The position numbers and the translations under genes are program-made. A model generated the notes under the pieces. The model was not told the origin of the DNA. It did no database searches and saw nothing but the letters and a program-made list of their open reading frames with translations. Source: Gamsiella multidivaricata (lineage: Eukaryota > Mortierellomycota > Mortierellomycetes > Mortierellales > Mortierellaceae). Taken from it: DNA of 64,000 nucleotides. This document shows positions 1-64,000 of the stretch, piece after piece (the first letter of the stretch is position 1; every line of letters begins with the position of its first letter). The DNA is taken from NCBI RefSeq assembly GCF_025024155.1, contig NW_026251759.1, positions 1-64,000 on the forward strand, written 5' to 3'.

Positions 1-1312
1 CACATTGTCCGTGTCCCCGAAGTGAATAACAAGAGTTTGTGCAAGACTGCAAACATCCGTTGCGAACTCCAGATCCTCCTATATCATGGCAAGAGGAGGA
101 CAATAAGAGTATGCCCTTGTTAACAGAATAGATAGATCATCGTTCAATATAGGCAGTTCAGGGATATACTAGCTACCATACCGATGATTTCCTGCATGAA
201 ACGAGCAACGGTATAAGTCCCTGAACGATATTATGGAACAGGACCGGCGAATGATAGTAGCCGAGAAGCATGAATCTCAGAACCAGCAGTACATCGTTTC
301 TACGTGCTTTAAAAGGAAGCTGTCTCGCGACTACAATAGAGCGAAGTAAGGTGCAGAGGCTTTAGAAACAGTTATTTCGAGATGTACTCCTTGAACTCTT
401 CATGCTCCCGTCCTTCTTACTTTTGTAGGCATTTTGGTCCGCCAGCTCTCGGAGCAAGATGAACTCTCCGCGTGATGCAAGGCTTTCCATGATCGCAACA
501 ATCCAAATGCCTGGTTAACACAGAAGACGCAATATGGAATAAATCATGATCAGAACTAGGGCTCGCCTCTCAAAATATGTCTCCTTCATTCTGCTTGTAG
601 TATTCGTCAAATCACTAGTACCAATTCCTGGTAAGTCAATCGACACAAGCCAGTTAATCAGCCTCTGCACTGTAAATTTGAGCCGCCATAGAGCCGTTGA
701 GTCCAAGTTTTGGATGAAGGGGTCAACAACTATATAGGAAGGATTTAACCCGTGCGGACAAAACTGTTAGTAAGAGAAAGGCATGCTTCCATAAAGTCGA
801 ATGGCGCCTACTACAACTGTTAGCTTGATTACCGGATGTATAGGTCCCAGGGATGGCCTGGAGTATGTACCCCGCTCCAATCGAGCACTCTCGCTCATCG
901 TTCGCAAGATTTAAGAACAGGTGGGATATCGTCATGATCACATTGTCAGGCCTTTAAACAGAACAGCAGATCAATCCGTCAGGCTGTTATTCTTAATAAT
1001 CGGGACGACATAAATTTCCTCAACGCGCTCGATAAGTCTGCTTACACGTTTTCCCAGCATTGCTGGAGCAATGAGATAGCGTTCTTGGAAGGCAACAAGT
1101 CACCTTGGGATTCTGAGGCAGATAAAATCGGCATATTTGCAAGATGATCCACCAGAAACTAATCATAAAAGGCGAATCGTCTGTCAGGACTTATGCATTT
1201 TCATCCAGGCGCTGCATCGAAAAACCATCTCATGCTAGGCTACCTCGATGTAATTGCTCGTGGCAAAGGGCCGTGTTGCTGGCAGTGCGACGAACATGGC
1301 AATAAAGAGGCA
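1..1312. other. No recognisable gene, upstream 1.3 kb
   Basis: No open frame here longer than about 70 codons resembles a known family, and no clear repeat or RNA gene was seen. Low-scoring short frames occur on both strands. The stretch may hold the 3' UTR of the minus-strand gene that ends near 1313, or further exons of it that could not be joined. Confidence 0.4.
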
Positions 1313-2126
1313 CTATAAAACGCAGATCCGAGGAATGTCGTCAAATGATGTTTTCAGCAGCAATGCGTCCAACACAGCAAGCTATTCAGAGATAACGAAA
1401 ATACCTGTATTGGGTATTCTAGCGGTGGTGTAGCATGAATACAGGTTTTCTCCGCAAATGCCTGCAGAGTCGCCATATCCTTCTCAAAATCCTGTTTCTC
1501 CTCCTCCGTCAAAGTTATCGCTGTTATTAAATAGACCGCTTGCTGTCAGTCCAATGTCACCTCTCGAACAAACATCCAGAGCAGCAAAGGTAGCACTGCT
1601 AGGCCTGCCTCTAACCTTCTTTTCGTCTTGCGACGGATATGACAAGTGGAATGTTCCTGGCATAGTCCTGCTTCTAAACAATAGAGGGAAGATGATGGCG
1701 CACTCAGTGGCAGAAATATTGATTTTTGAACGTGATCAATCAAGCAGAAGTGCTTACGTACAGTGTTAGTGTCCGATACTAGGTTTTCAAACCAGTCGTT
1801 GTGAGAGCGGGCCCAAAAGAGATCACGATGGGCGGTGCTTACAGCGAGAAGGATGCGATCTCCAGTCTGGTTCTCGAGTGCATTTTGGTGCTGAAGAGTG
1901 AAAAATGTACATACGGTCAATGTACGTGATCTCCGCCAATGCATTCCGGTATTACACAGCCAGTTAAGCGTACTGCTGCTTTCAGTTCCAGGCCAAGGTC
2001 CAGCAAAATGGAAGCGTCAGGCTTGTCGAGTGTTGCAATCTGTGTGAGCAGTTTGATGATAGCGGTCCTCTTGACATTTTCCTGCAAGGTTGGGCTATGA
2101 AGGATGCCTTTGATGACGGCTTCCAT
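1313..2126 (-). CDS. Unidentified helical protein, multi-exon
   Basis: A spliced minus-strand frame begins with MEAVIKGIL at 2126. Proposed exons are 2126-1974, 1890-1762, 1673-1616 and one starting at 1520; all three introns between them have GT-AG borders and keep phase. The product is leucine-rich and probably alpha-helical. Coherent segments include TAIIKLLTQIATLDKP, WARSHNDWFENL, DYARNIPLVISVARR and LTEEEKQDFEKDM. A last exon containing LDALLLKTSFDDIPRI and ending at a TAG at 1313 is likely, but its upstream splice junction is unclear: the only GT donor in phase leaves a 23-nt intron, so a GC donor or another arrangement is needed. The family was not recognised. Its start lies 256 bp from the RAD17 start, so the two genes share a divergent promoter. 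Confidence 0.5.
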
Positions 2127-2382
2127 GGTGAAGAACAGTTGCGAAGTAGCAGAGGACATGAACCCCTTTGCAAGGGATCGCCCAAAGTGGCTTTTGGGCA
2201 ACTGTGGAAAGGGTCCCAGCGCGCGAGGGGAAGGGGGGCGATGCACGCAACCACTTGTCTTTGTGCGGTCGCCATACATGTATAGTAGCTTTTGAGCCCT
2301 CAGCCCATTCAGATCGGGGATCACTCACACTACACCAAGTCCTATACACCGAACGAACCACAGCTGCTGCATCAACATACTC
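2127..2382. promoter_or_regulatory. Divergent promoter, unknown gene / RAD17
   Basis: These 256 bp separate two divergently oriented start codons and must hold the promoters and leaders of both genes. No TATA box was recognised. This is inferred from layout only. Confidence 0.4.
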
Positions 2383-5300
2383 ATGCCGCCAAAGCGAACG
2401 AGAGTAGGTGCTCATCAAATCAACTTTGGACGGACACAGGACACTACGAACTTTGTTACGCTGCAGTCCAACTAACCACTTCTTCTCATCTTCTTCTCAC
2501 TAGAACAAGTCGCCATCGTCACCAACGCGAAAGGTTCCGACTAGAAATGCCAAAACGCGTTCGGCTGCCAGTACGGCATCAATGTACAAGAACGCGGAGG
2601 CGTATCTTGAATCGGCGTCGGATGAATACTCGGATCAAATCAGCGATCCCGAAGACGCGGTGTCGGAGAGCGACACGATAGGAGTCAGCGACACAAACAA
2701 TGAGGATGAATACGATGATGAGGATGAGGATATATTCGACAAACCGGCCAAGACACGGTCGAGGAGAACCCAGAGAGCCACAGAACCTTCCAGCACTTCC
2801 AGTAAAGCCGGAGGCGCATCAAACAGGAAAGCACCCGCGACTGAAAAGGGCAAAGGGCGTGTACAAAGGACTTCGCCAACAACAACATCAACAGGAGCGA
2901 CGCGCAAAGCGGCGCCACCGTCAAAGCCAACTCCTCCACCAAAAGTAGCCCCGCCAGCAACCACGGCCGCAAAGAGAAAAGCCAGTCAGGTCAGGTTTGT
3001 GCCGCTGGTTTCGAGTCCCGCTTCCTCTTCATCCTCGAGGACGACCGCTGCCACATCAACAGCATCGTCTCCGTCCATACATACCAAAGCAAACCCAGAG
3101 ACCTCAGGTACCTGAGCCTGAACGTTCTTCAGTCATTTTCGAGGGAAATCTGAGGTGAGGAGGTTCCTAATAATGTTATGTCTCTCTCATATCAGATCAA
3201 AACCAACGGAGCGACCAATGGACAGAAAAGTACGCGCCGTCGGACATAGAGGAGGTTGCGGTACATCATGGAAAAATCGCAAGTGTCAGAGAGTGGTTAG
3301 AGACGTATACTGTACGTTGCCTACGACTATGTTATGCTGTTTTGTCAAGATTCTAAGGAGCATGATAGCTGACGAGACTCTCCTGTATTCATAACGAATA
3401 GGATCCAAGCAACAGACAGCAAGATGTGTCTGGAGGGGCGATTTTAGTGTTGAGCGGACCTGCAGGATCAGGAAAGACAACCGTGCTCAAGATGCTGGCG
3501 CAAGAAATAGACCTTACTATTGTCGAGTGGGCAAATTCCGTCAACGAAAACAATGTTGTTCAGCGACCAGTAATGCCTGGCGAGGATAGCTGGAGAGCCA
3601 CGTCGATTGACGAAGGTACATTGCCGTAGCAAAAAAACCACGATTATCCCGGCGGGCCGAGGATAATGGCCTGACATCCTATTCTATTATATATCTTGAT
3701 AGAATATATACCAGTCATGAGGACGTTCCAAGAATTTTTCTCAAGGGCGCAGCGTTTCAATCCCATATTGACCTCTAGGGACCTGTCTCAGTCCAGCCAG
3801 AGTACAGGAGCTCAGGCAGGCTTCTCGGCGTCGATGTCTGCCTCAGGAAGGAAGAACGTCATTTTGATAGAGGATCTTCCGCCGATCACAGCAGTATCTT
3901 CACGGAAAATATTTCAGGAGACGATTGCAAAGTTCGCCAACTCTAGAATCAGCTCTTCATCAGTTCTGGTCCTTATTGTCAGTGATGTTTTTACAAAGCA
4001 GAGCACTGAGCTGTTGTTTTCAAACACCAACGAGAACAGGGACCCAGCCATGACGATCAGGGTACTTCTTCCGTCCACAGTTCTGGATAAGATTGATTCT
4101 GGAGGCAGAGGATGTGCCAGAGTTAAACAGATCAAGTAAGAACCGGATTATATGGACGCCAGAAGATATCATACCGCTGTCATTCACAGTCTGATAATAA
4201 CCTGCGTTTACGTTCTCAAGATTCAATCCAATAGCACCAACAATCATGACGAAGGCGATTCGGAAATTGATCAACAAAGAGTTCAAGGCTTCGCATGCAC
4301 ATGCACCGGACACGGCGGAAATAGAGCAAGCGATCAAGATGCACGATGGCGATATTAGGGCGGTCATCAACTCGCTACAGTTCCTGTGCTATATACCAGC
4401 AAAGAAACGAAAGCGCTATAGAGAGGCAGCAATATTACAGGAGGAAAACCAGAAGAACGTCCACGATTCGGAAAATAAGCACGTTTCATTGTTTTTTCCG
4501 ATGGGGGGAGCTATGATTTGAAATTGTTTGCCGGCTGTTTTCTGATGACGCGTGCTGTTTATCTCTTTAGAATCACGCAAGGGCAGGATTCATCACTTGG
4601 AGTCTTCCACGCCGTTGCCAAAGTGCTATACAACAGGCGTATGCTCGATACCTGCGATTTTCTAGACACAATCGAATTTTACGTGCGGGTGTGACAAATG
4701 TACTAACGAGACATGAGATTATTGCCTTTCTTCGGCTCTATAGGCGACTGGAAAGCGCCGCATGTCGAATTCGATAGCGACATCGTAAAGGTTCCGCCGC
4801 AAGCCTGGACTATGCGACGTCCGCCCTTGCCCTTCAATCCAGACAAGGTAAGTTGCAATGTCATTATAACAGCTTTCTAAGCTTTAGGTCTTATTGAAAC
4901 GCGATTGACATTTTTGGCAAAAAACAGGACTTGATTGAGAAGCTTCCGATTGAGCCTGACTTGTACACGCTCATGCTGTACCAGAACTATACTCGGCATA
5001 TGCACACGATCGAGGAGTGTCACACAGCAATGGAGTATTTATGCATCGCCGACCGTTTCTCTCACTCGTCCGGAAGCAGCGCCAACTACACGCAGATGAT
5101 TCAGATGCAGCCATACATGACATCGCTGGCGGTTCGCGGGCTGTTGTTTGCCCCAACCTCGGCAAGTCCGACATCCAATGTTGGAGGAGCAAAGAAGCAC
5201 TGGTGGCCGGAGCTCTTTGCCGTAAACAGGATCATGCATGCCAATGACGAGATGTTTTTGGAAGTTGCAGTTGACCTTTTGGGAGAAGAGGCCAAAGGAC

Positions 5301-5842
5301 TCTCTGCAGGACATGTCACAGGACCTGGTATGCTGCTGCTTCTAATGCCGCGCTGTTTTTTTCTGTTTTTCAAGCAAACCCCCCGGCTATTATCATGTGA
5401 CGTTGGCGCTAACAGAAAACTCGCTCCGACTGCTTGCGTGGATATAGGCTTATTCCCGAAACGTGTAGTGCGTGAGGAGCTGGTGCCCATGCTTCACAAG
5501 TGTATGAGGATGAATCCTTATATGCCAATCTTCAGCAAGTCACTTCGACCTAGCTCCAAGGCCTTTGTTCGGGATGGGGCGGGCAACTACGGCAGGAAAA
5601 CTGGAGTAATCAAGAAGGAGTTTGGAGAGGGCGATGAGGGGTTCCTGGAGGATGTGACGGACACTTCCCCCAGTGCTGAGGCTGGCGTTGTGGATGAGAT
5701 TGTCGATGAGTCTATGGAGAAAATCGGCACGGGGTCCGGATGGGACAGTAGAGTGAAGCAGGATCAGCAGAAGAAGCAACGGGATCAGCTCACATATGAG
5801 GTTGAACATGACGAGGATCCCATTGAAGACTTTTCAGAATGA
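2383..5842 (+). CDS. RAD17: RAD17 checkpoint clamp loader
   Basis: RAD17/Rad24 replaces Rfc1 in the clamp loader that places the 9-1-1 ring at damaged DNA in the nucleus. Ten exons fit: 2383-2403, 2504-3107, 3196-3311, 3402-3615, 3703-4135, 4221-4478, 4571-4638, 4744-4847, 4928-5327 and 5448-5842. They sum to 2613 nt, an open frame of 870 residues. The N-terminus is basic (MPPKRTR), then acidic and low-complexity. The core starts with the family motif WTEKYAPSDIEEVAVHHGKI. Walker A is GPAGSGKTT, Walker B is VILIEDLP, and FNPIAPTIMTKAI and DSSLGVFHAVAKVLY are further RAD17 blocks. The C-terminus ends in the acidic DEDPIEDFSE tail. It is longer than human RAD17 (about 680 residues) because of the N-terminal extension. 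The 4479-4570 intron needs a GC-AG border to keep frame. Confidence 0.93.
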
Positions 5843-6320
5843 TTGACATAGCTCACTCTACGGCTCTCTCTCTCCCTCTCTCTCTCGCATACTCCTCGCT
5901 ATACTACTTCACTGTATACTACTCAGATGCAGCCCTCCCACGCTGCCAACAAATTTTGGATGTAACACTATTGTGGCAATATTGACGATCAATGTCTGTG
6001 CGTCCATGCAAAAAAATCTGGATCAGGTGATAAAAAGGAAAATGTGAGAAGAGGCCGGTCCTAATCAAAAAAGGTCCAGCCGACATGGAGGATATGTCAA
6101 TCGTACATGGTGACTATGACGATTGGTGGTTTAAATGGGATCTGAGGCACGTACGTGGAGACATGGCTTCTTTGCTATTGGTACAGATAACGCAACCTCA
6201 GGCTAGGATACATTTGTCAACTTTCCTTTTCGGGTACCAATGGATCGTTGGAGTCGTCTCTTTGGTCTGACCGCAGCCAAACCTTATTCCTGCCGATTAC
6301 GTATCAGCTCGTTGGACGTC
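5843..6320. other. RAD17-MBF1 intergenic
   Basis: Non-coding. It holds a CT microsatellite just after the RAD17 stop (about 5866-5886), the presumed RAD17 3' UTR and the upstream part of the MBF1 promoter. No gene was seen; the short plus-strand frame at 6085-6270 has no recognisable content. Confidence 0.5.
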
Positions 6321-6330
6321 TTTATATAAA
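6321..6330 (+). promoter_or_regulatory. TATA box of MBF1
   Basis: The sequence tttatataaa lies about 135 bp before the MBF1 start codon. A CT-rich tract (about 6397-6445), typical of fungal transcription starts, follows it. The placement fits a strongly expressed housekeeping gene. Confidence 0.55.
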
Positions 6331-6464
6331 GGGACGACGGCCACCGATTCCTTCTTCATCTCACAACTCATCACTTTAACACCCAACCTCATCACCCTCC
6401 TCTCTCTCCTTCATTTTTTAGCTCCTTTCTCCCTCTCCCCCTCTCACTTATACACACCACAAGA

Positions 6465-7058
6465 ATGTCTGGAAATGTTGGCTGGGATGACGAGATTGTG
6501 CTTCGCAAGCGTTCGGACCATGCGAAGGTGACCCGCACCGCTTCCGACATCAATGCAGCCCGTCGTGCTGGTGCAGTCGTATCAACAGAACGTAAGGTTG
6601 TGACCAATGCAGGACATGTTGGCGAGGACTTTAGGAGGATTGCCAAGCTGGCAGAGACGGACGAGATTGTCGCACCCAAGGCGGTCTCGATGGACGTCGG
6701 AAAGGCCATTGCCAAGGCCAGGATCGAAAAGAAGATGAACCAGAAGGAATTGGGCGTCAAGGTCAACGAGAAGCAGACAGTCGTAAGTTATTCATTCATT
6801 CATTCTTTTGTTTCTTTTGGTGTTGGATAGAGAGGCGATCTTTTTTTTTTTTTTTTTTTTTTTTTTTGGTCTTCTTGTGCTAACAATAATGTCCTGATTT
6901 TGGAATCAATTAAATAACAGATCAACGACTATGAGGCTGGCCGTGCTGTACCGAACCAACAGATTCTCGGAAAGTTGGAGCGCGCTCTTGGAGTGAAGCT
7001 GCGCGGCAAGGACATTGGATCGCCATTGACCTTTGGCAAGAACAAGGACACTGCCTAA
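6465..7058 (+). CDS. MBF1: Multiprotein-bridging factor 1
   Basis: MBF1 is a small conserved coactivator that links DNA-bound regulators such as Gcn4 to TBP; it also helps prevent ribosomal frameshifting on stalled ribosomes. Two exons, 6465-6782 and 6921-7058, encode 151 residues, the usual length. The N-terminal MBF1 domain starts [15 protein letters not shown] and is followed by the RRAGA(V) segment. The C-terminal Cro/C1-type helix-turn-helix runs from [20 protein letters not shown] through [20 protein letters not shown] to [10 protein letters not shown]. The single intron holds a 27-base poly(T) tract just before a normal acceptor, aataacag. Confidence 0.96.
6841..6867. repeat. Poly(T) tract in MBF1 intron
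   Basis: Twenty-seven consecutive T lie inside the MBF1 intron. Similar runs occur in the ARPC5 intron and in intergenic DNA of this window. Confidence 0.9.
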
Positions 7059-7724
7059 AATCATCGACTGCGCACAAGGACGAATAGGCGCGGGAGATCT
7101 CGAAAATCGATGGCAAAATCTAATCCAATCCAAGCACCAAGCAAACACAAAAAAAACCAAAAAAACATGCTGCGCCTGCACCGACATATCTTATCTTGTA
7201 AAACTATGGACTCTGTACATCAATAATTGCGAACACAGCATCTTTTGGGCAAAAAAAAAAAAAAAGGGACTGCGGCAACCTTTGCAGACTAGGCTTTGTC
7301 TTTGCACAGACGCAACCTTTTCCTTTGCTTTTGCCATTGCTAGGAGTCCAGCATATGTTGTATATAGAATTGACCATTAAAGCAACATCTGGATACTCTT
7401 TCGCAAAATAAATACAAAGAAAAAAGAAAAAGGAAAAGGGAAAGGAAAAAAGGGTGTTGATTGGTGTTCAATGATGCGATTGGTTCATGCTGGAATGTTA
7501 AAAGGTCCTCTTTTTTTCAAGGAAAAGTAAATATGCCTTGAGAACAAAAGGGGGTCAGGGATTTTGTCCCAGATCAGATTGTCTCCCAGCAGTGAGTGCA
7601 CAGTGGAAATCCGCACATCTGCGCACCTATTATGTCACCGAAGTGACTTCTAAGCGTCGCATACGACATGGGAAATCATCAGGGGGAGTGTGGGGGCGGC
7701 ACACAAAAAAAACTAGTCTGACTA
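7059..7724. other. Convergent 3' region, MBF1 / Fanzor locus
   Basis: Non-coding DNA between two convergent genes. It holds the MBF1 3' UTR with several A-rich stretches and aataaa-like signals near 7407. The minus-strand part next to the Fanzor stop codon is where a guide (omega) RNA scaffold could lie, because TnpB and Fanzor loci commonly carry it at the 3' end. No secondary-structure signal was established by eye. Confidence 0.45.
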
Positions 7725-9647
7725 CTATTCCTCGCGGGGTCGGCGCGTCCTCTGGAGAATCGCCATGATCTGTTCCTCCTCCTCCAAAGCCTTTCTCTTG
7801 GATGCCTTTTGGGTGCTGTCTTGGACGCTATCGAGAGTGCAGTTGTCGATGCTACTACTGCTACTGCTGGTTCCCTCAAAAGCTTGATGGTCCTTTTCCT
7901 CAGCGCCCCCGGTGGTCTCCGTCTTCATCCACGGATAATTTCCCTCCTCGTCTACCGGCTGCAGGTACAAAGGCCGCTGTTGGTGGAGCAGATGTCCTTG
8001 GACGGCATTCACCATGTTGTGGGCCGCCATCTCATCCCTGTGGAATGGAGTTCCGCAGTCCTCGCAGAAGAGCCTTCGGATAGACACCTGGGAAACAAAT
8101 GTGTGGCAACGGGGGCATTTCTTGGGGCTGTAATATTCATTAACACCAAGAACGATGTAACTAAGCGACCTGCCCTAAAGAGCGATGACGGTGAAATGTG
8201 TGAAAGTCAATAAATGAACTATCTGTCGTAGGGACAAGAAATCGCCAGAGGAGTGAAACACTTACCAGGGGCACAAAGAATGCCAGAAAGGAGTCGTGGA
8301 GTGATGTGAGGCGCGAGCAACTGCTGAATTGACCAAGTCCAATGCCAATCACCACCATGTTCTTTTCCTCTCTTTTGGCGCCTATCGATCCCCCCACCGA
8401 CCTCAGCAAACTGTTTGCGATTACCAGGTACTCCTCCTCCCGTGCACGTTGGGCATCCCATTCGTGGCTCTGGTAGAGCCTGTTCGAGCCATTGTAAAAA
8501 CTGCTCAAGCGCTGCTCGACCATCTCGAGCTGCTGAACGTACTGCCCAACGCTTGCATCTGGCCCGCGGAGCGGTGGGAGGTCTGACTCAATCTCTTGGA
8601 TCGATTGAGTTGCACCTTCCGGTACCACCCGTTTTTGCTCCTCTGTCCATCTTCGGAACTTGAATGTGGGTTGGTACACGGCCTTCTGGTTAACAGATAT
8701 GTTGTAGTATGTCTCTGGATAGGGCGGATCAATCAAAGAGGCAGCAGAGTTCGTCCCAGAGGCGGCTGTGGAGATCAAAGAGGCAGGAGTGACCCTGTGG
8801 GTAGTAGGGGTTGGGAAAGCAGAGGTCGTCACGACATGCCCTTTTCCTTTTTTGTCGTTGATCGGACGGTCTGTATCTGGTAGGAAGGCGCTTCCAGCTA
8901 CAACATAGGCTTGACCAATATCCAGACACAAAATCTTGATCTTTTCTGGAGGGCAATGCGGCCAGAGTCGAGTGACATCGTCCTTGGCCTTTATGACATT
9001 CCAGATCTCCTGCAAGTAATAGTCGGTACCTCCAACCGTTGACGTCAGGCGAGGGGGCAAAATGGCATCTGCCAGCCTTCGATATCGAACTGCTTGCAAC
9101 TCCCTTAACTTGTAGGCAGACAGCTGAAGCCTGAAGCCATTGGTGTGGAAAGATCCTGTCAGAACATATCCCTTGAGGCTGTAATTTCGAGGGTCAAAGT
9201 TGGAATCACGGATGGCAGACAAATGGTTCCTCGCATCCAAAAGGGACATGTTGGTGATTGCGCTTCGGTATCCCAGCTTCCCTCGTTGCCGAACAGTGAG
9301 ACCAGTAGGAGTGACGTCTGCAATAAGGCTCTTGATTAGGAACCCTGGCTCTTGATCTGGTAACTATATGGTTATCACGTCTTCTCCGAGGAGCAGCTCG
9401 GAAATGTGACCCTTGCCAACTCCAGAATCCGAGTTTTAAGGAGCGGTCGTTTCCAGCATAAAGTGACGAGCTCTCGCTCCGAGAACGAGACAAAACCATC
9501 CTTTGCCGAAGATAGTGGGGCAATCTTCCGCCTGTTGCCGCTCATCATGTTGAATGTCAGAAAGTTCTCCACGGCTGTCAACTCGTTATGGATCTCCAAG
9601 TCGTATCCAACTACTTCCGGTCTGCCTTTTTTTTGCCAACCCTTGAG
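7725..9647 (-). other. Fanzor / TnpB-like RuvC nuclease segment
   Basis: This is the C-terminal half of the composite locus. It contains SGNRRKIAPLSS and FVSFSERELV, then QEPGFLIKSLIADVTPTGLT and RLQLSAYKLRELQAVRYRRL. RuvC-I is ILCLDIGQAYVVAGSA, with the catalytic Asp near 8920. RuvC-II is MVVIGIGLGQFSS. The last exon (8174-7725) has the zinc-ribbon/RuvC-III block: VNEYYSPKKCPRCHTF, then FCEDCGTPFHRDEMAAHNM. The two CxxC pairs and HRD motif are diagnostic of TnpB/Fanzor. The tail is Ser-rich and then Lys/Glu-rich. A TAG at 9364-9366 and a TGA at 9375-9377 break the frame between the first part and RuvC-I. Confidence 0.82.
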
Positions 9648-10779
9648 CTGTTGTTGATAAAGCGACCATCTTGTATTAGAAAAATTCCTAATGTCATGCT
9701 ACAAAATTCATTCAAGAAATACACTTGTTACCTGCTCTTGTAGTTCAATCGCTCCATTGCGATAAATACGTTTGAGCTCAGCGCCCAGCTGAGTAGACAC
9801 ACTCCGTACTAGCTCCGAAGGTGAGAAAGGTGTGCTCTGGCGTATAGCACTTGTTAGCCTTGGGGGAGTGTACAAGTTCAGCTCCTGTAATCGCCCAATG
9901 AAGCCAGTAACAAGTTTGCCAACGCCTCGATTCGTGGGAGGATTGCCCGAATAAAGATGTCGTAGAAAGGCATAAAGGAACTGACTACTGGAACTGTCAG
10001 GCTCGTCATCGATGTCGTCGTCAGTGTGATTCTCACTACTGTCCTGGCCGTCATCTGCATCCTTGAGTTCTACCCTTGGGCATAATCCATCGAGATAGTC
10101 TTGGTCCTTTGGTTGCATATAACCAGCCGCCATGCTTTCCATGTACAGAGCAATGAGTCTCTGAGCACGTCGTTTGGTCTTGTTGGCCTCTCCAACGGCC
10201 TCCCGCAAGCAGTCAATCATTTCGTCAGCGACGTCCGCCCTGGTTTTCAATGCCGCCCTGATGTTTGTTTGTATAGTGCCGATACGAAGAGTCGCCTTTG
10301 GGTGCTCCCATTTCAGCCCATTCCAGAGCTGTCGCTTGTCCATGGATTCAATAGGTGTTGGTGGCTTCGATGGCTTCTTGACTGGCTTCTTAGCTGGCTT
10401 CTTAGCTGGCTTCTTAGCTGGCTTCGTTGGGGTCAACTTGTTCTCAACTTTCTCCAAAGGACTCTCAGGCAGCTCGGTCCATGGCTTCCATTTGTAGCGC
10501 TTCATTGCCTGTGGAGGTTCGTGCGTTACTGTTTTCGTCCTGGTTTTAAAGGAGTAGCGAGGGCGAGGAGGAGGTGTGGTACTCGAATCCTTGCTGTCCT
10601 TCGGAGGCGGGCGGTCGATGGTGCGGTACCTGTTGAACTTTTGAGAGGATCGATGTCGAGGTGGAGAACCGGGGGACAACGCACTAATTACTAAAATGGA
10701 GAAAGAAGAAAGGAATTAATAAAACACTGCAAATGCAATTGTCATCACAGACAAACTGAAATGTGTTGGTGAGGCATAC

Positions 10780-11930
10780 CTCTTTGTTGCCTGTCTGGAA
10801 GCTAACTGCGCCTGTTTCCGCTCGGTAAACTTACTGCGAGCGTACTGGTACCTTTCCTTGATGCCCTCCAATCTCGCCTCAAGTGCGGTAGTATCTGGTT
10901 TGTCATGTTGGCCATGCGCGATCGGGGTTTGGTGAAGATGGACGAAAACATTGATGCTCGTGTCGAAAGTAATGCCGCGTTTGTTCTTGATAACAACACG
11001 TTCATCAGCAAGGTATTCTTTCACTAGTGCCGGTACGTCTTTGGCTAAGAGATAAAAGATGAATGTATTAGAACAAGACATTTTTTTCAATGTGAAAAGC
11101 CCAATGCATAGTACGCACCCTGATCGTCTGATCCTTTGGCTTTCATATCCTTAACGATCTTATAGTTGGTCTCGCATCCCAGGCCGTACAGACTGCGATT
11201 GTAATCATTGGTCGACACAACACCCAAGACCGTAAGCTGCTCTGCCGTCTCGAGTCCCAGCGCAGACAACATGTCTTTTTTCCGATACTCCAAGAAACCG
11301 CCACCACATACTGGTCGCCAAACAATAGGGATGCTGTGGTAAATGAGAAGGTCCGAATCCCCGCTGATGACAATGTCTCCTTCCATGGTATCTGTGGCGA
11401 TTTTGACATCCGCCGCTGTATCACACTGCACGACCCTCCATCCGTGGTTCTCGAGAAAGCGGACAAGTCCGTTCCGAGCCTCCACATCCCAGCGAAAGGC
11501 GTTTGTGAGTTGCTTATCGACATTGGTAAAATGGCGCTTCCTGATATGTGCGCCTTCGGATACGCGATCCATGAAAGTCGTGACATGATCTCGGCGGCGT
11601 CGATGACCGTTTTTCGAGCATTCTGGCGCTTTTCATGGGTTGCAAGTTTTCCCTCGCATTGAGCGCCATCGAAGTATAGAATGACTGTCGTTGGATCCAT
11701 GATGCGTTTTTCGAGATTCTTCATGACCAGAGCATGGGCAGCCTCAAGGTCACTGCAATGAGTATAGGCGTATCGAATCGTACAATAAAAGCTTCCTTGC
11801 ATGTCGACGCGGAATTTGTTGTGTGGTTCACCAAGAGCTTGGCGTTGATTTCGCGGTTTTCGTAAAGCTGGGTCGTATCGCTTTTTTTTTTTTTGGCCGT
11901 CAGGAAGCGCCAAAAGGAAAGGCACCCCAT
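10780..11930 (-). other. PIN (XPG/FEN1-like) nuclease segment
   Basis: This is the N-terminal half of the composite locus. Acidic metal-binding positions typical of XPG/FEN1-type PIN folds are visible in order: RVDMQGSF, VILYFDGAQCEGK, TAADVKIA and DIVISGDSDLLIY. After them comes a helix-hairpin-like stretch, VVSTNDYNRSLYGLGCETNY. These nucleases cut branched or flap DNA using two metal ions. The segment needs two frame changes to be read continuously, near the homopolymer at 11882-11894 and near 11595. The later exon (11044-10780) continues with AKDVPALVKEYLADERVV. Confidence 0.7.
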
Positions 11931-14196
11931 GACGCGGACTGGATACCAATGGTGAAATGGAGAGTCGAGGCAACGTTGATTAGATATGAGATTTATACCA
12001 AACAAGGGCTGTACAAGGAAGGAGTGGAATGAGAAAAACGACAAGTGAAGAAATCCGATAGGTGGACTCGACCAATTGCAACCAAGGATGATAAGTGGCA
12101 ACGAAGTGAGATGCAGAGGATGCGGAGCAATAAAAAAGAATATTTGCTCCAATAAGGATGGCGCGTACCTGTGAAGGCAATGGTTCAAAGGACAAACAGC
12201 CAATATTGGTTATGGTAATGGGCAGAAGGAGCGGATAAGGGAAAGTGAGCGCGGAGGAGGAAACAAAAACGACACGCGTCCTTCTGGCTGGAGCGGGGCG
12301 AGAACTCAAGACGCGATTAAGCAGCATTTGCGATTACAAGAAGGCATACTTCCTCCAGCATCACCCTTCCCGATATGGTAATAGGTCCTCAGATTCGCAC
12401 CACCCGTGCACAGTGGTCTGACGCCACCGAAAAAAAAATGGCAAGCTATTTCAACAGCACAGGCTAGGCTACGCATGCCGCGGATAATGCTCTGAAAAAA
12501 AAGGTAATTTGTCATGGGCGACGAGAATAAATGTTCTATAATATATAGGAGGGGGGCAAAAGGGCATCATGACCCATGATGCTCGCAAAACGTGAGTGTG
12601 TTGTGGAGCACGGCATGCTCGCACGCGCCTGTCAATGAGTCTGGCATGCCTGTCCTTAGCCGAGCCGCGGTGTCTGTTAAATTAAAAAAAAAAAAAAGCT
12701 TCGGGGTTGTTGAGGGTACTCAATTTGCTACTTTGGAAGGACACGATGGACACGCACGCTATACAATGATAAGCAAATATCAGGTAGAACCGATTCTTCA
12801 TGATGATTAGCAACAATCTTATGCTGTGCACGCGCTTTTTTTCTATACATCAAATAAACCGTGATTATTTCTTTTCTATGCCTTCAATAGTGCTCTGCTT
12901 GTATTTTTGTGCTCAATTGCGATGGAGCCCCTTCCTCCCCACCCTTCTCTCCTTCCCAGAGGATGAAGTTGAGCATCTCTCTGTGGGAGCCGTAATGGTA
13001 TCCTCGCTAACTGTGTGAGTAAGCAAAAGTATATATTTATGCCGTTGTTATTGTAAATGTATGAATGCTTTTTTTTTTTTTGCATGTGGTATGTCTGGGC
13101 TAATTATTGCATGTATTGTGGAGGGAGCCAAGCGTTGTGTGGGTGGCATGTGGGAATCATGCACACACCATCAAAGGAGGGGGAAATGAGAGACGAACAC
13201 AACAAGCGCTTTGCGCAAAGACGCGTGTATTTATTTATTGGCGGGAGGAGTGAAAAACGAGACTGGACCGTCATCATAAAGAGACCTAATTGATAACAAA
13301 AGCCTTGCCTTTAATGCCGTGCATGAAGGACTACATTGTGGATGTGTCTGTGTGTATAATAGACTACCATTGAATGGATGCATGTGTGTTATAAGAATGG
13401 GTGAATGGGTGTTGGAACAAACAAACGGATTTCATAAACATTATTTTTCATTTCCATATGGGTGCTCATGGGAGAGTTGGTTGGAGGGAGGACACGAGCC
13501 CGGAAGGGAGGGAGAAAATAGGACAATAATAAGGCCTAGCATGGATGCTAGAACAAAGGATCTCGATTTGCGTACCCATGTTCGTCTCCGTAGCAATGAG
13601 GAGAAGAGGGTTTTTTGGCTACTCGAGTGAAAGAAGCCGGGCTAGGCAGCTTGTTCGTGCCCAGGTAGCCCTTGACGACCGGCCATGGGCGACGACGGAT
13701 CCGAGAAGATAAGGTTTTGTACACATGTACCGATCCAAACTCCTCTCCACAGGTGAATAGATTGGGCGAACGGGGCGTAAAAATATAAATAAAACGAAGG
13801 CCATGGCACGTAGCTCTCGGGGAGCCAAAGAGGTCGGGAGAAAGAGCTGCCCGCTCTGGCGTGTCAAACAAGGTGTCAAGAAGAAAGGAAGAAAAGAAAA
13901 AAAGGAGGGAACCAGGAGTGCAGACGCAGGTCAGCTGCAGCCAGCAAGCAAGCAGTCAGGCAAACGGCCGGGCGTAGTAGACTAGACCAAACCAGCACTG
14001 TCCAATAATGTGTCTGCTGGCGGTGGTGCTGCCTACCAGGCACGTGTAGACCCGGATGAGCTGCAGGTTGTTGCACATGTGTCTGTCTTTTTTCTCTTTT
14101 TCCTTTTTTTCTTTTTTCTTTTTTCTTTCAGGCACAACCTTTTTTATTGTTTTACACTCAGACTGAGTGGCCAGGTCTATGGCGGGCGGGTGGTGA

Positions 14197-14208
14197 TGCT
14201 GCTACTGC

Positions 14209-14240
<32 letters not shown>

Positions 14241-14246
14241 ATGATA
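14197..14246. repeat. GCT/GAT trinucleotide microsatellite
   Basis: About ten GCT units are followed by GAT units upstream of OPI1. It lies outside any supported gene. Confidence 0.85.
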
Positions 14247-15450
14247 GGGGACTCGATTATTGTGCGATATGGCACTCTATGTGAATCAATAGTCAGTTGA
14301 ATACTCCGATTGAAAGCGATATTCATATCTTGCATGTCCCTGCCCTGCCATGTGAAATTGATATGAAGACTATGGCCCTTTTGTTCCTAAGTAAACCTTT
14401 GGGGGCAAGGCTTTCTCCACCCGCGCTCTCTCTCTCTCACTCACACACTCGCCTTCTCTTTCGCCTTCTCTTTCTCGTTCTCTTTCTCGTTCTCTCTCTT
14501 CCCTCTCTTTCTCATCCTTTTTCCTTTCCTTCGTTCTTTCCCACTCTCGCTCTCTCATTCCATTCCCTCTCATTCATCCCATCGACGATCTGTCTCCGCC
14601 CTCTCATACGCTCAGGGGAATCAGTACCTCCTCTTCCGTACACCCTCCTTATTCTCCGGCACCCACACGTTGTCCCTCTCGACGTGTCTGTAGTCTTGAC
14701 TTTCCTTTCCCTCTTCCACACACCACCGCCACCACCACCACAGCCGCTTTTTCTTCTTCTTAGTCTCTCATATAACAATCCCCTCTCTCATCCTCCTCTT
14801 TTTCAGTCGTGTCTTCAACCTCAACAGGTAAGCAAGCAATTTTCTCTCTCTCTCACTCTCCCATCCTCACACTCACACCCACACACACACGCTCCCCCTC
14901 TCTCTCTTCAGCCATCAGCCTTCATTCACATCATCATCAACAGAACCTCCACAGCACTCTTTCCCTCCATTTACACGCATCCTATCTCTCTCCATTCGAT
15001 TCGGCAACGACATCCAAACCATATCTCTCACTCGAATGAACTCAAATACACCCGCAGAACAGGCACATTGGCAGAAATGAAAAGACAGACAGTGTAGTAA
15101 ACAAAGCAACCGAACAAACAAACAAACAAACAATACCCATAACAGCATATCCCCAGCAAAATGGAAGGAAGAGAGCGAGATAGAAAAGGATATGCTTAAT
15201 GCTTCATTAGCCGCTTGGCATCCATAGCGCATCCACTGCATACACTGCATACACTGCACCCATGCAAACAAACCAAACTATTCCAAGGCCGATCCAAAGG
15301 GGAGGAGAAGGACTGCCCTTTTCACTCCTTTCATTTTCATGTGCCATCCATCAACCCTCCCATCTTCTCTCCCTCATAAACGATAAGCCAAGCTAACCCC
15401 AACTCCTCATCGCCATCATCCTCATCGATATTCCTATCTTTCTATCTTTC

Positions 15451-15473
15451 CCTCTCTCTCTCTCTCTCTCTCT
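15451..15473. repeat. CT dinucleotide run in OPI1 leader
   Basis: A perfect CT run lies about 50 bp before the OPI1 start codon, probably in its 5' leader. Confidence 0.8.
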
Positions 15474-15526
15474 ACCTGCGTCCCCCTTCGCTGCCCCTAG
15501 TACACAAAAAACTGGCTCCCTCTGCG

Positions 15527-18024
15527 ATGCCCTCTGCCAAGGAAATGTCCAAGGCCCAGCCAATGTCCATCTCCCAGCTTTGTCAGCAGGACTACACCTC
15601 AGACGACGAGCTAAACAACATCAAGCAGGACCTCGACCAAAGCCCCCACGATCTCGACTCTGAGGATGACCTGGATTCGTCCCATATGAACAACGGACGC
15701 AATGGCTTTACCAATAGCCACACTCGCCAGAATGGTCGTCAGATCTACAGTCAGTCCTCGGATATCGAAGAGGAATTCGACCAGTTCAGCAACCACAGGC
15801 GGCATACCACCGACGACGAACCAGATTCTGCAGAGCAGCTGGCAGCCGAGGCCCTCGGCGACATGGCCAACGTCGGTCGCTCTACTTCGTCTTCGACATC
15901 GGGCTCGTTCATAGCCCCTGCTGGCCCCTTGCTTTCACGCATGTCCAGCCTACCGATCGTCAACTCGGCTCTGCAGGCATACTCTAATGGCAAACAGAAC
16001 AGCAAATTTATGAAGGTATGTCATCCATCTTCCCGAAGAATTTTCTTAAGTGTCAATGCTGGTAACTTTGAACGAACTAAGGTCTAACAACGCCGTCATT
16101 CCCCTCTTCCTTTTATATATATTGTCTACTGCCGATCATCATCGCTTCTAGTATGGAGCAGAGATGGTTGAATCGGGCGTCAAGTCATTATCAAAGCCGG
16201 TCTTTGAGAAGCTTGAGCCAACCCTTGGCCAGATCGATGATTTTGCCTGTCGTCAACTGGACAAGGTGAGAATAACGGACGGACAAGAACAGTTGCCACT
16301 CTTGCTTGCAGAAATAATTTTTATAATACTCATACATGTCTTCATTCATCTTACGCTCAATAGGTATACCAAAAGCCCGATGTCCAGCCATTCCCTTCGC
16401 CAACAAGCTCTTCTCGCTCTTCGAACGACATTATCCGCCCAGACGCCAGCTACTTTGCCCATCGTTCTCGGAACGATAGCTTCGACAGCGTGTCCTCTGC
16501 TTCCAGCTCTCGGCAAAGCTACGATGTCCTCCGCTCGCGAAACCCTCGACGTGAAGAAGGTATGCACAGCATCCGCTTATAACCCCATTTGTCTGTTATT
16601 GCTAAGAGACATACCTTTCTGACCAGACCTCCTTGTTTCCTAATCCATGACATGTAGCCACTCGAAGGCAGCGATCAGATTCTCAGTCAAGTCAGCGGCC
16701 ATTGGTATCGTCCACCTACCAAACATCCAGCACCCACTACAATTACTCGTCACAGCAGCAGCAGCAGGTTGGATCTATCTCGGCTACACCATCACAGCAG
16801 TTCTCTGGCTGGCGCGGTGTCGTTGCCACCGTTGGATCTGCCTCTGCTGCGGGTGTGGCCATCTTCAGCGAAGAGAGCATGAAGAGCTTGAAATATTGCC
16901 TTCAATGGCTCCAGGTAAATCCTCGTGCAACCATCTCTGGGTTTAGCGACTATACCAGATGACAGAACTAACCACGTTTCTTTTTGTTAATGACGCCAAA
17001 CTAGTATGCTGTGCATCACATTGACCATCAAATTGGATTGTTGCGCGCATTCCTTGTTTCTTTGGCAAGCCCATCAAAGAATACAGAAATTGTTCCCTCG
17101 ACCGCCGCATCCACCCTGGCGTCCATCAAGAAAGAGGTCGTTGACACCCTGCGCAAAGTGATCACCATTGTTTCGCGCTACGCCGGCGCCTGCTTGCCGG
17201 ACCCTGCCAAGATCAGCGTGCGCCAGTTCATTCTTTCGATGCCCGTTCGCTGGGCTACTCTCAACAACGACTCCGTGCCCTCAACTCCCATTGGATCTCC
17301 ATCCCTCGGTCCAGTTGACCGTTCAGCCGAAGACGTTGTCGCGCTGAATGAAACCTCTGAGCGCGCCACCAAGGTTCTGGTTCTTGCGCATGAGTCGTCT
17401 GATATGCTGAAGTCCGTCGCATCCATTTTCAAGGACTCTGTGGACAAGGCCGAGAACTGGATGGACAAGTTGCGATACGTCGGAATGAACCCCCAGAACA
17501 ATAGCGAGGGCCTCCCTAGCTGGGCACCCACTGGGTTCCCCAGTACATACAGCAATACGATGCCTGGAGGATTCCCTGGAGCAGGCCTAGAGCAGTATTC
17601 TTTACGCCAAACTCAATCTCATTCTGCCAATGGACATACTACCCCTACTGGCTCGCCCACGCGCAGTCTAAAGTCCTCGCCACGCCTTGGATCACGCAAC
17701 CAGAATCACTACAGCCGTCATGCGTACAGACAAAAAAGCGTCATGTCCGGAGACGAGGACTCTGGATCGGAAGAGGATGTTGGCCGCGGTCCTCTCGCAG
17801 CCATGGACGATGACAGTTCTTTGGACGAGGAGGACGCATTCTCTCTTGGCGCGACAACCGCCAATGGCCATGGACCAATGAAGCGCAGCATGGGATCGTT
17901 TACGCACACCCAGAGTCATCCTGTCCGAAGACGCAAGAAGCGCGGCGAGAGTGCAGAAGTGATCGCTGGCCTGGGAGTGACTCCTGCCATCAATGGCCAT
18001 GCGATCGCACAAGAGTCCATGTAA
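15527..18024 (+). CDS. OPI1: OPI1-type phospholipid synthesis repressor
   Basis: Opi1 represses inositol- and choline-responsive genes and senses phosphatidic acid at the ER membrane in yeast. Five exons fit with intact phase: 15527-16015, 16152-16265, 16364-16559, 16658-16914 and 17005-18024, giving 691 residues. The N-terminus is acidic (SISQLCQQDYTSDDELNN). The conserved Opi1 core spans FMKYGAEMVESGVKSLSKPV through EESMKSLKYCLQWLQ to VSRYAGACLPDPAK and ISVRQFILSMPVRW. A later helical stretch contains TSERATKVLVLAHESSDML. The tail is Ser/Gly-rich and ends with a basic patch RRRKKRGE that could be a nuclear signal. It is longer than yeast Opi1 (404 residues), mostly by low-complexity sequence. 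Whether it works with an Ino2/Ino4 pair here cannot be seen. Confidence 0.93.
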
Positions 18025-20741
18025 TGACTATTAACGACCACTTTAACGACCTATTCTTACGACTTTTTTTGATTTACAAAAACACTGCTTTGCAAAACAG
18101 CATACCAGCGCGCAACTTGCTTTTTTTGCTCGCAGCCGCCATCTCCTTTTCTCTGTCTCTTCTAGTCTTCGTTTTACTTTGCAAGCAAACCTGTACTCTA
18201 GCCTCCATTTCATTGCAGTGGCTGTATTCTATCGCTCTCCTTCTCTTTCCTTCTTTTCGAACCTGTATTATTGCCGCGCTTTCTTTTTCTTTTTCTTTCT
18301 TTTTTTTCTTTCTTCTTTTTTTCTTTTTTTTTTTCTTTTTCAATAAATACGCGATGTTGAAACGGAAATGAGACCCGGACTGTTGCTTAGAGCAGTACAA
18401 ATACGTCTTGGATGCCCATGTATTCATCTCTACTGAGATGGATGGACGACTCGATACAACCAACCATGTATTCGCTTCGTTTATTTTTTTATTCGATCTG
18501 GATCTCGTTCGCTTCTTGCGCGAATTCGCCCTCAAAATCCAAGGATTACGACGTCTAAGAGTTCTTGGACGGCAGTTAGTGATGGCAGCGACAAGAGCGT
18601 CAAAACAATGGTCAATGCGAAGGTAGCGAGCGATTCCCTCGACTTTGATTTCTCGTCCTCATCCCTCGTCCCGTCGTTCACATCCTCATTCAGGTGGGTT
18701 GAAAACGGTCGACGCACCAACCGTCTTCTGCGATCAAGTCTCGAGCTGCTCGGTATGTGACCTATATGGTTGACACGGGAATTCCTCTGGAAGACCGTGT
18801 CTAAGAACTGCGCAGTCGTTTGAATGAGGGTGTGGGATCCGAGAGGACTGAGGGATGAAGTTGATCATGTATAGAATCAACCCATGTGTGTGTGAGTTGA
18901 AGAGGAACGAGTGGGGAGGAGGGTGAGCAGGTCCTTTTGTCATTTTGGAATACCGATTTGGGTCGCTTGGGCCATGGTCTGTGGATGATGGTTTATGAGA
19001 GCCCCTAAGAGAAGAAGCTGACGGCTGATTGTTGTTGTTACCAACCATGGAGGTGCGGACAATGGGTGGTTGGAGGTCCTGGAATACACCAATGAGTCCT
19101 CAACGGACTGAACGATAACCGAAGCACCTGTTCAGGATCACTAGTGTGTTCGTCAAGATCTCAAACCGTCATCCGCTTCTCGTTGAAAGCAACGTCTCTC
19201 AGGAAGGAGCAGAAGGTAGTGTCACCCCGTGGCATTTGCGTGTTCTGCTCAAGACGGGGTAATCGCGTGAAATCATGACCTGGAACTGAAGGGAGAGGGA
19301 GAGGGAGAGGGAGGGATCGAGAAGATGTTGGAAGATGATGGATAGATGATTTTTTTTTTCGACGGCGACGACTGCGGTTGTGGACTGAGCGCAACGGGCT
19401 GATGTCGGTCGGTCGATACACATTGTTCACGGATGGGTGGTAGACTGGACTGTGAAGGGTGTTTTTTTTTTTTTATTCCTCTAGGCGTCGTGAAGTGAAT
19501 CCAGAGGAAGATACGAATGTGTCGATGCAAACATTCTGGTTCTCGCGTCATACCATGTTCTTCAAGACATTTTTTCTTTTTTTTTTTCTTTCCTATGCTA
19601 TACTCTATATATCCATGGAAAAAGAAAAGCCGAGTAAACAAATGGTTTCTTAACAAATGGTTTCTTTTTCAAGTTTAGGAAGTTCCGGAAGATGTTCAGG
19701 GACGGAGGACCGATTTGATTGCATTAGCGATGCAGGTGCGGACTCACTCACACACACATACAAACATACAAACACACAAACATCGTCATTTTTTTTATTT
19801 ATTTTTTTTCATTGCCCGACTAGCATAAATGCATATACCATGGAACATAGACTCTGGATTATAGACCATGGAGCGCTAATGGGAACGTGTGCTAAGAAAT
19901 AGGGTAAACTAGGGAATAATGGCATGCAAAATCATTTGTTATGCTGTGTATATCTCTTTTTATTATTTGGAATGCTTTAGGTTTCTTTTCATGTGTTGTT
20001 ACAGAGAAATTGTGAGGACAATGGCGCAGAAGATCGCCAATTAGAGAAATAAAATACAACGCGGAAAAAAAAAAAAAAAAAAAAAAAAAGACGAAGTAGC
20101 GCGTCAAACAGGAGGCGGATTTGATACAGGGAGATGAAGTGAAGAAGAGACGAATTAAGAGGAAGGGAAAGTGGGGGGAAGGGCAGGGAAGGGATTTGGA
20201 GAGATATGGACACAACTCGTCGAATGAGGAATGCTAGTTACATGTCTAAAAGGAATAAGAATGATGTACAAGTGTGCGGATTGAAAAAGAAAATAAAGAA
20301 AAGAAATAAAAAAGGCCGATCGCTAGGCTAGGACAACACGCGTGTGCTAGATCCCCTTGGGATCAAGGGGTCCAGGGGTCAAGCTAGGGATGGAACGCCC
20401 CGGGGTTTCCACGGATCGAACAAAAAAAGGTGACATAAGGATTACAGGGCGTTCAATGGGAACAGACACGAGGGAAGGAAGAGAAGAGGGTTGCTTTGTA
20501 CAAGTGCCGACGGAGCGAGGAGGGGGAGGAGTTGGGAGGAGTCGAAAAAGGAGACAGGGCCAAAGAGCGTCGAATAAAGGTACGGATCCGCTGTGTAGAA
20601 CCCAAAAAAGGCAGAGGATGCGGATGGCATGTGTCGCTGCGTCATGAAGGGCCAGAGAACGTGTGCGGATGGGCATGGCCTGAAAGGGGAGGGAGGAGGG
20701 CCTGAGCGGATCCGATCCTTTTTTTGGACTCTTGTTGTTCT
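18025..20741. other. Non-coding stretch with a possible minus-strand exon
   Basis: It starts with the OPI1 3' UTR (T-rich, aataaa near 18343). On the minus strand at about 18720-18532 a frame reads RRPFSTHLNEDVNDGTRDED and continues into a hydrophobic segment before a stop. It could be the last exon of an unidentified gene, but no upstream exon could be joined with confidence. A 25-base poly(A) run lies at 20065-20089. Confidence 0.35.
20065..20089. repeat. Poly(A) tract
   Basis: Twenty-five consecutive A in intergenic DNA. No retroposon body was recognised next to it. Confidence 0.85.
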
Positions 20742-21287
20742 TTACGCAAGGCAAGACATGTTCTCCTTAGACTGGTGGAGTTCGTTGTGGCGGTGCATCA
20801 TGGCACTGCTGCCGTGATGATGGGCTTGGCCGAATGTGAACTCGCCGCCCTCGCTCACAGGACTACTGCAGCCGCTATTGGTGCCTCTGGAGAGACCTTG
20901 ATGGTGAGAAAGACCAGCCGAGGACCCACGGGACAAAGACGATTTCAAGACAGATCTAGCAGAAGAACTTACAGCAGCAGCCATCGAGGATGACGAGGGG
21001 GATGATCCGGGAACCCTGGCCTCATCCGAGGAGGAATAATCATCCTCAGAGTCTTGCTGTTGCAACTGCTGCTGTTGTTGCTGCTGTTGCTCAAGTCGTC
21101 GGTTCATCTCCTGCTTCCAGTCGATACGCAGCTGCATCAGCTCCGTAGCTTCGGAGAAGGTCAGCTTGGCGGGTTCGAGTGCGGACCGATCGTATTCATC
21201 ACCTGGATATGTGAATGAGATTTTGATGAACCTTGAAAACTGGACCGATTTATTAGCCTGGCAAGGATGGTCGTTTTCTTGTGACAT
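20742..21287 (-). CDS. Small Ser/Gln-rich protein with RVxF-like motif
   Basis: A 181-residue frame starts at 21287. Its N-terminal part, NKSVQFSRFIKISFTYPGDE followed by YDRSALEPAKLTFSEATELM, is complex sequence and looks conserved. K-S-V-Q-F fits the RVxF docking consensus for protein phosphatase 1, and fungal proteins with a similar (V/I)xF...EYDR layout exist; this assignment is inference. A glutamine run, an acidic serine cluster (SEDDYSSSDE) and a Ser-rich tail follow. The family was not named with certainty. An upstream exon cannot be excluded, because the first 12 residues are unremarkable. Confidence 0.6.
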   Translation of the reverse strand: MSQENDHPCQANKSVQFSRFIKISFTYPGDEYDRSALEPAKLTFSEATELMQLRIDWKQEMNRRLEQQQQQQQQLQQQDSEDDYSSSDEARVPGSSPSSSSMAAAVSSSARSVLKSSLSRGSSAGLSHHQGLSRGTNSGCSSPVSEGGEFTFGQAHHHGSSAMMHRHNELHQSKENMSCLA

Positions 21288-24200
21288 GTTGAGAAGAGTG
21301 TCTTTTTACAGATTGTTGGTGTCGGTGTGGTGTGCTGTGTTGTGGGTGGAGACACTGTGTGTGTGTGTGGAAGTGGAAACCGGGGGTTGGTGAAAGACGA
21401 AAAGAGGGTGTGAGGTGTGGTGTGAAGTACTGTTGGAAGCTATTACTATGTGTGCTTTCTTCAGTCAAAATGGATGGTGTTGACCAGGCTCGACAAGGGA
21501 TGTCTTGTTATAAGATAAAAGGCGAAAGGCGTTGTTGCTCAGAAAGAGGGGCTGTAACTCGAGGAATATCAGGGTGCCTTGATTTTGGGCTGGACTGGAC
21601 TGTGAGCTGAGTTGGGACTGGACTAGGTTGCACTGCCTGTGTGAGTTTGTTGGCTGACTAGTGCTGTTTCTGACGCCCAATGACGATGGTACCGATGCCA
21701 AGGATTGCTGCTAAAGGGGTGCTGGTGGCTCGAAGGGAAAATGCCTGGTGATGCAGAGGAATGTATGGATTTAAATAAGGTCGAGCAAGGAAAAGTAGAA
21801 GAAGAGGCGGGATCTTTTAGTCAAATGATGGCAGTAAAGAAAAGAAGAGCAGGTCTTGTTTTGAGATAAGGAAATGACTGAAGCAGTAGCAAAGGGTATG
21901 TGGATAACAGGGCAGGAGTACAAGATGGAGAGACAAGTCCACAGCAAAAAGAGAAGAGAGAAAGAAAAAGGTCGGTGACCAGTATAAAGCGTGTGCGTGT
22001 TGAGAAAGGGGGTTCTGTTGCAATGTGCTAAGTGGTGCGACAGTGTGACCGAGCGAGTGATTAGGAGCCGAGTGAGGATGGCAGTATGTGTGTATGGGTA
22101 AGTGCGTGTGTGCGGGTGCAGAGTGAGCGCGTGCGATGGTGCAATGGGGGAAGTGGGGTTAAAGAGCCAAAGAGCGAGGGAAAGGAGAGAAAACAGAGGA
22201 AGGGCAGTTGGCGAAAATGGGGGTTGGGGGGGGAGGGGGGTTTATGTAGGATGATCCTCTTTATGTCAGCCGTAGTGTGTGTGTCTGCAGGTCCACGCTC
22301 TTTGAGGTGCTCTCACCAGGCACACCTTTTTCTTTCAGCTGAAGTGAGTGGGAGTGAGTGGAAGTGAGTGATTATGGATGTGTTTGTGTGTGCTCGCGAA
22401 TAAAACGAGTGCGCAAGGGGGGAAATGGTCTGCCTGCCTGAGTGAAAGACATGCATGTCGCTGGCTTGTGCGACCATACCGATTGCATGCAGGCATCAGA
22501 CGGACGGACACACGCATCCAAACAAACAAATACTGCCTACACACAAGTAAAACAGACTAGCAGCCGCGCGGTCTGCTTATGAGACGCTCTTTTTCTTTTT
22601 TCTTTTTTCACTGCCAATCCCACTTTCCCAGCCTCTCATGCTCTTTTTTTTTTTTTTTTTTTTTTTGTTACTATGCATGCGTGTATCTCCAGCTTGGGTG
22701 TGTACATGTCCAATGTCCATTCATGTATCGCGCCCAATGCTTGCTCAGAAGAAGAAAAAAAAGGGTACAGTTGAGTGTTGTGTTCTCAGCTTACCTTTCT
22801 TTTTCACTCTGGCGGGCCTTTTTTTTCCTTCTCTCACAAATGCTTGTGTAGGACAAAGGCTTGATGAGGGGACTGATCAGAGAGAAAACGAGCACGAATG
22901 AACCATCGTTGGTTAGACAAGATTAAGAAAACAATGCCCTCGTTAGACTCTATGCTGCTCTCTTCTCTTTTTCTTTTTTCCTTCTGTATTTTTTTGCCCT
23001 GTTTCCACACTAGTGGAGTCTGAATTTTTTTACGGCGGGGAAAGCAACAAAAAACCACGGCTTACTAGACTACGAGCGATGGATGAGATAGACCGTCTGA
23101 TATTGCGAAGCAAATACCAAATGCGATTATCAGTTCCAAAGAAAGGATGTGGTGATGGAGGAGTAAATGTAGCTCATGTCCGTTGTTTAACAGGCCAACC
23201 AAATAAAAAAGGACATGGCTCCCACAAAGGACGTATCTTTAAGAAAATGAGCCATCGCTAAATGCGCTGGCTAGTTACCAAAGTCTTTGTGCTCAACTAG
23301 CCATCTTACAATTCAAGATCAACAGATTCCAGTGTAAACGGGACTTTGTCGGGTTTCTGCGTCTGCAGCACGCGCATAGAGCATGCAAAAGCCCGTGAAA
23401 AAGAACTGTTCAAGGACGTGGTTGTCAAAAAAAAAAAAAAACTCCCATCTAATGGGTGTTTTGGTAGAAACCAGATTCCCGTTCTGTTCTGTAAACCGAA
23501 AAGGAAAACTGATAAGGTTTTTTTTTTTCTTTTTTTTTCACAACGTTACCTCGGCTGCAAATCTGGTAAACGGGTGGACCGGAAAGTAAAGCAGGACCAG
23601 GCGCAGAATTGTAGATGTAGGGAAATGCGGATGTGAACGAAAATGGGGGCGATATAGAAGAAAAAAGGATAGAAAACGAGGACGTGTTTGTTTGTTACTT
23701 TGTTGTGCGAGAGAACTACAGATGGACACTTTTTGTAGTACAGGCTCGAATTGACGGAAAAGGTTGGAGGAGGAGAGGGAGCGCGAGAGAATTGATGGAC
23801 ACAATCCTGGACACCATTACCGTATTTATATTAGGGACAACGGTCGGCCAATTACTATGTACATCTGCTGCTGCTGCTGCTGTAAATGAACGAAAGGACG
23901 TTGCATATGAATGCTAGGAGAAGGATTTGATAGCCGCCCTTGCCCTTATCCTGTTGATGAGCAGCTGCATGAACTGAATAATGAACCCGAGGAAATGAAA
24001 TGAGATAGGATGCACGCATTAGCGGTGTTGAACGACCAAAAGGGCCGCAGCTGGCACCTGCCCACCTGCTTCTTTGCTTTGCTTTATCTCATTCTCCTTT
24101 TGATTGCTAATGCCCTATTGTCAGTCGTCAACTTCATCATCACCATCTTCAGGGACAAGGCCCACGGCACGCAGCAACAAACAGGGCTAACAAGGCAAAC

Positions 24201-27200
24201 TACACCAAAGCAAAAAACGATCGACCGAGACTAAGACCAAGTGAGTAAAATGAATGGCCGATTGACTAGATCAGAGTAAACATTTTCATGCGAGTAACTC
24301 TTGCTCTGTGCTTCTAATTGAGCATTGATATGAATGAAGAGCTGACCTGTCTGGCTGACATGACCATGGTCCATGAACAATCAATGTGCATGTATATATA
24401 ACAAAAATAAACATACTTTTGTGTGCATTAGTAGAAACATGCAATTGAAGGTCTCGGGGGGTACTGCAGCCAGCACACCATCCATCTCGAGGGAGAGTGG
24501 TAGAAAGACTGGCCCATGGGAGAAAAACTGGTTTGCGATTTCTAACTGCACACTGTGGATGCACCATACCCGTCTTCGAGCCATACCTCCCAAGGTCCAC
24601 GATCCAGTTCACACTCATTTTAGAGGTCTACGATCCATTTGTGAGTGAGCAATGGTAAATGAGCGATACCTTTTTTACGGGTGTGTCTGTCCGTTTGTAC
24701 GTGTCTCTAACCTGCTCTTGCTCTTTCTTTCGTTCGCTCATCTCTCTCTCCCTCACCCAGACCCGATATATGCATGCATGCATGCATGCATATCCCTCGT
24801 TTTTTTCTTGTTTCTCTGAGTGAATAAAATAGCCCTCAATAGATATGATTTGAGGCATGAGAAAAGCAACTTTGTTTTTCTCCGTTCCCAGCTTATCATG
24901 TACCCATGCAAGCCAGGTCGTGTCTCCTGTGCCAGCCTCTCACTGTGTTGTCTCCTGTATTGTTAAGTACAGATCCCTAGGCCTACTTCTCCTATCTGGT
25001 GAACGCGTTTATTTATGTCCTGTGCATGTCTCATTCCAACGCTGTCTCTTTGACAGCTAGCCTAGTTCCCACATAGGATCTCTCGGCTACTGTTTCATTT
25101 CTCTACTACCTTAGAGGACTAGAACGACAGTTCCTTAGTTTTTGCTTATTACTGTGGTGTCTTCTATCCATTATTAATCGACTGTGCACACGACTGTTGC
25201 GATAATAATTCCTTGCGATTTAGGGCGAATATCGCAGACATTTTACAACGCTTCAATGTTGTATCGCCTTTTTTTCTCCCTCTCTTTCTCTTTCTCCGCC
25301 TCAAGTATCGATTTATGCGTCGTGCATACACACAACGGGCAACGGACAGGTAGCCACGTTGTACCCCGCACACCCGTTAGGTTGCATTTGTGTGGTGGAC
25401 ACAACGGCCTAGACGCGGGATATTTTGTTCGTGGTTACACGAAATATCGACTAAGGGCAGAAGATCCCATCGAGCTCGAAAAACTAGGTTCGGCAAAACG
25501 ATGGTCGTTTTAGTTCCCACATGTAGATCTATGTAGAGACGCCACGCCCCACGATCATCCGTTTAGAACGTAGATAGTTCGCAAGCTCTGATCCTAATTT
25601 TCTTTGCAACGCGTCGCAATACGAAAGTAAATCTCGGCGCTCTCCGGTCAAGATGCACTAAGAAAGTAAAAATACCACAGAGGTAATGTGAAGAGGGGAT
25701 CTCGCAAACGATCTGAAAAAAAAAATGGAAATAGATACACGATAAGGTCGGGGTCCAAGATCCTGTCGGCAATGGCCCAGGGTACTTGCATTTTTGACTT
25801 CAATTACCTGTGGATATTTCTGATCCCTTGTACGGGAAATGAAAACTGGACAATTGCGAAGTACGATTACGAGTAAGCTGTCTGACTTTCCGGATTTCCG
25901 GGCGTGAACTTGTGAATCGAGTTCAGCATTCAGGAGAAAAAAAAACGCACGTACAAAAAACCTGACATATCCATTTCAACAGTGCGTTCCCAAATGATCG
26001 TACCGAATGCACAGCAGTGTACCAACGTAGATGCAAAAGACCCTCCCTTCCTTTTAGGCTTGCCTAATCTGAGGAACATGTATATAAATAGGCTGTGGAC
26101 AAGGGCTGATCACGGCAGCAATGTCATTTTGAACGTGGGTTTGGGAGAAGAGGGTTAGGGGTAGTACTTGATACTCCGTTGCCTCAGGTCTTTGTTCCAT
26201 GGGCTTTGGTTTTTCCTTTCTATTTTCGTGAGTCTGAAGTGGCAACAAATTTCCAGAGGGCGCATGCTCCATGAAATCAATCCAGCCGCATGCGCTTGGG
26301 CTTTGTTCCAACAGGAAAGAAAAAAAGGGGGACAGGAGACGCCCTTTTTCCCTTTTTTCTTTTTTTTACCATAGCCGTTCGCAGATGGAAGTTTCTATAG
26401 CAAGTACAAGGCAGAATGATGGAGAAGTGTAACGGAACAGGGAGGAAGCGACTGAGAGATGACGCGAGTTGTCCCGCGTGTCCCTTGAGCATCAAAGAGG
26501 CCAAGACGAGCTTTCCATTTACGTCGCCCTTAGCACCACACTTTTGTTTTTACGTCCACTTTTGCACGAACTAGTTTTTTTTGTAGGTCAGGTCTCGCAC
26601 GGTAAGATGTACGCCTCCATCGAAGCCTTCTTTTGTACACCCTTCTCGGTCTGTCTTAGGGCGCCTCAAAGCCGACTAGTGTTGCCCCATTTTGAGGGTG
26701 AAAGAGAATGCTGCAGGGGTGCAATGCTTCTTTGTTTGTCGCTCATGGCAAACGCACGCGGCCCGCTTAGAAATTCATGCAAAAAAAATAAGGACCAGAA
26801 CGACGATTGTGTCCGCATGTCATTTTGTTTATTTGTATGATATCAATGGCATTATGATCAATAGACTCCGAATCCAACTAAGTCGAGTTATTTCTCTGTC
26901 TTTTGCGCCCTCCAAACAAAGGCACAAAACGAAAGAACGGAAGGATCCGAGGGTGCGATGGCTAACGATTGATACACGATAACACACTCTCTGCTTTTCA
27001 GCGAGAGCTACTAGCACAGAACCATATACATGTGCCCCTCTCGCACATTTACACATCCAGCAGCTCGAATGGCGTGTTTGGACTTTGGATGGGGCGCCGT
27101 TTAGGATCCAACCTTGTTTTTTTTTCTCCCTCACTCTCTTTTGCTTGCTTGCTTTCGCTCCCTGTAGATAATTCCCTCACCCGAATTATCGTGCGCACTA

Positions 27201-27836
27201 TCGCCATCATTCATTTAGACTAATGGTCTGCGCAATAGAAAGATAGACGCGATCGAACAAAGTGCAGACTGCAGGAGAATGATAAATATTCATGCGCGTT
27301 GCATGTTCACACAACCGTCAGTACTCTGATCAACATTCGTTTCGCTTAGACACATGAGAGTGCAGCGACAGGGATATTCATCTCGCTTATGGTAGTCTAT
27401 ACGTACAGAAACAATAAGGTATAGAAGGTATAGTTCGTCCTTCTTGCGCGTACCCTACGGTTTCAGCAGAAAACGTGTCGATGATGCTGGTTTGCCCTTT
27501 TTACCTCCGTGCGCATTTTTTCTTTGATGGGAACAGAGTCATGCGAACATCCCTACGACGCTATGCCGTGAAAAGTAAAAAACGATCGCCTGACATAGGT
27601 AAGCAATGTCCGTTAAGTCCTACACGTGGCCACTATTTTGTCGCACAGGCGAGATAAGAAGAATCCCAATCCTTTCTCTTTAAAAGCAAAAGGGCCCTGG
27701 AGGGCTCTTTTACCAGGCGAGAAAGATATGAAATAGCTCTTGTTGCAATAAACACGCGCGCTATCATAGTGCACTTATAGAAAGAACGCCTCATATTCAA
27801 CACATATTAGAAATCATTGCAACCTGGGTTATCAGT
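21288..27836. other. Long non-coding region
   Basis: About 6.5 kb without a recognisable gene. It starts with the leader of the minus-strand gene (G-rich on the plus strand). Poly(T) stretches occur near 22645 and a TGCA-type microsatellite at about 24772-24790. An 82-codon plus frame at 23013-23261 is basic (GQPNKKGHGSHKGRIFKKM), but no family was recognised. A 74-codon frame at 24010-24234 has one hydrophobic segment. Neither is supported by splice or motif evidence. Confidence 0.45.
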
Positions 27837-27841
27837 TATAT

Positions 27842-27996
27842 TTGACAACCCATGCAGAAACTCGTGTAGATAAGGGCAACCTGAGCGTAAACAACAGACA
27901 CCCCCGCGAAGTAGGCGCCGTCTGAAGGTATGATTTAGGCCATAGATCCGATTTTCAGGGTAAGCGAGCTACATGGATTTCCGCATGGGTTGTCAA
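27842..27996. mobile_element. MITE with 19-bp terminal inverted repeats
   Basis: The left end TTGACAACCCATGCAGAAA (27842-27860) matches the reverse complement of the right end (27978-27996) at 18 of 19 positions. The element is 155 bp with no coding capacity. A third copy of the end, in inverted orientation, lies directly next to it at about 28004-28015, so the right end can fold into an 11-bp hairpin. No target duplication was identified. Confidence 0.6.
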
Positions 27997-28066
27997 CTAA
28001 GAGCGACAACCCATGTTGTCAAGTAGAATTATTCCTAGTTCTTTTGACAAACTATTTATTCGCCAA

Positions 28067-28521
28067 CCGGTCGGGAATGTTTATTTGCCGACCCGTACCT
28101 GCCATGTGTAGACGTGTGGTTATTCTGCTATTTGCCGTTGCCCGATCGATTTGTCATACCCCTTCTTATCTGTTCCTTGCCCCGTTAACTAGCCATATAG
28201 ATCCCTGTCTGCTTGCCATCTCATCAGCTTGTCATATTGTTCCTTGCCTGCTTGCCACCCGGTGTCCTCTAAAACCGCTTTTTTTAGGTCTTTTCTTTCT
28301 AATTTGATCTTATTGAAGTCTTTATAGGTCGAGATAGTCCTCGGCTTTTTTACCCATGATTTCGCCTTGGATAACTTATCCGCACTTGGTCGCACCTCCC
28401 TTGCTGCAATGAATAGATAGGGATCAATATGGCTAGTTGGCGAGGCGACAAATAGCATAGGGGTCGATGAATAACCACGTCTACACATGGCAGGGGTCGG
28501 CAAATAAGCATTTTCGACCGG
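28067..28521. mobile_element. Foldback element, 455 bp
   Basis: The left end starts CCGGTCGGGAATGTTTATTT and the right end, reverse complemented, starts CCGGTCGAAAATGCTTATTT. Homology continues through TGCCATGTGTAGACG and, after small gaps, through AACTAGCCATAT, so each arm extends to about 150 nt. There is no coding capacity. Its right end shares the CCGG at 28518-28521 with the left end of the next element. Confidence 0.7.
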
Positions 28522-29390
28522 AAGAATATAATCTCACCCCCCCGTAAGATTTTATTCTTACACCCCCCGTGAGATTATCCAAAGCACATAGTGAAATTTT
28601 ATTCTCACACCCCCCGTAAGAGCTTTAATCTTACACCCTGTTATTCTATAGCGAAACAAAGATAATCTCACGGGCATATAAAAGAGGCTTTATGATCAAT
28701 ACCTGGGTTTCTAAGTGCTTAAGCGCCTGACACCCCGTTATCGTCGCCCAGATGTGTCAAGAGTGCAAACTTCAGTACATCTCTCTCTCTCTCTCTACCA
28801 GTGCGCACTTTTGTACACCTCTCTCTATACCAGCCCGCACTTTTTTTCTTCTGCCCTGACCACGCGCCATCGTACCCAATACGTAATTGTTAATAGATTG
28901 CTCTTGCTTCTATCACACATCTAGTCCCATCACCTCAATTCGTTTAAGGATCCAGATCTTTTTAGCCATCGCTTCCTTAATATAGACTGTAGTTCAGCTC
29001 CGTTCTCTGATACCAGGTGTGTTACACCCTTGACACACTCGGGCGACGCACTAAATTGCTGTTTACCAGTAGGGTGATAACGGAGTGTCATACTAGGTCT
29101 ACATGTAGATTCACATATCAGTTTCCTTATCGCTGGAGAATCTACCCCTTTGTCCAATCCAATAAGAGGCAGGATTGAGCCAGATTCCAGTCCAAAGCTG
29201 AATTACGAGACGCCATGGAAATAGGAAACAGACAGTCGTTTGTGATCATATTGGAGTAGTACTTTACGACTCAAAATCACTATCGTGGATCTTTGCAAAG
29301 GTTTAATGCTAGATTTAGTATGCTATGATGTCGACAGTGCTTCGCCCAGCTTCTACAATATCTCAGTGCACTGTTGACACCGATGCAACT

Positions 29391-29465
29391 AGTATATAAA
29401 CCCTATCTACGCATAGAATTAGATAGCAGCATTCGCCCAATAAAATACCCTTTTCACCCTAGATC
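29391..29465. repeat. LTR-like fragment, copy 1
   Basis: The sequence contains a TATA-like agtatataaa, then tagcagcattcgcccaataaa. It resembles the segment at 34939-35008 over about 75 bp. The TATA plus AATAAA arrangement is that of an LTR U3-R region. Confidence 0.45.
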
Positions 29466-29691
29466 CTTCGACACCTCAGATACTCCAATCGTTTGCAAGC
29501 ATCCCGACGCGTAGGGAGCTACCTAGCTTTCACTGTCGTGGGAAATGATAAGCAAGGTGCTTTCCCGTCTCTACATCTGCCCAATTTTTACACCGATCTA
29601 CACTCGCTCCACCGAACCGCCATTTTCATTTTACTTATTTTCAGTTGGAGACATACGACTAGGGGATTTGAATGTACCAAAGTGAGGGGCC

Positions 29692-30518
29692 TTAGAGTGC
29701 GTTCTTTTTCCACTTGTAGAAACCGGACTGGAAGGTCCGGTGCCAGAAGCAGAAGCAGAAGCAGCTTGCATAGCTTGCCCCTGCCCTTGACCTGCTGCAA
29801 TCTGGGCAATAGAGCTCAGGACCCGTTGCTCCATAGCTGTGATTAGCGTGCACTGTTCCTCTTAAAACGCCATGATTTGCATGCGCTGTACATGTTGCTG
29901 TTGAGTATTTGCAATGTCCGAGCCCCGCAAACTCTCGGATAGTTGCACCAACCACTCTTCCTGAATCAAATGTCATTGAAGTAGCCGAAATGACGTTATT
30001 GTTGAATATGAGTGCATTGCTGCCGCTAAACGCCTCATCGCCTTTGTGGTTCTCCTCATCAACCTCGTCACCAGATGTACCTGAGGCATTGGCGACCTCC
30101 AAATCATCAGGGAGAATTTGAGCGCTGTCAATAAGTTGAAGCCCTGGAACGTTAATCGGGATGTTGGAATGGCGCAGACCCACTTGTAATGCTTGCTCAG
30201 GCTATCTCTTGTCAGGAATGGCTTTCTGCGCCTTTCAAATCGGACGAACACATTTAAAAGGACGTTTCTCACTTGAACTGGCGCCGTTGAGTGCAACCGA
30301 ATCAAGTGGTTTTTTTCTGACTTGGTCAATGGCACAGGTCCGTCCCCGTCCCTGACCGGGAGACCCTGATCAATGCGACGCTCCTGTGGCTGGATCGCCG
30401 CTTTCCTGTCCAGCAGTCCCTGGACGCAGTTGTAGAATGTACATTCGTTTCTCTGTGCCTTGATCACTGTAGTTAGCGTAGCGTGTAGTGGAACGCTGGC
30501 GAGGAAGGTAATTTGCAA
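29692..30518 (-). pseudogene. Unidentified coding remnant in TIR element
   Basis: Two overlapping minus-strand frames appear to be pieces of one protein. One reads VRNVLLNVFVRFERRRKPFL then TRDSLSKHYKWV; the next frame continues GLRHSNIPINVPGLQLIDSA and an acidic stretch, GDEVDEENHKGDE. A late segment has a CPDC pair. They lie on the strand opposite to the SWIM transposase. The family was not recognised; frame breaks suggest decay. Confidence 0.4.
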
Positions 30519-31899
30519 CAGTGATGTTGATTATAGAGTGTTAGGGTGTGCACAGAGAAAAAAATTTGCGAGAAAGAGTGCATTTCACCATGCCCTCCAC
30601 CTTCGTAGAATATATAACTCCATATCTCCATGACCAGATAATCTCGAGCAACGGCCAGGTTGTGTCACTCTCTCTCTTCGTCCAATTGCTTTACGCCCAT
30701 CTGCAGCTCGTCCTTTTGCTCGTTCTCATGCCTATGTCATACTCCTGCACGCCTATCTGGAGCTCGTCCTTTTTGAGCTCGTCCTCTTTTCTTTTTCGAA
30801 ATGTGCAAGGCTGTTTGCATGCAATGCTAGACTTTAAGTCAAGATGATTAGGGTTTGTCTTATGTAGAAAGAAAAGAAGAGAGAGGTCGCTAAATCACGA
30901 TGGGTAATCAATGGCCATAAGCATCAGCAGCATCAGCAACACCACATATTCACCAGAGTCTGTTATGCAAGGCTATAGTCTATGGTCTATCCAGACTGGG
31001 TATCCGGAGAATGTCCTGAGATACGTCTTACTCATAGACTAGATGCTCATAAACAATTGCACTCAGTAAACTCTTGATGCTCACCTTGCGCATTATCCAA
31101 AGCGCCTTTGCAATTGAGAAGCATTTAGAGGTATCGCCACGCGTTTGCTTTTTCAACCTTCTTCCATGATGTTCTGAGAAGTTCACCTGGACTTAACTCA
31201 CATATTTAAGGCTCCAAAACTAGGAACTAGGGAGATTCATTCAATTGGGCTGTAACCGTTGGATTATGTTTCGATGCACAGGACAAGAGCGACGCGTATG
31301 GCGCTGCACGAAAGATCGTTTGTAACAACCGGCTTCTGAATAATACCTCTGATTGACTAGTAGCCTCACTGCCTACCATGGCAAGAAGCAACGGGGTAAT
31401 GCGGCGTAGGGGATCTAATAACGAGTTCTGTAACTTCTATCATTAGTTCTATTTACAATAGGAGACACCACGCGAATAGGACTTCGGCAAGGGCGTGCTT
31501 CGGTTACTTACTGGTTCGCGGTGCAGGGTCCTCCTTTAGATTGGAATGTATGAACACAAAGGTAAACGAAAATGGAAGGAAATAAATATAGGATCTGTTT
31601 AGCTAAATGGTACGAGCTAGGACTATATTCCTTTGGAATGACTGAGGTAGTTGCAAGGAGTTCGCATATGTGATATCCGATGAGGTGAGGAGTCATGACA
31701 ATGAAGTCCACCTCTCTAGAGTCGTTGTATGCCAATACTCGCTGATCAGGCCTCGATTGTACCTTTATAATGCCGTTTGACGAGGGTGGGCCGATGACGG
31801 ATGCTCAATGAGACGATCGGTGATTGAGGAAGCGCTGCAGGGCAAGTACAATGCCTAAATAAGAGCGGTTGACGGTGCAAAGATGGCGAATGATCAGGA

Positions 31900-32911
31900 T
31901 TGGTATTCCCTGTTGACTGTATCTTGTTGCGTGGGTTACTGACGGTGGTATCAGTACCTGTCGTTGCTGTGGTGTTATCCGGACAATCTGGACGAATGCG
32001 ACGTGTGATACACATGATTTTAGGAAAGAAGACTCTGGTCCAGGAACCAGACCGTTTATTCTTTTATTCTGGGGCAGTGCTCTTTCCCGTGATCCAATAT
32101 CAACTTTGCGAGGCCAACCGAATGATTGTCATTTACTACACCACGGAATCCATTTGCATAGGTCGACCGAACTGGGAAAGCCCTCCGCGAGACTTCTCTG
32201 GCATCATACTCTCAAGACTGGACCCAGCCGGAATCATTGTGGTTTATTCCATCCACAACAAGATCCATCGCAGTCAACAGGAGTCCGTTGTGGTTATGGT
32301 TGGCCATTCATATTTTTGCACCTGCCTCTTGCTGCAAAACACGGAGATTGTGTGCAGGCACTTCTTTTGCGTGATGCAAGGGGACAGCAGGTGCAAGTAT
32401 TTGATCAGCCTCGTTCTCAGGCGCTGGTTCAAGGAGCAGTGGCAGGATCTTGAAGGTTTCGAGACGAAAATTGGTTCAAAGCTTCTAGTCGCCTACCCGC
32501 ATTACATCGCCTCCACCAGGACCGAGGATCACCCCGCCAGCGCTTGTACGAGGATTGTGCACACCTTGTTCTCTACAGGATCCTCGACACCACAGCCAAG
32601 AAAGGAAGAGCGACTGAGGATAAAGTGGCACACAGATGTTACAGGGATCGCGAGAGAGCTGGCCATCATGGGGACAGCCGGTCCAGCAATGCGATGCAAA
32701 CGCTCAACAACCTCTCAATCTCGCTGAAACGGAGACGGGACTCATAGAGCTACAGGACGCGTCTGACAACGAAGCAGGTCTTAGTGTCACTAAAGACCCA
32801 CTTGTGGTGAAGCCGAAGGGGCGTCCAGGAGCCAAACGTATCAAGAGCAGCAGTGAGATGTCGCGACCATCCAAAGAATTCCATCCTGCTGAAACAGACC
32901 TTGAACAATAA
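31900..32911 (+). pseudogene. MULE-like transposase C-terminus with SWIM finger
   Basis: The frame 31900-32727 carries a SWIM zinc finger, YFCTCLLLQNTEIVCRHFFC (CxCx-CxHxxC pattern), at about 32310-32370. It is followed by LRRWFKEQW, as after the SWIM finger of MULE/FAR1 transposases. A shifted frame (32636-32911) continues with DPLVVKPKGRPGAKRIKSS, the basic GRP-type tail seen behind such transposases, and stops at 32909. The DDE catalytic part is not recognisable upstream. At least one frameshift (about 32640-32730) is present, so it is a remnant. Confidence 0.6.
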
Positions 32912-33126
32912 ACGAGTGATTTTTTTTTTTTTAAACGAGGCCCTACAGACTACCCCCGTGAGAATATGGCGCTCACCTCCCCGTGAAAAAAAAAAGCTTG
33001 AATTATTCTTACCGGGATGTAAGAATAACCCGCTTACACCTCTGTGAAATGACAAAACGGGGGATAATCTCACGGGGGGGTGAGATTATATTCTTCCGGG
33101 CAATAAGCCAAGAAAAAAACAAAAGA

Positions 33127-33199
33127 TGCTCATTGCAGGGATCGAACCTGCGGCCTTCGCGTTATTAGCACGACGCTCTACCGACTAAGCTAAACGAGC
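33127..33199 (-). tRNA. tRNA-Ile (AAU anticodon)
   Basis: A 73-nt cloverleaf reads on the minus strand. The acceptor stem is GCTCGTT with AATGAGC, the D arm is GCTTAGTCGGTAGAGC, the anticodon stem TCGTG/CGCGA encloses the loop CTAATAA (anticodon AAT), and the T arm holds GGTTCGATCC. The discriminator is A. A poly(T) terminator (TCTTTTGTTTTTTTC) follows directly. There is no intron. It lies 27 bp from the end of the TIR element. Confidence 0.92.
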
Positions 33200-34732
33200 T
33201 CGATTGATGATTGGAGTCTCAGAACTTCTATATATCGAAATTCTCCGCAACCTTTTATTCTATAAGTGCAAGGTTGACTTAATTTACGATCTCTAAATGC
33301 AGCATTCCTTAAATGCACGGTCTTTAAATGCAAGGTACAGTTAGACACGAGCCTTAGAAAGTGTTCTACATAGCAAACTGACCCCAATTGTTCTCTTCAG
33401 AAGACCATCCTGGGCAAACAAATCTTCTTAAAATAAAAGCCGCTTATCAGAATCCTGTTGGAGGAGGACAAATGACCCCACGAAATTTCAGTATCAGGAA
33501 CGGAATGCTGCGCCCAGTAAATGAGTTATTAAGTTTAGCACACTCCGGAAAATCTTATATGTATATAGCCCAGGTATATATGTCACCCATACCTCCTTTA
33601 CCTATTCCAGAGCCCCTCATCCGATCATCACCAGAACTGACACATTGGTAGCACCGCCTCCGATAAACATCCTCATCAGCTATCATACTAGTCAAGTTTT
33701 ATGGATGTCCGGGTAATGAAAAAAAAAAAGAGAAAGAACGCTAACTTATTGGTCCCAAATCAAAGCGAAAATGGCCTAGGTTCATTTCCAGTAAGATCCT
33801 ACTTCGAGACCTAGGCAAGACAACTCTCCCTGAGTTTATACCCCACAAATCTATTACGACTATGAAGCTATGCATTAGTGTGAAGGAAAAGTATATTAAG
33901 AACCTCTGTGTTATGAAAGTTAATGTGGAGGGAAAAGTAAAGCTCACAGTTGTATATCTGATGAGAAACGAGAAAAACCTCAGTGTGATGGGGTGGATGC
34001 AAGAAAAAGATAAAACTCGCTGGCGTGACAACGTCTGTGCGTTCCAGCCTCAAATCAATAACCCCTTTCGAACGGATCTCAATCATTCCTTGGGGAAAAC
34101 GCAGAGTGCGAAAAAAGGCCCAGTGGCACTATTATTCTTATTGTTTTATTTTCTTCTTGACATAGAAATTCTTCTCTCCTTTTCTCCTTGGTATCATCTT
34201 AAAATTGGTTCTATTGCGCCTTCTATTGTCGTGGCGCTTTTTGCTGAATTCGCTTTCCTTCCCTGCTTGCTTTGCAATGACATGTGGGTTCTGTGAGTCC
34301 AAACACTTTCAGTACCACCTGGTGATTAGGTATGAATTGAAATTTTCATATTCTTTCTACTTGACAATGTAGCATACCCCCTCCATAAGTTTGTGGCCAG
34401 GATGGCTTCAAGCTCGTACGACTCATCATTACAACCATCTAGGGCCTGTGTGGGAGGTTTGAGCCGGATAGAGTGTAACTGCGCTCTAGTTTCTGATCCG
34501 TGACATCAAATGATCCAGCAGAGCGTAGGCCTTATTCTTCGTGCTTCCATGACCTTGTAAAAACCCTAGTACGTTAGTGCAAGCTTCCTTTCTGATAGTT
34601 GGTCTCTGGCCATGACATGGCACCCAAGGAAAAACCCCATAATGCGGTGTGAACAATTGACAAAGTCGCTGACTTGTGAACACTTCCTGCTCGCACATTT
34701 AACTGAAGTTGGATCGAAGGAGAATAAGTATT
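33200..34732. other. Repeat-rich non-coding DNA
   Basis: No supported gene. It includes short frames without recognisable content and likely eroded retroelement sequence towards 34.4-34.7 kb on the minus strand. Confidence 0.4.
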
Positions 34733-35600
34733 CTAGAAGTCAAGATGACTCTCGAATTGCCTTTGAATACTCTCTTTGAAGGCTCTAATATATATCTTTG
34801 CAACACTATTAGAACCAGGATGATATACTTTAGACAGCTTATGTTCAGTTTGCAGCTTTTGCGAAACGAGTTTGGCTACTTCTTCCACGGACTTGGTGCC
34901 GTTGTCGCTTTGAGTAATCTTTGGAAACACGCCCCACTGGTATATATCCTATCTACACCTAGAGCTAAATGGCAGCATTCGACCCAATAAAGCCATTCAT
35001 CCTAGATTTGCTTTCTCGGCTCCTCATCGCTTAGAATTTAGTAGCCCTGTACTATAGACACATTCGAAATCGCAGTTGAGCAATATCTCTTTTTGATTCA
35101 TAATGTATGCCAAATGTCTGTGATCAATATTCTACCCCACAAATAATGGCGGAACCTTATGGGAGCAAAGATAATGCCTAAGAGGCTCACACTTGAAAGC
35201 AGGATGGTTCTTTTCGTGTTTGTACTGCACAGCGCGCGCTTGAAAGGAAATGTTACTCGCCTTGGAATCGCCATCTTTCCCGTTCGGCAACGAGTACAAG
35301 GCCGCACCGATGCCTACACCAGGATCATCAGCGGGGAGATAAAAAGGCTCTTTAAAGTTCATGGGTGTTTGAGGAGCCAGATTTCTGATTGTGCTTTTCA
35401 GCTCGAATGTACATGTACCTTGGCATTGTGCAACTGATTTAGCGGTGCTGTGATAGTGCTGTAGAGCGGGATGTAATCCCTAAAGTAATCTTTATTCGTC
35501 GGAAGGACTCGCAACTGAAGGCTGGCAACCTTTTCCGTATTGACGCTGCGTCCTTCTCCGTTGATAATAAATTCTAAAAGAATGCCTTCAGCACTTACTT
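34733..35600 (-). pseudogene. Ty3/gypsy retrotransposon pol remnant
   Basis: Three pieces of a gypsy-type polyprotein lie in order on the minus strand. At about 35600-35430 there is a reverse-transcriptase end and connection region (EFIINGEGRSVNTEKVASLQ, then DYIPLYSTITAPLNQL). At 35362-35132 there is an RNase H-like segment (PFYLPADDPGVGIGAALYSL). At 34930-34733 there is an integrase core piece (FPKITQSDNGTKSVEEVAKL and KVYHPGSNSVAK) with the DNG acidic motif. Frameshifts and a gap filled by an LTR-like fragment (34939-35008) break it. It is an old, immobile copy. Confidence 0.7.
34939..35008. repeat. LTR-like fragment, copy 2
   Basis: It resembles the segment at 29391-29465: tatat, cctatctacacctag, ggcagcattcgacccaataaa. 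It sits between the RNase H-like and integrase pieces of the gypsy remnant, which suggests rearrangement or nested insertion. Confidence 0.45.
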
Positions 35601-37336
35601 ACTCGATTAGTGATTAGCTTCGCTTCAGTTAATCGATTGACGACCACTCTGGCGTATGGCAGATGTTCTTCGATTGACCTGAACAATAATGTTACTAACA
35701 TTGATTGTTGTATGGGCTGCCTCTCGGGACAAGAACGACGACTCCTATATTCCACCACTTCAGCACTGTCTGCTATATATTTAGCAAAGTCAACTGTGCG
35801 CTAAACCTAATATTTCATTTTTTAAACGTTCTTCGCACCTCTTTCTCATTCATTTTCGTCCTAAAATATCGTTAGACATCCTCTAAAGCTGCTCCAATGA
35901 ACAAAGTCAATTGCATCGCTATTATGAGAGCTAGCGATATAATGACAGGTGAAGGTGGTCGCCAATATCACTGCTACAGTTGTCTACAATTATATCAATT
36001 TTAAGAGTAATCTGAGAAGAGACTCTGAAAGTGAAGAGGATGTATAATGTAGAGGTGGTTTTGCGCAGCACTGCATTTCCATATGTCAATGCACTCATCC
36101 AGGCTAACAGTTTCTCGCTACGTGAATCGGGGAAATGTAGGATCTTACAACATGGCGAATATTGGGCTCTCCTATATACCGGATCAGGCTCGTACGGAGT
36201 CGCTCCGTCGGCCATCTCGCCCCGTACCCGCCAATCCCCAATAGTTGCCTCTTCCGACTACATGAATCTCGAACGGTACTTCTAGCCTGTACTTAGCTCA
36301 CTTCTCTAGTCGCAAAATTAAGTTTCCTCATTTGCATGGAGCTTCTACATGTTACAATGGTCAGATCCGCATGGTCTTCATGAGAACGCGAGTACGAACG
36401 CGCTGGCCAAGATGTATGACGATCAAATGGGCTGTGGTGAAGTGGACGACCGCTGCACACATTTTGATGCCTGCTTTCAGGCGGTATAGATGCGTCCTGA
36501 CATGGTCATGTTATACATGGGCAGGTGTGTATGGATAGGTACCGGTATTTGCTTATGGGTACACCAATGCAAAACTGAGATAGATAAATTGCTGACGAGA
36601 CTATTATTCATCTCAAACGCACAAAGAGTTCGAGGAATGGTCAATTTGAGCGTCCGGAAAAGCATGTGGGTCGAGCTGGGGTAGACGAGAGAGACAACAA
36701 AGAATGCTCTCGAACGGTTATTTACCTTGCACCTTTCGAACAAAGTTATACATGTACATACGCGATGGTATTTCCATAGGGCAGAACTGAGCACATGTTT
36801 GGTGCCTACTGCCGAGTGCCCCGTGGGCGCGTAATAATAATAACAATAGAAGTATGTATCCAATGTTTGGTCCCTGCGCTGTGTTTTCTATGTTTTGTCG
36901 GATCCACCTTGGAGCCTTCCTTCGCGGCTTCCTAGACATTTACGATGTGGATGCAACGGCTTGGCGTCTATTTTTTGTTGTTCATTAGACATTAGACAGA
37001 GGAGGACACGAGGGACATGCAATTTAAATTTTGCACGCTTTGTCCTTTCCTCGCTCTCTATCTCTTTTCCCTTCTCTTTCACACACACACACACTCTCTA
37101 GCTTGCTCACTTTGTCTTCATTGCATTCCTCGCTCATCTACATCTCTTCAAACCTCATTCAACTACTATTTGGTTTCCGTTGACTCGTTCGCGCTCTTTT
37201 TTGTACCATCACACGGGTATCATCATCATTAAAGAAAAACCAGGGAGGGAGACCGATTTTCTATTTCTCCACATTTTCACACTTTCACACCTTCACGCTT
37301 TTTTCTTTTTTCCTCACATTCCTCATCATACTCACC
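35601..37336. other. Non-coding, then kinase promoter and leader
   Basis: The first part looks like eroded repeat DNA without recognisable frames. From about 37020 a CT- and CA-rich tract leads into the kinase gene and probably contains its promoter and leader. Confidence 0.4.
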
Positions 37337-38988
37337 ATGCACAAGATGTTCAAGCTACACTCAAAGGCCTCCTCGGCCACCTCCTCTAGCACATCCATCA
37401 GTGCCGGTTCCTCAGGTGGTTCAGGAAGCATTAGTGGCTCTGGGTGCAGCGGTAATCAAGGACCCAAGACCGGCATTTATCTAGTCGGCGCTACGTACCT
37501 GGATATAATTATGCATGTCCACTCCTTTCCAGCAGAGGACACCAAGCAGAAGGCACAGAAGGTTGAACAAAGACGCGGAGGTAACGCTGCCAACACAGCT
37601 GAGGTTTTGGGACAGGATCCGAGGACCAAGGTCTGGTACATGAGCAGCATGCCATCGCCGGCCGCTTCCAAGTAAGGGCTGGAACAAATGAAAATGTATT
37701 GTTTGTATGTACCGAGCTTACTGGGGCGGCGGCTCTCCATGGGCGTTGATCGAACGGCATTTCGACCAAACGACAACCGTATTCATAGTTATCACATCGG
37801 CATCAACAACTCTCGCTCTCCGTCGTCCCCTATCGCCGCCTTGCCTTGCAGTTATATTTTGTTCACTAAAGTGTGATAAATGAAAAAAAAAAAATCGGGT
37901 CGAGCAGCTGCATAGGCCATGCATACTAAAGCTCTGCCAGTCCTCTCACGGCTCTCTGCGCGGGTCGAGATCTTTTTTGTTGTTGTTATTGTCGTTGTCG
38001 TTGTTTTTCCATCTCTCAAAAGCTCGCGCTCAATTTTTCTTTCCCACCATTCTGTAACATTTTGTTCAGCACACTAAACCTGAAATTATTGTTTCTTGTA
38101 TCGCTGTTTTTATCATTCATAGGGTGTTACTTCGGTCATTGGAAGAGAGTAATGTCAAAACGGAAGCATGCGTCTTTCATTCGTCCCAGCTCACTCCTCC
38201 GCAGGCATACATCATCTCTTCCCTCGATTCTGGGACACGCACCATCATCAGCCATTCAACCTTGCCAGATCTCACCCTCGAGGAGTTTATCAAAAAATTC
38301 GATGCGGCATGCATGAGGGCGGGCGTCTCCGATCTTGTGCAGATGAATTGTCCGTTCCGCTGGATTCATTTTGAGTGTCGTGGCCTGGAGGTGTACAAAA
38401 TGATTGATTATGTCGAATCGGTCTATATCCGGCAGGGCTGGCGACAAAAACTGACAATCTCGGTCGAGTTTGAAAAGGGCGACCGGCCAGGGATCAAGAA
38501 CCTGCTTCAACAGGCCGATGTGTGCTTCTTTTCAAAACTATACGCAGAGACACTTGGATTCGATCGACCTGAGGATTTTTTGTCAAGCATCGGAGACTAC
38601 TGCAAGCCAACGTAAGTGCCAACAGCTTCTTGTGTCCATGATCTATAGAGACTTTTCTGTTCTTGATCTCCATCTTCATTTAATCGACGCCTTATTGTCC
38701 CTCTATCTGATTTGTAGAGCGACGTTATTTTGTTGTTGGGGCGCAATGGGTGCTGTTGGTCTCCATCTTGAGAGTCGTACAAGGTTTAGCGCTGGCGCAG
38801 GCAAAATCAACATGGTCGTAGATCCTATTGGAGCTGGCGACACCTTCATCGCAGGCATCATACTGGGACTGGGCGTACGTGGATACGACATTGGGCGAGG
38901 GTTGAGATTCGCATGTGAACTTGCCTCATTAAAGTGTTCACAGTATGGGTTCCAACGAGTCTTGAAATCGATACCCCCAGACCTGTAG
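37337..38988 (+). CDS. Ketohexokinase-like PfkB sugar kinase
   Basis: PfkB/ribokinase-family kinases phosphorylate sugars with ATP; the closest recognisable relative is ketohexokinase (fructose to fructose-1-phosphate). Three exons, 37337-37671, 38123-38611 and 38718-38988, keep phase and give 364 residues. After a Ser/Gly-rich start, the fold begins GIYLVGATYLDIIMHVHSFP. Signature 1 includes RRGGNAANTAEVLG. KHK-like blocks are FRWIHFECRG, KLTISVEFEKGDRPG, ADVCFFSKLYAETLGF and LFCCWGAMGAVGL. Signature 2 with the catalytic Asp is DPIGAGDTFIAG, followed by ASLKCSQYGFQ. Intron 1 is long (451 bp). The substrate is inferred from family resemblance; another sugar is possible. Confidence 0.85.
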
Positions 38989-39905
38989 CCCTTGCGTGCA
39001 TTGAAGCTTTGTATACCCTTCTTTACCTTACTATGCATAATAATACGAATAAACCAAACGTGAATATAAGCAACCAATAACCGACTGTCGTATGTTAGAT
39101 ACAAGGACGCTATTATAAATATACAGGCATCTCAGGAATGTTGCAAGCACAATCTCTCCATGCGACCTTTATGCAGGCAGTAACGGTCGTTATAGTGAAA
39201 TAGCACAGGTCATTCTCAACGTTAAATTGCTTTGTAGAGAACGCCGGATTTGCACGGTCCTCTATGCGCATAGGATCGAGGGATGCCTTCAGATGTACAT
39301 ATTCCTCATTTGTTGAATGCGAGCAGGTGGAATGTGACCGGTATGTGGGAATAAGGCGAATCTTCATTGACTACAGGAGATACGGATGTTAGAAAAAAAA
39401 GGGTGATTGGTTATCTACAGTTGCCACCAATTTTTTAAAGCAGCCAAAGATAAGATTTCATTTGGCACTCTTGTCGGAGTGCTCAAGTGATCTCCATCAT
39501 TGGCCGCTGCCAGACCCAGGGGTTCCAGAGGCTCTAGAGGTTCCAGGGGTCGGTAGTTATCGCTCGGCATTGCACGGATCTACTACACACACGTGTGATA
39601 TAGCGAGCAATGGCTACTTTTGGAAGTATATGCCGTAGCGGGATCCAGAGGGTCCAGCCCTGGATGGTTCTCTTCCTTGATTGGGGTGTCGAATGCTGTG
39701 GCTTTTTGTGAGTCTTTCGATGGCGGGAGATTATTCTTAACTAACCTTCAAACTCATCCCGCATCTCTTCTCCTCATTCATCCTTCACAACCCTCCATAC
39801 TCCTGCTCACACCCACACCCCGGCCGTATACCCGCCCCATTACCAGTAATATCGAGCAACAGCGCAACCAAGGCTTATTCAACTAGCACACTTGCCTCAC
39901 TCAAC
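38989..39905. other. Intergenic, promoter of binding-fold gene
   Basis: No gene was seen. A small repeated motif around ggttccag occurs at about 39520-39550. A CT/CA-rich leader precedes the next start codon. Confidence 0.45.
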
Positions 39906-41513
39906 ATGGTTTCCTCAACTCAGAACGTCCTCCGAGTTGGTTTCGGTACGACCTGTGCTGAATATTACCCCCTGGAACTGTTTAACAGCCTCGGTAGCGA
40001 ATTGACATGTTGCAATTGAAGAGTGATCCATTAATACTGCATTCTTTTGCCTTTTTGTGCGGCAACAACAGTGCCAGAGCACTTCTCCTCTCCACTCCAC
40101 ATGGGTGTTGAGCTCGGCTTCTTTGAGAAGGAAGGCATCGTTGTCGAAAGGGTTTGCTGCCCTAGCGGTACAGGAGAGGTAACGATCTACAATCCTGCTT
40201 GAATGTTTTTGTGCCCCAATCATCCGAACTGGTCACTCTCTTTCCCCCAATCCGCTGCTTGACCGAATCGCAGAGGGATGAAGTGAAGCATACCTTCAAA
40301 TGGATAAATTCTTCAGCGCAGTCAGTTCCTGGATCCATGACTTATTTTCTTGTTCACATTTAATTTTAATTTTGTTTGGATCCAGATGACGGCAAAACTT
40401 ATCGACGGATCTTTGGATGTCGCCATCGCTCTCACGGAAGGACTCTTGGCCGGTATTGCAAAAGGCCATGATGACTATAAGATTATCGGCACTTATGTCG
40501 AGTCCCCACTCTGTAAGTAGATCATTTTGGTGGAGCTGCCCTGACTATCGATCATCTCACTCAATATGGATGCCTTCGTCATTGAACAACTGCAATTATA
40601 GGCTGGGCGATCTCGGTTGGCCAGAACTCGAGACATGTCGACCGTAGCACACTTCAAGACGGAAAGATTGGTATCTCAAGGATCGGTAGCGGAAGCCATA
40701 TCATTCCTTATGTGCTGGCCGAGCAGGAGGGATGGTTGAAGGGAGCCTCGCCTGCTGATCCCGAATACAAGGCGCCATTTGGTTTTGAGATCCTGAATAC
40801 CTTCCAACACATGAGGGACTCTGTCAATGACGGATCAACGGATGCGTTTCTTTGGGAAAAATTCACGACTAAGGTACGGTGTTGGCCATAGATTCATCTC
40901 AGCTGCATATGTGAATTCAATCGGAGGCGTTTGGCAGGATCATTGGTCCCGTTCGTTTCTTATATGGCACCTATCGGGTCATTCCCTACAACCGTTCCTA
41001 CTTTGCCCTTTTTTTACCTGATCTGTGCATCTCATAACTAGATTATCGTGACCGATTATTAATACTAGTGGATTTTTGTTCGTTTAATAGCCCTATCACG
41101 ATTCCAGGGAGGTACGCTTGGTCGACACAATCACCCCACCCTGGCCCGCATTTATGATTGCGGCCTCTTCCCGCCACCTGCCCATTTCGGAGGATCCACA
41201 GAGACAATCAACATTGGCCCGGTTCTTGAAGGCGCTTTCTTCTGCAACAAGGCATTTTGTCGATCCAGCGAACTACGAAGAATCGGTTTTGTTCGTGAAG
41301 AACAAGATGTCGTACACAACACAGGATGTCAAGGACTGGTTCAGTGGCGTCCAGTATCCCGAGGAGGGATGCGAGGTCATCAACCAGGAATCGTTGATCA
41401 CTTGCGCAAGGATATTGCTCAAGGCTGGTGTCTTCCAAAAGGAGCAAGAGGACGATGTCAAGGCAAACCTGCGGACCAAGTTTATCGATACGAATGTTGC
41501 ACTGCTCTCGTAA
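39906..41513 (+). CDS. THI5/SsuA-like binding-fold protein
   Basis: Five exons fit: 39906-39945, 40072-40178, 40386-40512, 40602-40873 and 41091-41513, giving 322 residues with intact phase. The product has a type II periplasmic-binding fold like that of SsuA, NMT1/THI5 and the fungal Ca3427 group. Visible blocks are FSSPLHMGVELGFFEKEGI, GSLDVAIALTEGLLAG, YKIIGTYVESPLCWAISVG, KIGISRIGSGSHIIPYVLA, STDAFLWEKFTTK and EVRLVDTITPPWPAFMIAAS. There is no signal peptide or lipobox, so a cytosolic role is likely. The cysteine cluster of true THI5 HMP-P synthase is absent, so thiamine synthesis is not implied. The substrate is unknown. Confidence 0.82.
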
Positions 41514-41793
41514 AGAAAGCACGCGACTAGAAATGGGAGGGCAGGGGCCCAAAGAACCATATTTTTATCCCTTTACATAATTATAGCCATTAAAAACACA
41601 TATCCCAACGCTTAGCGATGCGATCTACTGTCGAGATTATTATGTGTGTTTTTATTTGGTGATTATCGTCTAGAAGTTTGAGAATTGTGGTATAGGCACC
41701 TTCATCCGTCTATGGACACTCTTGCAGCGCAAAGATCCTGCTGTCGCTGAAAATTGCTTTTTTTTTTTGTGATTATCTTGTTATAAGAGTGGT

Positions 41794-43329
41794 TTACAGA
41801 CTCTTGAAGATGTTCTCGGGGTCCCACTTGTTCTTGGTGGTCTTCAAGGTCTTGTAAGTCTTCTTTTCATAGCACTTGCTCCAGTAGTTGCGGTCCTGCA
41901 GTTTCTTGGGGCGCAGCTCGTTGGCATAGTAACCCAAGGTCCATGGCTTGAGGGCCTTGACAGTCTCGTCCACCCAGCGCCTGTTCGTCTCATCCCAGGC
42001 AGCAGTGCCGTTGCGCTTCCAGGTCGAGTAAATGCAGAGAGAGTATGAGCGATCATAACCGAGAGCGCTCTTGGTGGGCGCATCCCAGGTACCGGTGTTG
42101 AGGGCCATGGAGGACAGGGCCGAGGGGACCTTGTCCCATTGCTTAATCAAGACCTTCTGAAGACGGGGATCCAGAGGAACGGGGAACCACAAGTCCTCCG
42201 CATAGTACGAAAGGTCAGAATCAGCCCAGCCAGCATCGGAGCCGTGGATGACACCGCCATAGGTGCTAGGGTCCGAGGTGGCAAAGTTGGTGGGTAGGGT
42301 CTTGTACCACTTGGTGATATCAGCCTGGGCCTTGGTGACAGCAGAGGACGTGTTGAAGGGAGCAGCCGAGACGGAAGCAAAGAGGTACTGCTTAGCATTA
42401 GTCGCGGCATCGACGGTGAAGACAACCTTGTTTTCAAGGGCCTTGGGAGCCTTGGGATCGAACTTGCTGTAAAAGTTCAAGAGCTGGTTGCCTTGGGGAC
42501 GATCAAAGATGGCAAAGACCTGGTCAATTTGGACAGAGGTCTCGTTGTAGGTGGGAACCAAGGTAGGGTTCTTGACCATGGGAACCAGGCGCAAATGAAA
42601 CTTGGTGACCACGCCAAAGAACTGTCCGCCACCGCGGACAGCGTAGAAGAGGTCCTTGTTATGCTTAGCATCGGCATAAACGGTCTTGCCATCGGCCGTG
42701 ATGATATCGAAACCAATGACATTGTCGACACCAGCGCCGTGCAGGCGAGAGCCGATACCCATGCCTCCCTGGAGAAGGAAACCACCGATGGTGACACGGG
42801 CGGTGTGAGGACCAGCAAAATGGAGACCATACTTGATGGCCTCGGTGTAGAGCTCCAAGCCAGTAGTACCAGGCTCAGCGGTGGCGGTGCGAGCCTTGGG
42901 ATTAATGGTGACCTTGTTAAGTTTGGAGAGATCCAGGAGAACAAAGTCCTCGCGGTTGTTATCGACAGCAGCCATATTGGAAGAGTATCCAGACTGATAA
43001 CCGCCCGAGCGCGCAGAGACGCGGAGACCAAACTGCGAGGCGACCTTGATGGCCTTTTCCAGTCCCTTGTTGTTGGCCTTTGAGGGCGTGACAATGGCGA
43101 GAGGGAGGGCCGACTCTGGGAACTCTTTGGGCAAGATCAGGTTGTTGAAGGTCTTGAGGGCATCATAGTATGAGTCTTTGTTCTTTTGCTGGCGGAACTG
43201 GATGTCAACAGAGTCCCTGGGAAAGTCTGGGGAGGTGTAAGACTTGTAGACCTTTTGCTGAGTCGCGACGTCGGTGGCAGCGCAAGCGACCGCGGCCACT
43301 ACAGAGAGGATGCAGAGAGAGAACTTCAT
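41794..43329 (-). CDS. Secreted FAD-linked oxidoreductase (BBE-like)
   Basis: A single exon of 511 residues. The start at 43329 is chosen because it opens with a signal peptide, MKFSLCILSVVAAVACAA; the longer in-frame start at 43575 would place low-complexity sequence before it. The PCMH-type FAD domain is clear: LPLAIVTPSKANNKGLEKAI, VSARSGGYQSGYSS, VTIGGFLLQGGMGIGSRLHG, AGVDNVIGFDIITADGKTVY and DLFYAVRGGGQFFGVVTKFH. The C-terminus has the berberine-bridge-type WDPENIF motif. The histidine that normally binds FAD covalently (RSGGH) is tyrosine here, and the usual cysteine position near VTIGG is not Cys. Two possible N-glycosylation sites are NETS and NGTA. The substrate, perhaps a sugar or phenolic, is unknown. 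Confidence 0.88.
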   Translation of the reverse strand: MKFSLCILSVVAAVACAATDVATQQKVYKSYTSPDFPRDSVDIQFRQQKNKDSYYDALKTFNNLILPKEFPESALPLAIVTPSKANNKGLEKAIKVASQFGLRVSARSGGYQSGYSSNMAAVDNNREDFVLLDLSKLNKVTINPKARTATAEPGTTGLELYTEAIKYGLHFAGPHTARVTIGGFLLQGGMGIGSRLHGAGVDNVIGFDIITADGKTVYADAKHNKDLFYAVRGGGQFFGVVTKFHLRLVPMVKNPTLVPTYNETSVQIDQVFAIFDRPQGNQLLNFYSKFDPKAPKALENKVVFTVDAATNAKQYLFASVSAAPFNTSSAVTKAQADITKWYKTLPTNFATSDPSTYGGVIHGSDAGWADSDLSYYAEDLWFPVPLDPRLQKVLIKQWDKVPSALSSMALNTGTWDAPTKSALGYDRSYSLCIYSTWKRNGTAAWDETNRRWVDETVKALKPWTLGYYANELRPKKLQDRNYWSKCYEKKTYKTLKTTKNKWDPENIFKSL

Positions 43330-46300
43330 GATGGCTGTAAGACGGACGTGAAGTGAAGACAAGAGTAAGAGGAAGGCGGGTGCTTGGTGGTTAAAGGAAG
43401 GATGGTGGTTAGGTGAAGAGGAGGGAATGCAGGGAAGAGGAGGGGGAGCAGGAGGCCGAAAGGACGCTGAAGGAATGGGAGTGTGGGGAGTGCTAAAGGA
43501 AAAAGAAGAAGGGCGAAGGGAAAATGGTAGTTCATAAATACTAACCGACATAGCAACGCAGTAGTCTCCTTCCATACTGCGACGTGTGAGCAGAAGTGCT
43601 GGAGTTCATTGCTGGCACTGAATCCCCGACCAATGGTGGTTTCACAAAAAAACAAAAAACAAAAAAAAGCCGTTGAGAGACAAGCAACGAAGACAGCCGA
43701 CGTTGCTCCCCTGTCACCGCTGTTCTTTCTTTCTCTACACTTTATTTGGGTTATAGGAAGGCGGGCAAATATCTGGGCTATCTGGTGCTGAGCGTGCTGC
43801 CCTCGTTTCTTTTTCTCTGAATAACGAGTCGATCTTTAGACAGAGCCCTAATTGCACTCGGCACAATGGGGTGTTATAGCCGGGAAGAGAAAGTGGGTGA
43901 CCATGCATCTCTGGATAAGAGCGCTCACACGCAGATGCATTCGCAGACAAACGTAGACCAGAGAAGAGTGAGAAATAGAGAGAGCTCATCTCTCGCTTCA
44001 ATCTCACTCATCCCGCTATTTATTCGTCTTCATATCATTCATTGGATGGCGCGATTGGAACCCACGGCAAATCACTTGCGACGACTCTGCTTAAAATAAA
44101 GTAAGGGCTTTGTCAAGATCGGAGGAGTAACACAGGAAATGCATTCAAGATCCCATTGATCATGATTGATCTTCAAGGCGTAGAACGAAGTCCTCTCTCT
44201 GATTCTACTTTTCATTCCTCGAACGACTGCACTAATTCATGCATGGAACTTTTGCAAAGAAACATGGCGACACATGAGCACTAGCGGCGACAGTTAAAGC
44301 ACAGGTCTTTGAAATTGTGTCGCATGGAGGCCGCTAAATTCTTCGTCGTAATCTTTCTCAAGTAGTGCGCTAGTGTGGCTCCACACTGCTCTCGAGACGT
44401 GATCTTCAAAGGAATGTAAGCCGTCTTGATGCACGCTCACTTCCGCCATGATCCTGCACTTGTGCAATTGCACATAAGAAAGAAGAGGATGCAGTGCTTA
44501 GCAAAGGGTATTGCTTGTGAAGGCGTTCAACATCTCCAAACTATCAATTAAGGTTACGCGACAGTGCCGGGTTAGACATCATCTTCGCTAGATGGTAGCG
44601 GTGGTCATCTCTTTGGACACCAGACCAGAAGTCCTAACAGCAGCAGGTATCTCTTGATACATGCGCAGTACAAACTTTGCAGAGGAGCCTGTATCTATTC
44701 TCGTAGTCTCCGATTCATGGTCAGAGAAGTCCCTCGAAAATAGAAGCGGGATACTGTTGAAGCATGATTATGAAAGTCGGCCACAGCACACATCAGAATA
44801 CATCCATGAGAATAAAAATAACTCAAGGCAAAGGACTGAGCTGGGGTTCAAAGAATTGAAGAAACGTGTCAGCAATGTCAGAAACTCAGGCAGTTCTCTG
44901 GTCTACTTTCTGAAGAGCAAAGTTCCAATTAAGGTTTAATAAGTACAGAACTATGGTGACAGGACACATGGCCAAGCAAGGTTTATATGAGTCTGAGGCG
45001 TACCGACGTCTTTGGAAATAAAGCCTTTTGAATGGGTTAAAGAACCTGAGTAGGAATATCAGCAGTGAAAACAGGCGTATTAGGATATGAATTCAACCGG
45101 CAATGATTTACACCATTAGTCCTTCCGAAAGAAACAAAATGGCCTCTCAACGACCTCTTGCGACCCGATGTCATGCTCGCATTAAAAATGCTCAGGGGCT
45201 GCATGGTGTCCATGATGTTGTTCGACAGCTCTTGCGCGCGAAATGTCGTAAACCTAATTGGCCCACCATGCAGCCTGATCCAGCGGACTTGCAATAGTCC
45301 CTTTGTCATACTAGACTAAGCTCTCAGCTAAATGGGCCTTGTGCAACCCCATTTTGAAGGCGTTTTTTATCATCATAAGTTGATTGACTGAGAAGGAGTA
45401 ATTTAGAGCTCATATCTTGGCAGCTACGGAGAAAGTCCTCTCTTTGGCATCATCGGCAGGGAACCCCCACCCCTCCAAGCCTTGGCTGCACGCGTTACAC
45501 CTTCATAACGGCACACGGGGAATAGGAAAAGTAGAGTATAATTGACGTGTACATGTATCTGTGAATAAAAAGAGAGTAAGGAATATCTCATGTCGTGCTG
45601 CGAGAACATGTACTGCATGCACCTAATTTAGATGCCTTGATAAAAAGAGCACTTTTCATGAATCGCGAAAGATCAAAATATCACTCTGCGTCACTTGTCT
45701 TCGTCCCCTTCGCCGCATGAAGGATAGCCTAAGTACCAGGTTCCGACTGAACGGAGAAAGCGAGTTGGATGATGAATATAAAAATGGAGAAGTATGGCAC
45801 AGGCGGGTTAGTAAGTGCTTACCCTCTCATTGAATGATGGCCTGTTGACCCTGGGACGATGTACATTTCAGGCAAGGTAACAACGTCTGGATCTTAAGCA
45901 AGGTCAGTAAAAATGATTGTGAGATGTATCCTAATGGTCGTGAGCCCCTTGCAGGATACTCTTCGATGTCGTCTTAGGAAGTATTGCCTTTTATTTGTTT
46001 CCTTTGACTTTTACTGCTGCCTTCGCTAGGGGTAGATTAGTGTGCTGTTGTGTATCTGGGCCGCAGGGCATATTAAAATGGCTTTACTTTTCTCAGGTAC
46101 AACGGGTACAAGATGGTCTGGTCACTGCGCGAGTGATTGTATACGAGCATTGGGCAGCCATGTATACTTGCAACTTCATCAATAGTGGTGCAACCAATGC
46201 AACCGATGCAATGAAAGATGGTGAAACGCGAGAAATGGTGAATATATGGTGCTTTTGAGGATGAACGCTGCGGAGGATAGACTAGACGATGCTGATTGTG

Positions 46301-46861
46301 CATTCGGCTTCAAGTCCGCTAGTCCTGCCTGCAGTCCGCATCTGATATCTATCTGATATCAAGAATGAATGATTTAACTCCCTCAATTGCTGACCTGGTC
46401 GCACCAAAGGACTTTAGATCCGGCGAACAATAATTGCTTTCCGCTCTTGCATGCTCCATCCCATGTTCGCACACTTTTCTTTTTCATATTTCTGTTCTCT
46501 TCTTTCATTTCTCGAAATTCCCTCACGACCATAAGACCATCAAATTTTTCATCCGACCCCTTTATACCCTGAACTGCATCGGCAACACCCAGCCGTTATC
46601 TTCACGCACCAGGGCATACATCCTGTCGGACCCTGACCCCCCTCCCCACTGTACCGACCCTCATCATATTCCGCAAGCAGGCTGATTTTTTTACATCGAA
46701 AGCCTAATCTTTCGCTCTTTTCAACTGCAACGCCCAACTTACTCAATTGACTCCAACCTTGAGCGCATCGTACTCGTCAGGGCACTCACTCTTTCTGTCA
46801 GCACTATCGCGATCCAGCACACGAATAACACAGCAGATCAAATAACGCCACGGATCTAGCA
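43330..46861. other. Non-coding region between oxidase and 7TM gene
   Basis: It begins with the leader and promoter of the oxidase (minus strand; several taaata/ttattt-type A/T stretches). Between 44.1 and 46.3 kb only short frames without recognisable content occur, including 44661-44939 and a minus frame at 45309-45037; they may be eroded transposon pieces. The last 450 bp before 46862 are CT-rich and likely hold the promoter and leader of the 7TM gene. Confidence 0.4.
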
Positions 46862-49165
46862 ATGCCCTTTCAAGTTGGAGTGGACGATGCAGATGGGTTC
46901 GTCAAGTATCTAGTCAATGTCGTGGTAGTAACAGCGACGGTAGCCTGGCTGGCCATGCTTTTCGTCCGATCGATTGATGCGAAGGTCATCAAGTATAGAA
47001 AGCCCTTCAGCGTTGCCATGACGCTGCAGCTCTTCTTCGTGACATGTCGTAATCTAACGACCATGATGCTGTCCTCGGTGAGTGAATCCCAGCGGAATTT
47101 GTTCATTTGTATCTTTGGCAGTGGAGTCTATTTTTTTTTTAAGTTCCGGATGTCGGATTCACGGGCTTTCTTCGTGGGTCTACGGCAATACACGGGACAG
47201 AAAAAGTCTTCGCGGACACTCTGGGGGATGAGGTCTGGCTAGGCGTGTCTTTTTTATTTTTTATTTTGATGTGCAGCTTCATATTTCACCCGGTTACAGG
47301 TCATGCCAAAACCAGATTCCCGGCGCTGGTGCTCGTTTTTGTGCAGGACATGGTTTGATATGAAGACTCTTTTCGTAACCGGACCACAAAGATTTCATTT
47401 GTCCTTACTTTATTGTTGCTGTCATTGATGTGCATTGCAACTACAGCACAAATAAGTGGCACAGTCGTTTGAGTTTTCTGGAGCCCTTTTTGGTATGCTA
47501 GGATTGTCCTCAGTGACCCTGATCTACTGAAGTAAAATCGTAGAACCACCTTGTTTTTGCGTTTGGTTTGTTTACGTGTGTCATCCACCGTTTTATTCAA
47601 TTCATTCAAGTAACAGAGCGTAGATAGAAGATGCAATGAGCGACCAAGAGCCATGGTGCAGGAAGTGAAAAAAGAGAGCGAGTTCGTGATTACGGGATGT
47701 TGCACAGAGGGGAACATCGACTCGCGCCAACCAGTCCGTTACACATCGGGATGCTTGCAGCCACCTGACCCGCTCTCATCTAATCCGCTCTCTTCTAATC
47801 CGCGCATGCTTCACATTAATCGGAGCTGTTTATTTTATTTTTGATGAGAACGTTCCACTTCTCCCATGTGTCAATTCATTTATCTTTTGGATCCAGCAGC
47901 AGCAGTCGTGGTTGCCAGGCTCAGATACAGATATTGATTCATCAACGTGTTTTGGCTCCAGTCCTCAAACAATTCCATTTCGCCTAATCTGTTCTCGGGT
48001 GCCTTACCCGGCAGTTGCTCTGATGCATGCACACAAAGCCGAGCACTAACATCCATTTTTTTTTTTTTCAATAGGGCTTCCCTATCCCTTGTCGTTGGGT
48101 GGCCGTCATTGGTGGTGTCATCTACCAATTGTTTGCTATCTCGGCCGAGTGTGCCATGTTGATTCGCTGCAGATCATTCACCCGGTACCCCAAGATGGTC
48201 ACCTACCTGACTATCCCCACTTGGATCGTACGTTTTGGTCTCTGTATCTGGCTGGTGACGACTATCAAGGGCGAGGACAACGAGGCCGGCTACATCTGCG
48301 ACACCTCGATGGACTACAATCTCTCTGCTATCATGCAATACATCAAGATTGCGACCGAGGTTATTATCCTCGTGTTCTTTCTCGAGCGCGTCATTGCCCT
48401 CCACCGCAGCTCCCGCGGCATGGAGACCGATGCCAGCCATAGCCACTGGAAGCGTCTTGCCCTCATTAACGCCGGTATCACCTTCTTGGTTATTCTCTTC
48501 GAGGTCCTGGTCGGCCAGGTCACCGTCTACTTGACCGGCTATTGTACGTTTGCAGCCTCAGCTTCAGCTTTAGCTGCCTTTCTTGGCACCGGCAGAGCCA
48601 TACGCTGACAATCTTTTCCATCTTATCGTTTGCTAAAATAGTGTTCTTGACGTACAGCTTGGTCAATTTCATTCAAGCAACGCTTGTGGTCTTTATCGTT
48701 GAGGATACCAAGAACGTGTTCAAAAAGCGAGCTGCGACAAGCAATAGCGCGTCGAAGCAGAGCAACAGCAACAACCACAGTGGTAGCAACGCCCAGCGGA
48801 GTAATGACTACGACAGCTCCACTGTCAGCTACGCAGACGGTGTCGCTGCTGCCAAGGTCAATCGTCTCCACGACCCCAGCCAGCTGTCGCAGCAGCCGTG
48901 GTCCCTGACCATGCGCGCACCCTCCGTAATGCCCGAAAGCGTTCCTGTTCATTATAGTCCGCAGTCGAATGACCGTCCTTCGTCCCACTTTTACGACTTT
49001 GGTCAGATGGACCAGAAGTCGTCCTTGAACCGGCATTGGGATGTCGACCCCGAGTCTCAGGATACGATCGATGGAAGCAAACGCTGGAAATACAACAGGC
49101 CCGAAGATGAGATCCCTATGACCCTCGCCAAGAGCCGAGAGGACGCTCAGAACCCTAGACGATAA
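46862..49165 (+). CDS. Seven-transmembrane protein, unknown family
   Basis: Three exons, 46862-47077, 48075-48543 and 48642-49165, keep phase and give 402 residues. Seven hydrophobic helices are visible: VNVVVVTATVAWLAMLFV, FSVAMTLQLFFVTC, WVAVIGGVIYQLFAISAE, MVTYLTIPTWIVRFGLCIWL, YIKIATEVIILVFFL, LINAGITFLVILFEVLVG and FLTYSLVNFIQATLVVFIVE. A hydrophilic Ser/Asn-rich tail of about 140 residues follows. The topology resembles a G-protein-coupled receptor or a fungal Rta1/PTH11-like protein, but no family motif was recognised. Intron 1 is 997 bp, unusually long for this window. There is no signal peptide. Confidence 0.75.
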
Positions 49166-49513
49166 ACGCTAATTTTTACCCGGTGAATATCGTTCCTCGA
49201 GAGTTCCTGTCTCCTTCCTTTCCCTCTCCCTCGTCCTGCATCGTTTTTTCATCTTCATGCTGCTTAAATACTCCTTGCTTCAACACACGTTGATTATACT
49301 ACGCATAATTCATAATAAAACCCATAGTAATGATAGTAATGATAAGTAATTGATAGTTGATTATTGAATTTAGTGACGTATGGGTGACTGTTGCTCGCCT
49401 GCCCCCCAACGGCTCCTAAAGATGCCATCATCCCTTCTTCAGCTTTCGTTGTAAACCATCGCACCATACCCAATTCTCTCCAACCAACCGACCCATACAC
49501 GAACAGGAACACA
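49166..49513. other. 7TM-ARPC5 intergenic
   Basis: A short intergenic stretch with the 3' UTR of the 7TM gene (aataaa at about 49314) and the ARPC5 promoter. No gene seen. Confidence 0.5.
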
Positions 49514-50478
49514 ATGGCTTTCCGCAAAATCGATATTGACGCTCTCGAGGAAGACGCGTTCGGACAGGATGAGCTCGACTACCAGGAGATTGGCGAGGTG
49601 CGCCCTCAGCAAGAGGTTGAGGCCCAGGTGAACAGCCGTGCTCAGGAAGTCAGGTCCTTGCTCCAGCGGTACGTCTTATAGCCTGTCAAGGAGGGCCTCT
49701 TTCGCGCGGATGCGTAAGGGCCAGAGGGGGAAAAAAAAAAGAAGCGCCACCTCTACCAAATACCAACAAAGAAGGTCGATATAGTGACTAATCGGCTGTT
49801 GGCCTGGTTTTGCATCTCGTTTTTTTGTGTTCGTTGTTTTAGTGGCAACGCAGGCGGTGCTCTTTCTACATCACTTCAGGATCCACCATACGGTAACGGA
49901 TTCGAGACTGCCAAGGTAAATACGGCAAATGCGTACAATGGACAGGGGCCGGCAGTTGTGCTCAAGGAACCTTTTTTTTTTCGATTTCAGGAACAGTTGT
50001 CGACTACGTCTTCTAATCGAGTTATCTCATTCTCAATTACCCGTTTTCGTCGCGGGACAAAACACGTTTTTGTTTCTTGTATATGTTATCTAGGCCAGAA
50101 ATACTCAGACGGTCATGGAAGTCTTGAACTCGATCAAGGTCGCAGATGTCGCCCAATTGGTCAAGAACCTGACGCCGGAGGAACAGGATGTGCTGATGAA
50201 GTATCTTTATTCAGGAATGGCTGCTCCAGAACAGAACAACTCTGGTGTGCTCTTAGCTTGGCATGAAAAGGTACCGCAGCTCGCAAACAATTTGAGCGAT
50301 CTTTTTTTTTTTTTTTTTTTTTTTTTTTCGCTGAAAGGTCGCTTGCTTCTGGGATAGTTCTTAATTACCTCACACTGCATTTTTTTCATCTCATTAATAT
50401 TTCCTATGTGAATAGCTCACAGAGATTGCTGGACAAGGATGTATTGTTCGCGTTATCACTGACAGGAGGACCGTTTAA
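49514..50478 (+). CDS. ARPC5: Arp2/3 complex subunit 5 (p16-Arc)
   Basis: ARPC5 is the smallest subunit of the Arp2/3 complex, which nucleates branched actin at endocytic patches and hyphal tips. Four exons, 49514-49668, 49843-49915, 50094-50270 and 50416-50478, give 155 residues, the usual size. Family blocks are MAFRKIDIDALEEDAFGQDE, EVRSLLQRGN, GALSTSLQDPPYG, VMEVLNSIKVADVAQLVKNL, EEQDVLMKYLYSGMA and LLAWHEKLTEIAGQGCIVRV. The last intron carries a 27-base poly(T) tract shortly after its donor. Confidence 0.95.
50302..50328. repeat. Poly(T) tract in ARPC5 intron
   Basis: Twenty-seven consecutive T lie in the third ARPC5 intron, the same length as the tract in the MBF1 intron. Confidence 0.9.
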
Positions 50479-52537
50479 GCAAGCTGTATTGAGATGAAGT
50501 TAGGGACGGATGATAGTGACCAAAAATAAAAGAGGTTACTAGGGGTGACATGCAATTAGGGGCAGTTGACAGTGGTACAGATGATTGGCATGCTTTGTTC
50601 AACATGCCAGTAATGGGGAGGGGGGGGGGGGAGTCTTTTTCTTCTGCTCAATGATCTGTCAAGTGCTCCCTTCTCTCGTTGTGTTTGCGTGGCAAATCCA
50701 TTGATCCGCCTCAATTAGTATTAGTTTTATGGTTGCATTGTTCAAGATCAATTATCCAATGCATGCAATTGTGATGTATCCAAGCGAGTGTCGCTCGGTC
50801 CGAATCTGAAGGCGAATGAAGGATGTCATTTTCCTTTTTGTTCCGCCAACTTGAATCCCGTCCTGCACATCCTTTGCCCTTATATTGTTTTACACCCGCA
50901 GCTGTGTGCCCATTCACCCATAGCTATTCCCATCCCTCCCCGTTCTCCACCCCTTTGTACCTCAGACATAAGGTCGGTCCTCCTGACGAAGTCAGCCGCG
51001 ACACAACGTCAGCTTGACCAAACCTCGCCTTTTCACTTGCAGTTTACTCCCGACCTCTTTGTTGTTCTACTATTCCCACTATTCCATTCCACCATCAACT
51101 GTCCTTTCTACCAGAAAAAACTCAAAAAAACTTAGATATAGACCTGTGTTATTGAAACGATGGTCTGTTGCAGGTAAAGCACTATTTCGTCATTTGCTTG
51201 TTGTCTTTACGAGTATCGATTGAGGGGCCTCACACTTGTCAGGAGCAGTTCAGGAAGAATGAGGAAGGGACAATAATAGAGCGCCCATTGAAACAAGCAG
51301 GAGACAAAGAAGGAACGAAGACAATGAAGGATCGAGGAAACGCGATTAGGCTTGTTCACCACAGCACTGAACACCTGAACACCTGAGAGCGGGCGCGAAT
51401 GAGAAAAAAAGGATCTTCGGGATTGGTGTTTGTCATGGTAAATCGGTTAATGTGACAGAGAGAGATGTCAGAGAGGATTCCTGTGCAACTGTGTGGAAAC
51501 AGAAAAGGAACGCCGTGTCGAAGACTGCAGGCGTTATGGAGGGGATAAGAGGGAAAGTATACATGAATATGCAGAAAAAGAAAACCGGCCAGTGGGAAGG
51601 GGGAGAGTGGCATGTTTTTGTTGTTGTTGTTGTTGTTGCTTCTACTGCTGTGGGGGGAGAGGGGAGGACAGGCGGTGGTACAGTTGTGTACACGCCTTGA
51701 CTTGTTGCTGTAGTTCAGAATAGAGAGAGAGGAATGCTCATTGTAAAAGAGAGTTTGACGCCAGTGGAGAGCTGAAGATGAAGAAGTGCGTGCGTGTGTT
51801 GGTGTTGGTGCGCGCTTTTCTGTAAAGTTGTACAGAGGAGTGTGTGCCATAGGCGTCCGCTTTAGCAGATTAGTCCCGACTGAAGAGAGAGTCAAGAGAG
51901 GGGGTATGTGAATATGCGATCGGAAGTCGAGGAGGAGTGGCGATGATGATGGTGATGATGATTGAGGTGTTCGCAGGTGGGTGCTGGTGCTGCTGATGAA
52001 GGTAGGAGGGGATGATCAGATCTGATGTAGTGCAGTGCAGTGCAGCCATGTTGTGATGTTGACTGTCTGTTCAAGAGTAATAAACCATATGTTTATTGCT
52101 TGTGCGAAGGCGTGTGCATGTGCATGTGTTGCTGTTGTATGAAAGTGAAAGTGCCGATGATAGAGAGAAGAGGAGTGCTCTCAATTCGCTTCGGTTCTCT
52201 CTACTTCTTTCTTGCTGATATATATATTTACACCAGCAGACATAGACCTACTCCCTTTCCCTCCCCCCCACACACTCTCTCTTTCTCGTCTTCTTCAGCT
52301 CCTTCGTCCCTCCCTCTCACTTTTTCCTTTCTTTCATTCTTTTCACCGACCATTGTCCTCCTCGCCCTCTTTTCTTTTCTTTTTTTTTCGTTTCTCATCT
52401 CAGTTTCTTCATCAGTTTCTTCCACTCGACTGAAACAAACGTACTCCCAGGCACACCAATCATATAAAAACTGACCTTGCCTGTTTCATTTTTATTCACA
52501 CTCTCCTTGCACCTGACACCTCGCGCCGCTCTTACAC
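50479..52537. other. ARPC5-EFR3 intergenic
   Basis: No supported gene. It holds the ARPC5 3' UTR, a G-run at about 50620-50630, T/G-rich sequence and, from about 52230, a CT-rich tract that likely is the EFR3 leader. Frames in this stretch are low-complexity. Confidence 0.5.
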
Positions 52538-55500
52538 ATGTCCTCTCCTGCCACGTCCACGACGAACCCTTCCAATACCACCGACACCGCCTCCACCCGC
52601 GCCCGCTCCCGCTCCCGTACTGGCTCGGTTTCTGTCCCCGGTGCCGCGGCCCCGACCTCGCCTGCCCCGCCTGTGCCTGCGCCCAATGCCACTCATTCGT
52701 CCTTTATCCCCACCAGGTACATCAAGCATGCCTCGCTCATCAACAACTGCTACCCCTCCCGTCCTGACGAGAAGGGTCCAAAGTCCAGCGAGCTCTCCTA
52801 CCTGGTCTTCTATGCCACATCCAAGCCTGCAAAGCTGACCAAAGTCGGCAACTTTATCGAGCGACGAGTCACCCGCGATTACCGCAAGAAGAAATACTCG
52901 TATGTCATGTCCTTTTCTTCTCTGTTATCCATCGCCTTGTCTATGTGCTAAAAAAAGGGTACGCTCAGACCAGGCAGCCCAACCAACAGGTCGTTAATAC
53001 ATCCGTTTTATCTACTCCAGAGATGTCCATTGCTCGCTCGAGATCATCAAGACCCTTCTTCTGTCCAGCAAGGCACACCTGAACATCTTTTCAAAAAACG
53101 TCGTCAGTATCCTCGATTTTCTCCTGGTCGACATCTCTGACCTCGACATCGTGCGTCACTGCCAAAACGTCTTTTCCTGCTTCTGTGGGGCCCATGATGG
53201 CTCCACCTTGGGTGTCGATCATGAATTCAGGACTCTCTACGACAGAGTCGTTTCTCGTTTCGCAGGCATCGCAACCCTCAAGAACGGCGACAACAGCAGC
53301 CGGTACGTATAATTAGAATGTTTTCGAAATGGCATGTGTTGATCACTGCAACCCCAAGGGAATTCAGTGTCTTGTTGTTCGTCCTTGACTGCTCACGCTC
53401 TATGATGCATCGTTGTACATGTCTATGCATAGCTATCGGATGATCGGCCTGAGAGCATTGGAGGGCGTGGTCTCATCTAGTGCCCTCTATGCGTGCGAAC
53501 CCAAGGCCCAGCTCAATCTGGTCCTCCCTGCTATTCTCAACTGCCTAATCGACTCCAAGAACGGCGTCAATGTTGCACTGGACAACTCGCCAGGCTCGGC
53601 ACCTCCTCTTCGCAGATCCGTTTCGATCCATGTTGCTGTACATCCCGACAATGTTATTACAGATGACGATATTACGGCCGAGGCTGTCAGATGTCTTCAT
53701 GCTCTCTTCAACACCCCCAACGGTGGCAATGTCAAGCTGGCCCTCAAACGAACGTTCGCCTATCTGGATGAACACAGTCGCTGGTGGCCATCCACCTTTG
53801 GTGTCGGAATCGTGAAGACGGTCTTGAGCTTGATCTTGCCTCAATACCGATACATGGTCGTGAATGAAATCATCATCCGCATCGATAGTGTGGAATCGAC
53901 CACAACGGATCTCACCCTTCGCCTTCAAAAGAGAGCCACGCTAATCTCTGCACTAGAGGCGATTTTGGTGTCTCCTGTCTCTCTGATTGGTATGCCGGTC
54001 CTCGAAGTTCTCAATTCATTGTTGGTGACGCTCACGAAATCTCTGGCAGCATCTGCTTCCATGACCAAGGAAGGTGAATCCAGCCAATTGCTCTCCTTGG
54101 AATCCGTCATCCAAGAGGGACTCGTCAAGAGTGTCGGTATGTCTGCAACGGTATCAGATCCAGCGTTGTCGAATGCATGGAGAACCATTCAATATACTAA
54201 TCGGCATTTTTTGTTTTTATGTTTTGCACGGCATGTAGGTGGTCTCGCGACACACATCTACTACTCGAATCAAGTGCCCCATATTATTTCGCACATTGCA
54301 GGAAAGTTATCCTCCAAACTGGGAGCTTCACCACAACCCTCCATGATCGAGGGCGTGCCTACACTCGAGTATCGTGCGGCACTCTTGAAGTGCCTTTTGG
54401 CTGTGATCGAGACAAGCAAGCAGAGTGGACGCCAACAAGCCAGCTTCCATGCCACAGAAATTTCGTCCGATCTCTTGACGTCCTGTCTCGGCCTTTTGCT
54501 GGACGATCGCGTCGAGATTCGAACAGCATTTGCTAAGGCGCTGGTCACATTCCTTGTTGCCGAGGAAGAAAATGGCCAGTCGAGTACATCTCCTATCCCG
54601 TCGACCTCGAGCGATTTATACTTCCGCGCTGCCGCTCACCAGACTCTGCACGCCTATGCCAGCTCTCCCAGCTTGACGCCGGCGGATTTGATCGCCTTTT
54701 ATGGCATCCTGAAGGCGCTGTTCAGTCACTTCCAGGACGATGAATTCATCAGGGTCGTTCCCATGCTTTTCTCGCTCCAAGATTGGTGTCTAGATAGCCT
54801 GCCTCAGGAAGGGCAGGAGCTTGATGCTACTGTAGTGACTCGCAAGCGCGCTGTGGCGGCTGCCATCGTGACTTATTTCCAAATGGCCGTTTCTACCTAT
54901 GGTATGGCGGAGCCTCAGGAGTATCTCGAGAACATCAGGATGTCCAGAGAGAATGAGTCGCAGTGGATTCCGATCCAGTACGGATCAGTCGCGGAGTCAT
55001 TGGCACGCACAAGTACATCATCCTGGGAAACGCCTTCTGAATCGCTTAGCCCCGTGCTGACGCACCCTCTTGCACGCGAGCATTTGGTTACGCTGTTGAC
55101 AACTGTTTCGGACCGTTTCCGTGCTGGAGCCGATCGCTTTGGCGTGGTGTACAATCCCGAAAGCCAGTCAAGTTTGTTGTCTGGACACAATAACAGCAAG
55201 GATCTTGGTAGCGGCCTGTTCCTATCGACAGGCACATTGAACGGCACATCAAGCATTATCGGCCACAAGGCTGAGCGCACCATGGACAGCCGTATCAGAG
55301 TATCGCGTCATTTGGAGGACTGGGCATTGCCGAAAATCATCCCCCAGACATCATCAGGATCGTCGAGTGATCTGTCTGTGACCGAAAAGATGACGGAGAC
55401 GACGCCGACAAGTGAGGGCAGTATGTTTGGACTACTGACCTTGAGCGACGGATCCATGGCAGGCAAGAAGATTGGCGTCGACAGCTTGAAGGCAGCCTTG

Positions 55501-55785
55501 GCGGCGGCTCACATGGCAGTGGATGCGACGAGCGATACCGGGAGCTCGACAGGAAGCGACACGCGCGGTCCATCCGGATCTGCAACATCGGCAAGGTTCT
55601 ACCCTCTGTCGATCCATGCTCAGACGCTCCGCCGGCAGCATGGTGCTAGTCCATCCGGGGTGTCGACCACGTCGACATTGGCGGTGTCACGACCAGACCT
55701 GGCGGATTTGTTGAACACAATCAAGGTCGAGGGAGCAGGGAGCAGCAGCTCCCAGATGTCACTTGTGGTCCCACCATACATGTAA
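52538..55785 (+). CDS. EFR3: EFR3 plasma-membrane PI4-kinase scaffold
   Basis: Efr3 anchors the Stt4 (PI4KIIIalpha)-Ypp1 complex at the plasma membrane, where PI4P is made. Four exons, 52538-52899, 53021-53302, 53433-54136 and 54239-55785, keep phase and give 964 residues. After a Ser/Thr/Pro-rich start, the family core begins RYIKHASLINNCYPSRPDEK, with ELSYLVFYATSKPAKLTKVG and FIERRVTRDYRKKKY. Next come CFCGAHDGSTLGVDHEF, MIGLRALEGVVSSSALYACE, KAQLNLVLPAILNCL and GGLATHIYYSNQVPHI. The rest is helical repeats and a Ser/Thr-rich tail. The RxxRDYRKKKY basic patch fits the known membrane-binding basic surface. The third intron (54137-54238) is 102 nt, in frame and without a stop. Confidence 0.93.
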
Positions 55786-56489
55786 TGTGGGCATTGAGTT
55801 GAGTGTATGGACTCAATTGCGCACGGAACGCAGACATTCCGGAGTGTTTTTTCTATTGATCGACGACTACCACGATATCGTGGAATACTAACGTAGCTTT
55901 TTTTAATGTTGCAGTAATGAATAATAAATACAGTTCTTATTGATGAACTATGAAATTAGCGATATGCAGTTTAGCACAGCAACAGTTTATATAGTTATCA
56001 TCAGTAGTAGCAGCGGCAGCAACGGCAGGAACAACAACAAGCATCAATTATAAAGAGTAAGCAGATAGACGCGTGATATTCGGCCAATTCAAACCGATTG
56101 AATTTTTTTTATTTGGTTACCCGGGGTCGGTGTTCTGATTGGCTGAATCCAGTCAATTCAATTTGAGATAAATATGATGGGTGCACTTTGGCAGTGCAAA
56201 TGACTAAGAGACTAAGAGACCAAGTGAGCGAGGGGGACGATTGACTAGACTTGGACTCTTTTTTTTTCCCATTGTTTGTTTCCTTTTTACACTTACTTTC
56301 TTTACTCTCTTTACTACTCTCTTTCTTTCTCTCTTTACTCTTTCTTCTTTATTCCTTCCCTGCCCTCTCTCCTGCTCACCCCAACTCACTCGTTGTAAAG
56401 AAAAGAAGAAACAAAGAAAAAAAGGGAAAAAAATAAAAAGAAAGTAAAGCAACCGGACAGAAAAGGTAAGGGGGGAATGTGGACTCACC

Positions 56490-56637
56490 CATTCACGCAT
56501 TCACACATTCACACATACACATTCACATATACCCTCATTACAATCACACACACAACACAATACACACATACACACACATATACACATACACACACACACG
56601 CACACACATACACATATACACACACACACATACACAC
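56490..56637. repeat. CA-rich microsatellite
   Basis: An imperfect CA/CATA repeat of about 150 bp in intergenic DNA. It creates long spurious His/Thr-rich frames. Confidence 0.85.
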
Positions 56638-57176
56638 GTCGACCCCATCGACGCATCGGCACACCAACACAGCAACCAAACCTACCAACAACATCGACTC
56701 ATTCTCATACTCCCAACCCCACTACTCACTCACTTCACGCTCACTCACTTTACATACCAACAACAACTCCTTCCCCCCCCTTCCCCCCTCTCGCAACCTC
56801 TCTCTCTCTCACACAAATTGAATACTGCAGAGAAGGGAGGGAAGGAACTAAAAAGTGCTTCCATACCACTGCACAGCAAAACAGCAACAATTGTAGTTGT
56901 ATACAGTGCACAAAGTAACGACTTTGGTGATTGTTCCAAGGGGCGTATGAGAAACAAGGGAAAGAGAACACCTTGAGTGGATTCTTGTTCTTCTGTTTCG
57001 TGGCTCCCTTCTCTCTTTCCTCGGGGGAGGGTGTACTCTCAACGACCAACAGCCATGTTTGCTTTTTTCAGTCCATTCACACACGCTCCGAACCTGATGA
57101 CATTTATTGGCAGGTTCAGGTAACTGAAACCAATGTTCGGTCTTCTTCAGAACTGGAACCGGAACCAGGGCCGCTA

Positions 57177-57199
57177 TTTTTTTTTTTTTTTTTTTTTTT
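57177..57199. repeat. Poly(T) tract
   Basis: Twenty-three consecutive T upstream of the HMG-box gene. Confidence 0.85.
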
Positions 57200-58591
57200 G
57201 TTTGGTTACCTGTGAGTGAAGACCGTGGGACCCAGAGTACGATCTTGGAAAGGAGCCCTGAAAAGGGAGCCCCTTCAGTTGAATACGTTCAAAGGCTATA
57301 TGATTTAGCGACATCCGACACCTCTGTTATTCCGTGTGGACAGTCAGCGCCTGTCATACCGATCCTTCCCCCTCCCTCTCGGCTCCTCTTGTGCCCCATC
57401 TTCCCTCTCATATCCTCGGTCTTTTGAACACCACCGATACACTCTCACACACATCATTGCGTACACTAGCATTCACTCACACACACACACATCCCCGTCC
57501 ATTGAAAACGCGTGCAGTATAACACGCCATTGCCAATCCTTCCTCTCTCCTGCTCTTGCTTGCTCCCGCGTTGTCTCTCAATGCTCAGCCGCGGTGGGCT
57601 GGGAAAGGGTTTCATCTGAACGGTCACGGCCAATTGGCTATTTTTTGTTTTGTTTGTTATTCAATTCAATCCCGCGGGTTGGTCAGGCGTCTTCCTTCTC
57701 AGCTTCAGCCCCGACTTTTTCACAGTTGACGCAGCCATCGCCATACTCCCTTCTCCATCACTTTCTTTGAACCTGCGCACGCCGGCGATCGCTCTCCTAT
57801 TCATCCTTCCCTCCACCAATCTTCGTTAGAAAGTAGTGGGGCGCTTGTTTGATCGACTCTTTATAACGCCAAGCAATCGCAATCACAAGGTGTGCAACAG
57901 CCCTTGACTACACTTTACCCCACGAAGTGGTTGTGGGCACTATTCACTCATTTTTGTGTTTGTTCAACACCACAACGACCCTTAGGTTGTAGGCTGTCTT
58001 ATTGTCTCCTTCATCTTTCAATAGGCGGACGCAGGGTTAGACGCGTCTTTCGATTGTATTGTTTTGAATAATCTGTATCGCCTGCATTTTCTGCGATGAG
58101 AAAACCAAATACCTTGTCCGCACTGGCAAGCCAATCTCTTGAAAGCGACATCTTTTTTTTTTTTTTTTTTTTCTTCACGCGAAGCGCGTTTGACGGATGG
58201 TTGTGCTCTGTTCTTTCTTTCGGATTCGTTGTCCTCCTCTCCTTTCCCCATCATTCCACACAACCTTTTGTATTGGAACTTTAACCGACACGTGTTTTTA
58301 TATTTTATTTTTACACGAGTGAATAAGAAAAAAAAAAAGAAGTCAGTTGAGCGTTTAGAAGCTCTGGTGCAACCTCTGGGAAACCTGGAATAACCCTGGC
58401 CTTCCATTGCTTGGCTTGACCAGAGAGATCGATTTGCATCAGTGGTTGATTCAAGACTGACGCGTTCTTTTGTTACATTCTCGACTCGACAGGTTAGAAT
58501 CCGGCGACAACGAGACAACGACAACGACAATACCCTTGGAGTGTAAACACGGGGGCAGGAGACATATCCCAGGTACAGGAACGCCATCGCC

Positions 58592-60715
58592 ATGTCGTAT
58601 CACGGACACAACCAACACGGGCAATTCGCTGGCTCTGCTGCCACACGACAGTTCGCCCAGCATCCACAGCAGGCCAGCAGCAGCCAGATTCCTGGATTGG
58701 CACAACATACGCAGCCGCAACAGCAGCAGCCCCACCAACACCAGCAACAGCAGTATGCAGCGCACCTTCAACACCACAACCCCAACAGCAGCAACTTTGG
58801 GATCAACCCCCTGACCGCGAACGGCTATAAGCTCGACAATACAAGGGACTCGAGGCAGGGCAGTGGTCTGCAGGGCTACAACATGTCGAGCGGTAACTGG
58901 AGCAGTCCTACGGACATGACGGGGTTCGGTCAGGCACACTCGAGCGGCCAGCTGTCGCACATGTTGGGACAGCCACACCATTCGGCTGCACAGCCCTCCC
59001 TGTCCATGTCGCAGTACTCGCAGCCTCAGCAGCAGCAGCAACAGCCTCAACAGCAACCGCAACCGCAACCGCATCAGCAACAGCAACAGCAGGCCTTCTT
59101 GTTCTCTGCCCACGGCCAGTCACCGACACATCTTCGTGTAAGGATCACTTTAATGGATATGCTGATTAATTTCTATCGTTCCCTGACTCTAACTATCAAC
59201 GTTACCATTGCCATCATTCTTCCTTGTTCTCCGTCATGATGAAGGCCCAGCAGGCTCAACAGCCTCAGCCAACGCAGGCCCAGCAGACTCAGCAGCAGGC
59301 CCAACAACAGTCTCCTTATGGCTCACACCATTCGTCCAATCATCAGAGCTCTCAGCATTTCTCGTCTACTGTCGTCTCGCCTGCATCCCAGCTTTCCCGC
59401 CAGCAACAGCCCTCAGCACAGCCGGGGATGGTTAGTTCAGGACTGAAGCCGCCCACGTCGCTCGGCAATGTCAACCCAGTCAACCGCGGATATCTCGACC
59501 CTGCGCTCTCAACTGGAACGAGTGCCTCAAATTTCGGCTCCACCAACAACTTTGGCATGGCGGGTATCTCCAACCTTCGCAATGCTTATGGCGCTGAAGA
59601 CGAGGTAGGCTGAGCAGGCATAAGAGAATAAGCTGCAATGGATATCTACCAAGACATGATGCTTAATATGTCCTTTTTTTCATTCTTGGTTGCAGGGAGG
59701 AAACCTGATCCCGAATGACGATGCCTCACTTGAGGTCTACTCACCCCTCAACAATGCCTCTCATGGTAATCAGGCCCAGTCTGCAAACCGGTATCAGGCC
59801 CCAAGACCAGGCCCCAATCCCGTACCGACTGGCCGGCTTGCACACGACATGAGACCCGGCTCCAACAGCCATGTTTTGAATAGCAACCCCACGACGTTGT
59901 CCCAAAACCAGCCGATCTCCTCGTACGACCAGCGGACGGCAACACCGGCCCTGAGCATCAAAGGCGATGTCATGCTCGGTGGCGGTGGAGTCGCAGGCAA
60001 CAGCGCCCAGCACCAGCAGTCATCTCGCCATATTAGCCAACCACTGCCACAGTCGCCGTACTCATATCACTCCACTCAGCAATCTCCTCAGCAGCCATAT
60101 CCATCTCCTCATGCATCTATCCTACCACAGTCTCAGCATCAACATCCGCATCAACAATCCACCCCCCCAGGACAGTCAGCAATCACGCCCAAGGAGTCTC
60201 CTCAGCTGCCGGCGCCAAAGGCTGCTGTCATCGAACCAGAGCCGAAGAAGAAGCAGCAGAAGGCTCCTAAGGCTGCTGCTGCCGCTAAGAAGGCGACTCA
60301 GGCCAAGAAGAACACCAAGGCCCAGCTCGATAATGTCGCATCGCCAGAAACAGGACGGGTGGATTCAGGATCATCCCATACGATGCAGTCACCTTATGGC
60401 GGCGTGGACCCGGCCATGACCGGCCACAACCGCATTTACAGCAACCCGTTGACCCCGGCATCTTTGGCGCAGCATCAGCAGCAGTACCCCAGCTTTCAGC
60501 AGCAACCGCAACAGCAGCACCAACCCTCGCCTCCCCATCTTTTGCAAAACACGCTGCAACAGCAACAACAGCAACAACAGCAGCAGCATCATCAGCAGCA
60601 GCATCATCCGACACAACACCATCAGCAACAACAGCCAGCGCAGCCTCAAGCGCCGCAACAGCAACACCACCAACAGCAGCATCACCAGCAGCAGCATCCA
60701 CAGGCGCAGCAACAT

Positions 60716-60772
<57 letters not shown>

Positions 60773-61057
60773 AATCAGCAGCAGGCATTGCGGCAGCATC
60801 AGCGCAACGAGAGTTTTGATACGGCCTCTCGCACTGTCACTCAGCCTGCTGTGCCAGCCTCTGCGCCCGAACCAACTGTTGATAAGCCCAAGGGCAAAGG
60901 ACGCGGCCGGAAAAAGAAGGTTGTTGAAGAGGCACCTCCACCACCTGCCCCTGAACCGCCAGTTCCCGCTCCAATGACCCGCCCGACGGTAATGCCTGCC
61001 CTCCCACAAACATCCTCGGCACCCAAGATGACAAAGCAGCAGCAGATGCAACAGCGT

Positions 61058-61088
<31 letters not shown>

Positions 61089-62603
61089 AACTTCAGCAAC
61101 AGCAGCTTCAACAACAGCAGCTGCAACAGCAACAGATGCAGATGCAGCAGTTACAGATGCAACAACAACAGCAACAGCAGATGCAGCAGCGTCAGCAGCA
61201 GCAGGAGCAACAACAGCAACAGCAACAGATGCAGCCTCAGCAACCACAGTCGCAGCAGCAACAGCAGCAGCAGCAACAGTATTACAAGGCTCAAGCCTCG
61301 GTGCCATTGCCATTGGCTTTGTCTCAACCGGGTCTCCATCCGTCGGGCCGGCCCAAGAGACCGCCGAATGCCTTTTTGGTGTTCTCTAGTGTTCGACGAC
61401 CGGAGCTGCAGAAGCTGTATCCTTCGTACAAGACCGCTGCCCTCAGCAAGTGCCTTGGTGAAGAATGGCGTGACATGAGTCCTGTAAGTATATTTCTTAT
61501 TTATTTGATATGGTTATAGCTTGCTCCTTATCATGCCGACGTTCTAACCAACTCGCTACCTCGCCATTTGTCCTGCCCGTAGGATCGGAAACGACTTTAT
61601 ACCTCGCGCGCAAGGGATATCAAGGATACCTTCCAGGCTAACCATCCCGAATACGTGTATACACGGCGGTCCTCGAAAAAGCGTGCGCTTGCAGATGCGG
61701 ACTCTGGCTCCTCCAAGAAGTTCAAGGGATCGGATAACGTACGCCTGAGTTTCTGCATCCTTTCAGTCGTGGTGATTCTTTTTTATTACGATTTTGATAC
61801 TAACTTGGACTTGTACGTACACTCCTTGCTGATGGATATAGTATGGTGATGGCAACAATTACGCGACCAGCACTGGCTTGGATCCCAACCGACCAAGACG
61901 TCCCATGAACTCGTACCTAATTTTCAACCAAGAGATGCGCCACAAGCTGTTGCTTGAGAACGCCAACCTGACTGTGAGCGAGATTTCACGTGCAATCGGC
62001 CAAAAATGGGCCAACATGACCCCAGACATGAAGCGCGAGTATACGGAGAAGGCAGCGACGATCAAGGCCGATTTCCTAAAGAAGAATCCAGACTATGTGT
62101 ACTCGCGCCGTAGCAAGGCCGAGATTGCTGCGTCAGGAGCGGCTCGTCGACGTGGTGGAGTAGCGCCGCCACCTCCGAGCGTACCGGTGTCTGGTAAAGC
62201 AGGGAACAGTAGGAACGGGTCTGGGCCAGGCCATGCAGCGGCCCAGGCGTCGACGGCGAACAGCAATCGCGGGAACGCATCCGGCGCGGGGTCAGCGAAT
62301 AATGATGTGACGATCAATGGCAAGGATATCAAGTTGCGTGGCAAGAAGCGAACCAAGGATCCGGACGCACCCAAGCATCCTATTCCTGGGTTTTTGTTCT
62401 TTAGATCAGGCGAGAGGGCCAGGATCCGTCAGATGAATCCCAACCAGCCGATCCCTTCGGTGGCGGCGAAGATGTGGAACGAGATGACACCGGAACAACG
62501 CGAGCCATGGTTGCAGATGGCTGCTCAGGACAAATTGCGCTACGCAGAAGAGATGCAAGCATACTCGGCGAGGAAGGGAAGGATGGGCAAGGGCCGGTCA
62601 TGA
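58592..62603 (+). CDS. Glutamine-rich protein with three HMG boxes
   Basis: A likely nuclear DNA-binding or chromatin protein. Five exons, 58592-59137, 59245-59604, 59696-61483, 61583-61738 and 61842-62603, keep phase and give 1203 residues. The first 850 residues are Gln/Pro/Ser-rich with long Gln and Gln-His runs, plus an AT-hook-like KGKGRGRKKK. HMG box 1 starts RPKRPPNAFLVFSSVRRPEL and runs over the 61484-61582 intron to NHPEYVYTRRSSKKR. HMG box 2 starts RPRRPMNSYLIFNQEMRHKL and ends NPDYVYSRRSK. HMG box 3 starts DAPKHPIPGFLFFRSGERAR and ends LRYAEEMQAYSA. Boxes 1 and 2 resemble sequence-specific HMG proteins; box 3 is more HMGB-like. No named orthologue was identified. Confidence 0.88.
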
Positions 62604-62950
62604 GGAGTCGATGCTGTGTTTAAAGAAGGATACAAAGGGCTATTGGTAATAAACTCAGTGCAATGGATGTAATTGTACCTTTTTTTTCGATGTGTTCATT
62701 TAGTATTGCTTATCATCTGTGTTGATATCCATGCCATTATCGTACCATGCAGCCTCCAATGCTGTTGGAGGGCATGGAAAGAGTCAGGGTGCCTCCTTCA
62801 GCGGCATTGGGAGAGTCAGCGACCCCTTAAAGAATCGAGCTCGAGTGCCAAAACAAATGCAGCCTTGCAGCCTTGCACACCTATTTTTCTCAGATTGACA
62901 TATCACAAGAAAGCTAACCGACCACCACCACCACCACCAAGGACCTAGTC
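62604..62950. other. Intergenic after HMG gene
   Basis: It holds the HMG gene 3' UTR (taataaac at about 62646) and a short promoter for the next gene. A CAC/ACC trinucleotide run lies just before the next start (about 62921-62939). Confidence 0.5.
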
Positions 62951-64000
62951 ATGAGCAGGAGACATTCAGGACAGGAATCAAGTTTACTGGGATTCCGAAA
63001 GGCGATCGCGTCTCATCTCTCATCGGTGCTCGATCAGTCCAGCGAGACGCTCCTCCCGCTCGTCCAACAGAATACCAGCCACCGGAAAGGATCGCACAGT
63101 GTCTTTTCTGTGGCGATCAAGCGGCTCTGTGGAGGGAGTGATTTGGACGAAAGCATACGGGAGAAATGTCTGGAGTTATCGTTGCCGGAGGTCAAGGAGC
63201 TGATCGCTCGCGTAAGGCTGACGAAGGATATGATGTTGTTTGATCCAGTACCATTGCGGGTATTGCAAATCACGACGGAGAGGATTGTAGAGGATGCAGG
63301 CGGAGGACAGCAGGGAGGAGAATTGAAAGAGAGAGAGTCAATGGAGGTTCTGGGGAAGCGTGAGCGGGAGGTAAAGAAGAAGGTGGTGATCGTGAATGGG
63401 GCAAGGGTTCAAACGGATGAGAGTGCGTACAGCGGGTTGAGGAGGACGGTACTGACGGGGTTCGTGGCAAGGGTGTTGGAAAGTACCTCTCAAAGCGTCG
63501 TGAAGGTGATTGCGGAGGAAACTTGTAGGTCCCATGGATGGCTCTATCTTCTTCTGCTTGCAAACGGCAGAGTCGTTGGTTTTTTTCTGATACAAATGTC
63601 TTTTTTCTTTCTGAACATTGGATATTGTAGACGAAGATATAGATCCAAGGATCAAGACACTCTATCATGGACTCGATATTCTGAAAGACCATTTAATAGC
63701 CCCGACCGCGACAGCACCAGAAGCACAAACGCATCTGAATACTATCAAAAATGCTGTACAGAACAACCAGGAGATTCGTGCACAGGTCAAAGACAGTGCG
63801 TGGCTCGTGGACTTGACATCCCAGCAGCTCGGTCAGGCGAAACTTTTTACAGCATCGACAGATGGATCCATGGACAAGCCCACACCGCTCGTTCAGACCT
63901 TGATGTCCTTGGCACGACACTTTGTAGAGCATCCATGCGATCGATATATCTGGATGGTTCCCGATGGCAGGCGTCAGTTTGCGGAGCAAGTACTCTACCT
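62951..64000 (+). CDS. Arginyl-tRNA synthetase-like protein, partial
   Basis: Exon 1 is 62951-63524; exon 2 starts at 63631 and runs off the window, so this is the 5' part only. The N-terminus (LLGFRKAIASHLSSVL, then SVFSVAIKRL and LPEVKELIARV) resembles the N-terminal domain of eukaryotic arginyl-tRNA synthetase. The segment GLRRTVLTGFVARVLESTSQ with SVVKVI lines up with the start of the class I catalytic domain. There the HIGH signature (HVGHLRSTV-like) is replaced by SAYSGLRRTV. Later sequence, RYIWMVPDGRRQFAEQVLY, fits the YVV...Q..HF region. It may be a non-catalytic paralogue. The alignment was done by eye and is tentative. Confidence 0.5.
   Translation, partial: MSRRHSGQESSLLGFRKAIASHLSSVLDQSSETLLPLVQQNTSHRKGSHSVFSVAIKRLCGGSDLDESIREKCLELSLPEVKELIARVRLTKDMMLFDPVPLRVLQITTERIVEDAGGGQQGGELKERESMEVLGKREREVKKKVVIVNGARVQTDESAYSGLRRTVLTGFVARVLESTSQSVVKVIAEETCRSHGWLYLLLLANGRVVGFFLIQMSFFFLNIGYCRRRYRSKDQDTLSWTRYSERPFNSPDRDSTRSTNASEYYQKCCTEQPGDSCTGQRQCVARGLDIPAARSGETFYSIDRWIHGQAHTARSDLDVLGTTLCRASMRSIYLDGSRWQASVCGASTLP

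Follow-up and report, generated by a model that had tools for sequence, protein, structure and literature searches.

TnpB-like cutting of an empty site preserves a transposon, and we know of no RNA-guided nuclease of the TnpB, Fanzor and Cas12 line whose natural chain includes another DNA nuclease. For DNA cutting, Fanzor1 uses a right-end RNA (PMC10432273), and the known Fanzor1 omega RNAs are 75-150 nt long (PMC11423790). In TnpB and Fanzor elements the TAM is placed at the end opposite the guide (PMC10711439), and the TAM given for PpFz1 is ATN, its last base being free. Since Bao and Jurka described Fanzor1 in MuDr-type elements with 9-bp duplications from Mucorales (PMC3627910, text available in part), Mutator-like (MULE) transposons are a known kind of Fanzor carrier.

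Here we analysed a 64,000-nucleotide stretch of the Gamsiella multidivaricata genome (the window), in which a sequence-only reading had placed a Fanzor nuclease joined to an XPG/FEN1-like PIN nuclease domain.

Results

The gene in the window

The sequence-only reading had connected a PIN half through a basic linker to a Fanzor half by four in-phase GT-AG introns. All of the motifs that it named were recovered on the minus strand (Table 1). The four introns indeed have GT and AG ends, and introns were found at matching places in the relatives L029 and L031, as judged by eye. The phase did not hold, since the spliced reading from the ATG at 11930 (3861 nt) is interrupted from codon 70 onwards and has 33 stop codons in all, its terminal stop included, which contradicts an intact in-phase gene at this locus. 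The gene is dead. Its PIN motifs are split over two frames (RVDMQG and YFDGAQ versus SGDSDLL and STNDYN), and the Fanzor part is broken near 9.37 kb between two ORFs. One PIN acidic residue has been lost (DTAADV versus DTEADV in sister copy C13) and 6 of the 7 are kept, as are the RuvC D and E, the C4 finger and the RD motif. The last exon was the only one to reach a Pfam cut-off (Cas12f1-like_TNB, 36.6 bits). The sister copies C13 (98% identical) and C95 (97%) are likewise broken, as is every window-family copy read.

Table 1. Positions in the window of the element, its gene and the adjoining target site
Feature	Position	Strand	Basis
Target duplication CACTGTGCA, left	12407..12415	-	same letters as 7605-7597
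Target motif CGTCA + 3 nt (GAC), predicted TAM	12416..12423	-	equal spacing at 14 junctions
Whole MULE-type element, transposase-less copy	7606..12406	-	right limit of sister-copy similarity and abutting 9-bp duplications
Element left end, imperfect inverted repeat of right end	12368..12406	-	window letters
Exon 1, most of FEN1/XPG-type PIN domain, frame broken	11119..11930	-	family profile matches RAD2/FEN1
PIN motif RVDMQG	11811-11794	-	window letters
PIN motif YFDGAQ	11676-11659	-	window letters
PIN motif SGDSDLL	11365-11345	-	window letters
Intron 1, GTGCGT...TCTTAG	11045..11118	-	window letters
Exon 2, end of PIN part	10780..11044	-	ORF list, window letters
Intron 2, GTATGC...AATTAG	10684..10779	-	window letters
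Exon 3, linker and first Fanzor part, single ORF	9732..10683	-	ORF list, window letters
Linker motif KPAKKPAKKP	10424-10395	-	window letters
Intron 3, GTAACA...CAACAG	9648..9731	-	window letters
Exon 4, RuvC aspartate within the Fanzor part, reading frame interrupted near 9.37 kb	8266..9647	-	ORFs, window letters
Fanzor motif LDIGQA	8925-8908	-	window letters
Intron 4, GTAAGT...CTTTAG	8175..8265	-	window letters
Exon 5, RuvC glutamate, C4 zinc finger, last aspartate	7725..8174	-	Pfam Cas12f1-like_TNB E 4.9e-9; motifs
Fanzor motif CPRC	in 8144-8106	-	window letters
Fanzor motif CEDC	in 8069-8055	-	window letters
Fanzor motif HRDEMAAHNM	8042-8013	-	window letters
Candidate omega RNA scaffold, element right end	7606..7724	-	fold -34.3 kcal/mol, z -2.58
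Target duplication CACTGTGCA, right	7597..7605	-	same letters as 12415-12407

A recurrent one-chain architecture in gene models

We found 55 homologous proteins with the Fanzor half as query and 21 with the PIN half, 63 when combined; a third, alignment-based search gave 30 matches, including 8 new ones that lie outside the segment-profile counts below. All 63 bear the names of Mortierella or related genera, three of which were looked up and the remainder of which we take to be Mortierellaceae. The Fanzor-half, PIN-half and alignment searches, the first and last of which scored only the candidates sharing most words, returned no Fanzor match outside Mortierellaceae by name. The 63 proteins were then scanned with profiles of four segments built from 21 of them, which match by construction. 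PIN and Fanzor parts were found within one annotated gene model in 42 of the 63 (PIN+MID+FZa+FZb in 37, PIN+MID+FZa in 4 and PIN+FZa+FZb in 1). The Podila verticillata protein CPC16_009322 is an example of a homologue with an uninterrupted annotated model. Four more showed PIN+MID, and the PIN part was missing in 17 (MID+FZa+FZb in 16, MID+FZa in 1), several of them marked partial.

In this genome we counted 85 merged Fanzor-half places and 89 PIN-half places. For 40 of the 85 Fanzor places, a same-strand PIN match lies no more than 6 kb upstream, mostly at a distance of 1.7-2.1 kb, and the pairing exceeds chance. The first count left 45 Fanzor and 49 PIN places unpaired. At C139 (L042), the only supposed lone-PIN locus that was opened, a Fanzor part was found downstream, and at least some of the lone counts therefore reflect limited sensitivity. 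Among 20 loci fetched around Fanzor matches, out of the 85 merged places, colinear upstream PIN segments were present in 14. In the other six, no PIN part belongs to the locus itself; a contig end cuts off L032 and L035, and L022, L036, L037 and L038 look like internal deletions. A chance join or an assembly artefact was rejected, because the order repeats in divergent copies and in other genera. Separately, an apparent open frame of 1808 aa at C32 turned out to be masked sequence.

The joined parts are known only from gene models, most of the joins cross short introns, and 16 homologues begin after the PIN part, all of which would suit two separate proteins whose neighbouring genes, within one element, were fused by gene finders. 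This explanation is nevertheless very improbable, given that models from several genera join both parts, that most alignment members share linker stretches (FNRYRTV and RYSFK, for example), and that one ORF runs from the linker into the Fanzor half in both the window copy and L029. The sequence-only reading was to fall if homologues always encoded the halves as separate proteins, and the joined models show that they do not. Fanzor1 and an XPG/FEN1-superfamily nuclease on one chain are thus supported as a recurrent architecture by the gene models, the genome loci and the predicted folds.

Predicted folds and active sites of the two halves

The family profile of the PIN half matched RAD2 (8.6e-10) and FEN1 (3.2e-9), and one of seven single proteins scanned passed the Pfam XPG_I cut-off. 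A complete PIN exon yielded a predicted fold (pLDDT 86.3) whose first match was EXO1 (Foldseek 6.6e-9). The identity to the FEN1, EXO1 and XPG-Rad2 5' nucleases is about 15%. Both the sequence and the fold of the nuclease core are those of the FEN1/XPG/EXO1 superfamily, and the seven acidic metal-binding residues of that superfamily are present in the family, kept in 25/25, 34/35, 39/41, 41/41, 36/41, 40/41 and 39/44 of the proteins covering each site. Two basic residues, a Lys at +7 and an Arg at +14 relative to the IDG aspartate, reach 90% conservation or more in the 21-member alignment and line up with identical residues of FEN1 1a76; in human FEN1 they correspond to K93 and R100. The dN/dS of the PIN part was 0.27-0.62 in 12 pairs of in-genome copies, which are related, so that the pairs are not independent; this suggests purifying selection on the PIN half while the elements were active. 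The predicted fold, closest to EXO1/FEN1, favours DNA ends or flaps as the substrate.

The Fanzor half shows the REC, WED, RuvC and TNB domains of SpuFz, GtFz and PpFz (PDB 9cez, 9cer, 9cf1), and the REC-to-TNB fold match spans 478-493 aligned residues with SpuFz and PpFz. The family has the RuvC D, the E before the zinc finger, the C4 finger and the RD motif; the residues of the RuvC triad are retained by 51/54, 35/41 and 39/42 of the proteins covering each site and the zinc-finger cysteines by 37-39 of 41-42 proteins. The fold thus supports the assignment of this half to Fanzor1, with RNA-guided cleavage as its predicted activity, and the predicted active sites of both nucleases are kept across several genera. 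The structure of a homologue, a check proposed by the sequence-only reading, was predicted as well, and the one predicted chain matched both EXO1/FEN1 and SpuFz/GtFz/PpFz. The protein would consist, in order, of an N-terminal FEN1/EXO1/XPG-type domain with predicted 5' nuclease activity, a basic linker and Fanzor1.

A Mutator-like carrier

The Fanzor gene lies within a MULE-type element of 4801 bp, whose right limit is marked by a sharp stop of sister-copy similarity at 7606. Duplications occur at the corresponding places in other copies (GTACGAGTG in C13 and GCTCAGCTT in C137), and exact duplications of at least 9 bp were found at the window, C13, C137, C93 and C131; the 9-bp target duplication is that of a MULE. 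The terminal inverted repeats of family 1 are imperfect, a 17-nt core in C137 matching the right end at 94%, and none were found in family 2.

The window copy contains no MULE transposase. C137 is longer and, on the opposite strand to the left of Fanzor, holds pieces of a MULE-type transposase and a SWIM zinc finger. Its joined transposase exons gave 24.6 bits for MULE (E 3.4e-5), just missing the Pfam cut-off of 27.6, and 21.8 bits for SWIM, passing that of 19.6. Divergent MULE/SWIM transposase pieces lie left of Fanzor in 11 of 21 loci tested, of which L022 and L029 supplied queries and L025, L027 and L028 gave weak SWIM matches only. From these transposase pieces in sister copies and the 9-bp duplication, we read the window element as the dead remnant of a MULE family of Mortierellaceae, a copy that lacks the transposase. 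C13 apparently has the same junction as the window element, and the shortened form therefore seems to have moved. Overall, we put the probability that a FEN-type domain and Fanzor1 share one chain carried by a MULE at about 0.9.

The earlier reading named no carrier; the MULE element, the target duplication, the divergent transposase in sister copies and the fixed target motif are additions to it. Retrotransposition, first suggested by the constant right end and the ragged left ends, was rejected for families 1 and 2 once these had yielded left ends, 9-bp duplications and parts of a transposase; introns are, moreover, still present between copies.

A candidate omega RNA and a one-sided target motif

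At the right end, the terminal 119 nt of the element are predicted to form a hairpin (Table 1). In sister copies, substitutions weaken its upper stem, and the right end of family 2 forms a different hairpin. As a candidate omega RNA, this fold is suggestive only.

A target motif emerged unsought from the left junctions. (T/G)ACGTCANNN adjoins element copies at the left end only, and the layout there is CGTCA, exactly 3 nt and then the 9-bp duplication. This spacing is exact in 14 of 25 placed junctions, with CGTCA in 14/14, a preceding A in 13/14 and G or T before that in 13/14. CGTCA lies no more than about 25 nt from the element start in 21 of the 25, all families taken together: 4/4 in family 1 (C33 shortened), 12/13 in family 2 (C159 shortened; the miss is C93:636874) and 5/8 in family 3, which has ragged ends and less exact spacing (misses C126:166647, C111:57103 and C122:217545, the last with CGTCA present but too far out). 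The background of CGTCA is about 0.001 per position. The idea of the motif came from the window, C13 and C137; C93 was placed by its duplication and has the motif, and C131 was first found by a motif-based scan and is also in the list of similarity matches. The other junction copies were chosen because they resemble the left ends of these elements, independently of the motif, and the left ends of C95, C10, C115, C19, C101 and C112 and of copies cut at contig ends stand outside the 25. In a scan for any 5-mer followed by 3 nt and a repeated 9-mer, CGTCA gave 3 loci, where the 1024 possible 5-mers averaged 0.19, but AAAAA gave 4. In the five copies for which both ends are available, inspection by eye showed no reverse motif beyond the right end. 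This left-end target motif is new for these elements.

From these junctions, (T/G)ACGTCANNN is predicted to be the Fanzor TAM, a transposase preference being possible. That the motif reflects what the transposase, or a host factor bound at CRE/ATF-like sites, prefers is a substantial alternative, to which we give somewhat less than an even chance. Related transposases are present in the motif-bearing families, and TGACGTCA is the CRE/ATF site. However, a symmetric transposase would be expected to leave both orientations of the motif. The motif is instead one-sided, with one spacing, and the presumed guide lies at the other end of the element, as required of a TAM and as in TnpB and Fanzor elements (PMC10711439). 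If it is a TAM, the three free bases between it and the target would be new compared with the ATN of PpFz1. In other Fanzor1s, the same report places the target duplication inside the RNA scaffold (PMC10711439); with the guide starting 9 nt later, 12 nt would then separate motif and target, more than an ordinary TAM allows.

Discussion

The architecture in gene models, the folds, the conserved catalytic residues, the element ends and the target motif are the observed ground of the cycle that we propose. The MULE transposase would excise the element, and Fanzor, loaded with omega RNA from the right end and guided by flanking DNA, would locate the empty site beside (T/G)ACGTCANNN and cut there. 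The tethered FEN/EXO1-like domain would then trim the 5' ends or flaps of the cut, which may steer repair to the sister chromatid still holding the element, so that the element is copied back. One transcript, RNA guidance, the TAM and end trimming are the presumed parts, and we place this mechanism just short of even odds. The more specific proposal of a one-protein RNA-guided cut-and-resect machine, in which Fanzor1 and its own FEN/EXO1-type domain, on a transposon beside the TAM, force re-copying into the empty site, is doubtful.

All of the window-family copies read are broken, a counter-point to this mechanism. The 17 PIN-less homologues, the weaker right-end hairpin of the sister copies and the scaffold position of the target duplication in other Fanzor1s also speak against it. 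So do the PIN-less copies beside transposase (L036, L037 and L038), on account of which the PIN part may be dispensable for movement.

Alternatively, the FEN1-like domain might mature the guide: once it had trimmed the transcript on its 5' side, the Fanzor in the same protein would obtain its omega RNA from the mRNA 3' end. The candidate RNA directly follows the stop codon, inside the gene's own 3' end, and FEN1-type enzymes also act on RNA flaps. We consider this role unlikely, as the SpuFz1, GtFz1 and PpFz1 structures align without a FEN1-like domain, and 5'-end trimming is preferred because the closest folds are those of DNA 5' nucleases, EXO1 first. Less likely again is a service to MULE transposition, for example flap or gap trimming at a new insertion, with the domain merely carried on the Fanzor chain. 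The domain does share its elements with a MULE-type transposase. However, PIN-less L036, L037 and L038 lie beside transposase with intact right ends, and other MULEs, to our knowledge, do without such a domain. Since PIN-less copies have moved, as the clean 9-bp duplication at L036 indicates, 5'-end trimming is preferred here too; the PIN part of L036 may have been lost after insertion.

If active, the protein would join a programmable cut to end processing in nature, which matters for the persistence of Fanzor transposons and for genome editing, in which the outcome of repair is decided by 5' resection. The target motif offers a concrete TAM candidate.

A literature search, mostly outside subscription papers, found no description of a Fanzor joined to a PIN/XPG/FEN1 nuclease. 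In the portions of papers available, one mentions Fanzor and FEN1, but apart, and the Fanzor descriptions covered make no mention of a FEN1/EXO1-type N-terminal domain. With the Fanzor1 proteins SpuFz, GtFz and PpFz, the family shares the RuvC D-E-D, the glutamate directly before the zinc finger and a home in DNA transposons, but its chain is longer at the N-terminus by about 400 residues, which hold a FEN1/EXO1-type nuclease. Unlike FEN1, EXO1 and the XPG-Rad2 5' nucleases, this nuclease is fused to a predicted RNA-guided nuclease and is transposon-borne. The Mucorales MuDr elements ROr-4, PBl-3 and MCi-4 likewise combine 9-bp duplications with Fanzor1 in a MULE-type element; as far as the available text goes, they lack a MuDR transposase and are described without a fused nuclease, whereas sister copies here hold a divergent transposase (PMC3627910). 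The giant-virus Fanzor mariners PGv-1 (GIY-YIG) and Mariner-1_OLpv (EcoRII-type), as given in the same text, also have a second nuclease travelling with a Fanzor-type transposon, but there it is a separate protein of another fold, whereas here it lies on the Fanzor chain (PMC3627910).

Mosaic and rearranged copies

When dS between copies within the genome was compared for the PIN and C-terminal parts, loci L025, L027, L028, L030, L039 and L040 were found to be mosaic. L025 and L027 differ by a dS of 0.05 in PIN but 1.2 in the C-terminal RuvC/zinc-finger part, and the corresponding values for L039 and L040 are 0.10 and 1.0. These near-identical PIN parts with distant RuvC/zinc-finger parts look as if elements had exchanged the C-terminal half of Fanzor.

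At L042, a more divergent PIN gene has a Fanzor part on its 3' side, so the PIN–Fanzor pairing has other branches in this genome. Also outside the window, a further divergent PIN match and a Fanzor match lie on one contig and the same strand, with 4.3 kb between them. The copy L022 appears to have lost its PIN part through an internal deletion, and telomere-like, A-rich filler of CCCTAAAAA-type units occupies the junction.

Coordinates of features within and outside the window
Feature	Sequence	Position	Strand
Presumably MBF1-like gene, separated from the right end of the element by no more than about 0.6 kb	window	about 6500-7040	+
Divergent PIN and Fanzor matches	G000:C128	68795-73997	
L042	C139	143500-148000	
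Filler in L022	L022 (copy C137)	3827-3869	

Contig ends cut copies of family 2 inside the element, leaving right halves on C12, C33, C62, C111, C121 and C140 and left halves on C41, C113, C131 and C16. The copies reaching contig ends are almost identical to one another, and this pattern is as expected if the family was active until recently and its copies interrupt the assembly.
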